This document shows positions 1 through 64,000 of a stretch of DNA of 64,000 bases, piece after piece. The translations under genes were made by a program, and so were the position numbers. Each line of letters begins with the position of its first letter. The stretch's first letter is position 1. The notes below the pieces were generated by a model. It was not told the DNA's origin. It made no database searches and was given only the letters and a program-made list of their open reading frames with translations. Origin of the DNA: Polytrichum commune (lineage: Eukaryota > Streptophyta > Polytrichopsida > Polytrichales > Polytrichaceae); NCBI GenBank assembly GCA_950295325.1, contig OX485803.1, positions 51,475,554-51,539,553 on the forward strand, written 5' to 3'.

Positions 1-1582
1 AAGTGCGCTTGTATGGTGTGCTCCCTGAGTCCTTGTTAAGATCAGGCAACGCCCTTTTGAAGGACAAATTAGTGGATTGTCCAATGCCTGCATTTGAGCT
101 CGGACGAATCATTTGTTCGATTTTGCGGATACCTGCCCCTTCCCCATATTTTGATAGCAATTTGCTATTGGAATTAGTAGCATACTCCAGAGCCCCTTCT
201 ACCATCATGTTTCGGATGTATGCGAATGTAACGGATGCTTTGACAGCGTCTCTCGCCGCAGTCTCCAGCCATCCGACAACAGCAACGTATTTGGAACACA
301 ACTCCTAATGAGGAAATAAATTTCATTGCCTTATAGAGTGTGTTTTGTCCTAATACATGTATAGATTCAAAACATCTAGTAATATCTATTACATAGATAT
401 TATTGATCATTGGTGGTATATTTAGGGTAAAGTCAGTTATTGAATCAATGATCCAATACAATGACGTATCTATATTTAAGAATCTTTTATAGCCTTCAAC
501 ATTTGTGTGGGCCCATTCCTTAACTTCTTCTAGAATTGACATAGTAGAATTTATTAAAAGAATGTTGATATTGACATAAATGGATCCAAAAGTATTAGAT
601 ATCCATATATATGATTTTTTATGGAACTTATAGTTTGTTATTGTGTAAGGTAATTTTTCCTTATATAAGAATAGTTCAAGTATAATTGAAAATAGATATT
701 ATATTATTTTACTACTAATTTCTTCAATGGATCCTCAAATGTTATTAGTGCAACATGGTTAGAAATCGGATCCATTTAATCTAGCAAGGATTTAGAATCC
801 TATATGTGAGATACATATAAAACATGAATTATTGGTTGTTTTATCAAGGCTATAAACAAATACATGTTTGAATATCCACGATAATTCATCATCCATAAAT
901 TTGTTAGAGAATAAGTAGGATTTAAAATATTGAACCCATACAAATTAATTTTCAAGACTGATACAAGGATTTCCTTACATCTTGTGCACACCATCTTGGT
1001 GTCACTATTGATCTTCAAACATCCTCATATCTGTAAACCTTATACACTTGAAAAATCTATCAACTACCATTTGAATAGTTTCTTGTACATTAGTATTTTT
1101 AAAGGAATATAATTTAGTTCTAATGTAATAATTTTCCTAAGTCCAAGATGATGAATAATATTGGTATCTATGGTACTTACATGTGTCATTGGATTATCCA
1201 AATTATTATGTATAATTTTATGATCAATAAATTTATGAAATCTCTTGGCCTTATTACATATACATTCATAAGACCCATTGATAAACAATCATATATTATT
1301 ATTTTTTAAAACTACAACATGATTATAACAATACTTAAATATAATTGAAAATAAGCTCCAAGAAAATATCAATTTAAATAAGATCAGTATGATTTGAGAT
1401 ATGGATAAGTGTGTGAATACTTCAAAAAATAACATTTTTATGTAAATGCATTTTAGCGCTTGGCTACAATACTTGACATATATTATGCTAGATCTATTTG
1501 ATTTTTTGATAAGTGAAACAAAATTTCTTCCAAATGTATTAGGAAATGAAATTTTTTCGTCCTCTATAATCACAAAAATCAT
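1..1582 (-). pseudogene. Decayed reverse-transcriptase-like gene (rvt-like?), truncated by window edge
   Basis: On the minus strand a reading frame can be followed from about 690 down to 307. It contains FHKKSYIWISN, which resembles the RT region before motif A, then VIDITRCFESI, which fits RT motif A with its catalytic Asp. At about 305 the sense switches to another frame (ELCSKYVAVVGWLETAARDA...) that stays open to base 1, so there is a frameshift or a lost splice site. Further upstream, 1064-1288 and 1289-1582 hold more coding-like minus-strand pieces with stops between them. The motif A context is unlike LTR or LINE enzymes and reminds me of the rvt class of RT-related genes; telomerase-like RT is an alternative. 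The YxDD box would lie left of base 1 and is not seen. It is certainly broken; the family is tentative. Confidence 0.4.
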
Positions 1583-2900
1583 TAATCAACCAATAGATAC
1601 TTAACTTATAAAGTTCTTTAATTCAACCAATTTCTTCCAGCACATAAAATTATTAGAGATGATTAGAACTTAGATACTACAAATAGCATTAAGTAGCAAT
1701 GCTACTATGATATCTTTTGGATCCAGAATATTTGTTGGACTTGAATTATTAATATTATTAATTTTAGTACTATTAGTTAGAATTATTTTGATTTTAATCT
1801 AATCTAGGTTAATATAAATTTTTTTAACATTGGTTTTTATCTTTAAAACTTTTATAATAAATGCTAAATAGTAAAAATAACTACCTAAATCGATAAAAAA
1901 AAACTAAATAAATTTTAAATGTAGCACTACCTTAGTATTTTGAAATTATTAATTTGTAGACACAAAATAATATTATGCACATTATTATTCCAAGATAAAA
2001 TTCTTCTTTTAAATGAAGATTAATTAGTAGTGGATTTGGCATGATATGTACCTTCTGCGCTGCTATGATTGGACAAACTAAAATTACGACTATGTTGTGT
2101 GTATCATTGTGTGTAGAAACCATGGCCATTTCCTCCGCCTGAGAAACCACGACCATCATCTCTATTTGAATTTCTCTCATTTAGAAAATATTTCTTATGT
2201 CCTAAGGTTGGATTGGCACCATTTGCAGGTGATGCATTCAAGTTTAAATATTATTTTGTGTAAGATGAAAGAACTTGACTTGGAGAAGCAATGTGAATGA
2301 AAATAAACTTAGGTATTTTCATCAATCATTCAATCCCTCGTGCTAGTGGAACATCGTTGAGATCAACAAATATTTCTTTACTAAGATTCCCCGTGAGTTG
2401 TAGTGCTATACGGATAATTTATTTTTTCCCGAGTTAAAAAATCATTGTTACCCTATTTACAATAGGAGCAATTTAATTTATCATAGCATGAAAACTACTA
2501 GTCTTGTGGTGGTTGTGGATTGATTTGAAAATAACATCTCAAGCTTATTCATCATTATCCAGATTGCGTGGTCAAACCAAATAATGGATCTTTTGCATCC
2601 GTTGGTTATTTTTAAGCTACATAAACATCTCATGTATGGTTTGTATACATTCCAAAGCTCTAATATATGAGATTCCTGTCAATTGTAGCCAATAGGAAAA
2701 TTTTGCTTGGTATGCAGTTTCACCTTCGTAGTTGTACACTTAGAATGTTCAAACATATTGTGAATCCTTGGAGGTGGTCCACCACTCCGCGAGATCACTT
2801 TTAATTAGAATGTTAGCATTAAAAGTTAGAATTGATAGGAAATTTAGGGAAAATTAATTCATTTAGCATTTAGCTGAGAAGATGGAAGGTCAAAATGAAA
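1583..2900. other. AT-rich stretch without a supported gene
   Basis: I see no intact gene. On the minus strand around 2100-2190 a Gly-rich reading (RGFSGGGNGHGF) looks like a fragment of a coding sequence. Around 2500-2800 short open pieces are separated by stops. They may be retroelement debris, but no motif decides it. Confidence 0.3.
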
Positions 2901-2919
2901 ACTAAGTAGTGCTAGAAAA

Positions 2920-3030
2920 TAGCGAAGTAGAAAAAATATGCTAGCTAGTAAAAACAACTAGCTAAATAAATGATAGTAGATGCTAGCTAAGCAAATGGCA
3001 GTAGAAGCTAGCTAAGTAAATATTAGTTTA
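2920..3030. repeat. Short tandem repeat based on GCTAGCTAAG
   Basis: The core GCTAGCTA(A/G) recurs about every 30-45 bases at roughly 2940, 2975 and 3008, each followed by a run like TAAATGATAGTAGAT. The copies are diverged, so this is an old local duplication. Confidence 0.55.
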
Positions 3031-3759
3031 TTAATTAATGGGGGCCACATAAGACTATTGCAGGTATTTGGTGTAAGAAGACAAAATTGGCATGAAGACT
3101 TTTGAAGAAAAATTAGAAAGAGAACAAGAGGGTTACTTGTCCACTTGTCCCCTTGCCAACTCAATGGCGAAAAAATTAGAAATGTTCTAAGGTTTCCCGT
3201 CGGATCCACCTTGGCGAGAAGGTGGCAACCTCAACCGGAAAAACCCCCGAACCGAAATTTCGGGAAAATGTTTGAAAAATGAAGCCAGTGGCGGAGGGGT
3301 CCAACCATTTTTTGACAAGGTTTTAAAACCCCTCCTTCCACTTTATAGTATCAGTCTCTCTTCCTCTAATGTTTGGGCGAAGCCCTGCTTCAATGTAGTT
3401 AGGAAAAATCCTTTAGCATGCATTCTCAATGGCCTAAGACAAAGGCTTGAGAAATTCCTCTACTCTATCTCCTAGTTAGAATGTATGTTTATTAACACAA
3501 CAACAAATTTCTTCCTCTTATTTGTAGAGGTAGTTGGATTGTAGAATTGCGAATGGAGGCATTGTAGACCTCAGCTGCCAATGCCCTAAAAGCTTAGTTC
3601 ATGACCTAGAGCAAAATATTTATCATTTTTTCCTTAGAGAGATTTCCTATAGCTATCCATAGCCGTTTCCCATTTGTAATTTGCTTAAGGTAGCAATTAG
3701 TTATGAATTTTCAAGGATGGAACACAAAAACTGGGTGGTCCTTTGGATAGCGGCTGTTG

Positions 3760-4200
3760 GATCAGACCTGCTAGTCCAATAAGAATTTTAATTTTAAAAA
3801 GTTATATTTTTCCCAAATAGAACTTTTGTCTAGTTTTCCAAAATTATTTAGAACGTTTGATTTGAGTAAAAATTTGAATTAGATATGAATTGTTGAAGGT
3901 GGAATACGTAGTTGAGATTTTTTGGTTGACTGCTGCATTACAGAGAGTCTGCTGGATTCATCTTGACTTAACTTGCTAATCACATATTTTTCTTAAATAG
4001 ATATTTTTAATATATTTCCATGATTATTTAGAACGTTTGATTTGAATAAGAAATTAATTAGATACGAATTTCTAAATATGAGATACATAGTGTAAGACTT
4101 CCTGGTTGACTACTATGTTACAAGGAGTCTGCTGGATTCATATTGGCTTAACCTGCTAATGTCATATTTTTCCTAGTTAGATTTTGTTAATAGCTTTCCA
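3760..4200. repeat. Degenerate tandem repeat, unit about 180 bp
   Basis: Blocks such as GAGTCTGCTGGATTCAT, CTTAACTTGCTAAT, CATATTTTTC and ATTTAGAACGTTTGATTTGA recur in the same order with spacing near 180 bases (for example GTCTGCTGGATTCAT at about 3947 and 4127). Two full units and a partial first unit are visible. No coding potential is evident. Confidence 0.7.
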
Positions 4201-7200
4201 ATGATGTAAGGAAAGCCCAAATCTAAGTAGTAATGAATTTACTATAAATTGTTGAAGTTGTAAGTTGGACAGGTGGGTTGGACAGATCGGTTGAATTGAC
4301 CTCGCACTTCCAACCCTTATAATTTTTGCATTTTTTACCCGATTAAAGTGATTTTTAGATCGTTGGAAAGATAATTACATGCACTAAATAAATGTATTAT
4401 GCTTAGGCCTAAATTACAGTGTAAAAGAAACAATTGATATTTTATTTGTTAACTAATGTAAGCCTTACAATCAAATTTGTTACAAGGAAGGAGGCAAGGT
4501 CGACGTCCGGGCTGTGGAGCAAAGAAGGAGGTAGCGGCTCGGCCTACATCGAGCCCAATCAACCGAGGAGAATTGAGGTAAACTAACTAACCTTAGCCTT
4601 TCATTTATGGTTGGAGGGAGCGCGGCCAAGGTATGCATCCCTAAACCCACTCACCTATCTCGTAAGATCAAGTGGCTTGACCACTTGACCGCCAAGGGAA
4701 TACCCAACTCCATTGTTTTCGGGCCCTTGGTGTGTTTTGTGGTAGTAGCTTTATTTATTAGCAAGTTTCGTATGTGATAAGTCGGATTAATCACCGATAC
4801 AACCACTCTGAATGTTGTTGGTGGAAAGGTGGAATTAATGACCTGCGAATCCACTATGATGTTGTTGGCCCCATATATTGGGAGTAATGGCTCTAATTTA
4901 TGAAGATTGTGCAATAGATTAAACATACAGGTTGTCCATCACCCTAGTTCCATTAAGTTGCATTTCGTGGTCTATCCAGTGTAAATACACTTAACAATTA
5001 AAACATACAAAACAAATCATAAACCTATGTTGGCAAGACGTCCGAATTGGAAACTTAACTCAGTAGGGTGACACCACCCTTCGGACCGTTGAAGTCCGAA
5101 GGGTTTGAGATGTCACTTGACCTTCAAATGACCTACACGAGGCCTTAGAAGGTTCCGAGGTAAGGGGTGCACCAACCAGGCAAGGGGTGATGCCTAATCT
5201 ATGAATGTAATGAGGTAGGATGTGCAAACGAAATTAAGTAATTAAGAAGGAATTTGTGTGAAGGGTGGGACTTAGGCCAAGTTCCCTCGCTTAGAAAATT
5301 AAATATAACTAAGTAAAGAAATAGAAAGAGGTGAATGGTCCATCAAATCATCGTTATTCCGTTCATTGAGCTAGGGTGGTATGAATCACATCCGGTTGGT
5401 GTGTATCAGAATCATCCCAATTCACAAAGTTAGGATTGTATTGGTTTCAAGGCTGGTGCGTCTGCGCTTAGAATAGATTGTAGGTTAAGGTTATAACTAG
5501 ATATGAAATTGGTTAGTGGAGTTTAGAGCCACAATAGTAAAAACGAAGGTCCAACCTTCAGAGGTACTACAACGCATATTTAATTTTCCTAAAAAAATCT
5601 AAGTACTCACGTTATACACCTATCATCCAGGTTCGGTTTGGGCACCTGCAAGTGCAGGCCACCTTCACCGAAGGGCTTGTGTGATACTTTTAGGCTCCCT
5701 CGAAAGGGGGTGGCCCAAAAGTACCACACATATTGAGAGAAAAACAATCGGGAGAAGATCAACATGAATTTTCAAACTCCCACATTGTTGAGAATTTGTT
5801 TCTTGAAGTTATCGATGTTGGAATCTATAAATTCAACCCATGTTTTTTGCATATGTACAATAATAAATACAAGAAGATTTGAGTTTCATATTGCCCACAT
5901 TTTACGATGGTATTCGGCCACTGAGTTCGACACATATCGGAGGTTTAAATGGTAGCATAGGCCCTTCAGTGTTGACAAGATAATTCTTATCATTTTCAGT
6001 GTGATATGTTCATATATTATCACTGAAATCTTCAAGTGCGGTCATGTCGGCATGAAAAATTTGGAGCTTCATAAGTAAATGATGGGTTGGAATGTTGTGC
6101 TCATATTCGAAGTTTGAGAGTGGGGCAAGGCCGTGAATGGAGACGGACTCCAATGCATCTTCATTAGCTTATTTAAAGGCAAGTTCGAGTTTCATGGAGA
6201 GGATTTTCATGCGTATAACCTCTCTTTCATCCTCAATAAGCAGATCAGCTAGCCTTGCATGTGTTTTTTTAAAGATTTGCTACAGATTTGTCTGGGTTAA
6301 AAGTCGCAGTCACAAATATTGAGGTCCATATGATAAGATCTAATGAGTTAAAGAGGAGAGATATGCACATCTTCTTCGTCGCATTTGTTTAGTGCCGCAT
6401 TGTTCGTTTCATAAATAAACTTATGTAGGTTTGGCAGGTCAATCACACATAAAGTTGTTTAAACATCTAGAATAAGAACATGTAACAGGGGGCCATACCC
6501 CAAGGTTACCAGTCTTCCACACCAAGTAGGGCCCTTTGTTGCGTTCTATAACTTACATCCATCATAGTTTATGTAAGTATTTAGGGTTAGAAGAATGGTA
6601 AGAATTTGGAAGTGGATGCCTAACCACTAAATGATAATTTAAAGAGTTGTCATTTATCAAAGTTTGATCTTCCTCTTTTCGAAGGTTTTGTTCCTTTCTA
6701 TTCTTCATCAAGATGAAGCAAATGTGGGTGGGTGGGGTTTTTTCTTTTATCACAAGTCTATTGCCTCCCCAAACATAACATCCAATATTGTAACTTATGG
6801 GATTTTAGTGCTATGTTTTCCACCATAGTAAGTTGATTGAATTTTCAACTAGGAATATGTATGCTTATCAAAGTAATTAGATACTCCACTATGTTTCTTT
6901 GCTTTCAAATCAAAGTTTAACAACATGGGTTGTCATAAAGGCATAAAGTACTAAAATGTTATGATAACAAATATCCATCACATATGGCAACTAAGTTCAA
7001 AAATGTAGTTTAATATATGACTGCATTGTGCTCAATGATTATTGTTACAACCAAGTAATAAAGCAAAGATGTGATATGTAGACTTACATACCTCATTTGT
7101 AGGTATTCTCAATGTCTCAACTACAGTCTGGAATTTGTGTATACATCAAAATATTAATTCAAAGTAACATAATAACTTTCACAAGTGTAATATTTCAAGA

Positions 7201-7800
7201 GTGAAAGAGCATCCAAAAATGAGTAATGCACTATTGATGGTGTTGAAAATGTGAAGAGCTAGCCTCATTTGTACCCGTGACAACCCAAACATACATTTGT
7301 GTGTCAAAAGAGCGTGTGTCAAGTGTCTCCAGCTAAGCTCGGTTGCAATGCATGTCGTGAACACATTTACCTCACCTATCAAGTCCATTGAATGTTTGCA
7401 AACACTTATACTCAATGCAAAACAATGAGTATACAAACCTGCTCTTTTGCCATATTGTGTAACTTTCTTGAACAATAACAACCTTTTGTACACCAAACAC
7501 CATGCGCTTCCACACTTATCACGTATCTACTTAGCCTTATTGAACAATCTAAGCCAAGTGTTTCCTCCTCCAAGCATATAAAAAAATCTTCACATGGAAG
7601 AGTCTAGGGTTTAAGTATTGGTTTAGTAAGGTATATTGGACGCTTTAGGTCACTGAAACCCTAAATCGTGAAGCATGGTAACTTCCTTGACCATGGTTAG
7701 TTAACTCATGATTAAGTATAGTGTAATGTTCTAACTTTGGTGTAGAGCCTACTAAGTATTCCAAGCTTTGCAGGAGGTTTTAATCAAATTATCAAGAGTA
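4201..7800. other. Intergenic stretch without a supported gene; two small hairpins
   Basis: No reading frame here has recognisable motifs. Two short inverted repeats stand out: 5077-5103 (10-bp perfect stem CCCTTCGGAC, 7-nt loop) and 5678-5730 (14-bp stem TGTGTGATACTTTT with one mismatch). The minus-strand open frame at 4651-4926 has no identifiable domain. Confidence 0.4.
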
Positions 7801-9008
7801 TCACATTTTATTATTTATATAGTTGAGAGAGAGAGAGAGTTCCAAAAAATTGGGGATTTTGAGATCAACTAGGTTGCAAATTTGGCCATTATTTCAATCG
7901 GCAATGCATAGCACAATTTCACCATGTTTCTTTTTTTGGGTAAACAATAATAGACTATGATGTGAATGACAACAACTCATTGATCGATCCTTCTCTTGGT
8001 GACAATGACTTTGCCATACTTGTTACTCAAAGCTTTTTGTTACAAAACACTTAATGTTTGTATGTGTGCTTTTCTTTCATAAGTAATACTAAAGGGGAGG
8101 GGGGTGTATTGATGATGTGTACATCTATGGGTTTTCCTTCCTAAAATATTTACCAAGGGGTGTGCTACATACATACATACATACATATAATGATATTAAT
8201 ATTTTATTTTATTAGTTGAATCATTGTTGAAAGAACATCTCAATAACATATTTGGGTGTTCTATTAATATATCATATCCTTGGGTAAATATTTTAGGAAA
8301 GAAACCCATGAACAAACACGTCACCAACACTAAGTACTTTGTCACAAAACTTCAAGTAACAAGTAAGGCAAAGTCCTCCTCACCAACAATAAGCCTCAAC
8401 AATATACTTCTTTATTGCTTGTAATTTAAATTTCCTTAGAATGGATCACTACAATAAACATTGCAATTATTGTCTTAGAAAATAATGCACAATGAAAATT
8501 AAACAAATTAAGAATATCATGAGATTCAAACAAAATTCATGATACAACTAAGCCATCAAGAAACCTTCAATTGTCGATGTAGCTCCTAAAACATTTGTGT
8601 CAATTATTACAAACGTTATGAAGCACTTCCTCTTTCATAGTGCATACAATCTCTTCATATTTGTGGCTCAATTCAACTTAACAAACTTGCAATGTGTTGA
8701 ATTATTGTTGAATTTTTTTAGTCAAAAAATCTTTATTCCTTAACATGCAACTTTGAATTTCTTGAAGGTAGGAGACACTTCTACCTCCATTGCCACAATC
8801 CACCTAAATTATTATCGATAAGTAAGCTTAGGGTTTGAAGAAACAAATTCCAAAAAATCATAAAGCAAAGGTGATCAAACAACCTTCGATGGACATTGAT
8901 AAATTTTCTCGTACCTTTGCCTCGATGATTACAAAATTTACGAAATATTGCCTTCAACAGTCCAAGTGAACTGACAACATTCAATTTCAACAAAAATTCT
9001 ATGTATTG

Positions 9009-9017
9009 ACACACACA

Positions 9018-9058
<41 letters not shown>
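9009..9058. repeat. (CA)n microsatellite
   Basis: An AC/CA dinucleotide run of about 50 bases has one interruption (CAAACA) near its start. Confidence 0.97.
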
Positions 9059-9060
<2 letters not shown>

Positions 9061-9243
9061 ACTTTAAAGATTCTACCACAATTCGACAATGGGAGTAAAA
9101 ATACGTGAAGATTGTGGCAATCATTGGCGTTCACAATTTTATTTTATCAATAACTACTCCTCCCGCTCATCAAACTCTTTCATCAATAACCATATTTAAA
9201 TTTGCTCACACTGAGGAGCCCTGAGGGTAGATCTATGTCTCTG

Positions 9244-9246
<3 letters not shown>

Positions 9247-9279
<33 letters not shown>
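9247..9279. repeat. (CT)n microsatellite
   Basis: Uninterrupted CT dinucleotide run of about 32 bases. Related CT runs lie at 9993-10013 and 10912-10934. Confidence 0.97.
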
Positions 9280-9283
<4 letters not shown>

Positions 9284-10020
9284 TTTTCCATTCAGTGGCA
9301 GTGAAGAGGCAATCGAAATAGTAGTTACCTTTGCCACCTTCCAAATATGGGAAACGCAAGCCCAAACCAACCGCCACCAACCTTAGGATGCCACTTGGCA
9401 CAAGGGCACTTCCCCACCCCCTAAAAACTAACCATCCCCCCCCCCTTTAATGCACAAAAAGAGGTCCCACCTATTTACCAAGGGGTGTGATACATTAATA
9501 GAACACCCAATATATTATTTTATACTAGTTGAATCAATATTGAACTTATTATACTCTATACCAAAAAGAATGTCAACATTATATTTTATTGTTGAATAAA
9601 TGTTGAAAGAAACATCTTATATTAGACTATATAATAAAAACATTGACAACATTTTTTTTAATCACTATTGAAAGAACATCGTATTGGGCATTTTATTAAT
9701 ACAACACATCCCCTTGATAAATATTTTAGGAAAGAAAAATCCACATACAAACACGTCACCAACACTAAGTACTTTGCCACAAAAAACTTTGAGTAACAAG
9801 TAAGGCAAATCATTGTCACCAACACATGGTCGATCAAAGAGTTGTTGTTGCTCCATCATAATCTACTATTATTCACGCAAAACAAGAAAAAAAACCAAAA
9901 AAATCAAATGAGAAGATTGAGCAATGCATTGCCAATCGAAACTCTAACCAAATTTGCAACCTAGTTGACTTCAAAAACTTAGGTTTTTGAGAATCTCTCT
10001 CTCTCTCTCTCTCAACTTTG

Positions 10021-11490
10021 TTTTTACTTTGCCTTAAAAGATTTGCACTGATAGTAAAACACAACCCTAAAGGTTTACTTACCTTAGGGTTAGGTAAGCC
10101 ATACCTAACACATATCCACCATGGATATGATAAGATGCATCTATGATCAAGGATAGTTACCTTATCATGTATTAAGAGAAAGGAAACGTGAGAACATCCT
10201 TTCAAAGGGTTAAGCTGCATGAGCAATTTTACCCTAAGTAACTTATGAGATTAGAGTAAAAAAAATGTGGAAGTGTGGAAGTGTGGAAGGTGTGGCCTAA
10301 GTGTTTCATTTTTCTTTCACACAAGATGGCAAAAGAACAGGTAGAATACTCAATGGTAATTTGAGTATGTGTTGATACAAAATGTATAATCTTGCCTTGT
10401 ACGATTGTGTGACATAGATAACAATTGGGATCTGTTGCTATTCACCTTGTGTACGTTACTAACCCTCTCCTTGGATTTGGTTGGTGGCATGGGCACAGGT
10501 GAGGCAGACCCTTCACAACCTTGACAACATCACTAGGTTTTGTATTTCATCTTCTTACAAAAATAATGTATGTATAGTACTTAGGTATTCTATAGTGTTG
10601 TAGAATACTTCGTCTAAGGTGATGTAAGAGTAAACTTGTGGAGTATACACTATAAGGCTCTTTTTCAAGTTTTTGACTTTGAAAACCTTGGATATTAGAA
10701 TACTCCAGGGTTATGAACTTCCTAGACGTACACCAAGATGAATTATTAGCAAAAACATTGGAGATAGATATGCAATGATATAGCATTGAAGAATGGTCCC
10801 ACCCACCCTCCCGGGTTTTGCAAAGGAACATGGATATGTAGTGGAATGGTTTGGCCTCTTAATTAGAGGATGTATTATGAAAGGTTTATGCTTGAAAATA
10901 AGCTTAATTCTACTCTCTCTCTCTCTCTCTCTCTACAAAATATATATAATCAATTTTGGATTGTTTCATATATACATATTACTTATGTATGTACAAGATA
11001 TATGAATACATAAGCTCAAAATGGTTTTGCCTATACATATTCAAGCCATCGTAGTACACAACCTTGAGTACAACTGAAAGGGTTCATAATGATACGATAT
11101 ACCTAAAGTTGGCTACACCAATAGACTTGACAAGTACCTACAACATATACATGATAAGGTGAGGGCCGCCCATACATACAAACCCTAAAGCACTTGAGAA
11201 GTGGACCATCCAATAAGGGCATACTACTGCAAGACCTAGTACGTCTAGATTGGAGTACCCTCATTTGAAAGAAATCTAGGTGTGAGCCCAAACCTCCACC
11301 CTTATATGCGTTAGTGTCCAGGTGAAGGCTCTAAGCTCACATGTCTTTAAATCAATTCCTCTCCACCAACCAAGTATTCTAATGCACCCTTGAATGGGGT
11401 TAGTGTGCCAACACGCTTTATCATAAAAAGAGAGCAATACAATAGCATTTACGAATGCCTTTGATCAAATTACTACTTACTAAACTACAC
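10021..11490. other. Gene-free stretch
   Basis: It contains only short open frames without recognisable domains, plus a (CT)n run at 10912-10934. I see nothing else supportable. Confidence 0.4.
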
Positions 11491-11499
11491 ACCTCACTA

Positions 11500-12590
11500 A
11501 CCCTCCTACCCTCTCAACCCTTGCGGCCATAGTTCTGTTCCCCCTTCCCGCACACTGCGCACATGCTCGGTTAATTTCACCAGGAACTGTCCATTAGCTT
11601 CGTCTACCTTTGGCAACTGCCTTGCTCACACTCTGTCTTGGCATCGAGAGCATTCCCCCTTGACGACCAGCAGTCATCCACAGTCAGCCCCTCCTGAGTC
11701 GCATCAAGTCCAACCAAAGTTGTTGGCTTCCCCAGCACCACACCAGTGTGAATCCCGAATACCACATCACTGCATTCTTTCCTCCTTGCAACCACTGCGG
11801 TTCCAACATCAGCAAAACACGATTAAACCTCTTTCCCCTGTTTCCAATCTGGACTTCGAAATGCTCTGCCTGATGGCTCAATTCTGGAGGCGTAGCCTCC
11901 ACCCTTCACACAACTGCGAGAATCCATTGCGGCAGCCTCTGGAGGACTGCGGCAGAATGAAATTCACGCCTTATACCACAAAATCTCATCTCCCCCCTAA
12001 CTACCTGTTCACCACTTTCTTTTTTCCTTTTGATGTTGCCGGTCGTCTTCAACAGCCTGTCTGTCTGTGGACTCACAGCTCATGAGGGCCAACGACCACA
12101 ACCTTCCATCCGATTCGAACCCCCAGTCCTCCCCCTTTCAAGCTTGCATCACCAAGTATGGTAGTAGGGACCAACCTCCATCCTTACCTTTCCGATGAAA
12201 TGCGGCCTGGTCTAATGCTGCCTCAGCAACCGCGGCAGAAGCAGAGACCAACTCTTATGCAGCTGGTTCAATCCCACTCGGTGAATGCCTTGAAGCCCAA
12301 AACCTCGAAATCTAGCAGCGGCCCTTAGCTCCCAACCTCAAGCTCCTTGCTTCGGACAGAGCTTTCGAGCTCTGCCCCGCACCCTGGTTTTCATGGCCGC
12401 TCCTCTCCTAGTGTCCCACCGAGAGAGAGAATGAGGAACCGCCTCCAGGGCTTCCTCGGACCCCTTTGGAGCCGCATTTGCCTTTCTGCTCATTCCCTTA
12501 TCCCCACAGGTGGCATTCTCAACCGAAAGTCAACCCTAACTAAAACTCCTTGGTCCCTAAGCATGGATTGGGCCCTCAGTCACTTACTCT
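11500..12590. other. GC-richer, pyrimidine-rich island of unknown nature
   Basis: This kilobase is clearly richer in G+C than its surroundings and the plus strand is strongly C/T-biased. Several overlapping frames are open (11660-12085 plus, 11684-11902 minus, 12347-12592 plus), which is expected from composition alone. No signal peptide, domain or conserved motif is evident in any of them. It could be a diverged exon cluster, a promoter/CpG-like island or old inserted DNA. Confidence 0.35.
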
Positions 12591-12592
12591 AA

Positions 12593-15500
12593 TTCTTTTT
12601 TAGTTTTTTCTCTTACTACTTCTAGTTCTTTTTTCCACCCTTAACTCTACTCCATCTTAACTTTGGGATTTTAATCCCTTTTGGCTTTTTACTCACTCAA
12701 AACAAGTACAAACTCTAGGCTTTTTGATAGTCCTACTGTTAAATTCGATTGGGGGCACATAATTGTGCTCACACTAGGCTTTGGTTCCTAGGATTATTAG
12801 GATTAAGGGAACCTTAACCCTTATTTACCATTGAACAATGAGTAATAGCTCATTCTTGGAGGTAAGTGTTGTCTAGAGTCTATGGAGTTGTACATTGGCA
12901 CATGCTATAGTCATACTTACATGTTTGATGGTGACACTTAAGGCAAAGAGAGTTTTTTTTTACCTTTATTGTAAAGCAATTTTATAGATATTGAACACAT
13001 TAATAGACATGTTTCTCTTTTGCTTTTAAAGTTTAACTCTATGTATGCATACTTGTGACCTCTATAACATGTGGAATGCTACTATGGACACATGGTGTAT
13101 ACAACTACATTTTATTTTTTGGTTGGTTGGATGGGCACATGTGAGGTAGTTCCTTTAGGGATGAAGTCATAAGAATTTGTTGTTAGGAGGGAGGAGGTTG
13201 TGTCTATGTTGTGTGGTATGTTGTATTTTGAAAAACTAGTAGAGAAAACTCTGCTTTGATTGGAATATGTAGATACAATACCTTTGTCATTACCTTGAGG
13301 TTTCTGGCAGATACTAAGTGTTTAAGTCTACACAAGGTAGACAAAATATGTTTGTATGTTGCTAAGGTGAGCAACTAATATCCACATTGCAACACAACCT
13401 AGTGGTGGTATTTGGTAGTTGGTATTTTTTTGCTACAATAGAGGACAAACAACATACACATAACATACCAAGTTATGAACAAAACTCAACTTTTTTTTTT
13501 AGTACTGGGACATATGTACAACGTGAACAACTTCAATTTTGAAATCACATTTCTTTAGCAAAAATATTGTGCAAGAAAATAATGCCTCGAAAGAGGGTGA
13601 CCCCCAACCACCCTCTTGGGTATCTTTTTCTTTTCTTTTCATCCCTCTCGATTCCTTGGACATATTCCACCGTGTTTACAAGATATCAATGATCGTCTTC
13701 TTTCTTTCTTTCTTCAATTTCTTTGATTTGAATGCCTCAATCTTTTACCAATTTTCTTTGAGCCAATGGTAGGCGAAAATGCAAACAATGCTTATTAAAA
13801 TAATGGCAATCCTTAGTCTGATGGTTACCCTCACCTCCTTTCAAATACGGGAATTCCAAGCCGCTGCCATTTGGCAACACCTGAAATAATAATGCATGTA
13901 AAGTTCCCCAAATCTCTCCCCCCCACCCTATCTAATCGTAGGATTGCTTCACCTACAATATCCATGGTGGCATTTTTGGCCAATGCTCACATAAACACAC
14001 TACTTATTTAGCAAATTGTTGAGTTAACATCAAAAAAGACATTCAACCATGAAACTGTTGTAATACCATGGTGGCTCTTAGCCAATAATTCATTCATTCT
14101 TCAAGTGAACATGCCTCACGTCACAAAACATTTGACCGAAAAATCCATAATAAAGTTGATGTGACACAAACAAAATTTATAAATCAACATGCAAAGTGTT
14201 GAAATTGCCAAGGTACTATGATATGCATCAATGTTAACTTGGCATTAAACATTGGTCACTCCAAGCAATCATAACATTATTGAGGTTCTCATGTCAATTC
14301 TCCTTCCAAAACAAAGTAGTCACATTTGCCATGTGAGTATGGGGATTTAATGCCGAATGTGGCCTCCCGGAGAGTACATAAATTGGATTAGGAGGGTTGT
14401 CAATGCCAATGGGCCTTAAATCAACACAAGTGCTGATATAATTATTTAATCAACAACATTATTTGGACATTAGTGGCCACCTAATCTATTGCCAAGTTTT
14501 AGGAGCACTCTATTTTGGATTGTAGTGGCCACCCAACTTGCTCCAAACTCATATCAATGCCCTATACTGGACTATAGTGACATTATTTTTTTAAGAACCA
14601 GTTTCATTCTCTTCTTGATGGCTTCCTTTAAGTTACTTACCCCAAGTGAAAAGCTTTTGAAAAATCATAGGCCTATTTTAAACATGTCATCACTATAATG
14701 ATCCATGTATGTGGCAAAACAATTTTAAAAATTACCTCCAACATAAGTGTAACTTACTTATACTTTATCTTTTTTTTCTCTCATAAAAGCTTGGTTTACT
14801 AGACTTGGGGATAATACCATGCTCCACCATTTCATCAAAAGTACATAAGGAAATGTAAATTACTTTACAAATCGCATGTGGTGGCATGTGCATCTCTATT
14901 ATCACTCCAACTCATTGAAAACTACACTTAATATTCCTAGCTATGAGGGTGACAATAGGGAGATACACATTGTAATAATTTTTAATTGACATGATCGTTT
15001 TTTTACCAAGGCATAGCATATTCCTTGATGTTATTTAAGTAAGAAATAATACTATCAATGCAACGTCGTAGCAATGCATATCTCCAATTGGTAATCCACA
15101 CTAGTAGGACCATTATTACACTCAAAGAAGTTCCTTTAACATGTGGTGATATTCTATAATGTTCAAACTATGTACCTAGTGTGTAACTTATGTTGACGAG
15201 AAAAAGTGTACAATGAATATATAGTAGAAAGTCATAGCATTGCATAATCCCAAATACACTCCAATGTCACCTATTAGTGTGGGTTGCCATTCGAACTTAC
15301 ACATTCCTAGAACTTCATAAAAAGAGTATCGAATGTTACCCACATGGCTAGGATGCACATCAAGGAATATGATATAACTTTCTTGGTAAAATATGATATT
15401 CTCAAGGATTTATTTTTATGTTTATAACAATGCAGACCTCCATATGATAATCCACACCAGTAGGCGGTCCCCTTTGTAGAATATGACACTAGATACGCAA

Positions 15501-16172
15501 CAAAACGTTGTGGTGTAATGAGATTATTTGCCACAAAGTGATTAAGGCAACTTTGTTACTCTAGGCTCTCCAATGATGGAGAGAGCAAGTGAATATTCTT
15601 GAATAACTATTATACTGACCTAGATTTTTTCCTTTGTGTGCATATTTGTGCGAAGAGTGTCATGGGTGTAGGATAAGTGAATATGTGAAGCATTGAGAGA
15701 TCACAAGTGTGGTTGGAGGTCTTGTGTTAGACTTGATTGGCTACTTGATGAAAATCTAGTGTGCGATTGTGCTTAAGTGGTTGAGCGGCTACTTGGATTG
15801 ATTATTAGTTTTAGTTTTATCTTTATTTGTAGCATACTTATTTTTACTTAGCTTTAATGGCACATTTATTGCCCAAAAGCAATCCACCATCATGTGATGA
15901 ATCACAGTAAATAAAATTTTACTATAAAATTTTATTATTTCATTAAGTAATGTACATAAATGTAAGAATTTTGTTGTAGTTACAAAGGTCTGGAAAAAAA
16001 AAATTACTCGCATGTGTTGAAGCTCCCTAATCATAAATGAACTTTTCATACAGTTGAGCACGACCTAATGTTGTAGGGCCCCACCATGTATCTAAGTCAT
16101 TAAATCAATCCCCTCATTTCAACTTGCCAACCCCCCGCCGCTCTTCCTAGTAGTGATATTACCAAAATGTTA
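12593..16172. other. Gene-free AT-rich stretch
   Basis: No frame with recognisable motifs was found on either strand, nor any clear terminal inverted repeats. Poly-T and short C runs are present (for example 13918-13925). Confidence 0.4.
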
Positions 16173-17453
16173 TTAGAGTTTTAATATGGATCGCTCTAGG
16201 CTCCTGCCTATATGGCGGGCTGTAGCAGGACGGACTCCATGTTGATGAGCACGGCCATGCTTGTGACATTGGCGACAAATCTTATGGTCGCAATTGAACA
16301 CCGACTTTGCATCCATCTCAATGTCCATGACCCTCCGAATGTCTCCCACCTGATCCCCAATCTTCAAGCTTTTCGATGTGAAGGTGCCCACCATCTTCCA
16401 ACCATCCCTCACCAAGATGTGGAACTCGTGGCTCCGGGTGACAAAGATGCGGTCCACCTTGAACATCACGCCTTTCGCCTCCGCCCCATCCTCGCATGCA
16501 AGCATGAAGGCCTCGGCTGTCTTCCTCAGCTTCTTCTGCCGCCACGGCTCCCGCACCCGGAGCCAAACGAAGAACTCACTCAGGTTCCGCTCGTATTCTT
16601 CGACCGTCAAAAACGGCGAAGCTCCGTCGTTCCTCTCCACCAATTTCTCTTGAGGACGCCACGGCCGCCAGCCCTCTTGCAACGGCGTTCGAGCCAGTTT
16701 ACCCCAATCCACATGCTTCCAATTCTTTGGCATTTTCGTCGGAGTCTTGTGCACGACACATGTTTTGTAGGAACATGGCGAGTCCGGTGACCGCGGCGAA
16801 CACGGCATCGGCCTCCCAGACCTCGGGGTACATGGCGACGCTACTTTACCTGCGAGGAAGGTGTGCTTGGCCCCTGCACATGATGAATTTGGCATCGACC
16901 TCCCAGACCTTGAGGACCGCGGTGTACACAATGTACTCGCTGGTGAATGCATGCACTGATCAAACCTTGATTGCGTTGAGCTCGCGGTCCATGGCCTCCC
17001 GGAGCTTGCAGGGGTGCCCGACAACCTCAATTTGCGGCTCGTGCGTGGTGTGTTCCATGTGGGTGAATTTGTGAACTCAAATCCTGCCCCAGTCGGTGAG
17101 AAGTGTGGAATCAACATGGACGCTGCAGATGATCCGCCCCCGAAGTATTGAACGAGAGGCTCCGGCGGGGTTTTGCAGCGTGGAGGCAGGTCGGGCAATG
17201 TTGGTGGTTGGACGCAATACAGCCGTTGCTCCTGTAGCCGTTTGCGCACCCATCGCCCCAACACAGTGTCAGGGGGCTCCTTGTGCAGGCTTTCGTAGGC
17301 CGTGGGGTCGCACACGTAGTGCTTGGTGTGCTCGCCATGCAGGCCCACCATGCATTCGTGAGGGCGGTCCGAGTAGTCGATGATGTGGATCTGAAGACTC
17401 GTGTCTAACGGGCACCCACATGGATCCCACGTCCCATCAAAGGGTTTCGACAT
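16173..17453 (-). CDS. Intronless gene for a 426-residue protein of unknown function
   Basis: A single uninterrupted frame starts at ATG 17453-17451 (MSKPFDGTWDPCGCP) and stops with TAA at 16173. A GTG two codons upstream keeps the frame but is not a plant start. The N-terminal ~100 residues are Cys/His-containing. Residues ~120-235 are Ser/Pro/Arg-rich low complexity with imperfect copies of CTPRSxRSGRxMP. A compact Trp-rich segment follows (about 245-385: WKHVDWGKL, GWRPWRP, EFFVWLRVREPWR, HILVRDGWKMVGTF). Next comes a Cys/His cluster, CDHKICRQCHKHGRAHQH (388-405), that could bind a metal. The frame is far richer in G+C than its flanks, and long readings in other frames follow from that. 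I do not recognise the family. The open length, ordered composition and absence of stops argue for a real gene or recent copy; lack of introns allows a retrocopy. Confidence 0.7.
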   Translation of the reverse strand: MSKPFDGTWDPCGCPLDTSLQIHIIDYSDRPHECMVGLHGEHTKHYVCDPTAYESLHKEPPDTVLGRWVRKRLQEQRLYCVQPPTLPDLPPRCKTPPEPLVQYFGGGSSAASMLIPHFSPTGAGFEFTNSPTWNTPRTSRKLRLSGTPASSGRPWTASSTQSRFDQCMHSPASTLCTPRSSRSGRSMPNSSCAGAKHTFLAGKVASPCTPRSGRPMPCSPRSPDSPCSYKTCVVHKTPTKMPKNWKHVDWGKLARTPLQEGWRPWRPQEKLVERNDGASPFLTVEEYERNLSEFFVWLRVREPWRQKKLRKTAEAFMLACEDGAEAKGVMFKVDRIFVTRSHEFHILVRDGWKMVGTFTSKSLKIGDQVGDIRRVMDIEMDAKSVFNCDHKICRQCHKHGRAHQHGVRPATARHIGRSLERSILKL

Positions 17454-18504
17454 GACCACTTGTTGACATTAAAATCACGCAAATTAATTTTTGCGGGCCT
17501 CACTGATGATCATGGTGAACATCAATCTTTCAACACCAGGTCTTTCAAAACCATCAACCATGGACGATGGCACTCAATGAGCAACTCGATGTCATGCGAT
17601 AATGACATACAACTGTAGGCAATTACTTGTATGTCTTCAAGACGAGTTGATTCACACAAAAAACTCGGGGATTGATGTGGTAATTGATGCAAAAACCATG
17701 AGATGACATGTGGCAGGTCCAATGTTCATATGGTATGATTGCATCATGCACGTATTCATGATAATCAGGGAATCACATCTCAGTGAAAGTTGCACGGTGC
17801 GGTAAAGTTTGGGGTGGTGGCATAACCAAAATGATGCAAAGTAATGGACAAATTCGTATCTCTGCCAGATTGCGGGTTGTCATTCAACCAGAAAACACAA
17901 GCGAAGGAGGGAGAGAGAAAACAGTGTCTGTTGGTTTGAGTGAGAGATACTTCACCCACGATGAAAACCGCAAATTTGAATGTAAACCCAATTGCGGGTT
18001 TACGGAACGTACTCCCCAAAACACACACTACTTATCGTACCTGCTCTTAAATGACCAGACCGGATTCCAAAGTATAAAAGGATTGCGTGGCCACGCGAGT
18101 CGCGAGCTGCTTCTGTATTCGCCCACGCCGCTGCCCATGGCAGATTAAATTCATGACAAGTCCGAAAGCCGTGAGCTCGATTGGCTGCTTGCTGGCTGAC
18201 AACAGCAAAACTTCACGAGCAGCAAAGACAAAGCCTGCGGCCATGCATGGACCTACCTAACTTAGGGTATGTGGCGCCAAATGAAACTCCACTCACGCAG
18301 GGAAATCGGTGACAGGTAAAGCCATAGAGTATCATGATCCATCTCTGACGGACAATGTCTGTGCACTGGGCTCAACCCAACTGCCTATCAAACCACTGGC
18401 TTTTGCAGTTACAATAGTAGTATGGAGTCGGATGATCTAGGCCTTTCGGTGTACTCTGTTTTTGTTTCTGTTTTTAGACAACTTCAGCCCTGCACAATTA
18501 TCAG
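17454..18504. other. Upstream flank of the 16-17 kb gene
   Basis: This is the 5' side of the minus-strand gene. A plus-strand frame at 17783-18148 has no recognisable domain. A TATA-like TATAAAAG sits at about 18074-18081 on the plus strand, with no convincing gene downstream, so I do not call a promoter. Confidence 0.3.
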
Positions 18505-18632
18505 TACACCGTTTATGGTATTTCGTGTCACTTGTTATTCGGAGTGTTGCAGTGCCATAGCTTTTTGCCAAGAAAGCAACTTTCTACCATATTGATGAAT
18601 GGTAAGTGACACTAAATAATGTAAATGGTGTA
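18505..18632. mobile_element. Short TIR element (MITE-like), 128 bp
   Basis: The left end TACACCGTTTATGGTATTTC and following GTGTCACTT are mirrored at the right end (AAGTGACAC ... TAAATGGTGTA); about 24 of 30 positions pair. The whole 128 bp could fold as an imperfect hairpin. No clear target-site duplication was found. Confidence 0.55.
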
Positions 18633-18654
18633 TCTATCTACAATGGTATGCCCA

Positions 18655-18900
18655 ATTAGGTTACATTGTGAATAGATCGTCTCTTTACCTGTGCATATAG
18701 GGTCAAATTCATATTACAAACACTCATAGCTTTCTTCCTTCATCCGTATGTAACCAAAACAAATTAATAATTCTTATATTTTGTTACTTTAGTAATGCAT
18801 ATTCAAAATAGTGTGGGATTGTCGATAAATTAGCATGGGGCAACCTAATTGAACAAATAATAAGTGTAGATGAAAATCCATTGGGAAAAGGAAAAAAATG
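18655..18900. repeat. Dispersed repeat, related copy at 45220-45480
   Basis: Shared blocks in the same order include GTGAATAG, CCTCTTTACC-like sequence and TAAATTAGCATGGGGCAACC (18828-18847 and about 45390-45409). Overall similarity is low to moderate, so this is an old non-coding repeat family of unknown class. Confidence 0.5.
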
Positions 18901-20725
18901 ATGGGTGTAAAAACTGAGCATGGTTTCTGTTTGGAGAATGAATCATAGGTGGTTCGCATTCACTCCTAAATTCCAGGATAACCTTTCATTTCTTATGGCG
19001 AGTGTCATTGCTTTGGGCACGAGTTTGCTCTAAAGTATATGTGTCTACTGTGGGCACTTTCAATTATGTTTGCCCATTGTACGATTGGAATTGCGCATGA
19101 ATGGTGTCTCCAAGCGTGGTAAAGTGGACCAAAAAAAATGCTATAATATGTTGAAAACATAATGTTTTGGTCAAACGCCTAAAAGAACTAGAAGAATATT
19201 GTTTAAATTGTATTTTTCCTTTCTATGGTTCCCTCTAGTGTTATGTTGAGTACTCCAATATAGAATGTCAAGATGAGATCTTTGAAACTTTTCATTAAAA
19301 GTAATGCTCAAAAGCAAATAACTAAATTGGGTTTTAGACATAAATTTCATGACCTTAAATATTATGAAATTGAAATTATTTTCATGTTCCTTGAATTCAT
19401 TATAAATTGAGGGCATCCTTGATTTGTTAGAAAAAAAATCCATCATTCTAATGTAATTTTAGCATAATTTCAACAAATTTTAGAAAATTACTTGCTTAAT
19501 ATCACCTACTGGCACACCATTTGTGTCGTCTTCCAATATACGTGCATTTTTTTCCTAAAAAAAATTATGAATATAAATTGCTTAGCTTCGTAAATCACTA
19601 TGGTTTTAGAATGTTTGTGAAATTTTTTCCTTCCAAATATTGTGAAGATAGAATATTGTTTTGAATCACGTTCTCTTCAACCTTTGCAAGGATCAAGAGC
19701 TATCCACTTTACTATGCTTGCATCATGTCAATATGTTAGCACATGTAAATCTGGACAAATGCCGCAAAACAATTTGCAATGGGGTATCACCAACAAGAGT
19801 TGTTAATTGTCAAACTTGAGATTTCCCCATTCATTGATTGGCTCTCTCGGGGGTTCTAATTTTGTTTCTTTCTATTTCAGCTCATTCAATATACTCAACA
19901 TTGTCTATTGAGATGCCAAATTGCATTTCAAACAATACATAATCCTTCCACATGTGGCAATCATGAGGTTATATTAAACTATGTAGATGTGCGTGTTTAA
20001 AATTGTACCAAAAACAACTCTAAACTCCGTAAGTTTAACCTCCTTAATGTCACTCCTTCTCTTATATCTTGAAACATGAGTGAATGAATGCTCTTAGTTT
20101 GAATCTCACTCCATGTTCTCACGTTTACCTCCCATATATCATGGGTTTTGACATTAAAATAAACCCCCGTAAAATTCAAACCACACACTCGCACGCATCA
20201 CGTTGTCATCATTGTAAGTATTGTCAATTATAATTATTGCAATGTTGACTTTGTGTTATTTCACAATGTCACATGCTACACTAATTCTCTATTATCCATG
20301 TTAACACTACATAACTCCTTAATATCATGTGCACTTTGGTCACCACAAGCATGATATGAGTGTATATGAGGAAAAGCTAGCAATGAGTAGTGAGCAGTGA
20401 CATGTGAGCAACGAGGAACAAAATGTCTAATAATGAATTACTTGAAGTAGGAATTGCAATACTCTTGAGTTATGAATGTTGGATAAAATATATTTGAGAG
20501 ATAATAAAATTTGAAATAGACTCTATTACCATGGATTATAGGGTGAATGGTGGTCCACGGTTATGACTACTTTTTATTGAAATGACAAACATGCATAGGA
20601 AATGTGCCTTATTGTGGCGAACAATGTAATAGTTCTAGCATCAATGTGCACTGCATTTCCTTTGGGCAAACATATACGATTCTATATCCAAAAACTACAT
20701 CTCCATGGCCTTCACTAACATCACA
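18901..20725. other. Gene-free stretch
   Basis: I see only short frames and AT-rich sequence here, with no recognisable element. Confidence 0.4.
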
Positions 20726-23600
20726 CTAAGTTTGTTCCACCACACCCGCACGCTCCAGGTGACGCATCACCTCGTTATAGTTCAACGTGGGTGCATGAAT
20801 AAACTTGTTGGTGCCGTAGTCAACCTTGCACAAATACATGAACTCATAATACACATGTTTGTAGGAAACCCATTGGCCCCTTGTCCCCACTGCCATTGAT
20901 GACATTTTGCAAAGCCAGAGCAAGTTCATTTTGGGTTATCTGCAATGGACATGAGGTAAGTCCTCTCCTCCTCGGAAACTATGGTTAAGATGCAACCGAA
21001 TCCAAGGTATGGGATGGTAGTCACTCCCACCACATACTACCCATCCATATGTAATGCATTCTCCCATTATTTCTATGATGCCGCTATATTAAGACAATTT
21101 GTTTTGGATAATTTGGTGGTGGGGTGAGCATTTGCATTTGCATTTGTATTTGCTGGAACACGAGAATGTGATCAAGGGATGGGAAGGTTGGGCATTGTAC
21201 TCAAACGACGACGTGGTGACCTCCAGGGGGTCACTCCCTCTTGTGTTATGTAATCACGTGCATACAAAGGGTATTTTTATGGGGGCTATTTACCTCCTCC
21301 TTTGAATTTTAAAGAACCCTTTAAGTAGAAAAAAAAACAACTTCACCAAATATTCAGTACCTTATAGGTAATTATAAAAGAAAACCTAGAATATTTCAAA
21401 TGATGCTAAATTACTTATAAATTTTTGATTTACTCTTTCCATACGAAAGCAAACTTAAGACTCCAATATGGCATGGCGCATATCCACGTTGCTATATATT
21501 AGTGAAAGAAGAGTGTACACATCATAACCTAGTTGTTTAATTTTTCATTCATTTTGCATGTATTATATGTGAATATACTCATTCTATTTTTAAAAAATCC
21601 TTTATTATTTTTGTCATACTGATTTCTTTCTACCTGAAACCTAAAGTGGGGGTTTTCCCTTTATGCTAAATTATATATAATCAAATGTTTCGCAGTTTAA
21701 GTAGGATATGGTAGATCCAAAGTTTCTAGAATTTTCTTGCCAATGAATAAAAAACACCCTATAGTTATTCTCACATGGTTTCTACTTTTTGGCCGGTTAC
21801 CCCCCCCCCCCCCCCCCCTATCCCCCTGCCCCCCTGCCCCCCCGAGGTGGTGACATGGCCTCCCATTGTTGTAGTTGTCAAGCAATGTCATCCAATGCCA
21901 AAACCTCCTATCGTGGGAGGTTTGTTCCAACCTTTCGTAGACACACAGTCAGAAGCTTCGGCCAATCAAGCACCCATTTCTTCTTGCTCCCTTCAAGCAA
22001 CAATTGATTTTATTTGCACAAAACCATTTTTTTTTTGATAGCTACATCATTGTTGGAACAAATTTCCTTCTTCAAACCTCTACAAGTTGGCTTGGGTGTG
22101 CCTTATTTACTCTTCCCCACTTTGGCCTTGCATGGATGCCACGTGTTGGCCTACAACGCATGGCACACTTTCTTCGACGGATAAGGCAATCTAGAAATGT
22201 GCCATTGGTTTTCTAGACACTATGATTCCAACATGCTAGTGGAGTGAGACACCACATTCTCATCACATGTGAGGGACTCCTCAATGCGTGCCTTAGTGGA
22301 TTTTGTTTAGGGTGGGGGATGAAGTAGTTCACTTTGTCTAGAGGACAAGAATCATACTTAAACCCTAGTGGCAAGTCCATATTTCAATTGATTGATCTAA
22401 ACACATTAGACCCCTCCAATGCACAATTCTTTGTATCGAGATACTTTTCCCTTTGGTAAGACCTCATAGCTTTTGCGAGGAGCTTGGTATCATCAATGTG
22501 CACTACAATTTTTAGTTTCAATGACGCCCGGTCAAGCATTTTCCCCAAAGAGACACCTTTCAATCACGAATGGTAATAAGCAATTTGCATGAATGCCCAG
22601 ATTATGTCATCCAACATTGCCTCATAGAGGCACGTCAATTGTTACATGACTGCTTGTTACTTGACTACTTGTCATGCATTATTTCAGCGAGGTTGCAAGT
22701 AGGCATCTTGACACGTTGCTCCAAAGTAAGATCTTGCAATAGATGATGGAAAGAAAAAATAAGAATAGTCTAGTATACCAAGATTGCAACATACATTTAT
22801 AAAGATGATGATCAATCAAGTTATCAAGGACATTTACAATGAACATGTGACCTCCTTATTGTCTATATCACTAATACCAAAACCCCAACCACTCCAACAA
22901 GCTTGTATTACATTACAAGGTATTTAATATCCACCTCCTCCATACATTTGGCATTTTTGTATTCCATGTAAAGTTGTTTGTGTTGATGCTACAATGAAGG
23001 TCGGATGTGTTTTGTGTTATTTTATTCAAATTGGCGGACCAATGGAAAAGACATGTACGCTCGCACCCTTCAAGAAGAACGGTTGGATCACCATTGCCAT
23101 AAACCTTCCTCAAAACATTCCAATTTGCATGTGCATTGTTTGCCATGAGCCCTTAAAATCTACCTTAGGGACACCATTACTGAGCATGATTGCAGTAAGA
23201 TTCTCTTAGAACAAGGTATAGCTTGGGCATCCTTCGATTGCATACCACAACATGCTATAGTTAGTATCTTGCAACATTTCCTGTCATAGACATGGCACAC
23301 CATCATAGTTCAATCGCGGAGTCGCTTAACATGGTCAAACATTATCCAAGAATTCTCCATGTCTCCACCGTGATGCATGCGCCTAACAAGATGGACTCCA
23401 CTTCCAACAAGATTCATGGACATCTTGAACACAAACACCTTATCTTTAAACTGTCCTGGAAACCTACTATCATGCATATACTTAAACCCAAAGTGGTCTT
23501 TCCATTATTTTGTCCATGAAACCTACTTCACTTCGAATGAAACGTTTGGAACCAACCACAAAGTTCATGCTATAAGGGGAGACTAGAGTGGAGAATATAT
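20726..23600 (-). pseudogene. Decayed transposon-like gene (MULE/SWIM-type architecture suspected)
   Basis: Several minus-strand blocks read like one degenerate protein. They are, in order: about 23150-23260 (VPKVDFKG); 22913-23146 (ANNAHANWNVLRKVYG, ERTCLFHWSANLNKITQ); about 22250-22670 in shifted frames (TCNLAEIMHD, DDIIWAFMQIAYYHS, RASLKLKIVVHIDD, KLLAKAMRSYQ); and 20726-20929 (YKHVYYEFMYLCKVDYG, FIHAPTLNYNEVMRHLERAG). Stops and frame changes separate them. The FHW and HANWN blocks and the C-terminal block remind me of multicopy plant transposon proteins with a MULE-like core and a zinc-finger tail, but I cannot confirm the superfamily. C/G tracts and MITE debris lie inside the span. It is not functional. 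Confidence 0.4.
21800..21818. repeat. Poly-C tract (C19)
   Basis: An uninterrupted run of 19 C is followed by further C-rich sequence up to about 21845. It is one of about nine poly-C/poly-G tracts of 10 or more bases in the window. Confidence 0.97.
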
Positions 23601-25300
23601 CCTTAGCCACCTCCAATGAAGCTCCATGAAGATGATTCTTTTATGTAGGGAGAAGGGACTTGAGGATGTAATCAACCATAAATTACTTATTCGTAGTCAT
23701 AACAATCGTTGAGTTCTTAGCAGTTGGAGATTTGGACACCTCATTGACAAAACATAGGAAAAACACGACCAGGGACTCACAATACACTACAATGGATACA
23801 TGGTGGTCATGCACACCTAGATGAATACACGCACCTGACATATCCAGAGATGCAAAAAATTAAAAAAATTAAAAAAATCCTTGCGTGACAAACAATGAGG
23901 CAGATGGGAGGGAATGACAATGTCAGTGACAAATAATGCCAATGTAAACATAATGATTTCTAACAATCAATAATTGATACAATTAGAAAGGCAAGTCTAG
24001 TAGACGAATTTAGTGCTAATGAAAAACTTATGCATGTGAATCAAACCAATAATAAATTATGATAAATAATGTTGGTCCATTGCAACAAAATGTTGTGAAG
24101 GATATATAAAAGCTCATTTTAATTGAGAAACTCTTTTAAAAGTGGACTAGAAGAGACAATGCAATTTGTGAATGATTTGAGTCATATTGTTGTAGGTGTC
24201 AATGCAAGAGAGTGAGTATGTAACACTTACAAGGAGGAGAAGGAAGAAATATGGTTTGAAATGTTTTAGTGCAAAACAACTCAAGAGGGGTAGAGTGGGA
24301 AAAAGATTGTGCAGGGTCCAAGAAGGAGACAATACCGACATTGCAAAGACATTATTATTCAAGGACATAAAGTCACAACCATATGTTGGTGGTGATGAAA
24401 ATTTGGAGATGCCAAGCAAATTAATTGAAGCGTCATCATCCTCTGAGGACGAGGGGGCCACCCTAGATTCAAAACTGGCAAGTTGTTAGTCAAACTCATT
24501 GTATGTACAATGGTTACTATTATCCTAGGGATGTCACTTGCGTAAAGTGTAGAAACCATCCGAAACCCATGTTGTCTCCTTGTTGAAAGTTAAATTTTGT
24601 TTTAAAATAAAGCAAATTTGAACAATGAATCATTGTTTTCGTTCAATGTTTTGGGTATGCATGTACCATATACTTACATTTGGCAATATTCACCCAATTC
24701 CCAATGTAAGTATGTGGCACATAAATATATCAAACACTTTTGTATCAAACACATGCCCACTTGGAAGGAACCCCAAATTAGTGGTGGCCCAAACCCTAAC
24801 CTTTTGGATTGTGGGTGTAGGTCCTCATCAACAACATCATTGTGGAGGATGACCTTGGAGAGGAGGACAATGTAGGAGACAAGGAGGAGGGCACTAATGG
24901 CGGAGGCAGAGTAGAGCAAGCGAGTGACATTGGCATGAGTGGGGGTGGTGGTAGAGCATGACAGTAGTGGGTGGGCAAGCGAGCAGACCTTGCATCTAGG
25001 TAATAACGGGGAGCCAACGACCCTAAACAAGGTAAGTTTGATTTAGATTCCATTTTTATTTCATTTAATTCTTGGAATTTTGGGGAAAAAAAAAGAAAAG
25101 AGCATGTTTGCACATAGGGAGGCAAGTAGGAAAATGAAGTTTTGGAAAATTCTAAATCTAGGCCATTTTGCTTGACAACAATGCGCACCAATCTTTGCAA
25201 ATCTCTTCAAATTTGTGGCCATTCGTTAGCATGCTTCAACCTCCATAAAAACATGCAATTTTTTTTCTTCGAGAAACCCACACTATAGTTGCAAGGGACG
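23601..25300. other. Stretch with one unrecognised small frame
   Basis: A plus-strand ATG frame at 24196-24489 (97 codons, basic N-terminal half with TRRRRKKYG, acidic Ser-rich end with SSSSEDEG) has no family I recognise and no support beyond being open. Otherwise no gene is seen. Confidence 0.3.
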
Positions 25301-25303
25301 AAG

Positions 25304-25600
25304 CCCATGGCACATCTTTGTGAGTTTGTAGGCATGGTCAACCAAACTCAGTTGATGCACCAAATTTGGATTTTGTCCATGGCCCACAATGAACTTGTCC
25401 CTAAATCTCCCGCATAGTTTCAAATTGAGCCCAATATCAACAATTCAACCCATGCTTATATGCTAGTGGAAAATATTATCCCCCTTCATGATATGGGTAT
25501 GAAAATCATTGACATCCCTTCAATGGCCAAGATTGGCACATGTGGCCTCCAATACATCATTTATCCCGGTCCAATAAAAAGCTACCCTTGACCCACTATG
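25304..25600 (+). pseudogene. Unrecognised decayed reading frame
   Basis: From an ATG at about 25304 the plus strand reads about 90 codons with a single internal stop (MAHLCEFVGMVNQTQLMHQ..., then after the stop ENIIPLHDMGMKIIDIPSMA and GTCGLQYIIYPGPIKSYP). In AT-rich DNA this length with one stop and ordered sequence suggests a former coding exon. I do not recognise the protein; it may belong to a transposon. Confidence 0.4.
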
Positions 25601-26299
25601 TGCAGCCAACCCTTAAGGCAATGAGTGTTTAGAAAGGGGATGAAGGACACAATATGAATACACATTAGTGTTGGATTTGTATTGTATTTTCTTTTTCAAA
25701 TCATTTGGGAAAAATGAGGATCTACATTTTTTAAAACTGGTAGGGCATTGGTTTTTTATTTTTTATTTTTTAATATACAATTTAGGTATGTGAAGCATCT
25801 AAGAACCTTCACATCTAGGTAAAATCATCATAGTACCGATATGGTTTAGAATGGCACTAAAAGCCAAATAGGATCAAATGGCTTAGAATGGTAGCTCGAT
25901 TAAACAAAGACTCTCTCCTTATGTCACTCATCAAATATGAACATTTGATCGGTATCACAATTCTGACATCAACCAGATCGGGAGAAAGAAACCATCGAAG
26001 TTTAGCTACCTGCAAAGAAATCGCAAATGAACCTTCAAGGCAGGGGGGTAACATGCATTCCACTACAAAATGTGATGAGATAAAGAATAGGTTATTATTA
26101 TTATTATTATATTTAAAGTAAATATAATTTTAATATGTTTGTATTATATTTTATAATTAAATAATAATTTTAAAATTCAAAGTACAAATATAAAAATACT
26201 ATAAACATATAGGTTACCAAGAACTCATTTGAAAATTGGAGCCGGAGGTTAGTAATAAATTTAAATACACGGCCAACATTGGTCACTTCTACGTGGCCA

Positions 26300-26560
26300 A
26301 CATGTGGGCATTTAGGGTTAAACCCAAGGCCTAAACTTGGATCCTGTGGGAACTCTGAGGTTAAGTTGCCTAATGCCATAATATAGTTGGGATGGGTGAC
26401 CTTCCTAGCACTAGATTTTTGGGGAACCCTACTGCACATGGTCCACCCAATCATAGTGGGTATATTTAGGTAACCTGGACATTATCAACCAACCACATGG
26501 AAATCTAGGGGCTTGTCCTAAGGGGAGATAGGTGCATGCCATTTTTATTTGTTGATTCAA
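26300..26560 (+). mobile_element. 5S rRNA-derived retroelement copy (5S-headed SINE or Cassandra-type)
   Basis: Bases about 26310-26431 resemble plant 5S rRNA. GGATCCTGTGGGAACTCTGA, GGTTAAGTTGCC and GGGATGGGTGACCTTCCTAG match the segments around the internal promoter and C-box in the correct order, though the copy is diverged. A body follows with GGGGCTTGTCCTAAGGGGAG (about 26509-26528). The same 5S head plus a similar body motif occurs at 57440-57669 on the other strand, so it is a repeat family rather than a stray 5S gene. SINE3-like elements and Cassandra TRIM LTRs both carry 5S sequence; I cannot decide between them. Confidence 0.7.
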
Positions 26561-26772
26561 GTCCTTCACCTTGGAAAGGAGGCATTTTTTCAGCTTTTAT
26601 TTTTAATCCTTGTAATGTATGTTTGGTGATTACATATAACCTTAGGCCAACCCGAAGATGAAGCGACACTATAATTTATGTTGGTGACAACATTGGAGTC
26701 CTCTTTCTTTCGTACATGTTGTTGTGTTGTTTCCAACATGATTCAAATATCATCGAGTGCCACCATGACAAG

Positions 26773-27140
26773 TGGCATGGTCTCGGGGGGGGGGGGGGGC
26801 AGTGTGTTAAAAAGTTAAGGATATAGGTGCGAACAACCACTATTTTATAGGGGGGTATTACTTTCAATTCTCTTTTTTTTTTCACATGCTATCATTATGT
26901 AAATTTCTACTTTGGGTTAATAGAAAAATGGCTTGCATTACTTATAATTCCAAAGTACCTATTATTCCATACCCTATAGTACTTTAAAGATGTCCAATGC
27001 CATTTTTGATACCCTATATTACTCTTAAGTTGATTTATAATTTTTAGCTCCCATGTTTTTAAAATACCCTATCATTTGTTCGCACGTATATTGCTACTCC
27101 AACCAATGACTACCCCCCCCCCCCCCCCCCGAGGGCATGG
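26773..27140. repeat. Inverted repeat with poly-G/poly-C near both ends
   Basis: The left side GGCATGGTCTC then G15 (26785-26799), followed by GTGCGAACAA and a TAGGGGGGTATT block, is mirrored on the right: AATACCCTATCATTTGTTCGCAC ... C18 (27113-27130) ... GAGGGCATGG. It could be a TIR element of about 370 bp. A similar GTGCGA...TTTTATGGGGGGGCATT block occurs near 39390-39420. Confidence 0.5.
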
Positions 27141-28934
27141 TGCATGCACACCACTGACCTCAATGACACCGTGTTCCTTTAGGTGAAATCGCAATTTCTA
27201 GTACCCAACAACAATGTGCTTTACATTTATGACTACAAAGGGTTTGTTTTTACCCTCGTCCTTTTATCTGGGTTGGATGAATTACACAGATGTCCCATAG
27301 ATTTACAAGATAAAGGCAGAACCATTCGATAGTTTCGTAACCACTAGTGTTCTTGGTCCTCAAGAACACCAAAATTTTTGTCCAAGTTTTCAAAGCATTA
27401 CACATTCTCATGGACATGGACGAGGATACAATACTCCAAAGTTGGGCTTCATTATGGGGTATTCGCATTTGAGCCGTGTGTTTGTGGGTTCCCCCACTCC
27501 CCTCCCAATGAAACTTCCAAAAGGTTAAGACGTGGAGGGCTTGGAGAAGCCGGGGTGTGTGGTTACGCCATGAAAGGCCCCACCCATGTTGTTATACAAG
27601 GACCGGTTTTCATGTCGACCATCCCTTGTACACAAGTGGTCGGCCCGTGCTTATCCCTTTGGAGACATTCAAAACGAATTCCGTTCAAAAGGCTTGGCAC
27701 AAAGTCAAGTCTCCAAGTTCCTTGTCATTCTTGTTTGTCCAAACCTTTTGGCAAGTACACACAAATAAGTTGTCTTGCTAGGCAGTGTGGGTGGAAAGTA
27801 GAGAGACACTTAATGTGTGCTCCATATTATTCGTCTAACCCGGGTAGAAATTAGAGTGGATTTGTCCAAGAATTTCTTGGGATTTCCCCGACATCAATGC
27901 CACATGCATGTTGTGGGATTTTACTTTGATTTTTTTAGTATATAATGAATGTGGGAAAGATCAAAGTATGTTCAAATTAGAAACATACTCGTTACAAGTC
28001 TTGGAGACTTTCAACACCCTCTCTCAACATCAATGAGACATACTTTGTAGAGAAGAGTATGAAAGATCAAAATATGTTCAAGCTAGACTTGTACCCACAT
28101 CACACCTTTGAAGACGTCCCAACTTCCTTCCAAAATTCATTGTTACGTACACTTGATGATAATAATAATAATAATAATAATGGAAAGTCCCCCAAAGACC
28201 AATTTGAAATCACGTTGAACCCAAATCATACCCACATTGAACTTAGTAAAAGTTAATGTGGTTCATACAAGATATAAACGAGAGATTTTGACGTAGGTCA
28301 AAATTAACATTCAACATCAAAATTAGTGTGGTTGCCCACACTACCTATTAGGACAATGCGGTGCCCAAGGACATAACCACTACTTTTTGGCTCAATTCGC
28401 CATGATGGAAATGTGAGCCTTCAAATATCTTGATCTCAAATGTGCCGGCACGAATGTTACGTGTGGAGTTGGCAAAATGCTCGCTCCCAAACTTTGGCCA
28501 TGTCAAGTGGCACATGGATGTATGGAGTTCTCTCTAGATAGAGGCATGCATAGACTTCCTTAGGCCACATTTTGGAAACTATGGGCTAAGGAGCAACATC
28601 TTGTCACCACGTGATTGGTAGCCCCGGGTAGTTGGGAAATGGGAAATCCCAAGCTAGACATATACAAGGGAGAAGCATCCAACTCCGTCAATGACCCATT
28701 TCTAGGCTAGGTCATTCTTCACACGATTGACGATATAGAGCAATGAGTCTTCTTAAGTAAGCACTTCCATACAACATCTCGAGGTCATAAGATCGAGTAT
28801 TTTTTAACATTGAGTTTAAGTCTTGGCCAATAGGGGGACTACGACATGTTGCATTGTAATCATGGCCCTGAAATCGTTGCTCTCTTAATTTCTAAGTGAC
28901 GAGGCTTATTTTGTATGTGATTGTGTATTCAAAA
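27141..28934. other. Gene-free stretch with an (AAT)n microsatellite
   Basis: An AAT/ATA trinucleotide run occupies 28156-28180. The plus-strand open frame at 27378-27854 (158 codons) shows no domain and is probably chance; no other gene is seen. Confidence 0.35.
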
Positions 28935-29304
28935 CTACACTAATATTTAATGTCATTATGGTAACTTTTAAAATGACACTTCTTATGAATAAGTCAACAA
29001 ATATCAATGTGGATGATGGATGAGTTCATCCATTGGCCAAACCCTACTTTCTCTTGTCAGCAACTTGGGATGAGATATTTTCATGGATGATTGAAATTTG
29101 GGTGAAAAATCACTTGGTAAGTGACAATAATTGCAACACTGTAAATCTATAATCCCCCCCCCCCCAATTTTTTTTAAACAAGGAATGACAAATAATGTGG
29201 GTTAAGCATTTAGTGTTGGTGACACTATACTGTGGTTTACAGTTACCACTGAGCAAGACAATTAGAATTGGTGATACTAAATATCATATTTAGCATAGTT
29301 ACCA
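28935..29304. mobile_element. MITE family A, copy 1 of 3
   Basis: It shares an ordered set of blocks with 40565-40917 and 48080-48428: ATGACACTTCTTATGA, ATGGATGAGTTCATCCATTGG, AATCACTTGGTAAGTGACA, GGAATGACAAATAATG, TTGGTGACACTA. The ends are rich in inverted ACACTAAATAT-type sequence. This copy has an internal C12 tract (29154-29165) absent from the others. Confidence 0.75.
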
Positions 29305-29623
29305 CACACCAAACGGTTTCAAATTGAGGGGGGGGGGGGGAGGGGATATTTGAACTTGGACTCTAAGATCTCACACACCATAGTAACTACACCAACATTT
29401 CCCAATATCACACAATTCTGCACAAAAGTTTTTGAAACGCTTTAGCTTCAGTTCATACGTTTACTATCATACCACCCCCACCAAGTAGAAAAACACATGA
29501 TACATACGATAGCGACATTGGTGGTACTTAAACATTCCATTCTAGTACACAAGAGGTGCCTTATTGTAGTTGTTCTTGTCACATGTGGACCTCATGAACT
29601 GTAAAAAGGCTCTTGATTATTGC

Positions 29624-30341
29624 CCCGGGTACGCAACTCCCGTATTATATGGTCCTGATTATAATCACTTATAATGCGTTTTAGTCCAATATTGAGTGAT
29701 ACAATTTGTTTTAATGTAGGAAACCCTTGTAGCCCTTCTAACAAGGAATCCAAAAATGTAATTATATATAGGGTTTGAGGCTTCTATATATTCGCTTTGA
29801 AGCTTTTGTGTTCGGTTTTGGAGCCTTTGTGTCTTTGCTTTGGAGTGTGCGGCTTTGCTTTTGGAGCCTTTGTGTCGTCGCTTTGGAGTGTGCTTGTGCT
29901 CATTTGGGAGGGTCATCCTTGGCTTAAACAAACACATGGATTGTGAGATGAAGCGTAGAGGCTCATGTAGTGGAGGTAGAGATAGGGAGAAGGAATATGT
30001 TACACCTGTAATTGCCACAACTCCTTCCAAAAGAGGGAGACCTCGAAAGGACCCTCTATCATTTGTGAATACTAATCCGACATCTACATTGAATACCCCT
30101 CTTAGACGCTCTACAAGGTTAAAAAACTAGGTGTTTCAATTGTTTATATACGTTGAAGTTTTTTTTTTAATAAATATGCAACCCAACTTTTTTTTCATCT
30201 CATTTTATTTAATTTGGTCTTCACCCAACTTTTTGATCATTTTAATTTGATATAATTTGATATAATTTTTACAAAAGCCGTCCTCTAAGCCGTTTTTAAT
30301 ACGATGCCCCTTGCGTATAATATGGGAGTTGCGTACCCGGG
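29624..30341. mobile_element. Non-autonomous DNA transposon, 718 bp, with 26-bp TIRs and 8-bp TSD
   Basis: The left end CCCGGGTACGCAACTCCC (continuing GTATTATA) is repeated in reverse complement at the right end with one mismatch across about 26 bases. Flanks are ATTATTGC (29616-29623) and ATTATTAC (30342-30349), an 8-bp target-site duplication with one difference. An 8-bp duplication fits hAT-like or Mutator-like elements. The inside has degenerate repeats around GCTTTGGAGTGTGC / GGAGCCTTTGTGTC (29770-29900) and a small open frame with an AT-hook (listed separately). Confidence 0.8.
29936..30130 (+). CDS. Small AT-hook protein frame inside a TIR element
   Basis: From ATG 29936 a 64-codon frame runs to TAG. 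It is very basic and contains SKRGRPRKDP, a canonical AT-hook (GRP core flanked by Lys/Arg), and ends RRSTRLKN. The frame stays open upstream to about 29840 without an ATG, so it may be the last exon of a longer protein captured or encoded by the element. It lies wholly between the terminal inverted repeats. An AT-hook suggests minor-groove DNA binding; whether it is expressed is unknown. Confidence 0.4.
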   Translation: MDCEMKRRGSCSGGRDREKEYVTPVIATTPSKRGRPRKDPLSFVNTNPTSTLNTPLRRSTRLKN

Positions 30342-30349
30342 ATTATTAC

Positions 30350-31012
30350 ACTAGATTGCCTAAGCCAATGACAAAGGGGTTGGTGAGAGTTATTGCAGGT
30401 TGTGGTTTATATTGTATACCATGTGATGATTGACATGTGTTCTACCAAGCATTGCCAAGTGTACATGCCAACATTGCCCCACTATGTATTAAGGACACTT
30501 AGGGGTTGTATACAAGCCACAATTATTATTATATTGCATTGAAAAAGATGGTAATGATACATGGAACTACACTAACTATTGCGATTGACGCTTGTGGTAA
30601 TATTCCCCAAAAGCATACATTATTTTTCCAAGTCTCAAAATTAGCAAGGGCTAAATTTTTATTGAGTGATACTAAGTTCATAAACACATGCTTATTTACC
30701 ATAAATTCCAAGAAAATTAGTGCATGCTCTAAGGAGATTGTAGAGCGATTAAAAAAAAATTTGAAAACACATGCTTGTCAGTGTACTGCATCAAGATGAC
30801 TAATGATTACTATTCCTATAAAGAGTATTTTTTATGAACAACGTTGGGATGAACAATGCTTCCTAGAACTTTTGGTGGCACTAATCTCATAGTGTAAAGA
30901 AGTTTAGCATCAACTTCACCAATTCCCCACACGCACTATTAGCCCTCCCTCACTAATTGGGATAATAAAAAAATTGCCCTCGTAATTCATTTGTATACTT
31001 TGGGTATATATG
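30350..31012. other. Gene-free stretch
   Basis: Opposing short frames at 30506-30799 have no recognisable content; nothing else is seen. Confidence 0.4.
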
Positions 31013-31336
31013 CACTAATAGAAAACTATGCCAAAAAAACTCGTAGTCGAAATTGGCTTACTAGCATGATCTGTAGTCACTAAACAACTATAAATTGCTT
31101 ATTTGGGTTTAGCGAGAGTAATTTAAATAAAATTTGGGTCGTGTAATAATCCATTGGAAAGGCCTTGAAAATACCTTTCCAACGGTGAATCAAACACCCC
31201 AAATGTTTAGAATTGCAATAGCAAAAATAAAAAAATAAAAAAATCTGTAGTCATTTAACGACTGCAAATCAGGCTGGTCAAAAGAACCACAACCGATTTT
31301 GGCTCTGATTTTTTTGGACATAGTTGTCTATTAATG
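31013..31336. mobile_element. CACTA-type foldback MITE, copy 1 of 3
   Basis: It begins CACTAATAGAAAACTATGCC and ends with the inverted counterpart ...CATAGTTGTCTATTAATG. It is flanked by a perfect 3-bp duplication ATG/ATG (31010-31012 and 31337-31339), the length expected for CACTA (En/Spm) transposons. Long inner arms (TGTAGTCACTAAACAAC... / ...CATTTAACGACTGCA) pair, so the 324 bp folds on itself. There is no coding capacity. Confidence 0.88.
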
Positions 31337-31587
31337 ATGGTAACTACTTAAACCTAGAGTCTTTATGCAACAAATATGGACCACCTTTGGGTCTCATGGG
31401 CACTTAGGGGTTATATATATAAGTAACCTTCTCGGTTGAACCATGCAGGTAGTTGGGAGGGGGGGGGGTCATGTTGTGATTGGTTTCGTTTCTCATTTAT
31501 GTGTTAACGTCGTTCATTTCCTCCAAGGATCATCTAGAGCTTGATGATGTCTGCAATGCATTGTGAGGGCACAACGAAGCCCTACAA

Positions 31588-31680
31588 TTTGGTGTGATTT
31601 AATGGATAGCAAGACGCCTCTAGCATAATCGCCAAGGCGCGTGGCCTAATTATAGTGGAATTCACCAAAACTTAGCAAGC
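31588..31680. repeat. Short dispersed repeat, second copy at 40468-40556
   Basis: The two copies share GGTGTGATTTAATGGATAGCA, AGGCGCGTGGC-like and TAGTGGAATTCACCAA-like blocks, about 80 percent alike by eye. The TCTAATGGATA segment resembles a tRNA A-box, but no B-box was found, so a SINE origin is only a possibility. Confidence 0.6.
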
Positions 31681-32315
31681 TCACAAACTTGGTGGACGTG
31701 TGGGGTCGTCTCGCATGACAAATACGCACCACATGTTGCTAGGCAGATCAACAACAACTGCATGTGCTTGCAATGAAGAGGCACTCCACATAAGGTAACG
31801 ACGACTATCATCAGATTGATTTGTTGCAGAACATAGCATGATGAGAAGAAACAGTACAAACAAACACTTGCGCTAAAACAGACGATCGATGTGCACATCG
31901 AGTGATTAAGCAAAATAATGGGAAGGATGGAAAACTGAGACACATTCGAGGATGGAGCATCTGCATTAGATTGTTGGCAGGCTATCATGCAACCCATGCA
32001 TTCAGCGTCCAGGTGATTGCTACAATCAAAAGCATAAGCAGAAAGCTGCTAGTAAGATTCTTGAGCAAACGCCATGAAACGAACGGCAGTGTCGAGTCTC
32101 AAGAGGAGCCCTTAGTCATGGTATATATCGCAGAGCTCAACAATTTCACAGAGAGAGAGAGAAAGAGAGAGAGAGAGAGCAGTCATTCACATGATCGGAG
32201 TGCCCATGCTTACCACATTTGGGAAGATGAATGAACAACCTTGGGCGCGATGAGATCCTTGAGTTGCTAAACCCGACACTGGTTTTGAGAGCCGATAGAA
32301 TTAAGGATGAACATC

Positions 32316-32348
<33 letters not shown>

Positions 32349-33001
32349 CAAAGATTCATATAGCAAAGATTCATATAGGAAGAGCGATTCAGCGGAGTCG
32401 ACCACTGCCTTCAAGATCTTTAAGGGCGACATCATATTGGTGCCATGTTTGGCACATCCCTTGCTACTCTCACAAATGGTAGCAAATTTGGACTCCTCGA
32501 CGTTCTGCTCTCACTGACAGCGCTAGATGAGCGACTTCGGCTCACCATCTTACATAATGAGTTCATGGTTTACATTGCAAAGGGCATTGTGTTGTTTGAT
32601 AGAGAGACATAAAAACAAAAGTATCTCAAAGTTTTCCTAAGGCCATGGTCAAGCAACTTCAAATCCAAGGACTATCCTTGCCACACCTCCTAATGATGAA
32701 TTTAGTATGATTTCTGACACATACATTTTTAGAATGTGGCCCAATTACTAAAAGATTCTCACATTTGTCACGCATATAAATTTGTGAATTATAATTGAGT
32801 GTCTTTGAACTACTTAGCTTAATAGACTATGTAGCCTCAAAGTTCAGTAGTACATGACGGGAGTTGGGCAAATACTAAGTCTCAAAATAAAGGGTGCAAT
32901 ACATGATGATGAAATTATGCACACATTAACATGTTGAATGACCATGCTTTATTCAATAGCACCAAGAATAAAAAACAAGTCAAAATCAAATCAAAATTAA
33001 A
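31681..33001. other. Gene-free stretch with two (GA)n microsatellites
   Basis: GA runs occupy 32151-32179 and 32322-32348. Overlapping frames on both strands (31662-32482) have no recognisable domain. Confidence 0.4.
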
Positions 33002-34049
33002 TCAACACCTATCATAATCATTTTTTTCCTTTGCATCATAATCTATGTACGGATTGCAAACCAACCATCGGGACCTATGAGGAACTGGTGTCAAGGTTGT
33101 TGCCATAACCTTAGCTGCACAACTTGCATACATAGGGAGCTTCACCAAACTAATAGGTGATGTGGCTTCTTCTACTATGATTCTACTAACATTGAATCTA
33201 AAAGTTAAATTATGGAACCAATAGGAGATTGAAATTATCCATAATTGCATCCAAGCCAAATAAAATTTAAATTAAACAACAAAACTTACTTACCAATGCG
33301 TGATCGTTTTGCTATCTTCCGAATAGGTGCATCCTCATCGGAGTGAGATGTAGTCTGAGGCACACTTCCACATATCAAAAGAGGATTAGCTTCGCACAAA
33401 GGTGTTATTATTGCCTTAAATATACTAGGGTCTCCCTCCAATGCCACCAAGTGTTGACTGCTTCAATTACAAGCATGGATAGAAGCCCTTGGAAACCATA
33501 ATGAAAACCACCAATTAGCAAATTGGACTATATCAAACACATGCAATCAAATACTTTTGAATGGTAAGCCATGCTTGTTGTTACTTGTGGATGCATATGC
33601 ATCAAGAACCACATCACCAAGTTTAGTCAATGCATTGATGAAGAGTTCTATGGATTTAGATTTTTTACTCCCTTGCACCTCTCCAATGGGCACCTTTGTT
33701 GAGGAGCTAAGTATTAGTTGTTGTTGAATTGAAAAAATATCTAAGTGGGTCCCACATCCACACCCAACATAGAACTCTTGTGTTAAACAAGAGGCACCGT
33801 AGACATTGCTTGCATACATGTACATTAGAATAAATGATCAATTGTCCAAATTGAAATAACAATGGAAATTAATATAATCAAACACAAAATGAAAAATGTG
33901 AAGTCCATACTGTGAAAATTTAATCAACACCCAAGTTTAAAGGCATTTCTTTGATGCCCCACCAATCCTTCACTATCACAAAATCATAGGTCATCACATA
34001 CCTCATAACATCATGCCTAACTTCTTCAATTTTTGGCAGAAAGACAAAG

Positions 34050-35413
34050 GCAAACGCTAAACCTCCTCCTACAAACTTTCAAGAGGAGGTGGATAGGGCC
34101 CAAGGCCCGCGATCTGACACCTCCGGGTAGCCCCCACAAAATAAATCTAAAATTTTCAGATCCCGACCGAAAACTATTGGCCGCTCCACCCGACTTTGGA
34201 AAATAAAATTACTCTTGCATTCTTGAAGACCGCTTGTCCATATAACCCATATTCAGTGCATTTCATCTTCAAGGTCCGAAATCCAATATATATGTTCACT
34301 TTCATTGGGTAAATAAGCAATTGATTGGCATTTCATTTTTGAAGTAAAACCGTCAATAAAGCATGTAATTAACTTGGAAGTCAAAAATATTACAAAACCC
34401 TCATTAGCACTAAGATTATAAATTTTGTGACTTACCATTGAAAGGGTCTTTGTCATTCTAGTTGGAACTAAGATTATTTTTAATTTTTAATTTGTTTATT
34501 TTATAATAGTTTAGTTAATACCTGCTACTTTCACAAAGTTTTCATACACATTCAAACTAATTAAGACTGATTAAATGTAATTAAGTATAAATGACCGTAT
34601 TAGAAGGTAATTGAACGCAAGGCCTAGGTTTCTGCAAGTATTAATACACATTCGAACTAATTAAGCCCGATTAAGTGCAAGTAAGTGCATTTAGCCTAAT
34701 GAAGCGTAATGAAGCCTAAACAAGTGTAATTAAGCACATCACTCCTCATATCTGAATTAAATCATCATTGATTCTAGTAAGTGCACTTTATAATTAATTA
34801 GGCTTAATTAATTTGATAAGCATACTTTTTTATTTGATTGGGCTTGATTAGGATTAACTAAGATTAATTAGACTTGATCGCATTCAATCACACTTTTTTA
34901 GTTTGAATGTGTATGAATACTTATGGAATTAGAAGGCATTAACTAAAATTTTATAAAATAAACTTACTAAAAATAAAACACTAGTTTTAGTTCCATTTTA
35001 GAATGACAAAGACCCTTTCAATGGTAAGTCCAAAAAAATATAACCTCACTGCTAATGAGGGTTTTGTAACATTTTTGACTTCCAAGTTAATTACATGCTT
35101 TATTGACAGTTTCATTTTGAAAATGAAATGCCAATCAATTGCTTATTTACTCAATGGAATTGAATATATATATATATTAGATGTCGGACCTTGAAGATGA
35201 AGTGCACTCAATATGGGTTATATGGACAAACGACCTTCAAGAATAAAGGGTAATCTTATTTTCCAAAATCAGGCTGAGCGGGCAACAATTTTCAGTCGAG
35301 ATCTGAAAATTTTAGATTTGTTTTGTGGGGGTTGCCCGGAGGTGCCAGATTGCAAGCCTCGGCCCCTATCCACCTCCCCTTGAAAGTTTGTAGGAGGAGG
35401 TTTAGCATCCGCT
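34050..35413. mobile_element. Giant foldback element, about 1.36 kb
   Basis: Arms 34050-34480 and 34985-35413 are near-complete inverted copies (for example GCTAAACCTCCTCCTACAAA at the left, its reverse complement at the right). Complementarity, weaker, continues inward to about 34640/34800, so almost the whole element folds on itself. No transposase is present. It sits inside the methyltransferase-like relic. A single-arm, diverged relative lies at 59950-60220. Confidence 0.85.
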
Positions 35414-35426
35414 AAAGACAAGCATG

Positions 35427-35713
35427 CACTAGTAGAAAATTATGCCCAAAAATATTATAGCCAAAATTGATTGTGGTTCTTTTGACCAGCCTGATTTGTA
35501 GTTGTTAAACAACTAAGTTTTTTTTTTTTTTTAATTTGCGACTCCAAAACTATAAATTTTGGGGCGTGTAATATACCGTTGGAAAGGTATTTCTAAAATT
35601 TCAATCACTAAACCCAAAAATCATGCAGTCCTTTGCAACTGTAGATCCGGTTGGTCAAATGAACCGTAGCCAATGTCAACTGTAGTTATTTTTGGCATAG
35701 TTTTTTATTAGTG
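35427..35713. mobile_element. CACTA-type foldback MITE, copy 2 of 3
   Basis: It begins CACTAGTAGAAAATTATGCC and ends GGCATAGTTTTTTATTAGTG. Flanks are ATG (35424-35426) and ATT (35714-35716), a 3-bp duplication with one change. It shares inner blocks with copies 1 and 3. It is only 13 bp from the foldback element, and its right end touches the interrupted reading frame. Confidence 0.85.
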
Positions 35714-36414
35714 ATTCATGCACCCTTAGGAACGTATGCATCAACAAATTCTAAAAGGGCCTTGATGTAAATGGATGAATGCAAATTCCATTTAGGGTTG
35801 ACATTGGGAGGTGAGGAGACAAATGCAATGGGGAGCCCTCCGGCAAGTTTGCAACAATAAGGTCAAATTTACAACTGCCAAAATATGCGTGCAAAGTAAA
35901 TGGAAACACTTATGAACAAATAATACTAAGAGTGTTGACAAAGAAGTATTGCCTAAGGAATGTAAGCTACATTTTTTAGGATTTCAAATATCTCCACCAT
36001 GATAGGATGTTGGGTGGCCCCATTCTCCAATATCATTGGAATGGATGTGTGTGTACCACCCATGTTCTTAAGTGGAACTTAGTAAATGCAAAACTCACCC
36101 TCCTCAGCCGAAGTCTTCATGAATGTAGGAAGTTTGCTCACTAACATGGACCTTTGGCCTACAAGGCCCGTCTTGAGGTATCTAAGCCATTGAACACAAA
36201 TACATCCCATTGACATTGTAAAGTTGTAACATATAGTGACACATAACACAACAAAGTTGAATCCAAATAATAAAGATGTGAAATGCAAGAAAAATGCATG
36301 AATAGAATACACCATGTATGTAGTGTCACCAAACAAACATTCATGAGGACTAGGAGGTTGGAGACAATGAAGTAGGAGAGCAGCTGAAGCTCAAGGGAGG
36401 AAGACGAAATTCCA

Positions 36415-36610
36415 TTCCCTTAGGAATGTAAGGAATGTGATCAAGGCCCAGGAGCGTGCAAGGGGTTGTAGAGATTGTGATTGAGGGTTAGGAACGCGCA
36501 AAGGGCCATAGAGAACATGATTGAGGCTTGGAAACGTAGAGAACGTGACTAAGGCTTAGGAATGGAGCAAGGCTATGGTGAACGAGAGCTCAGGCTTGGG
36601 AATGTAGAAG
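36415..36610. repeat. Degenerate minisatellite, unit about 50 bp
   Basis: Four imperfect units carry GAA(T/C)GTGA(T/C)..AGGC.(T/C)AGGA-type sequence followed by GCAA(A/G)GG.... They occur at about 36415-36470, 36475-36520, 36523-36560 and 36565-36605. Confidence 0.6.
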
Positions 36611-36949
36611 GCTTGGAAGCAAGGATCGAAAGCCCATATTCATAGGAGCAATTGATTAAATGAATATGTGGATGGATGAGCATTGGATGGAAATCCAACC
36701 ACTAGATGAATTTTCATACCAAGGATTATGTATTCAAGAAGAGCATTTCAAATAAGCTAGATTTGGAAAAATAGAATTAGGATTCTAAGTGTAGGCTATA
36801 TTTAGATTTGTTGTTATTTTAAGCTACATAATACATTTTGAAAATATTAAAAATACCTAGATGTGAATTGCTATATAAAAAGGCCAAGTTGAGGGCCTTA
36901 ATGTACTTCATTTGCCATGATTACTCCTACATGAGTGTCCTAGCTCTCT

Positions 36950-37040
36950 AACATTAGAATTGGCAACCGAGGTGAACTAACTTTAGATTGGCACCCGCAA
37001 TGCACTAACATTAGAATTGGCACCCATGGTGCATAAATTA
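36950..37040. repeat. Short tandem repeat, unit about 33 bp
   Basis: ACATTAGAATTGGCACCCA-like units with (G/A)GTG(A/C)A(C)TAA tails are repeated about two and a half times. No primer-binding site or long terminal repeat boundary was established. Confidence 0.55.
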
Positions 37041-40000
37041 GTCTCAACAAAGGTGACGGATGCTCACACTCACTGATTCAAGCTTATGAGTACGAGGAGC
37101 CGTGTTCTAATTCACCAAGGACTCAAGAGTGTTCAAGTTGAAGTTCTAGAAGAAAACCGACCTAGGTTGTGGTGGAACAAATCAGTTAAAATTTCCAACA
37201 TTGGACTTTAAGAAAATTGCAAGCACTTTCATAGACTTCGACCTTGGAGCTAAGGTAAGCCACTTACTAAAGAGCATAATCCGAAGGGATGTTGGATGTC
37301 TTAGGATTTGTTGATTGCATATACTTGAGAATTACGTGGAAGATTTAATTGGGACGAGTGGAGACCATCATTCGGAGTGAGGAACAAAGTTTGGAGGTGA
37401 TTCATGTGAGGCCGTCAAGTAGGCCAAATCACCCATCACCTTGCACTCAAAATTAACTCTAAGATTATGCAGCATCGTTGGAATCCATCTAACTAAGAGG
37501 AAACCTTACCACTTGTAATTTGATCAAATAATAGGGAAGTTCAAGGCTCTAGTTTGGATATTCAAATGTTGGAAAACTTCTTGGAATTGATGTGCCATAA
37601 ATTGGGGAAATAGTTTGGACCTTGGAGGAGTTCAAAGTACACCTGGAAGAGGATATTTCTCCTCACCCTTAGAGTTAGAGATTTTCCCCACCCTTTAGAA
37701 AGTAAACCGTGACTTGGAACATTCCAAGGTAGTTTTCTAATTCTAAATCTAAGGCTTGGCATTTGTGCAACCGGTCAAGCAGCAAGTTGCACCATCTCAG
37801 GTTGAGAGACCCTCTTGACCTAGGAGGCAACCTCAACACTGTACATTACTCATCTAATGGCAATGGCTCCACCAGGGCAATCCTTGAATACAATAGATTT
37901 GGTCTTTGGCATTTTCCCCTTAAACATGGAGAAAAATTCCTTTCTCATGAATCCTCCATTTCTCCACGTAATTTGGTACGCAAAGGACATTATCATGCCA
38001 CTTCACTATGCCCAAGTTCCTTGATATGCTTTCCACTCATTAACAACAACCTCCTTAATCTATAATACCAAGTCCCACTTATTCAACACACACAATTATA
38101 TGTTTAAGATCAATTTCCTAAGTTAATACACATAAACCAAAACGTAAAAACTCTTAATAATTACATGAGCCCAAATCAAAGCTTTAACAACCCAAGTCCC
38201 AAGCTTGGTTTTTTGACATCATATGAGGGAAAACGATGAGGTTCTTGCGACACATTGCTAGAATGGCACCAACCCAACCACCTTGCTTTGTATTTACCCT
38301 CCACTAGAACAGTTGCAAGGATTTGTAACTTCTCTAGAGTCATCTATGGCTTGGCAGTCCACCGAAATGTCTATTAACCTACACCACAAACAAATGTCTG
38401 GATCAAAAGCTCCCGTAATTCTTCAAGCTTTAGACTATCAAAACTTTTCACCCAGTGGATCTTGTGCATTAAATTTGGTTTTACATGATCACTTTTAGTT
38501 GATACAGGAAAATTAAATTAAAATATGTAGAGGTAAAAAAAAACACCAAATTTTCTTTGGTATGAGCTAACTGTGTAAAAACATATTTGTCTAGAGTCAA
38601 TAAAATGTAATCTACCCTGTAGTGCCACTCCAAGTCATCGCAATGAAGATGATCAATATGACGCCTTCATGCAGTAACCCTATGATTTCCTTCCTAAACA
38701 CAAATCATCTTCCCCTTGAACACGTCCAACTTATATATATATATATTCTTCAAGTACAACTCAAAAGAATCACTATTCAAACGCCATTGCTCATCCTACT
38801 CATCATAAATGCTTTGTGTGACCTCATGCATTCTTCCTTTGTCTTCCATGATGGAAACATAAAGGACTATGTCACCTTCATGATATCCGTTAACAAATTT
38901 GTTGTCTAACAACTGAACATCCAGTTTTAATATGGTCTCACTAATGGTATAGGCAAAAGGTGACAAAGTTGCATGCTCAAGCAAGATTTGTGAATTGCGT
39001 TCATGCTCAAACTACCTATTAGCAAATTAAAATTGGTGTTTGAAGACCAAGACCATGCATGTGGGTTACACTATCATCTGCATTTTCCAATCCTTCAAGT
39101 AATAATATTGGGGGGGGGGGGGGTAATTTCACCATCATCTTGCAAGATACATAATAAAGGCCTAACCATATGAAGCAACATTAATCCACATTTCTATTTA
39201 TTGTTGGTCTAATGTGTTCAAACATACTACTAGGGAAATGAAAAACCTAATGGGAATATTATGGAACCTATTTTGTGGCCTAATATTGGCTATCACAAAG
39301 CCTAATGAGGGCTTAATGAGGGCTTAATGAAGGCCTTAAGAGGCATTACTACTCGGGGGGTGCATCCACACTTGATTTATGTATACAAGTGCGAGAACCC
39401 CAATTTTTATGGGGGGGCATTTACCTTCTTTCAATGAATATTTTCCACCCTACAAGTAGCTAAGTTTTTATTGGATGGTATTTTCTAACACCTTATCATT
39501 ATATACAAATTTTAGAGTTGCATTATTATAATCGCCCTATCTTATTTATAAGTAGTAGAAATTTCATGTGAACAATCCGCACATACATTATTCATACAAT
39601 ACACTATGCATACATTACACTACACATATATTACTTTGCACATTATACACATACAACCATCATACTATAAACTTTAGCATACTTCGTATGGTTCTTGAAC
39701 CCCCCAGGAATCCCTAAATAAGCTAACCAACCCTTCCATTGCTAGATGACGATATTTTTCATCCAAAGATGACCGTTTCAACAAATCCATCCACAAGTCC
39801 ACACACATTTTGCCTATTTCTCATCCAATACCACTAATGGCAGATGATTTATGTTGAGCCTATAAATAAAAATCTAAACCTAATTTTATTAATGTTTCTT
39901 TACATCTAGATATATAAAATTACCATAACTTAAACTACAATGTACATTATATATAATTCCCAAATTCACATTTAGAGGATGATAAATGTATATCTAAAAA

Positions 40001-40467
40001 AAATGCAAAAAATTACGTGTCTTGAATAAAATCCACCCTACATTTTTTTGCACGTGGTTTTTTACATTTTCGCTAGTGCATGCCCCTAGCCTTACTATGG
40101 CCTTAACGTGGTCACACAATACACCAAGCCACTGAGCAGTAGGTTATTGATGTGGGCTTAATCAAGGTCCTTGTGATACCTAATGAGGTTGCAAATTTCG
40201 ATGCATGAAATAAAAAATAAAAGTAAAATATGAAAGAAGAATCTTAAAAAAAATACCCACAATGTATGTTTTTGAGATTCTTCTCTAAATTTTGAAAAAT
40301 ATTGCACAAATTTGAAGCCACTATTTCTGGCCACATTAGCTTATTTTCACCGTTTTCCGTATATCTACCTTGGTTTCCGTATCACACATATGTCTACCTA
40401 CGTTATCCCTCAAATGATCATCCAAATTATGCTTGACATCAACATCGTGCCATGATAGTGAATATGG
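37041..40467. other. Gene-free stretch with poly-G and repeat debris
   Basis: It contains G14 at 39110-39123, a TA run near 38734-38747 and a partial 3' end of MITE family C around 40270-40371 (ends ATATCTACCTT). Open frames at 37763-38065, 38283-38498 and 38622-38909 show no recognisable domains. Confidence 0.4.
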
Positions 40468-40556
40468 TGTGATCTAATGGATAGCAATTCACCTTTAGCA
40501 TGATTGTCAAGGCACGTGGCATAATCCTAGTGGAGCTCACCAAGACTTAGCAATAT
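40468..40556. repeat. Short dispersed repeat, copy at 31588-31680
   Basis: It is the second copy of the GGTGTGATCTAATGGATAGCA family. It directly abuts MITE family A copy 2. Confidence 0.6.
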
Positions 40557-40564
40557 GATATATG

Positions 40565-40917
40565 GTGTCATATGGTATTTTATGTCACTATGGTAACTTT
40601 TTGGATGACACTTCTTATGAACAAGTGAACAAATACTATCATGGATGATGGATGAGTTCATCCATTGGCCAAAACCCCACCTTCTTTTGTCATCAACTTT
40701 GTGATGAAACATTGTCATGGATGATCAAAATTTGGATGAGAAATCACTTGGTAAGTGACAATAAGTGCAATACAATCCCCCATAAAATTTACAAGGAACG
40801 ACAAATAATGTTCAGTTAACATTGAGTGTTGGTGACACTACACCACGGTTTACAATTATATCGAGCAAGAAAATTAAAATTGGTGACACTAAATATCAAT
40901 ATTTAGTGTAGTGCCAC
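40565..40917. mobile_element. MITE family A, copy 2 of 3
   Basis: It carries the same ordered blocks as 28935-29304 and 48080-48428. The 3' end contains GTGACACTAAATATCAATAT followed by TTAGTGTAGTGCC, a near-palindrome that matches the inverted start of copy 3. Confidence 0.75.
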
Positions 40918-41874
40918 GGAGGTCGCCATTCAAAAATGTAAATATTTTAAGACGGGAACTCATGCGGATTTGACTTACCATTTAGATGTGATTTTTTTAT
41001 TCAATGTCAAAAACTTGACATGATAAGGAGTTTTCTTCCAATGATCTTGCCTTTATAAATAGATTAGGGACCATTTAATCATTAGGATAGTGGTATTGAA
41101 GTCTTTTTGACCATATGCTAGTTAACACAAACACACATTGTTTTCATGCCTAGAACCTTCCATCGAGGTTCTTTGTGGCTAAGTTATATGTGTATCATCA
41201 AAATCTGATCAAAATCCGATCTATATATGAACTAAATATAGATATAGATTGGATCTATGTAGATATTGTAGGTGCCTATGAGGTTGAGATATATTGTTGT
41301 TCGGCACCCAAATAATGTGTTGTGAAAAATAGATATTTGTGTTTTAGGGTTTAGGACCATGAAAGTTATAATAAAAGTGAGGCACATGCATCAAACAATG
41401 GACTCAATTGGACACCTAGATTTGAGTGATATGAGGTTAGGTGTGGATCTAAGAATGGACACCAAAAAAAGACACATGTTGAAAAGAGATTGAGCTACAT
41501 GCTCAAATCATGCTAACCATTTTAGGTTCAATAATCAACATAAATTGGGAGGGCCTAGATGACTCCATATGAGCACGGGAGTATTCACTTTATTAGTGCA
41601 TAAAATATTCATATGAGCTCCAAAAATTATGCAGCAGTTGGCCAAGGGTGTGAATTGGTTTTGCTAATCATCTTGCATCATACCAAGACTGGGTGCAAAG
41701 AGAAAAGTGTCCTAATTACACACGTCTAGTACCTTGCATTGGTTTTAATTATACCATTATTTTAGTTTGGTGCAATGAATAGACCATTAAGTTAATCTGA
41801 AACTAACTTACACATGAAGTTATTTGTGAGTACGATCAAGATTCATGATTGCATGCTTTGAGATAGAATAGATT
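40918..41874. other. Gene-free stretch
   Basis: No recognisable gene or element was found. Confidence 0.4.
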
Positions 41875-42329
41875 AAGGTAGAAAGACATAAAATGATGAA
41901 TGACCACTACTGGTGCGCTAGACCAAGAGTAGAAGGATTCTTGCGTGGACCCAAAATGGCTAACTATAAAAGTGGTGGTCCAAAACGGATGTAGTGATAG
42001 GTGGGATGCATGATTGGTTAGATACGTGTTGTTTCACACCACTTGCAACCACTTTTGGGTGCCAGTAAGTTAACCGTTTTGCATGCATTCATATGCAGAG
42101 TAGGATGTTTTGATGCTCGAATCAAGGAGACTCTAATGTATAGATAGGGGGTTTGACTTACTTACCTCTTTGAAAAAATGTAACTAATTATTTACATGGA
42201 ATAAACTTATGAAACGACTTGCATTCCTCATCATTTCCTCTACTCCATTTTTGAAAAATACTGCACAAATTTCAAGCCACTAATTCTGTCCAAATCATCT
42301 TATTTTCACCATTTTATGTTTCTCTACCT
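41875..42329. mobile_element. MITE family C, copy 1
   Basis: About 80 percent alike by eye to 46364-46806 over the whole length (GATGAATGACCA, CCAAAATGGCTAACT, ATAGGTGGGATGCA, CACTTTTGGGTGCCA, GTAACTAATTATTTACA, TTTCAAGCCACT). Both copies start AAGGTAGAAA and end TCTACCT, short inverted termini. A DNA-element origin is therefore likelier than a pair of LTRs, although the 4.5-kb spacing in direct orientation would allow the latter. Confidence 0.7.
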
Positions 42330-43787
42330 CAGGGAAATATTGATCAACATTTCATTGTGATTGATCTTTGAAGGAATATGGCCAAGGGTTACATTAGGTT
42401 TGCGATGTGATGCAAAATTGTTAGGACATCTGCACAACTCCTCCATGACCACCATCACATCTCCCTCCACCTCCTAAGCCAAAGTGGAGGAGCTTGTGGA
42501 GTACTAAGGTAGATTCACCTTAAAGTAACACCTTCCTTTTGTCAACACTTATTTTTCAGGTTTAAACCATTGACATGTGAGTGCAATAGTGCCATCATGT
42601 AAGACGTTGTTAAAAGCAATTAATCATATGCGGCATGAAGTACAAAATAGCACCACTTTGGCCATGCATAATAGCCATCTAAGAAGAATGCAAGATTCCT
42701 TGGAGTAGAGCATCACCTTTGGCCAATCACAATGGCTAATCAATGGTCCATCCGCTCAACTAGGTGGTGTAAAAAGTGATCCACAAAAAGGGGGGACAAC
42801 ACCTTTATTTAATAACATAATCTCACATGCAATAAAGTTGATTTTGTGGTGATTTCCACCTAGCAATCCAACTTCAAAGGATCCCCCCCTAGTGGATAGT
42901 AAAAGACTCATATTTTAAAACAACTTTGCAATTTTTTGTGGGTTGCATATGATTTTTTTTTTTAAATTTTGGAAAAATTTATGTAGACTCTTTATAGTTG
43001 TGCACATACATGGAAACTTTTCAAGTTATTTAATCTTCATGAAATACCAAAATTTATGAAAGTGTCGCTTTTAGGCTAAACTACCTTAGGTGGAGAGATT
43101 TAAAGTTATTGTGGTGAAGGCACCACCGATACAATATCAATTGGTACTCTATAATTTGATTCAAAATATGTGAGAAAATAATGCAGGTATGAAACATAGC
43201 TATGGAAAAGGTTAATATGAAACATGAAGTGTTATGAAGGGAGCACTTTTTAACATTGAAATTTTGTCATACACGAAAACATAGCATTCTTTCCATTTTG
43301 GTCCTTTGAAATCTACGTTGACAAGTGTGGAGAAAAATGTGGCAATGATCATTATGCAATTGCTTCCTCTAAAATTACGGAGGGGGATGTGGTGGCAATA
43401 GTGGAGATCATGCTCTTATGGAACAATGGAATCTGCATGTGTGTGACAAGTGCAAAATCTCAGAATTTGCAAAAGTACCATAATGAATATTAAGGTGCTT
43501 TGATACTAGGATCCAAGATCGAAGAAACTCTAAATCAAGTGGTTCTATGGGATGAGAGAAAAATACAAGAAAAAATGAAGTGATGCTAGTGTACCCTCTT
43601 GCCCTTTCATGGTTGGCAGGTAGACGGGGGGGGGGGGGGGGAAAGCTATGTATCCACATTAACTCGTAGATAAACATTGACTTTTCATTAATTATATATT
43701 TATATCAGACAATATTAGAATTTCATGTACTGTATTAGTTAGGAGTCTAGGAATTATAAAGAATCGTGTTTATAACTTAGGCCATAC
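42330..43787. other. Gene-free stretch with G16 tract
   Basis: A poly-G run occupies 43626-43641. No supported gene was found. Confidence 0.4.
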
Positions 43788-43938
43788 ACACAACATTATT
43801 CAGATCCATAACAATGTTCTGTGGGACTGACAGTACTATATAGAATATTCCCCACATCTATACTAAAATATGGGGAATATTCTACATAATATTTTCAGTC
43901 CCACAGAACATTGTTATGGATTTGAATAATGTTATGCA
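43788..43938. repeat. Compact 151-nt hairpin (miRNA-precursor-like or young foldback)
   Basis: Two arms of 69 bases (43788-43856 and 43870-43938) pair with about seven non-identities, around a loop of about 13 bases. A perfect block of 27 bases centres on ATAACAATGTTCTGTGGGAC. Some of the differences would be G:U pairs in RNA. No TIR-TSD signature was seen. It is either a small foldback element or a candidate small-RNA precursor. Confidence 0.75.
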
Positions 43939-44086
43939 TTGATCTTTGGATCTTTAAAGGGTTGAATACTTTGTGGATATGCTAAATCCTGAAATCTTCT
44001 ATAAAACTTTTTAGACATCTTAAGGGTCGGAGTGCTCAAAGTATATGTTGTAGGCCCCTCTGCCTTTTGTGTAACACTGCATCAAG

Positions 44087-44288
44087 TCTCGGGAAGAACC
44101 GGCGGTTAGTTAGTTACAGATGAACCGATTGAGTTTGAGAAGTAAGTGGTTGAATTTGGGGACTTCAGGAGAATTACCGATCATTTTAGAAGAATCTATA
44201 CAAGAATATACCTCAAATGAATAAAGCAAAACCAGAAGATGTCAACATGTAACCGGTTGGATTAAGCATCACTAGGATCTTGACCAAT
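44087..44288. mobile_element. MITE family B, copy 1 (partial, tandem)
   Basis: It resembles the next element over its whole length (CGGGAAGAACCGGC, GATGAACCG, GTCAACATGTAACCGGTTGGA) but lacks the terminal TCTCCCCGATCA. It abuts copy 2 head to tail. Confidence 0.7.
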
Positions 44289-44507
44289 GATCGGGGAGAA
44301 CCGGCAGTTAGTTACAAATGAACCGGTTGAGTTTGAAAAATAACCGGTTGAAGTTCGAGACTGCAGGAAAATTACCGATCATTTCAGAGGAATTTATAGA
44401 ATATACCCCAATTTAATCAAGGAAAACAGGAGGATGTTAAAATGTAACCGGTTGGACTTGCAAACACTCGGATCTCAACCGGTTATCCCCAAAAATCTCC
44501 CCGATCA
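44288..44507. mobile_element. MITE family B, copy 2, 220 bp
   Basis: Perfect 12-bp terminal inverted repeats TGATCGGGGAGA / TCTCCCCGATCA. Inside, ACCGGTT occurs several times. It is the same length as copy 3 at 48472-48691. No coding capacity. Confidence 0.85.
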
Positions 44508-45532
44508 CTGATCTTGACCAACTATATACGCCCAAAAATTTCCTGGGCACTGCACTGCATGAATAGGTCACATGCTAGAAGTCTTATTTGGAGACAATCT
44601 AGAAGGCTCCTGATTTCTCAATGTTTTAGAAGAGATTCAGGTCCTTCTGTCTCAAAAAAAAAAGAAAAAAAAAAAGAGATTCAGGTTGACCAAGAATAAA
44701 AATAAGATGATATGGCGTCATCGCTGATCTTTAGAGAATAAATCCGGTGTGAAATATGGCCAATTCGGGACTCCAAAGAAGGCGGTGATGTAGATTGTGG
44801 CCTGTTTGAGTCACTCAAGGAAGATCCTCCATAGGTTTGTGATACTCCGTTTGAACAAGTGGCATGCCGCATATTTTTCAAACCGATCCTTACACTTGAG
44901 TTAGCAACTCCTCAACACCACCACACATCGAAACGCATAATTTTCTATTTCTCAAAACTATTTATGCTCATCATCCACTACACTATTCGTATGATTTAGT
45001 ATGGCCCGGATTTTCTATCATCGATCTACGTTAATAATTATATTGTCTTCATTAGGATAGCAACTAGAGTGGGTGGCATGGGACACTTGTTGCAATAAGT
45101 AATCAATGCCGTATTGTTTTAACTAACATGGCGCATCGAGTTAAGTGCTACACTTGATGAATATTTGGTGTGCTGTTGTATTTTGGATGGATCTCGTGCA
45201 CACTAATATGTGCAGTTAGGTTGCCTTCGTGAATAGGTTGCCTCTTTACCCATGCAAATTACCTTGGGTGAAAACCAAATCACAAAACTTTGCCTATTCA
45301 TTCATATAAACGCAATATAAAACTAATTTAATTGAATTTCTTGACTGTGGTGAAAATGTTCAAAACAATGTGATATGTCAATAAATTAGCATGGGGCAAC
45401 CAAATTGCACATATCAGTCTAGATTACAACAACTTGCCCTATGTACATATTTGTATCTCTTTATAGCAAATGAAAAATGATATAAAATAATTAGGTTTGG
45501 TTTAGTTCAGTGAATTTATGTCCCACTTTAGG
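44508..45532. other. Gene-free stretch
   Basis: It includes the related copy (about 45220-45480) of the dispersed repeat at 18655-18900, and no supported gene. Confidence 0.4.
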
Positions 45533-45863
45533 CACTCGTAGAAAACTATGCAAAAAGAACCGTAGTCGTTTTTCCATTGCGGTTCTTTTGACCACCCTGC
45601 TCTGTAGTCGTTAAACAACTGCATATTTGTTTCTTTGGTTTACTAGCTGAATATTTAAAAATTTGGGGCTTGTAATATATTGTTGGAAAGGTCTTGAAAA
45701 TACCTTTCCAACGGTATATTACACACCCCACGATTAACAAAATTACAGTCAAAAAACGAGAAAGAAAAATCTGCAGTCATTTAGCGACTACAGAGCAGGG
45801 TGGTCAAAAGAACCGCAATGGAAAAACGACTGCGGTTCTTTTTCGCACAGTTTTCTACTAGTG
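45533..45863. mobile_element. CACTA-type foldback MITE, copy 3 of 3 (best preserved)
   Basis: It starts CACTCGTAGAAAACTATGC and ends GCACAGTTTTCTACTAGTG. A perfect 3-bp duplication AGG/AGG (45530-45532, 45864-45866) flanks it. The two halves are almost exact inverted copies, for example GCGGTTCTTTTGACCACCCT and its complement, with a centre near GGAAAGGTCTTGAAAATACC. The 331 bp is a long hairpin and the least decayed copy in the window. Confidence 0.92.
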
Positions 45864-46363
45864 AGGTTGCCTCTGTGTTTCTTTGTGTAACTTAGTATTT
45901 TGCGTCCCTTTTGTTTTTATGCTCACAACTTGCTTATAACATAAAATCCAATGGAATTGTTGAAGGCAAATTTTGAGGCAATTTGTTGGGTCCATACTAA
46001 AAATATATTAAATTGTGCACTATTTTGTGTCAACCATGCATCAGCATTACCTAATACTAAATTATAGGGAAGTCTACTATTTATCAAAATGCATTCCATA
46101 TACAATCTGACTCTAAGCTTCATCGTTTTCTTTGGAACTCTCTCATTAAATGTGGCGGTAAACTCTCAAAACCATTGAACAGTGGGCCAACAACGATTAG
46201 GCTCGAATTCTTAAATAAAACTTGACAAAACGTAGGTTGCAAGACATGATGTTACTTGTGTAACTTAGGCATGAGTTGGGGATGGTTTGGAAGTATAGAG
46301 TCCCCAAATGCAGTTGTTTCTTTAAGTTTTCTCCTTACTAGCCTCCCATATGATACTTGAGGT

Positions 46364-46806
46364 AAGGTAGAAAAACCAAAAATGATGAATGACCAATACT
46401 GGTGTACTAGATTAGGGATAGAATGCTTCTTATGTGGATCCAAAATGGCTAACTGTAAAAGTTATGGTTCGAAAAGGATGTAGCGATAGGTGGGATGCAA
46501 TGATTGGCTGGAAAGGTGTTGTTTCACAACACTTGTGATCACTTTTGGGTGCCATTGAGTTAAGCGTTTTGTGTGTATTCGTATACAAAGTAGGATGTTT
46601 TAATGCTCAAATTAGGGAGACTTTAGTGTACAAATAGGGGGCTTGTCTTACTTGCCTCTTTGGGAAGATGTAACTAATTATTTACAAGAAACAAACTTGC
46701 ATTCATCACCATTTCCTCTAGTCCATTTTTGAAGAATATTGCACAAATTTCAAGCCACTCTTTCGAGCCAAAGCAACTTATTTCACTCTATCTGTATATC
46801 TACCTT
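46364..46806. mobile_element. MITE family C, copy 2
   Basis: Direct-orientation partner of 41875-42329, bounded by AAGGTAGA and TCTACCTT. No clear target-site duplication was found. Confidence 0.7.
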
Positions 46807-48079
46807 ACAAGTGTAAAAGTATGCGAGTGATGGCCAATTGCAGTATTTTATTTATTTATTCATTTAGATTCCAACTAGTATACCAAAATGAGTATTAATG
46901 ATGTCATTTGAGGGACATTATTGCAATTCATTGGTTGGGAAATACCAAGCATCAATGATCAACACTATCCGCTTTGAGATTCTATGTAATCAATTTCGAT
47001 GCAACAAGAAACCTTGAACTTCACTACTATTTAGGCAATTCCAGACATTTTGGCCAATTATGGACAAAAACAATGCTTGACATCACCCTTTGATTCCCCT
47101 CAATATTGTGACTTCTTCCCACATCTTTGTTGTTGTTTGTCATATGTGGCTTCTATTGGTTTTATATTATGCATTTATGACCATATAGTTGTGTGTTCAC
47201 AATATGTTTTTGTTTATTATCATGCAATTTGTGCATAATTCTAGACTCCTTGAAAGCCTGGAATTACCTAAATACTAGTTACTTTCTTAAATCATGCCTC
47301 AATGACGCAATGTCAAAAGTCTATGAAGTCAAATGCATTTGCCTGCTTATGTAATTGGTACTCTTCCAGAAGAACCATGTGAAATCTTTTGAACATGCTA
47401 AGGTTATCAAGTGCTCAAAATGTCCATACTAGGTCCTTCTACCTAATTATTAATTAGTTCATGCATTATGGAAGATGTTGCATTGTTTTCTATTGTTAAG
47501 CACTCAATTCATTCATGCATTAAAAAAAAAAAAAAACACAAAAATTTGGGCAAGAGGGAAACATTTCATTCAAGCATACCTCCCATTCGTGAATAAAAAT
47601 AACCTGAAAGTTATGATATGTAACATGAAGATTACTTTTTAAAGCCGATATGACACTAGCTTCAAAGTTCACAAAACTCTAGTCTAGTGGTCACTTGAAC
47701 ACTTTTAAGATGAATTTGTTAAAAACCTACCGGGAACATGTTTCTAACATATATGAATGACATGTATGCTCATATACAACAATTCTCCCTTGTGTTGTGA
47801 ACTAAAGCAAAAGCAAGTCACCTAGGTTCACTCACGAGGATTCTTTTGCCTTATCTTTGCTTAACTTTGTGGACAACTTTTCCCACTTCCCACTTGTGTA
47901 TGTTTGTGTTGTGGCTAGCGTGACATAATGTTAAGTGAACATTACCAAATTAACTTACCTCCACTAATGGCAAAACAATGCCAATTTATGTGGTCAAGGT
48001 GCCCCTTCCTGCCCTTGAGGATAGTTGAGGTTGTGCGTAGCTTGACTTTCTATAGAATTTGCCTACATGTGTGAACACG
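46807..48079. other. Gene-free stretch
   Basis: No recognisable gene. A poly-A run lies at 47523-47536. Confidence 0.4.
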
Positions 48080-48428
48080 ACACTAAATATGATATGATAT
48101 ATAGTGTCATATGGCAACTTTTTGGATGACACTTCTTATGACTAAGTGAACAAATATTGTCATGGATGATGGATGGGTTCATCCATTGGCCGAAACCCTA
48201 CCTTCTCTCGTCATCAACTTGTGATGAAACATTGTCATGGACATTTGAAAGTTGGATGAAAATCAAGTGGTAAGTGACAGTACTCGCAACACTGTAAAAT
48301 CCATAGTCCCTAGAAAAGTTTACAAAGGAATGACAAATAATGTTGGGCTAACATTTAGCATTGGTGACACTATACCGCGGTTTACAATCAGTATTGAGCA
48401 AGACACTAAATACCACATTTAGCGTAAA
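48080..48428. mobile_element. MITE family A, copy 3 of 3
   Basis: The start CGACACTAAATATGATATGA with following TATAGTGTCAT, and the block order, match copies 1 and 2. It ends near ACACTAAATACCACATTTAG. Confidence 0.75.
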
Positions 48429-48471
48429 TATGCGCTCGCAAGCTATCTCTCTCTCCACCATTGGGGACTTT

Positions 48472-48691
48472 TGATCGGGGAGAACCGGCAGTCAGTTGCA
48501 GATGAACTGGTTGAGTTTGAGGAATAACCGGTTGAAGTTCCAGACTCCAGGAGAATTACCTATGACTTTAGAAGAATTTATAAAATACACCTAAAATTAA
48601 TATAGAAAAACCGAAGGATGTCAACATGTAACCGGTTGGACTTGCAAACACTCGGATCTCAACCGATTATGCCCAAAAATCTCCCCGATCA
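48472..48691. mobile_element. MITE family B, copy 3, 220 bp
   Basis: 12-bp TIRs TGATCGGGGAGA / TCTCCCCGATCA are identical to those of copy 2. A TGGGGAC direct repeat lies a few bases outside both ends, but it is not immediately adjacent, so a TSD is uncertain. Confidence 0.85.
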
Positions 48692-50170
48692 CAGTGGGGA
48701 CCCATTAATTTGGAGATGCTACAAAACACCACCATAGGGTTCCCAAGGTGACACGCATCCCGAAGCATAAGCTGCTTCACATGCATGTATGTATGTATGT
48801 ATGCATGCGTGAAGTCTATGAACTTCGAAGTCACATGAGCTGATTAGACGGGTTGAGTCTAGAACCTAGCTACCAGTGTGGACAGGGCGAAGTTATGTGT
48901 TGTGTAGGTAAAGTAACTCTTACAGCAGGCAAAGTTATGAGCTTGGATGCCAAGACCTCCCAAGTCTTCATCTCCTTGGGTGAGTGTCTGTCTATAAGAT
49001 GGCCACGGCTGCCCAGCTGTTGCATCAATCTCGCTCCATCGCCCACACCATCTCCCCCCAGGTTGCTCTCCCCTCTTCACTTCACATCCAGCACCCTCTC
49101 CTCTCCTCTCCTCGCCTCGCCTCGCCTCTCTTGTTGGCACTGTCGCTCTTTGTTTCAAGTGTGCAATTTGTGCCACTGGGGCTTGAATATTTGCAGTACT
49201 CATGTGTCAGAATTGGGGACTAGATTGAGAGGCTTTGAGACTAGATGAATCTGTGATTGGAGAGAGAGAGAGACAGACAGTGGCATTGGAGTGCGTATGT
49301 GATGATATTCCTGATGAAGCTACTCCATTACTTACCTGGCCTTCTTCGTTCCCTTTCAGGGTGATGTGTGTGTGTGTGTGAGAGTTAGGAGCTGCTGATG
49401 AGTGGTGACAGAACAGCTACTTGGGTGCATTGCAGAGAGTGTGACGACGGATGAGGACAGAGAGAGAAATTAAGCGGGACTCAGGTGACAGACTCAGGTG
49501 ATGCTCATTTCTTTTTCCATTCTGTTGATCATGATAAAAATCCCACCTTTGTACAAAGGCTCGTGGAAAACAGTACCGTGTCAACATGTCGGTCTACAAA
49601 TGTGAGGTAGCTAATAGCTTGCCTTAGGCGGTTCCTGGAGCCAGGCTTGCAATTACGAGTTGCCGGGAGACTGTCGGTTCGCAGACTCTCACGAGCTTCG
49701 TTCGGATATAACAACTGTGTGAAGAAGGTTATCAGTAGTATCGAGGTTTTTGAGCGATTACCCTCACTTGGAGTTTCCGAATCCACGCGTCCCTTAAGCC
49801 TGAGGGTGGGATCTTGATGGCGAATTGGCAAGTGCTAGCTAGAGGTGTGCTCTGTCATCCGAGATATTAGAGTACCTGAGTTACCATCCCCTGGTCCCAG
49901 TAAGAGGATTCCTTTGAGTCGACGAACTAGAGAGCTTAGATATACCTGTGTCTGAGCTTGAAGACTCAGTCCCTTTTGTGATGTATCTCTCATGCAGTAC
50001 TGGGGTTAGTCTGAAGAAGAAGAATCCACGCTCAGAATCATTCCTCTGCTCGAGTTCTTCTTCCTCCCACTTTCAAAGATCAATTTCTCGCATTTCATGG
50101 AAGATGTGGTCCGAGTCCCCATGACCCCACAGCCCTCTGCCGGTGAAGATCACCAGCAAGTCTCGAGAGC
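48692..50170. other. Unresolved region, possibly transcribed
   Basis: G+C is higher than in the MITE-rich flank. Candidate plus-strand beginnings are ATG 49000 (MATAAQLLHQSRSIAHTISPQ, followed by a GT) and ATG 50097 (MEDVVRVPMTPQPSAGEDHQ). A possible terminal exon is at about 50653-50703 (GSSLRSNNKFNDQLIF then stop, preceded by ATGCAG). I could not join these into a convincing protein. The minus-strand frame at 49529-49831 (100 codons) has no recognised domain. Short repeats include (GTAT)n at 48784-48804 and (GT)n near 49367-49380. Confidence 0.3.
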
Positions 50171-50184
50171 CCCTTGTTCAAATT

Positions 50185-50615
50185 TCAGTGTTGTAGGTGA
50201 ATTCCCACTTAGAACTTCACTTACAGTGCAGATATTTAGTGAATTATATAAAGTTCTTCCACACTGCAGTGTCTTAAGTGAGTCCCACACTAACTACTCT
50301 CACACTGCAGTGATGTTTTCTGTGAAGCACACACTAACTTCTTTCACTTTGCAGTTTTTAAGGCCAATCTACACCAACTTCTGTCAGCCCTTTTTCAACA
50401 GAATATCTGATGCCTGCTTCTATTTCTTGACAGTTTCTTGTTCAAATTTAAGTGTTTTACGTGAATGCACACTTAGAATTTCACTCACAGCGCAGGCATT
50501 TACGTGAATCCAGACTAACTTCTCATATACTGCAGATTTAAGGTCAGTGCACACTAACTTCATTCACACTGCAGATATTAAGGTCAATCTACACTACTTT
50601 CAATCAATTTTCAAC
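50185..50615. repeat. Two-level tandem repeat built on splice-acceptor-like units
   Basis: A unit of about 45 bases (CACACTAACTTC...TCACACTGCAG...TTAAGG) recurs about nine times. A larger block starting TTGTTCAAATTT.AGTGTT is itself duplicated (about 50187 and 50442). Most units end with a pyrimidine-rich stretch plus GCAG, like plant 3' splice sites. Confidence 0.7.
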
Positions 50616-50703
50616 AGAATGTCTGATGTTTGCTTGTGCTTGTGCAAATGCAGGTAGCAGTTTGAGGTCCAACAACAAATTTAATGATCAGCTCATCTTC
50701 TGA

Positions 50704-53268
50704 AGTCCTTTGAAGCTGTGGTCCACTGTAACTTGTCCATTGTGATGGATTACGATTCCTTCGCAAGCACTACGGATGCATGAAGTGAACCAAGGCGCTA
50801 ACCTTTCTGAGCTAAAAAAAAACTGAAACACGGGAGTGAGTGTCGTGACAGGGCTGTCGTGACAGGACTGTCGCTGAAGTTGCCATGCTTTAGTGCGAGG
50901 CCCTGTTGCAAGGGTGAGGGTTGGACCATTTAGGGTGTGATGAGTGCTTTATGGAGCATCTCCTTAATGCTCAACCAGCTACCCTTGTAACAAGGACCAC
51001 CTATTCCTGGACAAGGGAAGCGCACTTGTGTGTGCGGCCCTTGTTGTTTTGTCTATCACTCTTGAGCTATTCCCATGATATTGTTAAATTCCTGATGAAA
51101 AATCAAGAGACATTGCAACAAGAATAATGGATTGATTCCATGCAGATTGAGGTTGAATCTAGGTTACCCAAGTTTATGCTAGGTTGTCTAGGTTGCTTGT
51201 TGAGACAAAATGATTAGCACATTCAGGTTTTAACAATGTTATGAGAGAATCTTTTCTCTTTCTGGAAGAATGTGGATGGGAAAGATGAGAAGCGATCATT
51301 GTATGCATCCACAATCCACTCTTAAGGTGGGATCAAATAAAAGCAAGGTTCTGATTCAAATTGTTCTGTCTCTCAATTCTCTGAAAATGTGTTGTAAGGT
51401 GTGTCCTGGCTAGTCATCCTTTTGGATGCAGAACTAGAATCTCCATGGGGGATTTGAGTGGGTCTTAAGCAACTTGAGACTGCTATCCCACAAGTTTTCA
51501 TGATTAATTATTTAGGAAAATTGAAACCAAGGGGTATCTGTATCCACAGTCACTAAACCTCCAATCCCTCTTTTAAGTCTCGAGTTTTAATTGGAAACCA
51601 ATTGGTGTGATCGTTTGCTGCACACTTAAACCAGAAAATGTGAGCCAGATTTTGCGACAGAACACTGACTGCTTCCATCCTTTCATTTTCTGAATGTAGA
51701 TAGACAATTTTTGTGTTGGACCTATAGGGCAGAGTGGCCACAAATATTTTGACATGGCCCTACTTCGAGGTGAAATGGAGACAATAGGAGCCAAATTTCT
51801 ACGTGACATTCATTATGGTAGCCAGATTTTGTAATTAACATTACCAAATTATGACGATCACAAGCAAAGATTGCGATCAGATCATCTGCTACCACATGTG
51901 GAATTGTGGCACACCAGCGACAAGGGGTAGAAAAAACAGCACTGGTAAGTTAATTTATGTGGACAACACCCGAGTGGGAAGGACCAGAGTGAAATGTGGA
52001 TGTCTTCGGTGGGTTTTGAAATGCATCCAGCCAAAAAGGAAACCTTCTTCCAGTTGTCTACCGGCTGCCATTGTTGATAAATCTGTTAAACTGTACAGTG
52101 TTGATAAATTCTGTTGAAAGCAAGTCCTACAAACAAACAAACAAACTACTGCAAGGACACTTTTGAAGCAGTCACTTACATGTACAACACACAGTACACC
52201 TGAAAGCTGCGGGGGTAGTTTCAAGGTGCATTACTTACACACAAGCACCAATTAGTGGTTGATGGTTGGAATTTAACTTCTTTGGCTCAATTTTTGAGGG
52301 ACATGGTGCATCGATGGTAACCTTTTCCCTCAAAAGGTGCATCGATGATAACCACAATCACAGCTACTTTTAATTGTCCAACTACAATACAAGGTGTAGT
52401 TAGGGGTAGTTGCAATGGTTATAGTTTACTTTTCTATGATTTTGTTTTGTTTGTAGTTTATATGTAGCACCGAGGGTATGGAAAAAACTTCAAGGATGTA
52501 CCATGGGATGTGGTTTGTAGGAGGCAATCACTTTTGGACAAACTTCCCATTAGACTCCAGGAAATTGTTTCTCGACCCATGGATTGCACTAATATGAGGG
52601 AGGATCATTAAGGGCAGATCCACTCTTCAACTACAAGAGTAGTTGTGTATAAACGAGAAAAACCAAAGTTGTGGTCAAAAGTGTGCCTGAACACAACTCA
52701 ACCACATGCTGTGGCTGTGTGTAAATGGACCTTCAGTGTTCTGGCAAATGCAAGACAAGGCAATTTCAAAGTTTTAATTGCAAGATGTTGCAAGGGAAAG
52801 CTTTGCTTCTTCATTTTAGGGTTTCAACCTGACCTGCATACAATTTACAACATACACTGAAAATTATGAAACAGACAAATGAAGATGAATCGTTTCAAGA
52901 CACATAATACCAGTGTATGTGTGTGCTCCCATATAGATGGAGCTTGGAGCTTCAAGAAGAGCAATGGTGGCCTTTGACATGTTACAATCAGACTACTACA
53001 GATGAGAACAAGATTCAAAACACCTTCAGAATTGACATGTTATAATGAGATTCTCAAGAATTTTCTTGCAGGCTTCCTTCAAAGAGAAATTGTAAGGTAC
53101 ACTGTGCGTGTGGTCAAAACTGGAAGGAATTCATGGGTATTTTCGGAAAAGAGCTTAGAAGCTATTTAGTGTGAGAATTCCAACAAAATGTTTTTACTGT
53201 GACAAACATGAGAGTTTGGGACCCCTGGGGATTAGTAGAGCCACTAAGGGCCAGTTCTTGGGTCCCAA
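50704..53268. other. Gene-free or unresolved stretch
   Basis: No frame with recognisable motifs was found on either strand. Confidence 0.35.
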
Positions 53269-53420
53269 GCCTCACCTCCAAAATGTGTTGCCATGTAGGC
53301 ATCCATGTAATACTTGGCACTTAGGACTTGGGACCCGTGTGAAGAGCCTCACCTCCAAAATGTGTAGCCATGTAGGCGTCCATGTCATACTTGGGACATA
53401 GGACTTGGAACCCGTGTGAA
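53269..53420. repeat. Tandem duplication, 76-bp unit
   Basis: Two nearly identical units (GCCTCACCTCCAAAATGTGT, CCATGTAGGC, ACTTGG, CCGTGTGAAG) are followed by a partial echo around 53480-53515 (GACTTGGGACTTAGGACTTG). They lie about 400 bases beyond the stop of the dehydrogenase gene. Confidence 0.85.
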
Positions 53421-53829
53421 GTGGTAAGTCCCAACTTCTATGCTCTCAACAGTTGGGATTGCATGGATTGACCTCAAGTGACTTGGGACTTAGGACTTGG
53501 GAACCGTGTGAACCGGCCATAAGCAAATTTGGGGAGACAAGACAAGACCAAAAGAATTCAAGATCTTTGTGAGAGGAAACTTGTGAAGGTGACTACTCAG
53601 TAAGCATGGGTTCAGTGCAGATTGAACGTCCATTCAGGGTTCCAATTATCTTGTAAAATTTTATTTACACTCCATGCCATAGGAGGTCTGGTCACCAAAG
53701 ACATAACAACCTGGCACCAATTTCTGAAACCAGTCTTCCGCAACAGAATCATGTTACAGCTTGTGAATCACCTGTAGGTGCTCCACTTTAAAATGTAATA
53801 GACATATATACACAAAGTTGGTAACATCC

Positions 53830-56800
53830 TTATGCCTGAGATTTTACCATGTGGCGAGCCATGACAACACGCATAATCTCGTTGGTGCCTTCCAATATTG
53901 TGTGTACCCGAAGATCCCTCACATATCTTTCCACCTGTCATGTGACCAAAAAGTTTAGGAACACTAGAATTACCTCACTGATCTGAACCAATTCAAGGAC
54001 TTAGAATAATCAAAATAGGACTCCGCAACAGAATCTGAAAGAACTAGTAGGTAGGTAACAATGGCAGTGAAAGAGACTTACTGCATAGTCTTTTAAATAG
54101 CCATAACCACCATGTAGTTGCAGAGCATGATTCGCCACATCATAGCACGCATCTGTAGCAAACCTGCACACGGCATGAACTTGCTTCTGAACACAAAGTA
54201 CTGACTTTAGGCATTTACAATATGCAAATGCACCTCATACAAAAGAGAGCCAAAACCTTTTTACAAAAAGCATCCACTCCTGCAATTCTAACATAGTCTA
54301 ACATGCCCTTTGAAATCCCTCAAATAAGGGCATGTTGATCATGTCAGACACAATGACAACATAGTCAAAGTGCCTAAACTACTATATTACTCTTGGACGT
54401 ACCTCTTTGCCATGGCTGCTGAAGCTGTAGCCCAAGGAGACTTTGAGTCCAGTGCTGTTGCTGCATTTTGCACCAGGAAGCGAGATGCCTGGACTGAAGT
54501 CAACATATCTGCTAACTTGAATTGCGTATTTTGGAAGTCAATAATAGCTTTCCCAAACTGCAATGAAAATAGAAGCAGGAAGGTTAGTGACCAAAGTTGT
54601 TAAGATTGTGTACTTCCAAAAAACCTATTGCCAGCATCCATAGATTCACTTACTTGTTTACGAGTTGACACATATGATTGTGTTGCATCCACACAGAACT
54701 GGGCCCCACCAACACTGCAACACCAGTGGATCGAGCATGTAGATAATGTTTTGACCAAAACAACAGAACCTGCCATTACATATACTAGAATAGAAGTTTC
54801 AATTAATATTGACCAACATGGGTGCTCAAATACATGAGTGGAAGGGGCTACATATAAACAGCAAATAAATTGCACGACTAGAGATAACTCTACCTGCAAG
54901 TGGCAATATTGATGCGGCCACCATCTAAGGCAGACATTGCAATTGAGAAGCCCTCCCCTTCTTTTCCAATCAAAAACCGCTCAGGTACTCGAACATCTTC
55001 TAATATGACCTGCCATGAAATTTCAATCCAATTAGGTTGCCAAGCTAGTATCAAGTAGCAAGAGCAAGGACAATCAACTCAGTGCAGCACTTGGAGGATC
55101 CTGTGAAGGTCTCCCAGGACATGTATAAAATAACAGGGCTGGATAGGAACAAACTGCTGATGTAGGTTGAGATCGCCATCCAAGCTTGTCTTCTTGCCGC
55201 CCAAAAGATAGACCCTTACTTTCCTGTATGGACATAAATATCAACCTTCAATTATTCTTCTCAGTTCTTCTAGACTTTTCATCTCCAGTTTGTGTCCAAC
55301 AAGTTTTGCATTGTAGCAAAATCCTGCTAAAGTTCACATCAACAGTTGCAAGGCAATGTAAGTAAGGCTTCATATTTTTATTTGTCAACACAATGATGAA
55401 GACAAGTTGATGAGCTATCTAAGATTACTGTGATTGACATTGTATACCAAACCAGCATTCTGCTTCACTTCCATGATTACAATAGAGGAAACAGCAACTT
55501 TTACAAGATATGTAGCCTGTATCCACAGCATGCCAAGATCATCGAGTTGAGGGAAGGAATAAGATAAGTATTGTATACCTTTTCAACAAAGAAACAGGAA
55601 ATGCCCTTAGGGCCTGCTTCGCCTGTCCTCGCCATTACCAAGTAAACATCACTTACACCACCCCCACTGATAAATGCCTATCAAGCAGAAGAATACAGAA
55701 GTTAGATGAAGCGCAAAGTTCACCTCACTGGCCTAGTTTAGGGTTAGGCAAACTTATCATGAAAACAAGCAGATCCACTACATGCATAGGAAGTCGAATA
55801 CAAATAGAAAATTTTACCTTCTCCCCATTCAGGATGTAGTCAGTGCTACTGTCATCTCGTCGTGCTGTGGCCTGTGCAGTAGCCAACATTGCTATCAGAT
55901 GTCTGTAGATGATAAGACATTCTTGACGATGGATGAATTGAATCGCATAATGTATGTGACAGAAACTAGAAAAACAAGTGAAATCAAGAGCAAGTACCTC
56001 TGACACTAATCAAGTTGTACCATAACAATCTCCTCTTGCATAATACACACAGATTGCTGACCACAATGTTCCAAATTGATACAAAATTCAGAAATCTTAA
56101 CGTCATAAGAGGACGACCTGAAGGGAGGCAGCATCACTCCCACTAGAGGGTTCTGTTAGACAGTAGGAGGCCAACCGCTCCTGCACACAATATAAGGAAA
56201 CAATCAATAGAATGGAGCAAATTGCAATGGACATTTATGGGCTTGGGTTTGATGGGGGCCAGGACAGGATGTTGTCAAGCATTTAGGTTTCAGATCTATG
56301 CTGCATAAAAACCTGCAATCAGAATAGCAAATTAGAAGTGCATAGTGAGTAAGTTGTTTGATATCAGGAAGAGGCCTCCGAGACAATGCAAGGTAAATTC
56401 AGATTCATATCAACAAATCAAAGCACTCTGAGAATTTTATTGGCAGAATTGAAGGGCTTTCGAAGGTATGGAAGGAGGTAATAACCATAGAGGTAAGTTC
56501 AGGTAGAAGCTCTTGACGCTGTTCTTCTGTGCCATATCTGCGACAACAAGATATAATACAGCACAGAGAAATTATATCCAGGTTGCAATTAAATGAAATA
56601 AAATAGATCCACAAATACAGTAGCTTCAGAAAAGTAGAGGGCTTTTTGCTCTTGTTACTTGCAAAAGACAAGGCTAGAGATTGTTAACAAGGTAAGCTGA
56701 TTGTGGCACAAAATTAGCCTACAACCACAATTTAAGAGGAATGCAAGAGTTGGACCGAAATCACATCTCTTGCAGTCAAAGAGTATAGTAACAACAAAGT

Positions 56801-59690
56801 TAAGTTAAAAGATAACTCAATACTAGCTACACATATTGTACCTTCTAATCTAACAAATGTATAACAAAAAAGGGGTACGTACCTTTCTATGATGGATGCA
56901 CACATGTTGTGAATTGTAAGATATGCAGTAGTGCTCACATCAGCATAAGCTAGAGCCTCAAATATAACTGCTCCGTCAGATCGAGTCAATCTGCAATTAA
57001 TGAGCAGGTTCAAGATAAATCAATCCCAGTGAGAGCTATATGTTACAACCATTTGACCACCACCAGTGGCTGCAAGTTTGTTGATAAGAGATTCTTACTA
57101 AAAGACAAGGAATCCAGGGTGGCAGACAATAATGAGGTGCAAAGCACTGCTGTATTTCCTGCTTAATTGCAGTGGGCAGTCACTCTTGTCATTCATCCCA
57201 CTACTAAAAATTGCTGGGAATTATGCAAGGGAAAGAAGAGACAACTCCAATGTTTCCAATGGCGCGAATTATGGTGTTGCTTCATCTTCGAGCTGCTGTA
57301 AGCCTATATGTAATTCCAAAACCCAAAACAGGCATCACGAGAATTCGAGGGCCCCAAAGACTATTGGCTTCTTTAAGGGGCATCACGAGAATTAGAGGGC
57401 CCCCAAAGACTATTGACTTCTTTCAGAGGTGAACATTGAAAGGACATGGACAAGCTGGCCTGCACCTCCCCCAAGGACAAGCCCCACTATAGGAGAACAT
57501 CTGGTTCACCCGAACACCTCCACTATAGTTGCGTGGACTGTAGGTGGTAAGGTGCACCAGAAAATCAAGTGCTAGGAAGGTCGCCCATCTGATCACTATT
57601 CCAACCTTGAGCGGCTTAACCTTGGAATTTCCATAGGACCCAGTTTAAGGCCTTGGATTTAAGCCACCCCTTATGCAAGGGATTGACAAATTCTGATTCT
57701 AATCAGACTTGGACAAAAGCCCCAAGTGGTGTCCTTTACTGCAAGGAATGGCAAGTGCCAAGATTCAACTCTGCACTCTGAATCACAAGTCAATCTGGTC
57801 CTCAACAGTGGCCATTGGGCGAAGAATGTATGGGATGAAAAAACTTACGATGATCCACCAACATCATGGCCACAGAAGAGCCCCCCAAACCCCAGCTTGG
57901 CTGCCTTCCGCAAGACTTCCACGGGAAAGTGTTTGCGTTCATCCCACTCCGCTGCAAATGGCATCAATTCATTCTCTGCAAAATCCTGCTCATCCAAGTC
58001 GCAGGCCTCGTCAAACTATGTTCGCCTACAACCATATAAGGTAGACGGTGCTAAACCAACAACTCGCTCAAAGTCAACACCCTAAAATCTTGCCTAATAC
58101 ATGCATATTGATTATGAGAAAGTCCACCACGGAATTTGAATAAGCCAGACTTTGGTGCCTTGGAATCCCCTATCGATTGCTAACGAGAATCATTCAAAAC
58201 TTTTTGAATCTAACTTTAAGCACCATCTACCTTATGGGACTAGGAGGATTGAGGTGTTAACCAATTCTAGGCACACTCAATTCGGAAAACATTAAACGAA
58301 GAATAATAGCTCTGATTTTCAAGGATTGGAGTGAATTAAATATATCGATCTGGGATGTGAAATGTTCATTCATCAGATAGCATCGCATACCATTCCCTCA
58401 AAGACAAGCCTCAAGCCTCTAGATCCCCACCTAGAAACCCATACCATTAATTAGGTCGACTTAAGGTTTATAGGTGGTAGCCACAAGCCTCAACCGTCAA
58501 ACGGGAGGCTTGAGGGACACCATTGACAATCTTTTGAAAGGTTTATCCTTATACACTGTGCGTAAAACCCCTAAAATCTTCTGTGTTTTAGAAATATATG
58601 CTCTTTCCTAGTGTCCACCGTTCGATGGCAGTTTCCATGAGTCTCCGGATTCCTCCTATCCAACAGGACAAAGGTGGCAAAAAAGAAGGCGATTTTCATT
58701 GCATCATCACTCCACTATCGCAACAAATCTAATGGAGGATTAATCTGCTTGTACGGAAAATCTGTGCTCCAATATGCACATGTGTTGGGGATCAAATATC
58801 ACTTCAATTATTCTTGGAGTATAAAGTCTTCCATTGCAATTCTATGTACGAACCGAGTTAGTGCACAGATGCCCTCATTTACATGAATTTCAATCATCTT
58901 TACAAATTAGCAATCGAAGAAATTGAAAACTGTCAATGGCAATTGCAGGAGAGAGATGACGTGAGGGCCGCTTCACCGTTGATCGAAGCCACCAAATCAA
59001 ATGTAAATCCAAGGCGGGTTTTCAGAGCATAGCTAAGGGACAAGGCTTACTGCCTCATGTTGAAGGTGGTCTCTTTTACCGAGAAAGTCATCCATACCAA
59101 TTCTATGTACGAACCGATTTAGTGCGCAAATGCCCTCATTCGCATAATTGTCTATCATCTTTGCACATTTACAATCAAAGGATTTGAAAAATGTCGGCGA
59201 CAATTATAGAGAATACCAACAATAGGTTGGCTCATGTGGAAGGTGGTCTATAACGAGTTAAAGCCACAAACTCATATGTACGTACAAGCCTCGGGTTTTG
59301 GGAGCCTGGCTAAGTTATAAGGCCTACTAGTCTCTTGAGGGTACAGTTGCACTTGATTGATCCACCTGCGGAATTGGGAGATATAGAGAGCGAAGCACGT
59401 ACAGAAGCAAGATCGCGGTACTGCAACTGATCCGCGGTCAAACGATGCTCGTCCCATGTCCTGGACCTCAAATTCACATTGGCCACATTGGCCACCGCAT
59501 TCTCAGAAGCCGATGCTGATGCAGATTCAGATTCCGACACAGATGCAGGCTTCGCCGTAGAGGCCGGTTCCAATTTGGTGGCCACTGCCGAGCAGAAGCG
59601 GTGCGAAGGCGCCCTTGGCAGCAATTTAAGCACCAGGCTGCCTCGAGTACTGGCCCAGAGAGCTCGCAGTGCACCGGATTTCTTCGCCAT
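53830..59690 (-). CDS. Mitochondrial isobutyryl-CoA dehydrogenase-like (ACAD8-type), 13 exons, 462 aa
   Basis: Exons (minus): 59690-59403, 57985-57849, 56990-56883, 56537-56486, 56180-56118, 55871-55818, 55677-55579, 55223-55155, 55009-54894, 54714-54654, 54557-54403, 54163-54082, 53934-53830. All junctions are GT-AG and keep frame; donors of exons 4 (GTTATT) and 8 (GTTTGT) are weak. The first ~40 residues are basic and hydroxylated ([17 protein letters not shown]), fitting a mitochondrial presequence; then the acyl-CoA dehydrogenase fold: [54 protein letters not shown] (201-214), [30 protein letters not shown] (418-427), HTILEGTNE with the expected catalytic Glu at about 443. Motifs match ACAD8 (isobutyryl-CoA to methacrylyl-CoA, FAD-dependent, valine catabolism) better than isovaleryl- or short-chain enzymes. 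LTEP(S)SGSD has Ser where Gly is usual. ATG 59690 is preceded by an in-frame TTG, not used. Confidence 0.92.
57440..57669 (-). mobile_element. 5S rRNA-derived element in intron 2, sense orientation
   Basis: Read on the minus strand, 57669-57551 resembles 5S rRNA: GGGTCCTATGGAAATTCCAA, GGTTAAGCCGCTC, GATGGGCGACCTTCCTAGCA in order. The body motif GGGGCTTGTCCTTGGGGGAG follows. It is the same family as 26300-26560. It sits in intron 2 of the dehydrogenase gene (56991-57848) in the transcribed orientation. Confidence 0.7.
58825..59335. repeat. Tandem duplication inside intron 1 of the dehydrogenase gene
   Basis: Two units of about 265 bp (about 58830-59080 and 59098-59335) share CCAATTCTATGTACGAACCGA, TTTAGTGCGCAAATGCCCTC, GAAGGTGGTCT and CGGGTTTT.GGAGC. 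The second unit ends about 70 bases from the exon 1 donor. Confidence 0.75.
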
Positions 59691-59798
59691 GAGCTTCAAT
59701 TCAATACTACATGCAGGAATGCAACGATGCCAATTTCTGTCTGTTGCAATCCAGTATGTGGAGAACCCAGAGCGATCGGGCCAAGAGCGAACACAACA

Positions 59799-59818
59799 TT
59801 AGGGTTTAGGGTTTAGGG
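59799..59818 (-). promoter_or_regulatory. Telo-box-like repeat upstream of the dehydrogenase gene
   Basis: Three consecutive CCCTAAA-type units (minus strand) lie about 110 bases before the ATG. Such telo-boxes (AAACCCTAA) occur in plant promoters and 5' leaders, notably of translation and cell-cycle genes, where they are bound by telobox-binding proteins. Its role here is inferred; it could also be a short interstitial telomere repeat. Confidence 0.5.
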
Positions 59819-59949
59819 TCTGGTAGGGGGAGACATTTCTTGTGTAGAAAGCAAAGCAATGCAAAGTGTGATTGTGTTGAGGTGTCATCTACGTGGCATG
59901 ACACAGCAGGACGATAACTTAAAGCATCCCAGTTGAGCTTTTTGGGGGA

Positions 59950-60220
59950 GGGGTCTAGTAAGGGCCAGGGCCGCCCGTAACCACTGGGCAGCCCGAGAAA
60001 AACCTTTTTGAACCCAACCGAAAAACGTTGCCCACCCACTCCGACTTCAAAAGAACGTTGCCCTTTGCATTCTTGAAGGCTGCCTTGTTCAAAGAAACCT
60101 AATATTATGTACTTCAAGGTATAAAATCCAATATATACGTATTAGTTCACTTCTACTTAGCAAATAAATAAATGATTGGGATTTCTCTCCTGAAGTGAAA
60201 CTGTTATAATTCATGGACTT
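59950..60220. mobile_element. Single arm of the giant foldback family, in the dehydrogenase 5' flank
   Basis: It aligns with the left arm of 34050-35413: GCATTCTTGAAGGCTGC, CTTCAAGGT, AAATCCAATATATACGT, AGCAAATAAATAAATGATTG, TGAAGTGAAAC. It is diverged and no inverted partner lies nearby. It lies 260-530 bases upstream of the dehydrogenase ATG. Confidence 0.7.
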
Positions 60221-61442
60221 CTCTATGCTCTCATTCAAATAGTGGGGTACCATGGTCACTTAAGAGCCATGCCCTTATGCCTTTAGTGTATATGGCCCTG
60301 ACTCTACTCAATCCTACCAATTTTAAGTAAACCAAGAACAATTTAAGACCAAATGGCAGCTTGTTGTTAAATTCAGCACAACAATCGATCAGGGATTGTT
60401 GATAGCTTCGTAAGAATTTGTCATCAGAATTACAATGATCTCTTTTCTGTGTCCGGAATCTGCGGACAAACGAAAATTCGTTGCGTTGGTCTTGCTGTAG
60501 ATATTCCAGCCTTGAATTGGAGCTGGAGCAATCGAGGAAGGTTAAATTCCATAAAATTAATGAGCTAGCATGTGTTTCCAAATTACAGCGTCGAGATGCA
60601 GGATTCTATTGTCGTTCATAGATGCAGGATACATAAAGTGCGCTTAACAGCGCTTACATGATCTTGAGTGAGTCAAAAGAATCTTCAGAGGTGAATCACT
60701 CACGACCTGTAACCCCTCATCATGTCATGCATGCTGGCGAGAGCAGCAGGCACACACACACACAACACCAAACATTTCCTGAGAAAAATGAAATCTTTAC
60801 AAGACACTCGATCGGCTCATCCGTGAAAACAGAGGAATAAATCCTTCAGCAAAACTGGTCACAAAATCATGGTCTCTGAAGTTCATCATGCCACCCTCCC
60901 AATATTCGGCATGCTGACATCGGAGTCGGCATACTGCAGAGGTCATGCATGAATATCTGAATCGAACATGGGTAGAACTTCATGGTATGTCACCCATATT
61001 CTATTCAAAATGCAACTAATTTTTTTTTTTAAGATCGATGCGAGATTGTTGCAACAAATTGATGCAAATTCAATTGCCACGATGTCCAAGTTCCGTTGGT
61101 AATGGGCGTTCAAAAGGGGTACTGGCAACAAACATTTAGAACAATATATTAGCGTTCACTTGTTTAGTTCATGCCTTTCAAACGGCCGGTTTGCAACGAC
61201 TTTCGGTGGGGGAGGGCAAAATACATTAACTGTAAATGTACCTATTTTAGGAAACTCAAAAATGTTCAAACCGTTCCAAAATGGTCATAAAAGTGCTCAT
61301 ATACTGTTGGTGTGATGAGCCCATGTATTGAATAGTGGTGATGGAGAGAGGGCTAAAATTCAGCTACCTATCTCGAACGCACGTATACATGGTTGAATGA
61401 CCGATCGAGGTGTAATTTGAAGGTGCACAGAAGGTCTAATGA
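60221..61442. other. Intergenic stretch between the dehydrogenase and receptor kinase genes
   Basis: It contains a short (AC)n run (60751-60763). The minus-strand frame at 60231-60581 has no recognisable domain. It includes the 3' flank of the receptor kinase gene; no clear poly(A) signal stands out. Confidence 0.4.
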
Positions 61443-64000
61443 TCACATGCGGCCTGGACTTTCAGGCGGGTTCGTGGGTATTACAGGTTCGGAATTACAG
61501 TCGAACACTAATAAGGACTCTGCATCATCATCCTTGACCTGCTTCGCTAGGGGTAATTCATCATCACTGAGTGGTAAGGTAGGAGCAACACATTTATAAT
61601 TGTCTTCGAGGTTTCGGAGGAGCTTGACCACTTCCATCATGGAGGGGCGTTTGGTGGGATCGTCACATGTGCACACAATAGCGATGTGCAGAGCCTGGAA
61701 CATGGCTGTCTTGACGGCGATGTTGTTGTACTGCGCAGAGCTTGCAATTATTGAAGAATCTAGAAGCTCCAATGGATCGCCATTACTTCGGACCGTGGAG
61801 CGCACCAAGTCCACGAGGTTGCCACCTTCAACCTCGGTGTTGCCAGTTGGCTCCCTCCCCGTGATCAGTTCCAATAAGATGACACCAAAGCTGTACACAT
61901 CGCCAAGGGTAGTGGACCTCCAAAATTGGCCATACTCTGGGGGAATGTAACCAAACGTACCTGCGCATTAAACTGCGTGAGAAAAGAGCTTGCTACCTCA
62001 TAAAATCATGAAAATCTCATCTGAGCTCAACAAAACCATTGACACCATAATTTTGTATAATGTCTTGGACAAGTTTTTCTTATCATCCATTTTTTGAATT
62101 TAATTATTCTAGTTAACTTCTGAGCCATTCTAGTTAGAAACGACACGTTTTATACGAAAAAGAGATCACCAAATTTGATTACAATCTTTTTCTTTGAAAA
62201 TTTACATGTGCATCGAAAAAGATACCATGTATGTATACTAGTTATGACAACAGATTAATAAAAATTTGTCCCAATTTGATGATACATCGTAGAGGTATTA
62301 CTTTTCTTGTATTTCTCATGTGGTCTGCGTACCTGCGACATCAGTGCTCACGTGGGTGTCATAGGCACTGATCAAGCGGGCTAGGCCAAAGTCTGCAAGC
62401 CGTGGGTTGAGATTTTCATCCAAGAGGATGTTGCTGGGCTTCATGTCCCGGTGAATGACGTGGGGTATAAACATGTGGTGGAGGAAACATAAGCCTTGAG
62501 CAGTGCCAACGATGATGTGCAACCGTTTTGGCCAATCCAACAGGTGGGGTTGGTGACGTAACCAATAATCTAGGCTTCCATTGGGCATGTACTCGTACAT
62601 CAAAAGCTTCTCGTCTCCAAAGGAGCAGTATCCCAACAGCGGAACAAGATTGGCATGCTTCACTTTCCCAAGTGTCTCCATCTCCGCGAAAAATTCTCGG
62701 TCTCCTTGCAATGTGGCGAAGCCCAGCTTCTTAATAGCAACCTATTGGTCCATGCACCAAAAACAACGAGGATTAGTTTCTGTAAACCCTAAACCAACCC
62801 AGTTTCAACACTCTCGTGAGTCAAGAGCCTCATGTCAATTTTGATCAGATTTGTTCTAAATTGCAATAATTATTATAATTTAGAACAAATCATTATAATT
62901 TAGTCTTAATTGTTGTTAATAAATTCCATGTTTTTGATAGCAACATATTGGACCGTGCACCAGAAGCAGTGAGGAAAAGTTTCCGAAATCCTAAACCCTA
63001 AACCCACCAAGTTGCAACAGACTCGCGTGGGATTAGCCCCTTGTGTCAATTTTCATAAGATTATTTAGCATCATATGGTCTGAATTGTCGTCTAAATCCC
63101 AGTTTTTCGATACCGACCTTGTTGGACGCGGGGCCAGAAATAGTGAGGATTGGTTCTAAATCCTAAACCCTAAAACCAAGTTCCAACCAAGTTCCAACCA
63201 ACTCGCGTCAGTCAAGAGCCTCATGTCAATTTTCAGAAGATCATTCATCATTTGGTCTAAGTTGTTGTCAATGCCACCACAGTGCCGATGAATTTATGAA
63301 ACCAATGTGGGAATTATGATTTCCTTACTCTCTGTGGAGGTGGGTGGTCACCGAAGAGTTTTGTAGGAATCAACCCCTTGTAAACTCGACCGAAGCCGCC
63401 CTCCCCAATCAGATTTTGTTCCGAAAATCCGTTCGTGGCTTCAAGTATGTCACCCAATGTGAGCCGCTGCAAAGTTCGTGCGAACGTCGCCACGTTGATG
63501 CTCAAATGCTCCTTCCGGGGAGACCCATTCACGAAATCTTTGGAGCTGTACACGGAGATGGCAAGGTCGGATGAGCCTTTTGAGCCACGATCATCTCCCC
63601 CTGCACATCTCTTATGACAGACCATGATCACAAGCACGATCAAGCATCCCAGAACAAAAGCCGTTGCGGCTGCCATGCCAATGATGAATCCCTTGGCTTT
63701 TAGAACGTCTTTTGATCGAGTTGAGCATATCTTCTTCACAGGACGACCACAAAGGGCAGGGTTGGTAAGGAAGGAGGTCGAATTCATCTTTGTGCAAGAC
63801 CCGGTGTATGGGACCATACCCGCAAGATTGTTGTTGGAGATGTTGAAATCATTTAGGTTCGGGACATCGCACACACTGGATGGAAACTCCCCTCCAAAAT
63901 GGTTGTGCGAAAGATCCAGCGACACCATCTGCCCGAAATTGGCGAAGGCGAGGTTACTCAATTGTCCTGTGAGATTGTTGTAGCTGAGATTGAACGCCTT
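61443..64000 (-). CDS. EMS1/MSP1-type LRR receptor kinase, C-terminal 532 residues (5' end outside window)
   Basis: Exons (minus): 64000-63329 (open at the edge), 62741-62333, 61960-61443, joined in frame by GT-AG introns. The visible protein starts in LRRs ([34 protein letters not shown]), then the juxtamembrane Cys pair ([13 protein letters not shown]), one transmembrane helix ([20 protein letters not shown]), a linker and a complete kinase: [45 protein letters not shown] (RD type), [33 protein letters not shown]. All catalytic residues are present. The wording of [19 protein letters not shown] and [12 protein letters not shown] is that of the EMS1/MSP1 clade (LRR-X), plasma-membrane receptors for secreted peptides acting in anther and related cell-fate signalling. 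A tail of about 50 residues follows the kinase. PSY1R/BRI1-type relatives are the nearest alternatives. Confidence 0.94.
62728..63285. repeat. Three tandem units spanning an intron and the start of a kinase exon
   Basis: Units begin (plus strand) at about 62728, 62935 and 63104, each with ATAGCAAC(C/A)TATTGG-like sequence, a CCAGAA.CAGTGAGGA-like block, CCTAAACCCTAAA and AGAGCCTCATGTCAATTTTCA. The first unit contains the acceptor and first codons of kinase exon 2 (VAIKKLG). The other two are decayed copies of that boundary inside the intron. Confidence 0.8.

Follow-up and report, generated by a model that had tools for sequence, protein, structure and literature searches.

A decayed minus-strand gene, broken by two DNA transposons, that may have encoded a permuted methyltransferase-like protein

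In a window of 64,000 nucleotides, by which we mean the whole stretch of DNA that was analysed, a series of coding-like blocks runs along the minus strand from about 36080 to about 33000. A preliminary description had read these blocks as a decayed gene, and the open frames of the window place every block it named on the minus strand, in the N-to-C order it had given, with stops and a frameshift breaking them. FDLIVANLP (35841-35867), a motif IV-like (beta4) piece that lines up with motif IV in an N6_N4 methyltransferase profile (P 0.02), lies in an open frame at 35754-35909. GGLPIAF lies in a different frame at 35719-35862, and the two frames meet at 35841, the position of the frameshift. After motif IV the open frames read GGLPIAFVSSPP...LLEFVDAYVPKGA (35719-35841), up to a CACTA-like insertion. 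Beyond that insertion and a second one, a beta5/beta6-like block, FLPKIEEVRHDV...DWWGIKEMPLNLGVD, occupies 33923-34048, and the open frame carrying FLPKIEEVRHDV spans 33923-34078. Both SKKSKSIELFINAL and LGDVVLDAYAST fall in the frame at 33550-33837, where a motif X and motif I-like block with SKKSKSIELFINALTKLGDVVLDAYAST (33555-33706) was delimited by eye at splice-like sites that are not phase-compatible. It is followed by a possible 97-bp intron (GT...AG; 33458-33554), uncertain because its removal would not keep the frames on either side in phase, and by a motif II-like block beginning HLVALEGDPSIFKAIITPL (33294-33457), which ends at a G/GTAAGT donor-like site. HLVALEGD lies in the frame at 33289-33462.

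Coding-like sequence may extend further in both directions on the same strand. Upstream, a block beginning VPLKNMGG (35956-36078) is a possible N-terminal part; a single stop codon separates it from the end of 36082-36390, which reads in the same frame. Downstream, part of the open frame at 33005-33271 is coding-like, and IVEEATSPISLVKL... (33005-33197, start approximate) is a possible remnant of the last exon. These two outer blocks gave no match in Pfam, NCBIfam, PHROGs or the PDB.

The same description had claimed two adjacent foldback insertions, and both are borne out by their termini and target-site duplications. Insertion 1 (35427-35713; 287 bp) is a CACTA-like MITE with CACTA termini, flanked by triplets that match at two of three positions. 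Its relatives elsewhere in the window, near 31013-31336 and 45533-45863, each have an exact 3-bp duplication. The copy at 45533-45863 is itself a foldback, with arms 81% alike. Insertion 2 (34049-35413; 1365 bp) is a MULE-like foldback whose long inverted repeats agree at 85% of 541 aligned positions and whose 9-bp target-site duplication is identical at eight of nine positions. Comparison of the flanks identifies the 13 bp between the two insertions (35414-35426, minus strand) as original sequence, within which lies a single copy of the 9-bp target site. A 9-bp duplication together with long inverted repeats is a Mutator-like trait. Insertion 2 shares with Mutator-like (MULE) transposons both the 9-bp duplication and the long terminal inverted repeats, and insertion 1 shares with CACTA transposons its termini as well as, at its sister copies, the exact 3-bp duplications. 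These two class assignments go by the termini and duplications only. Both insertions are ordinary DNA transposons, and no transposase was seen for either.

When the insertion flanks are joined with one copy kept per target site, the GGLPIAF frame runs on into FLPKIEEVRHDV. The joined flanks give an open frame of 92 codons with one copy of the small target site and a frame with one stop with the other copy. Since 13% of 3000 random window sites lie in open frames of 92 codons or more (in any of three plus-strand frames), the length of this frame is weak evidence. The frame contains VPKGA-MFVFLPK, which aligns after motif IV. Splice-like sites are also present: acceptor-like sites precede 35874, 33706 and 33457, and the donor-like G/GTAAGT follows 33294. 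In a check of phase, four candidate GT-AG pairs were considered for the gap from the motif I block to the motif II block, and all of them disrupt the reading frame. Between motif II and the last block, the strong GGTAAGT donor agrees in phase with none of the three acceptors considered, and a weaker one at 33290 agrees with them. Ahead of the motif I block, acceptor 33706 suits neither of the two donors considered, and acceptor 33693 is in phase with one of them. In-phase alternatives were thus found for two introns and not for the motif I/II intron, and the idea that the predicted introns are clean failed for the donor-acceptor pairs first chosen. A decayed gene may have gathered small indels that would explain the mismatch of phase. 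The blocks probably belong to a single gene, and that gene probably had a multi-exon structure.

The C-terminal blocks were compared with known protein families. For the motif I block, the sole Pfam family found was N6_N4_Mtase (PF01555), with an E-value of 0.13 for the whole frame (covering profile positions 165-191 of 221) and 0.04 when trimmed. The first 158-residue join of the blocks gave E 0.21 and the joined C-terminal half E 0.14 against the same family. No query reached the curated cut-off for PF01555 (11.9 to 14.3 bits vs 26.7), and neither the 174-residue join nor the N-terminal 92 residues matched any Pfam family. An NHase_alpha match to the block at 33289-33462 (Pfam E 0.2 and 0.27) was treated as chance. 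Eight pieces gave no match in NCBIfam, and PHROGs returned three weak matches only, all to families of unknown function. Among the pieces searched against the PDB, two had five and four matches (E 0.48 or worse), none of them a methyltransferase, and two others had no match.

For more sensitive comparison, three N6_N4 profiles were built from bacterial, archaeal and phage members. The first kept 68 of 80 sequences, the second 77 of 131 full-length sequences (from 162 matches) and the third, broader profile 100 of 213 full-length sequences (from 223 matches). By hhalign, the motif X-I-II half aligned to N6_N4 with P 3.2e-5 and a probability of 73%; the alignment spans 55 columns and has one gap, of one residue. 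This query was joined by hand over the possible intron with one X, at a junction that does not keep phase, so that the spacing of motifs X-I-II is approximate. Taken singly, the motif X-I block reached P 2.3e-5, and P 0.13 was obtained for the motif II block. Control profiles were prepared for MT-A70 (14 of 15 loci), MTS (PF05175; 28 of 30) and UPF0020 (only 5 of 30). Against MT-A70, represented by 14 bacterial members, the C-terminal half gave P 0.3 and the N-terminal half P 0.068, with no Pfam match to the family, and against the 28 MTS sequences the C-terminal (motif I) half gave P 0.44. The five-sequence UPF0020 profile, too thin for use, gave P 0.18 for the N-terminal and 0.081 for the C-terminal half. 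As judged by these profiles, the C-terminal half prefers N6_N4 over MT-A70 and MTS.

The N-terminal half aligned to N6_N4 in the correct place and order, with P about 0.02 by hhalign. In the second profile this match runs through motif IV, and in the third through the beta5-like VDAYVPKGA-MFVFLP. Inside the whole join, the N-terminal matches have P 0.077 (second profile) and 0.04 (third profile). Because the N-terminal half rests on short matches, the permuted order is weakly based. Nevertheless, an order with motif IV before X-I-II fits the order of the blocks and would be the likeliest one. The motif reading first proposed for the locus thus holds for the X-I-II half, which is like N6_N4_Mtase, and is weak for the NLP piece taken as motif IV. 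Similarly, the proposed beta-class order agrees with the arrangement of the blocks, while the motif IV half reaches only P about 0.02 and is closer to MTS.

We slightly favor the view that the locus is a pseudogene of a multi-exon gene for an S-adenosylmethionine-dependent methyltransferase-like protein, most likely of the permuted (beta-class) type. The protein probably had a methyltransferase fold, probably in permuted form, and any substrate would probably have been an amino group of DNA or RNA. In this model the first half would carry motif IV and the second half motifs X-I-II. If N6_N4 enzymes are a guide, S-adenosylmethionine would have been bound by the second half and the target amino group held by the first. 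The gene is dead, disabled by the stops, the frameshift and the insertion, 13 bp apart, of the MULE-like foldback and the CACTA-like MITE.

An unlikely reading, yet one with real weight, is that the exons come from a different kind of decayed gene, or that the blocks are partly non-coding, and that the likeness is a chance one picked from 64 kb by an expert eye. Every Pfam match is below the curated cut-off, the 174-residue join has no Pfam family, the PDB matches include no methyltransferase, and the splice junctions that were picked do not keep phase. Ranked against all 2164 stop-to-stop segments found in the window, the motif I block came second, first and first with the three profiles (window-wide E 2.3, 0.094 and 0.22 for the first, second and third profile). 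Chance is favored by the first profile, which put another segment above the motif I block. It is disfavored by the other two, in which this block tops all segments, and by an order of blocks that is consistent with one family. The joined sequence was also scored against controls. Under the second profile its score is 29.5; one of 300 shuffles came out above it (30.9), and 300 joins of other segments all stayed below it (best 27.9). With the third profile the join scores 31.2, a value reached by none of the 1000 controls (500 shuffles, best 30.4; 500 joins of other segments, best 26.4). When the two best collinear matches to the third profile are summed, the score is 48.8, compared to control bests of 42.0 (shuffles) and 35.5 (joins). 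These control results are biased as probabilities, because the blocks had been picked beforehand for their methyltransferase likeness.

If the likeness is real, the ancestor might still not have been an enzyme. We regard it as improbable that the locus is a pseudogene of a methyltransferase-like pseudoenzyme, that is, of a scaffold rather than a catalyst whose motif IV already read NLP and which lacked a target-recognition domain. Motif IV here reads FDLIVANLP and is then cut by the frameshift. NLP stands where PPY is expected and no motif of the D/N/S-PP-Y type is present, and decay may have changed the motif. One decayed copy cannot tell an ancestral loss of the motif from later decay, and by a simple pattern search 67 of the 100 members of the third profile have DPPY or SPPY, while 33 also lack an exact D/S/N-PPY. 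Additionally, there is little coding-like sequence between the VI-like end at 33923 and about 33706, and no target-recognition domain is evident there. That scarcity would suit a pseudoenzyme, but a recognition domain may equally have been lost or lie elsewhere.

A permuted methyltransferase pseudogene can be compared with several known systems. Similar to the locus, N6_N4_Mtase (PF01555), known from bacteria, archaea and phages, is alike in the X-I-II half, and the order of the blocks is consistent with its motif IV coming first. The locus differs from this family in scoring under its cut-off, in having NLP for PPY, in its probable introns and in having no evident target-recognition domain. 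Among eukaryotes, the accessible portions of PMC8885841 describe N4CMT of bdelloid rotifers as a permuted N6_N4 enzyme with introns, SPPY and a chromodomain, and state, in 2022, that it had no eukaryotic homologues. From this description, N4CMT would share with the locus the permuted N6_N4 type, the eukaryotic setting and the introns, as far as these are rightly read here, and differs in having SPPY and the chromodomain. METTL4-like members of MT-A70 (PF05063) are likewise described there as permuted (PMC8885841); they would be alike in order, and neither half of the locus matches MT-A70 well.

The Marchantia enzymes MpDN4MT1a/b offer a comparison within land plants. In the parts of the two reports accessible to us, they are described as 4mC methyltransferases (PMC8566409) acquired from bacteria (PMC12344493). 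As 4mC methyltransferases of bacterial origin, they would by description share with the locus a land-plant setting. It is very unlikely, in our view, that the locus is a decayed relative of these N4-cytosine methyltransferases: their existence as land-plant enzymes of bacterial origin (PMC8566409, PMC12344493) and the N6_N4-like C-terminal half seen here both point that way, but the likeness to them is by description alone. Least probable of all is a decayed non-permuted Rossmann methyltransferase with rearranged exons, which draws on the motif IV-like piece being closest to MTS (P 0.0019, the best of four profiles) and is opposed by the P of only 0.44 between MTS and the motif I half, by the placement of all blocks on one strand and by the finding of no rearrangement beyond the two insertions.

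Returning to the permuted methyltransferase-like pseudogene, a further and more tentative proposal concerns its family. It is possible, if doubtful, that the gene derives from a eukaryotic family, so far undescribed, whose members are permuted proteins resembling amino-methyltransferases. Such a family would have a motif IV of the N-L-P-x-G type, would have a small target-recognition domain or none, would be separate from MT-A70 and (by description) from N4CMT and DN4MT, and would survive as intact members in related organisms. This claim of a new family hinges on such intact relatives. If there were a further permuted family beside N4CMT and the Marchantia enzymes as these are described, it might offer one more way in which 4mC, 6mA or a mark on RNA is made. 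By itself the decayed locus shows no activity, and its worth is as a probe for intact relatives. No plant family with these features is described in the literature searched, which included PMC12695648 and PMC11065753 in their accessible parts and was drawn mostly from outside subscription journals.

Relatives were also sought in sequence collections. Pattern searches gave nine hits in a viral contig collection and 92 in prokaryote genome contigs, none of which was confirmed. Three hand-written degenerate patterns, run against the viral contigs, gave one hit; it lay in a 639-aa virus frame and was set aside as, by eye, no methyltransferase. The plasmid and phage collections held no relative by tblastn at E 10. 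These searches are of the close-relative type and cover prokaryote and virus DNA, and so have little bearing on eukaryotes. Within the window, a Pfam scan at E 0.01 of 27 of the 41 frames of at least 100 aa found no transposon protein, only kinase-type families; these longer frames therefore give no hint of a transposon-borne gene. In the window, no Rfam family reached its gathering score.

Protein kinase exons lie on the minus strand at 61443-61967 and 62316-62741, with a best Pfam match to PK_Tyr_Ser-Thr (E 4.6e-26); by general resemblance they would be of the receptor-like type, and they make a plant source of the window plausible. Also on the minus strand, a 431-aa open frame (16173-17468) lies in the 2-kb stretch where the GC content of the window is highest; it has no Pfam family above cut-off, the best being zf-RING_4 (E 0.072). 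The window further contains several repeats. A dispersed direct repeat is present in three copies 79 to 82% alike (28943-29299, 40570-40912 and 48092-48405), and two direct repeat pairs are 82% alike (41874-42305 and 46363-46783) and 87% alike (44288-44508 and 48472-48692). Lastly, a near-palindrome of 148 bp (43789-43936; 87%) is possibly another foldback element.
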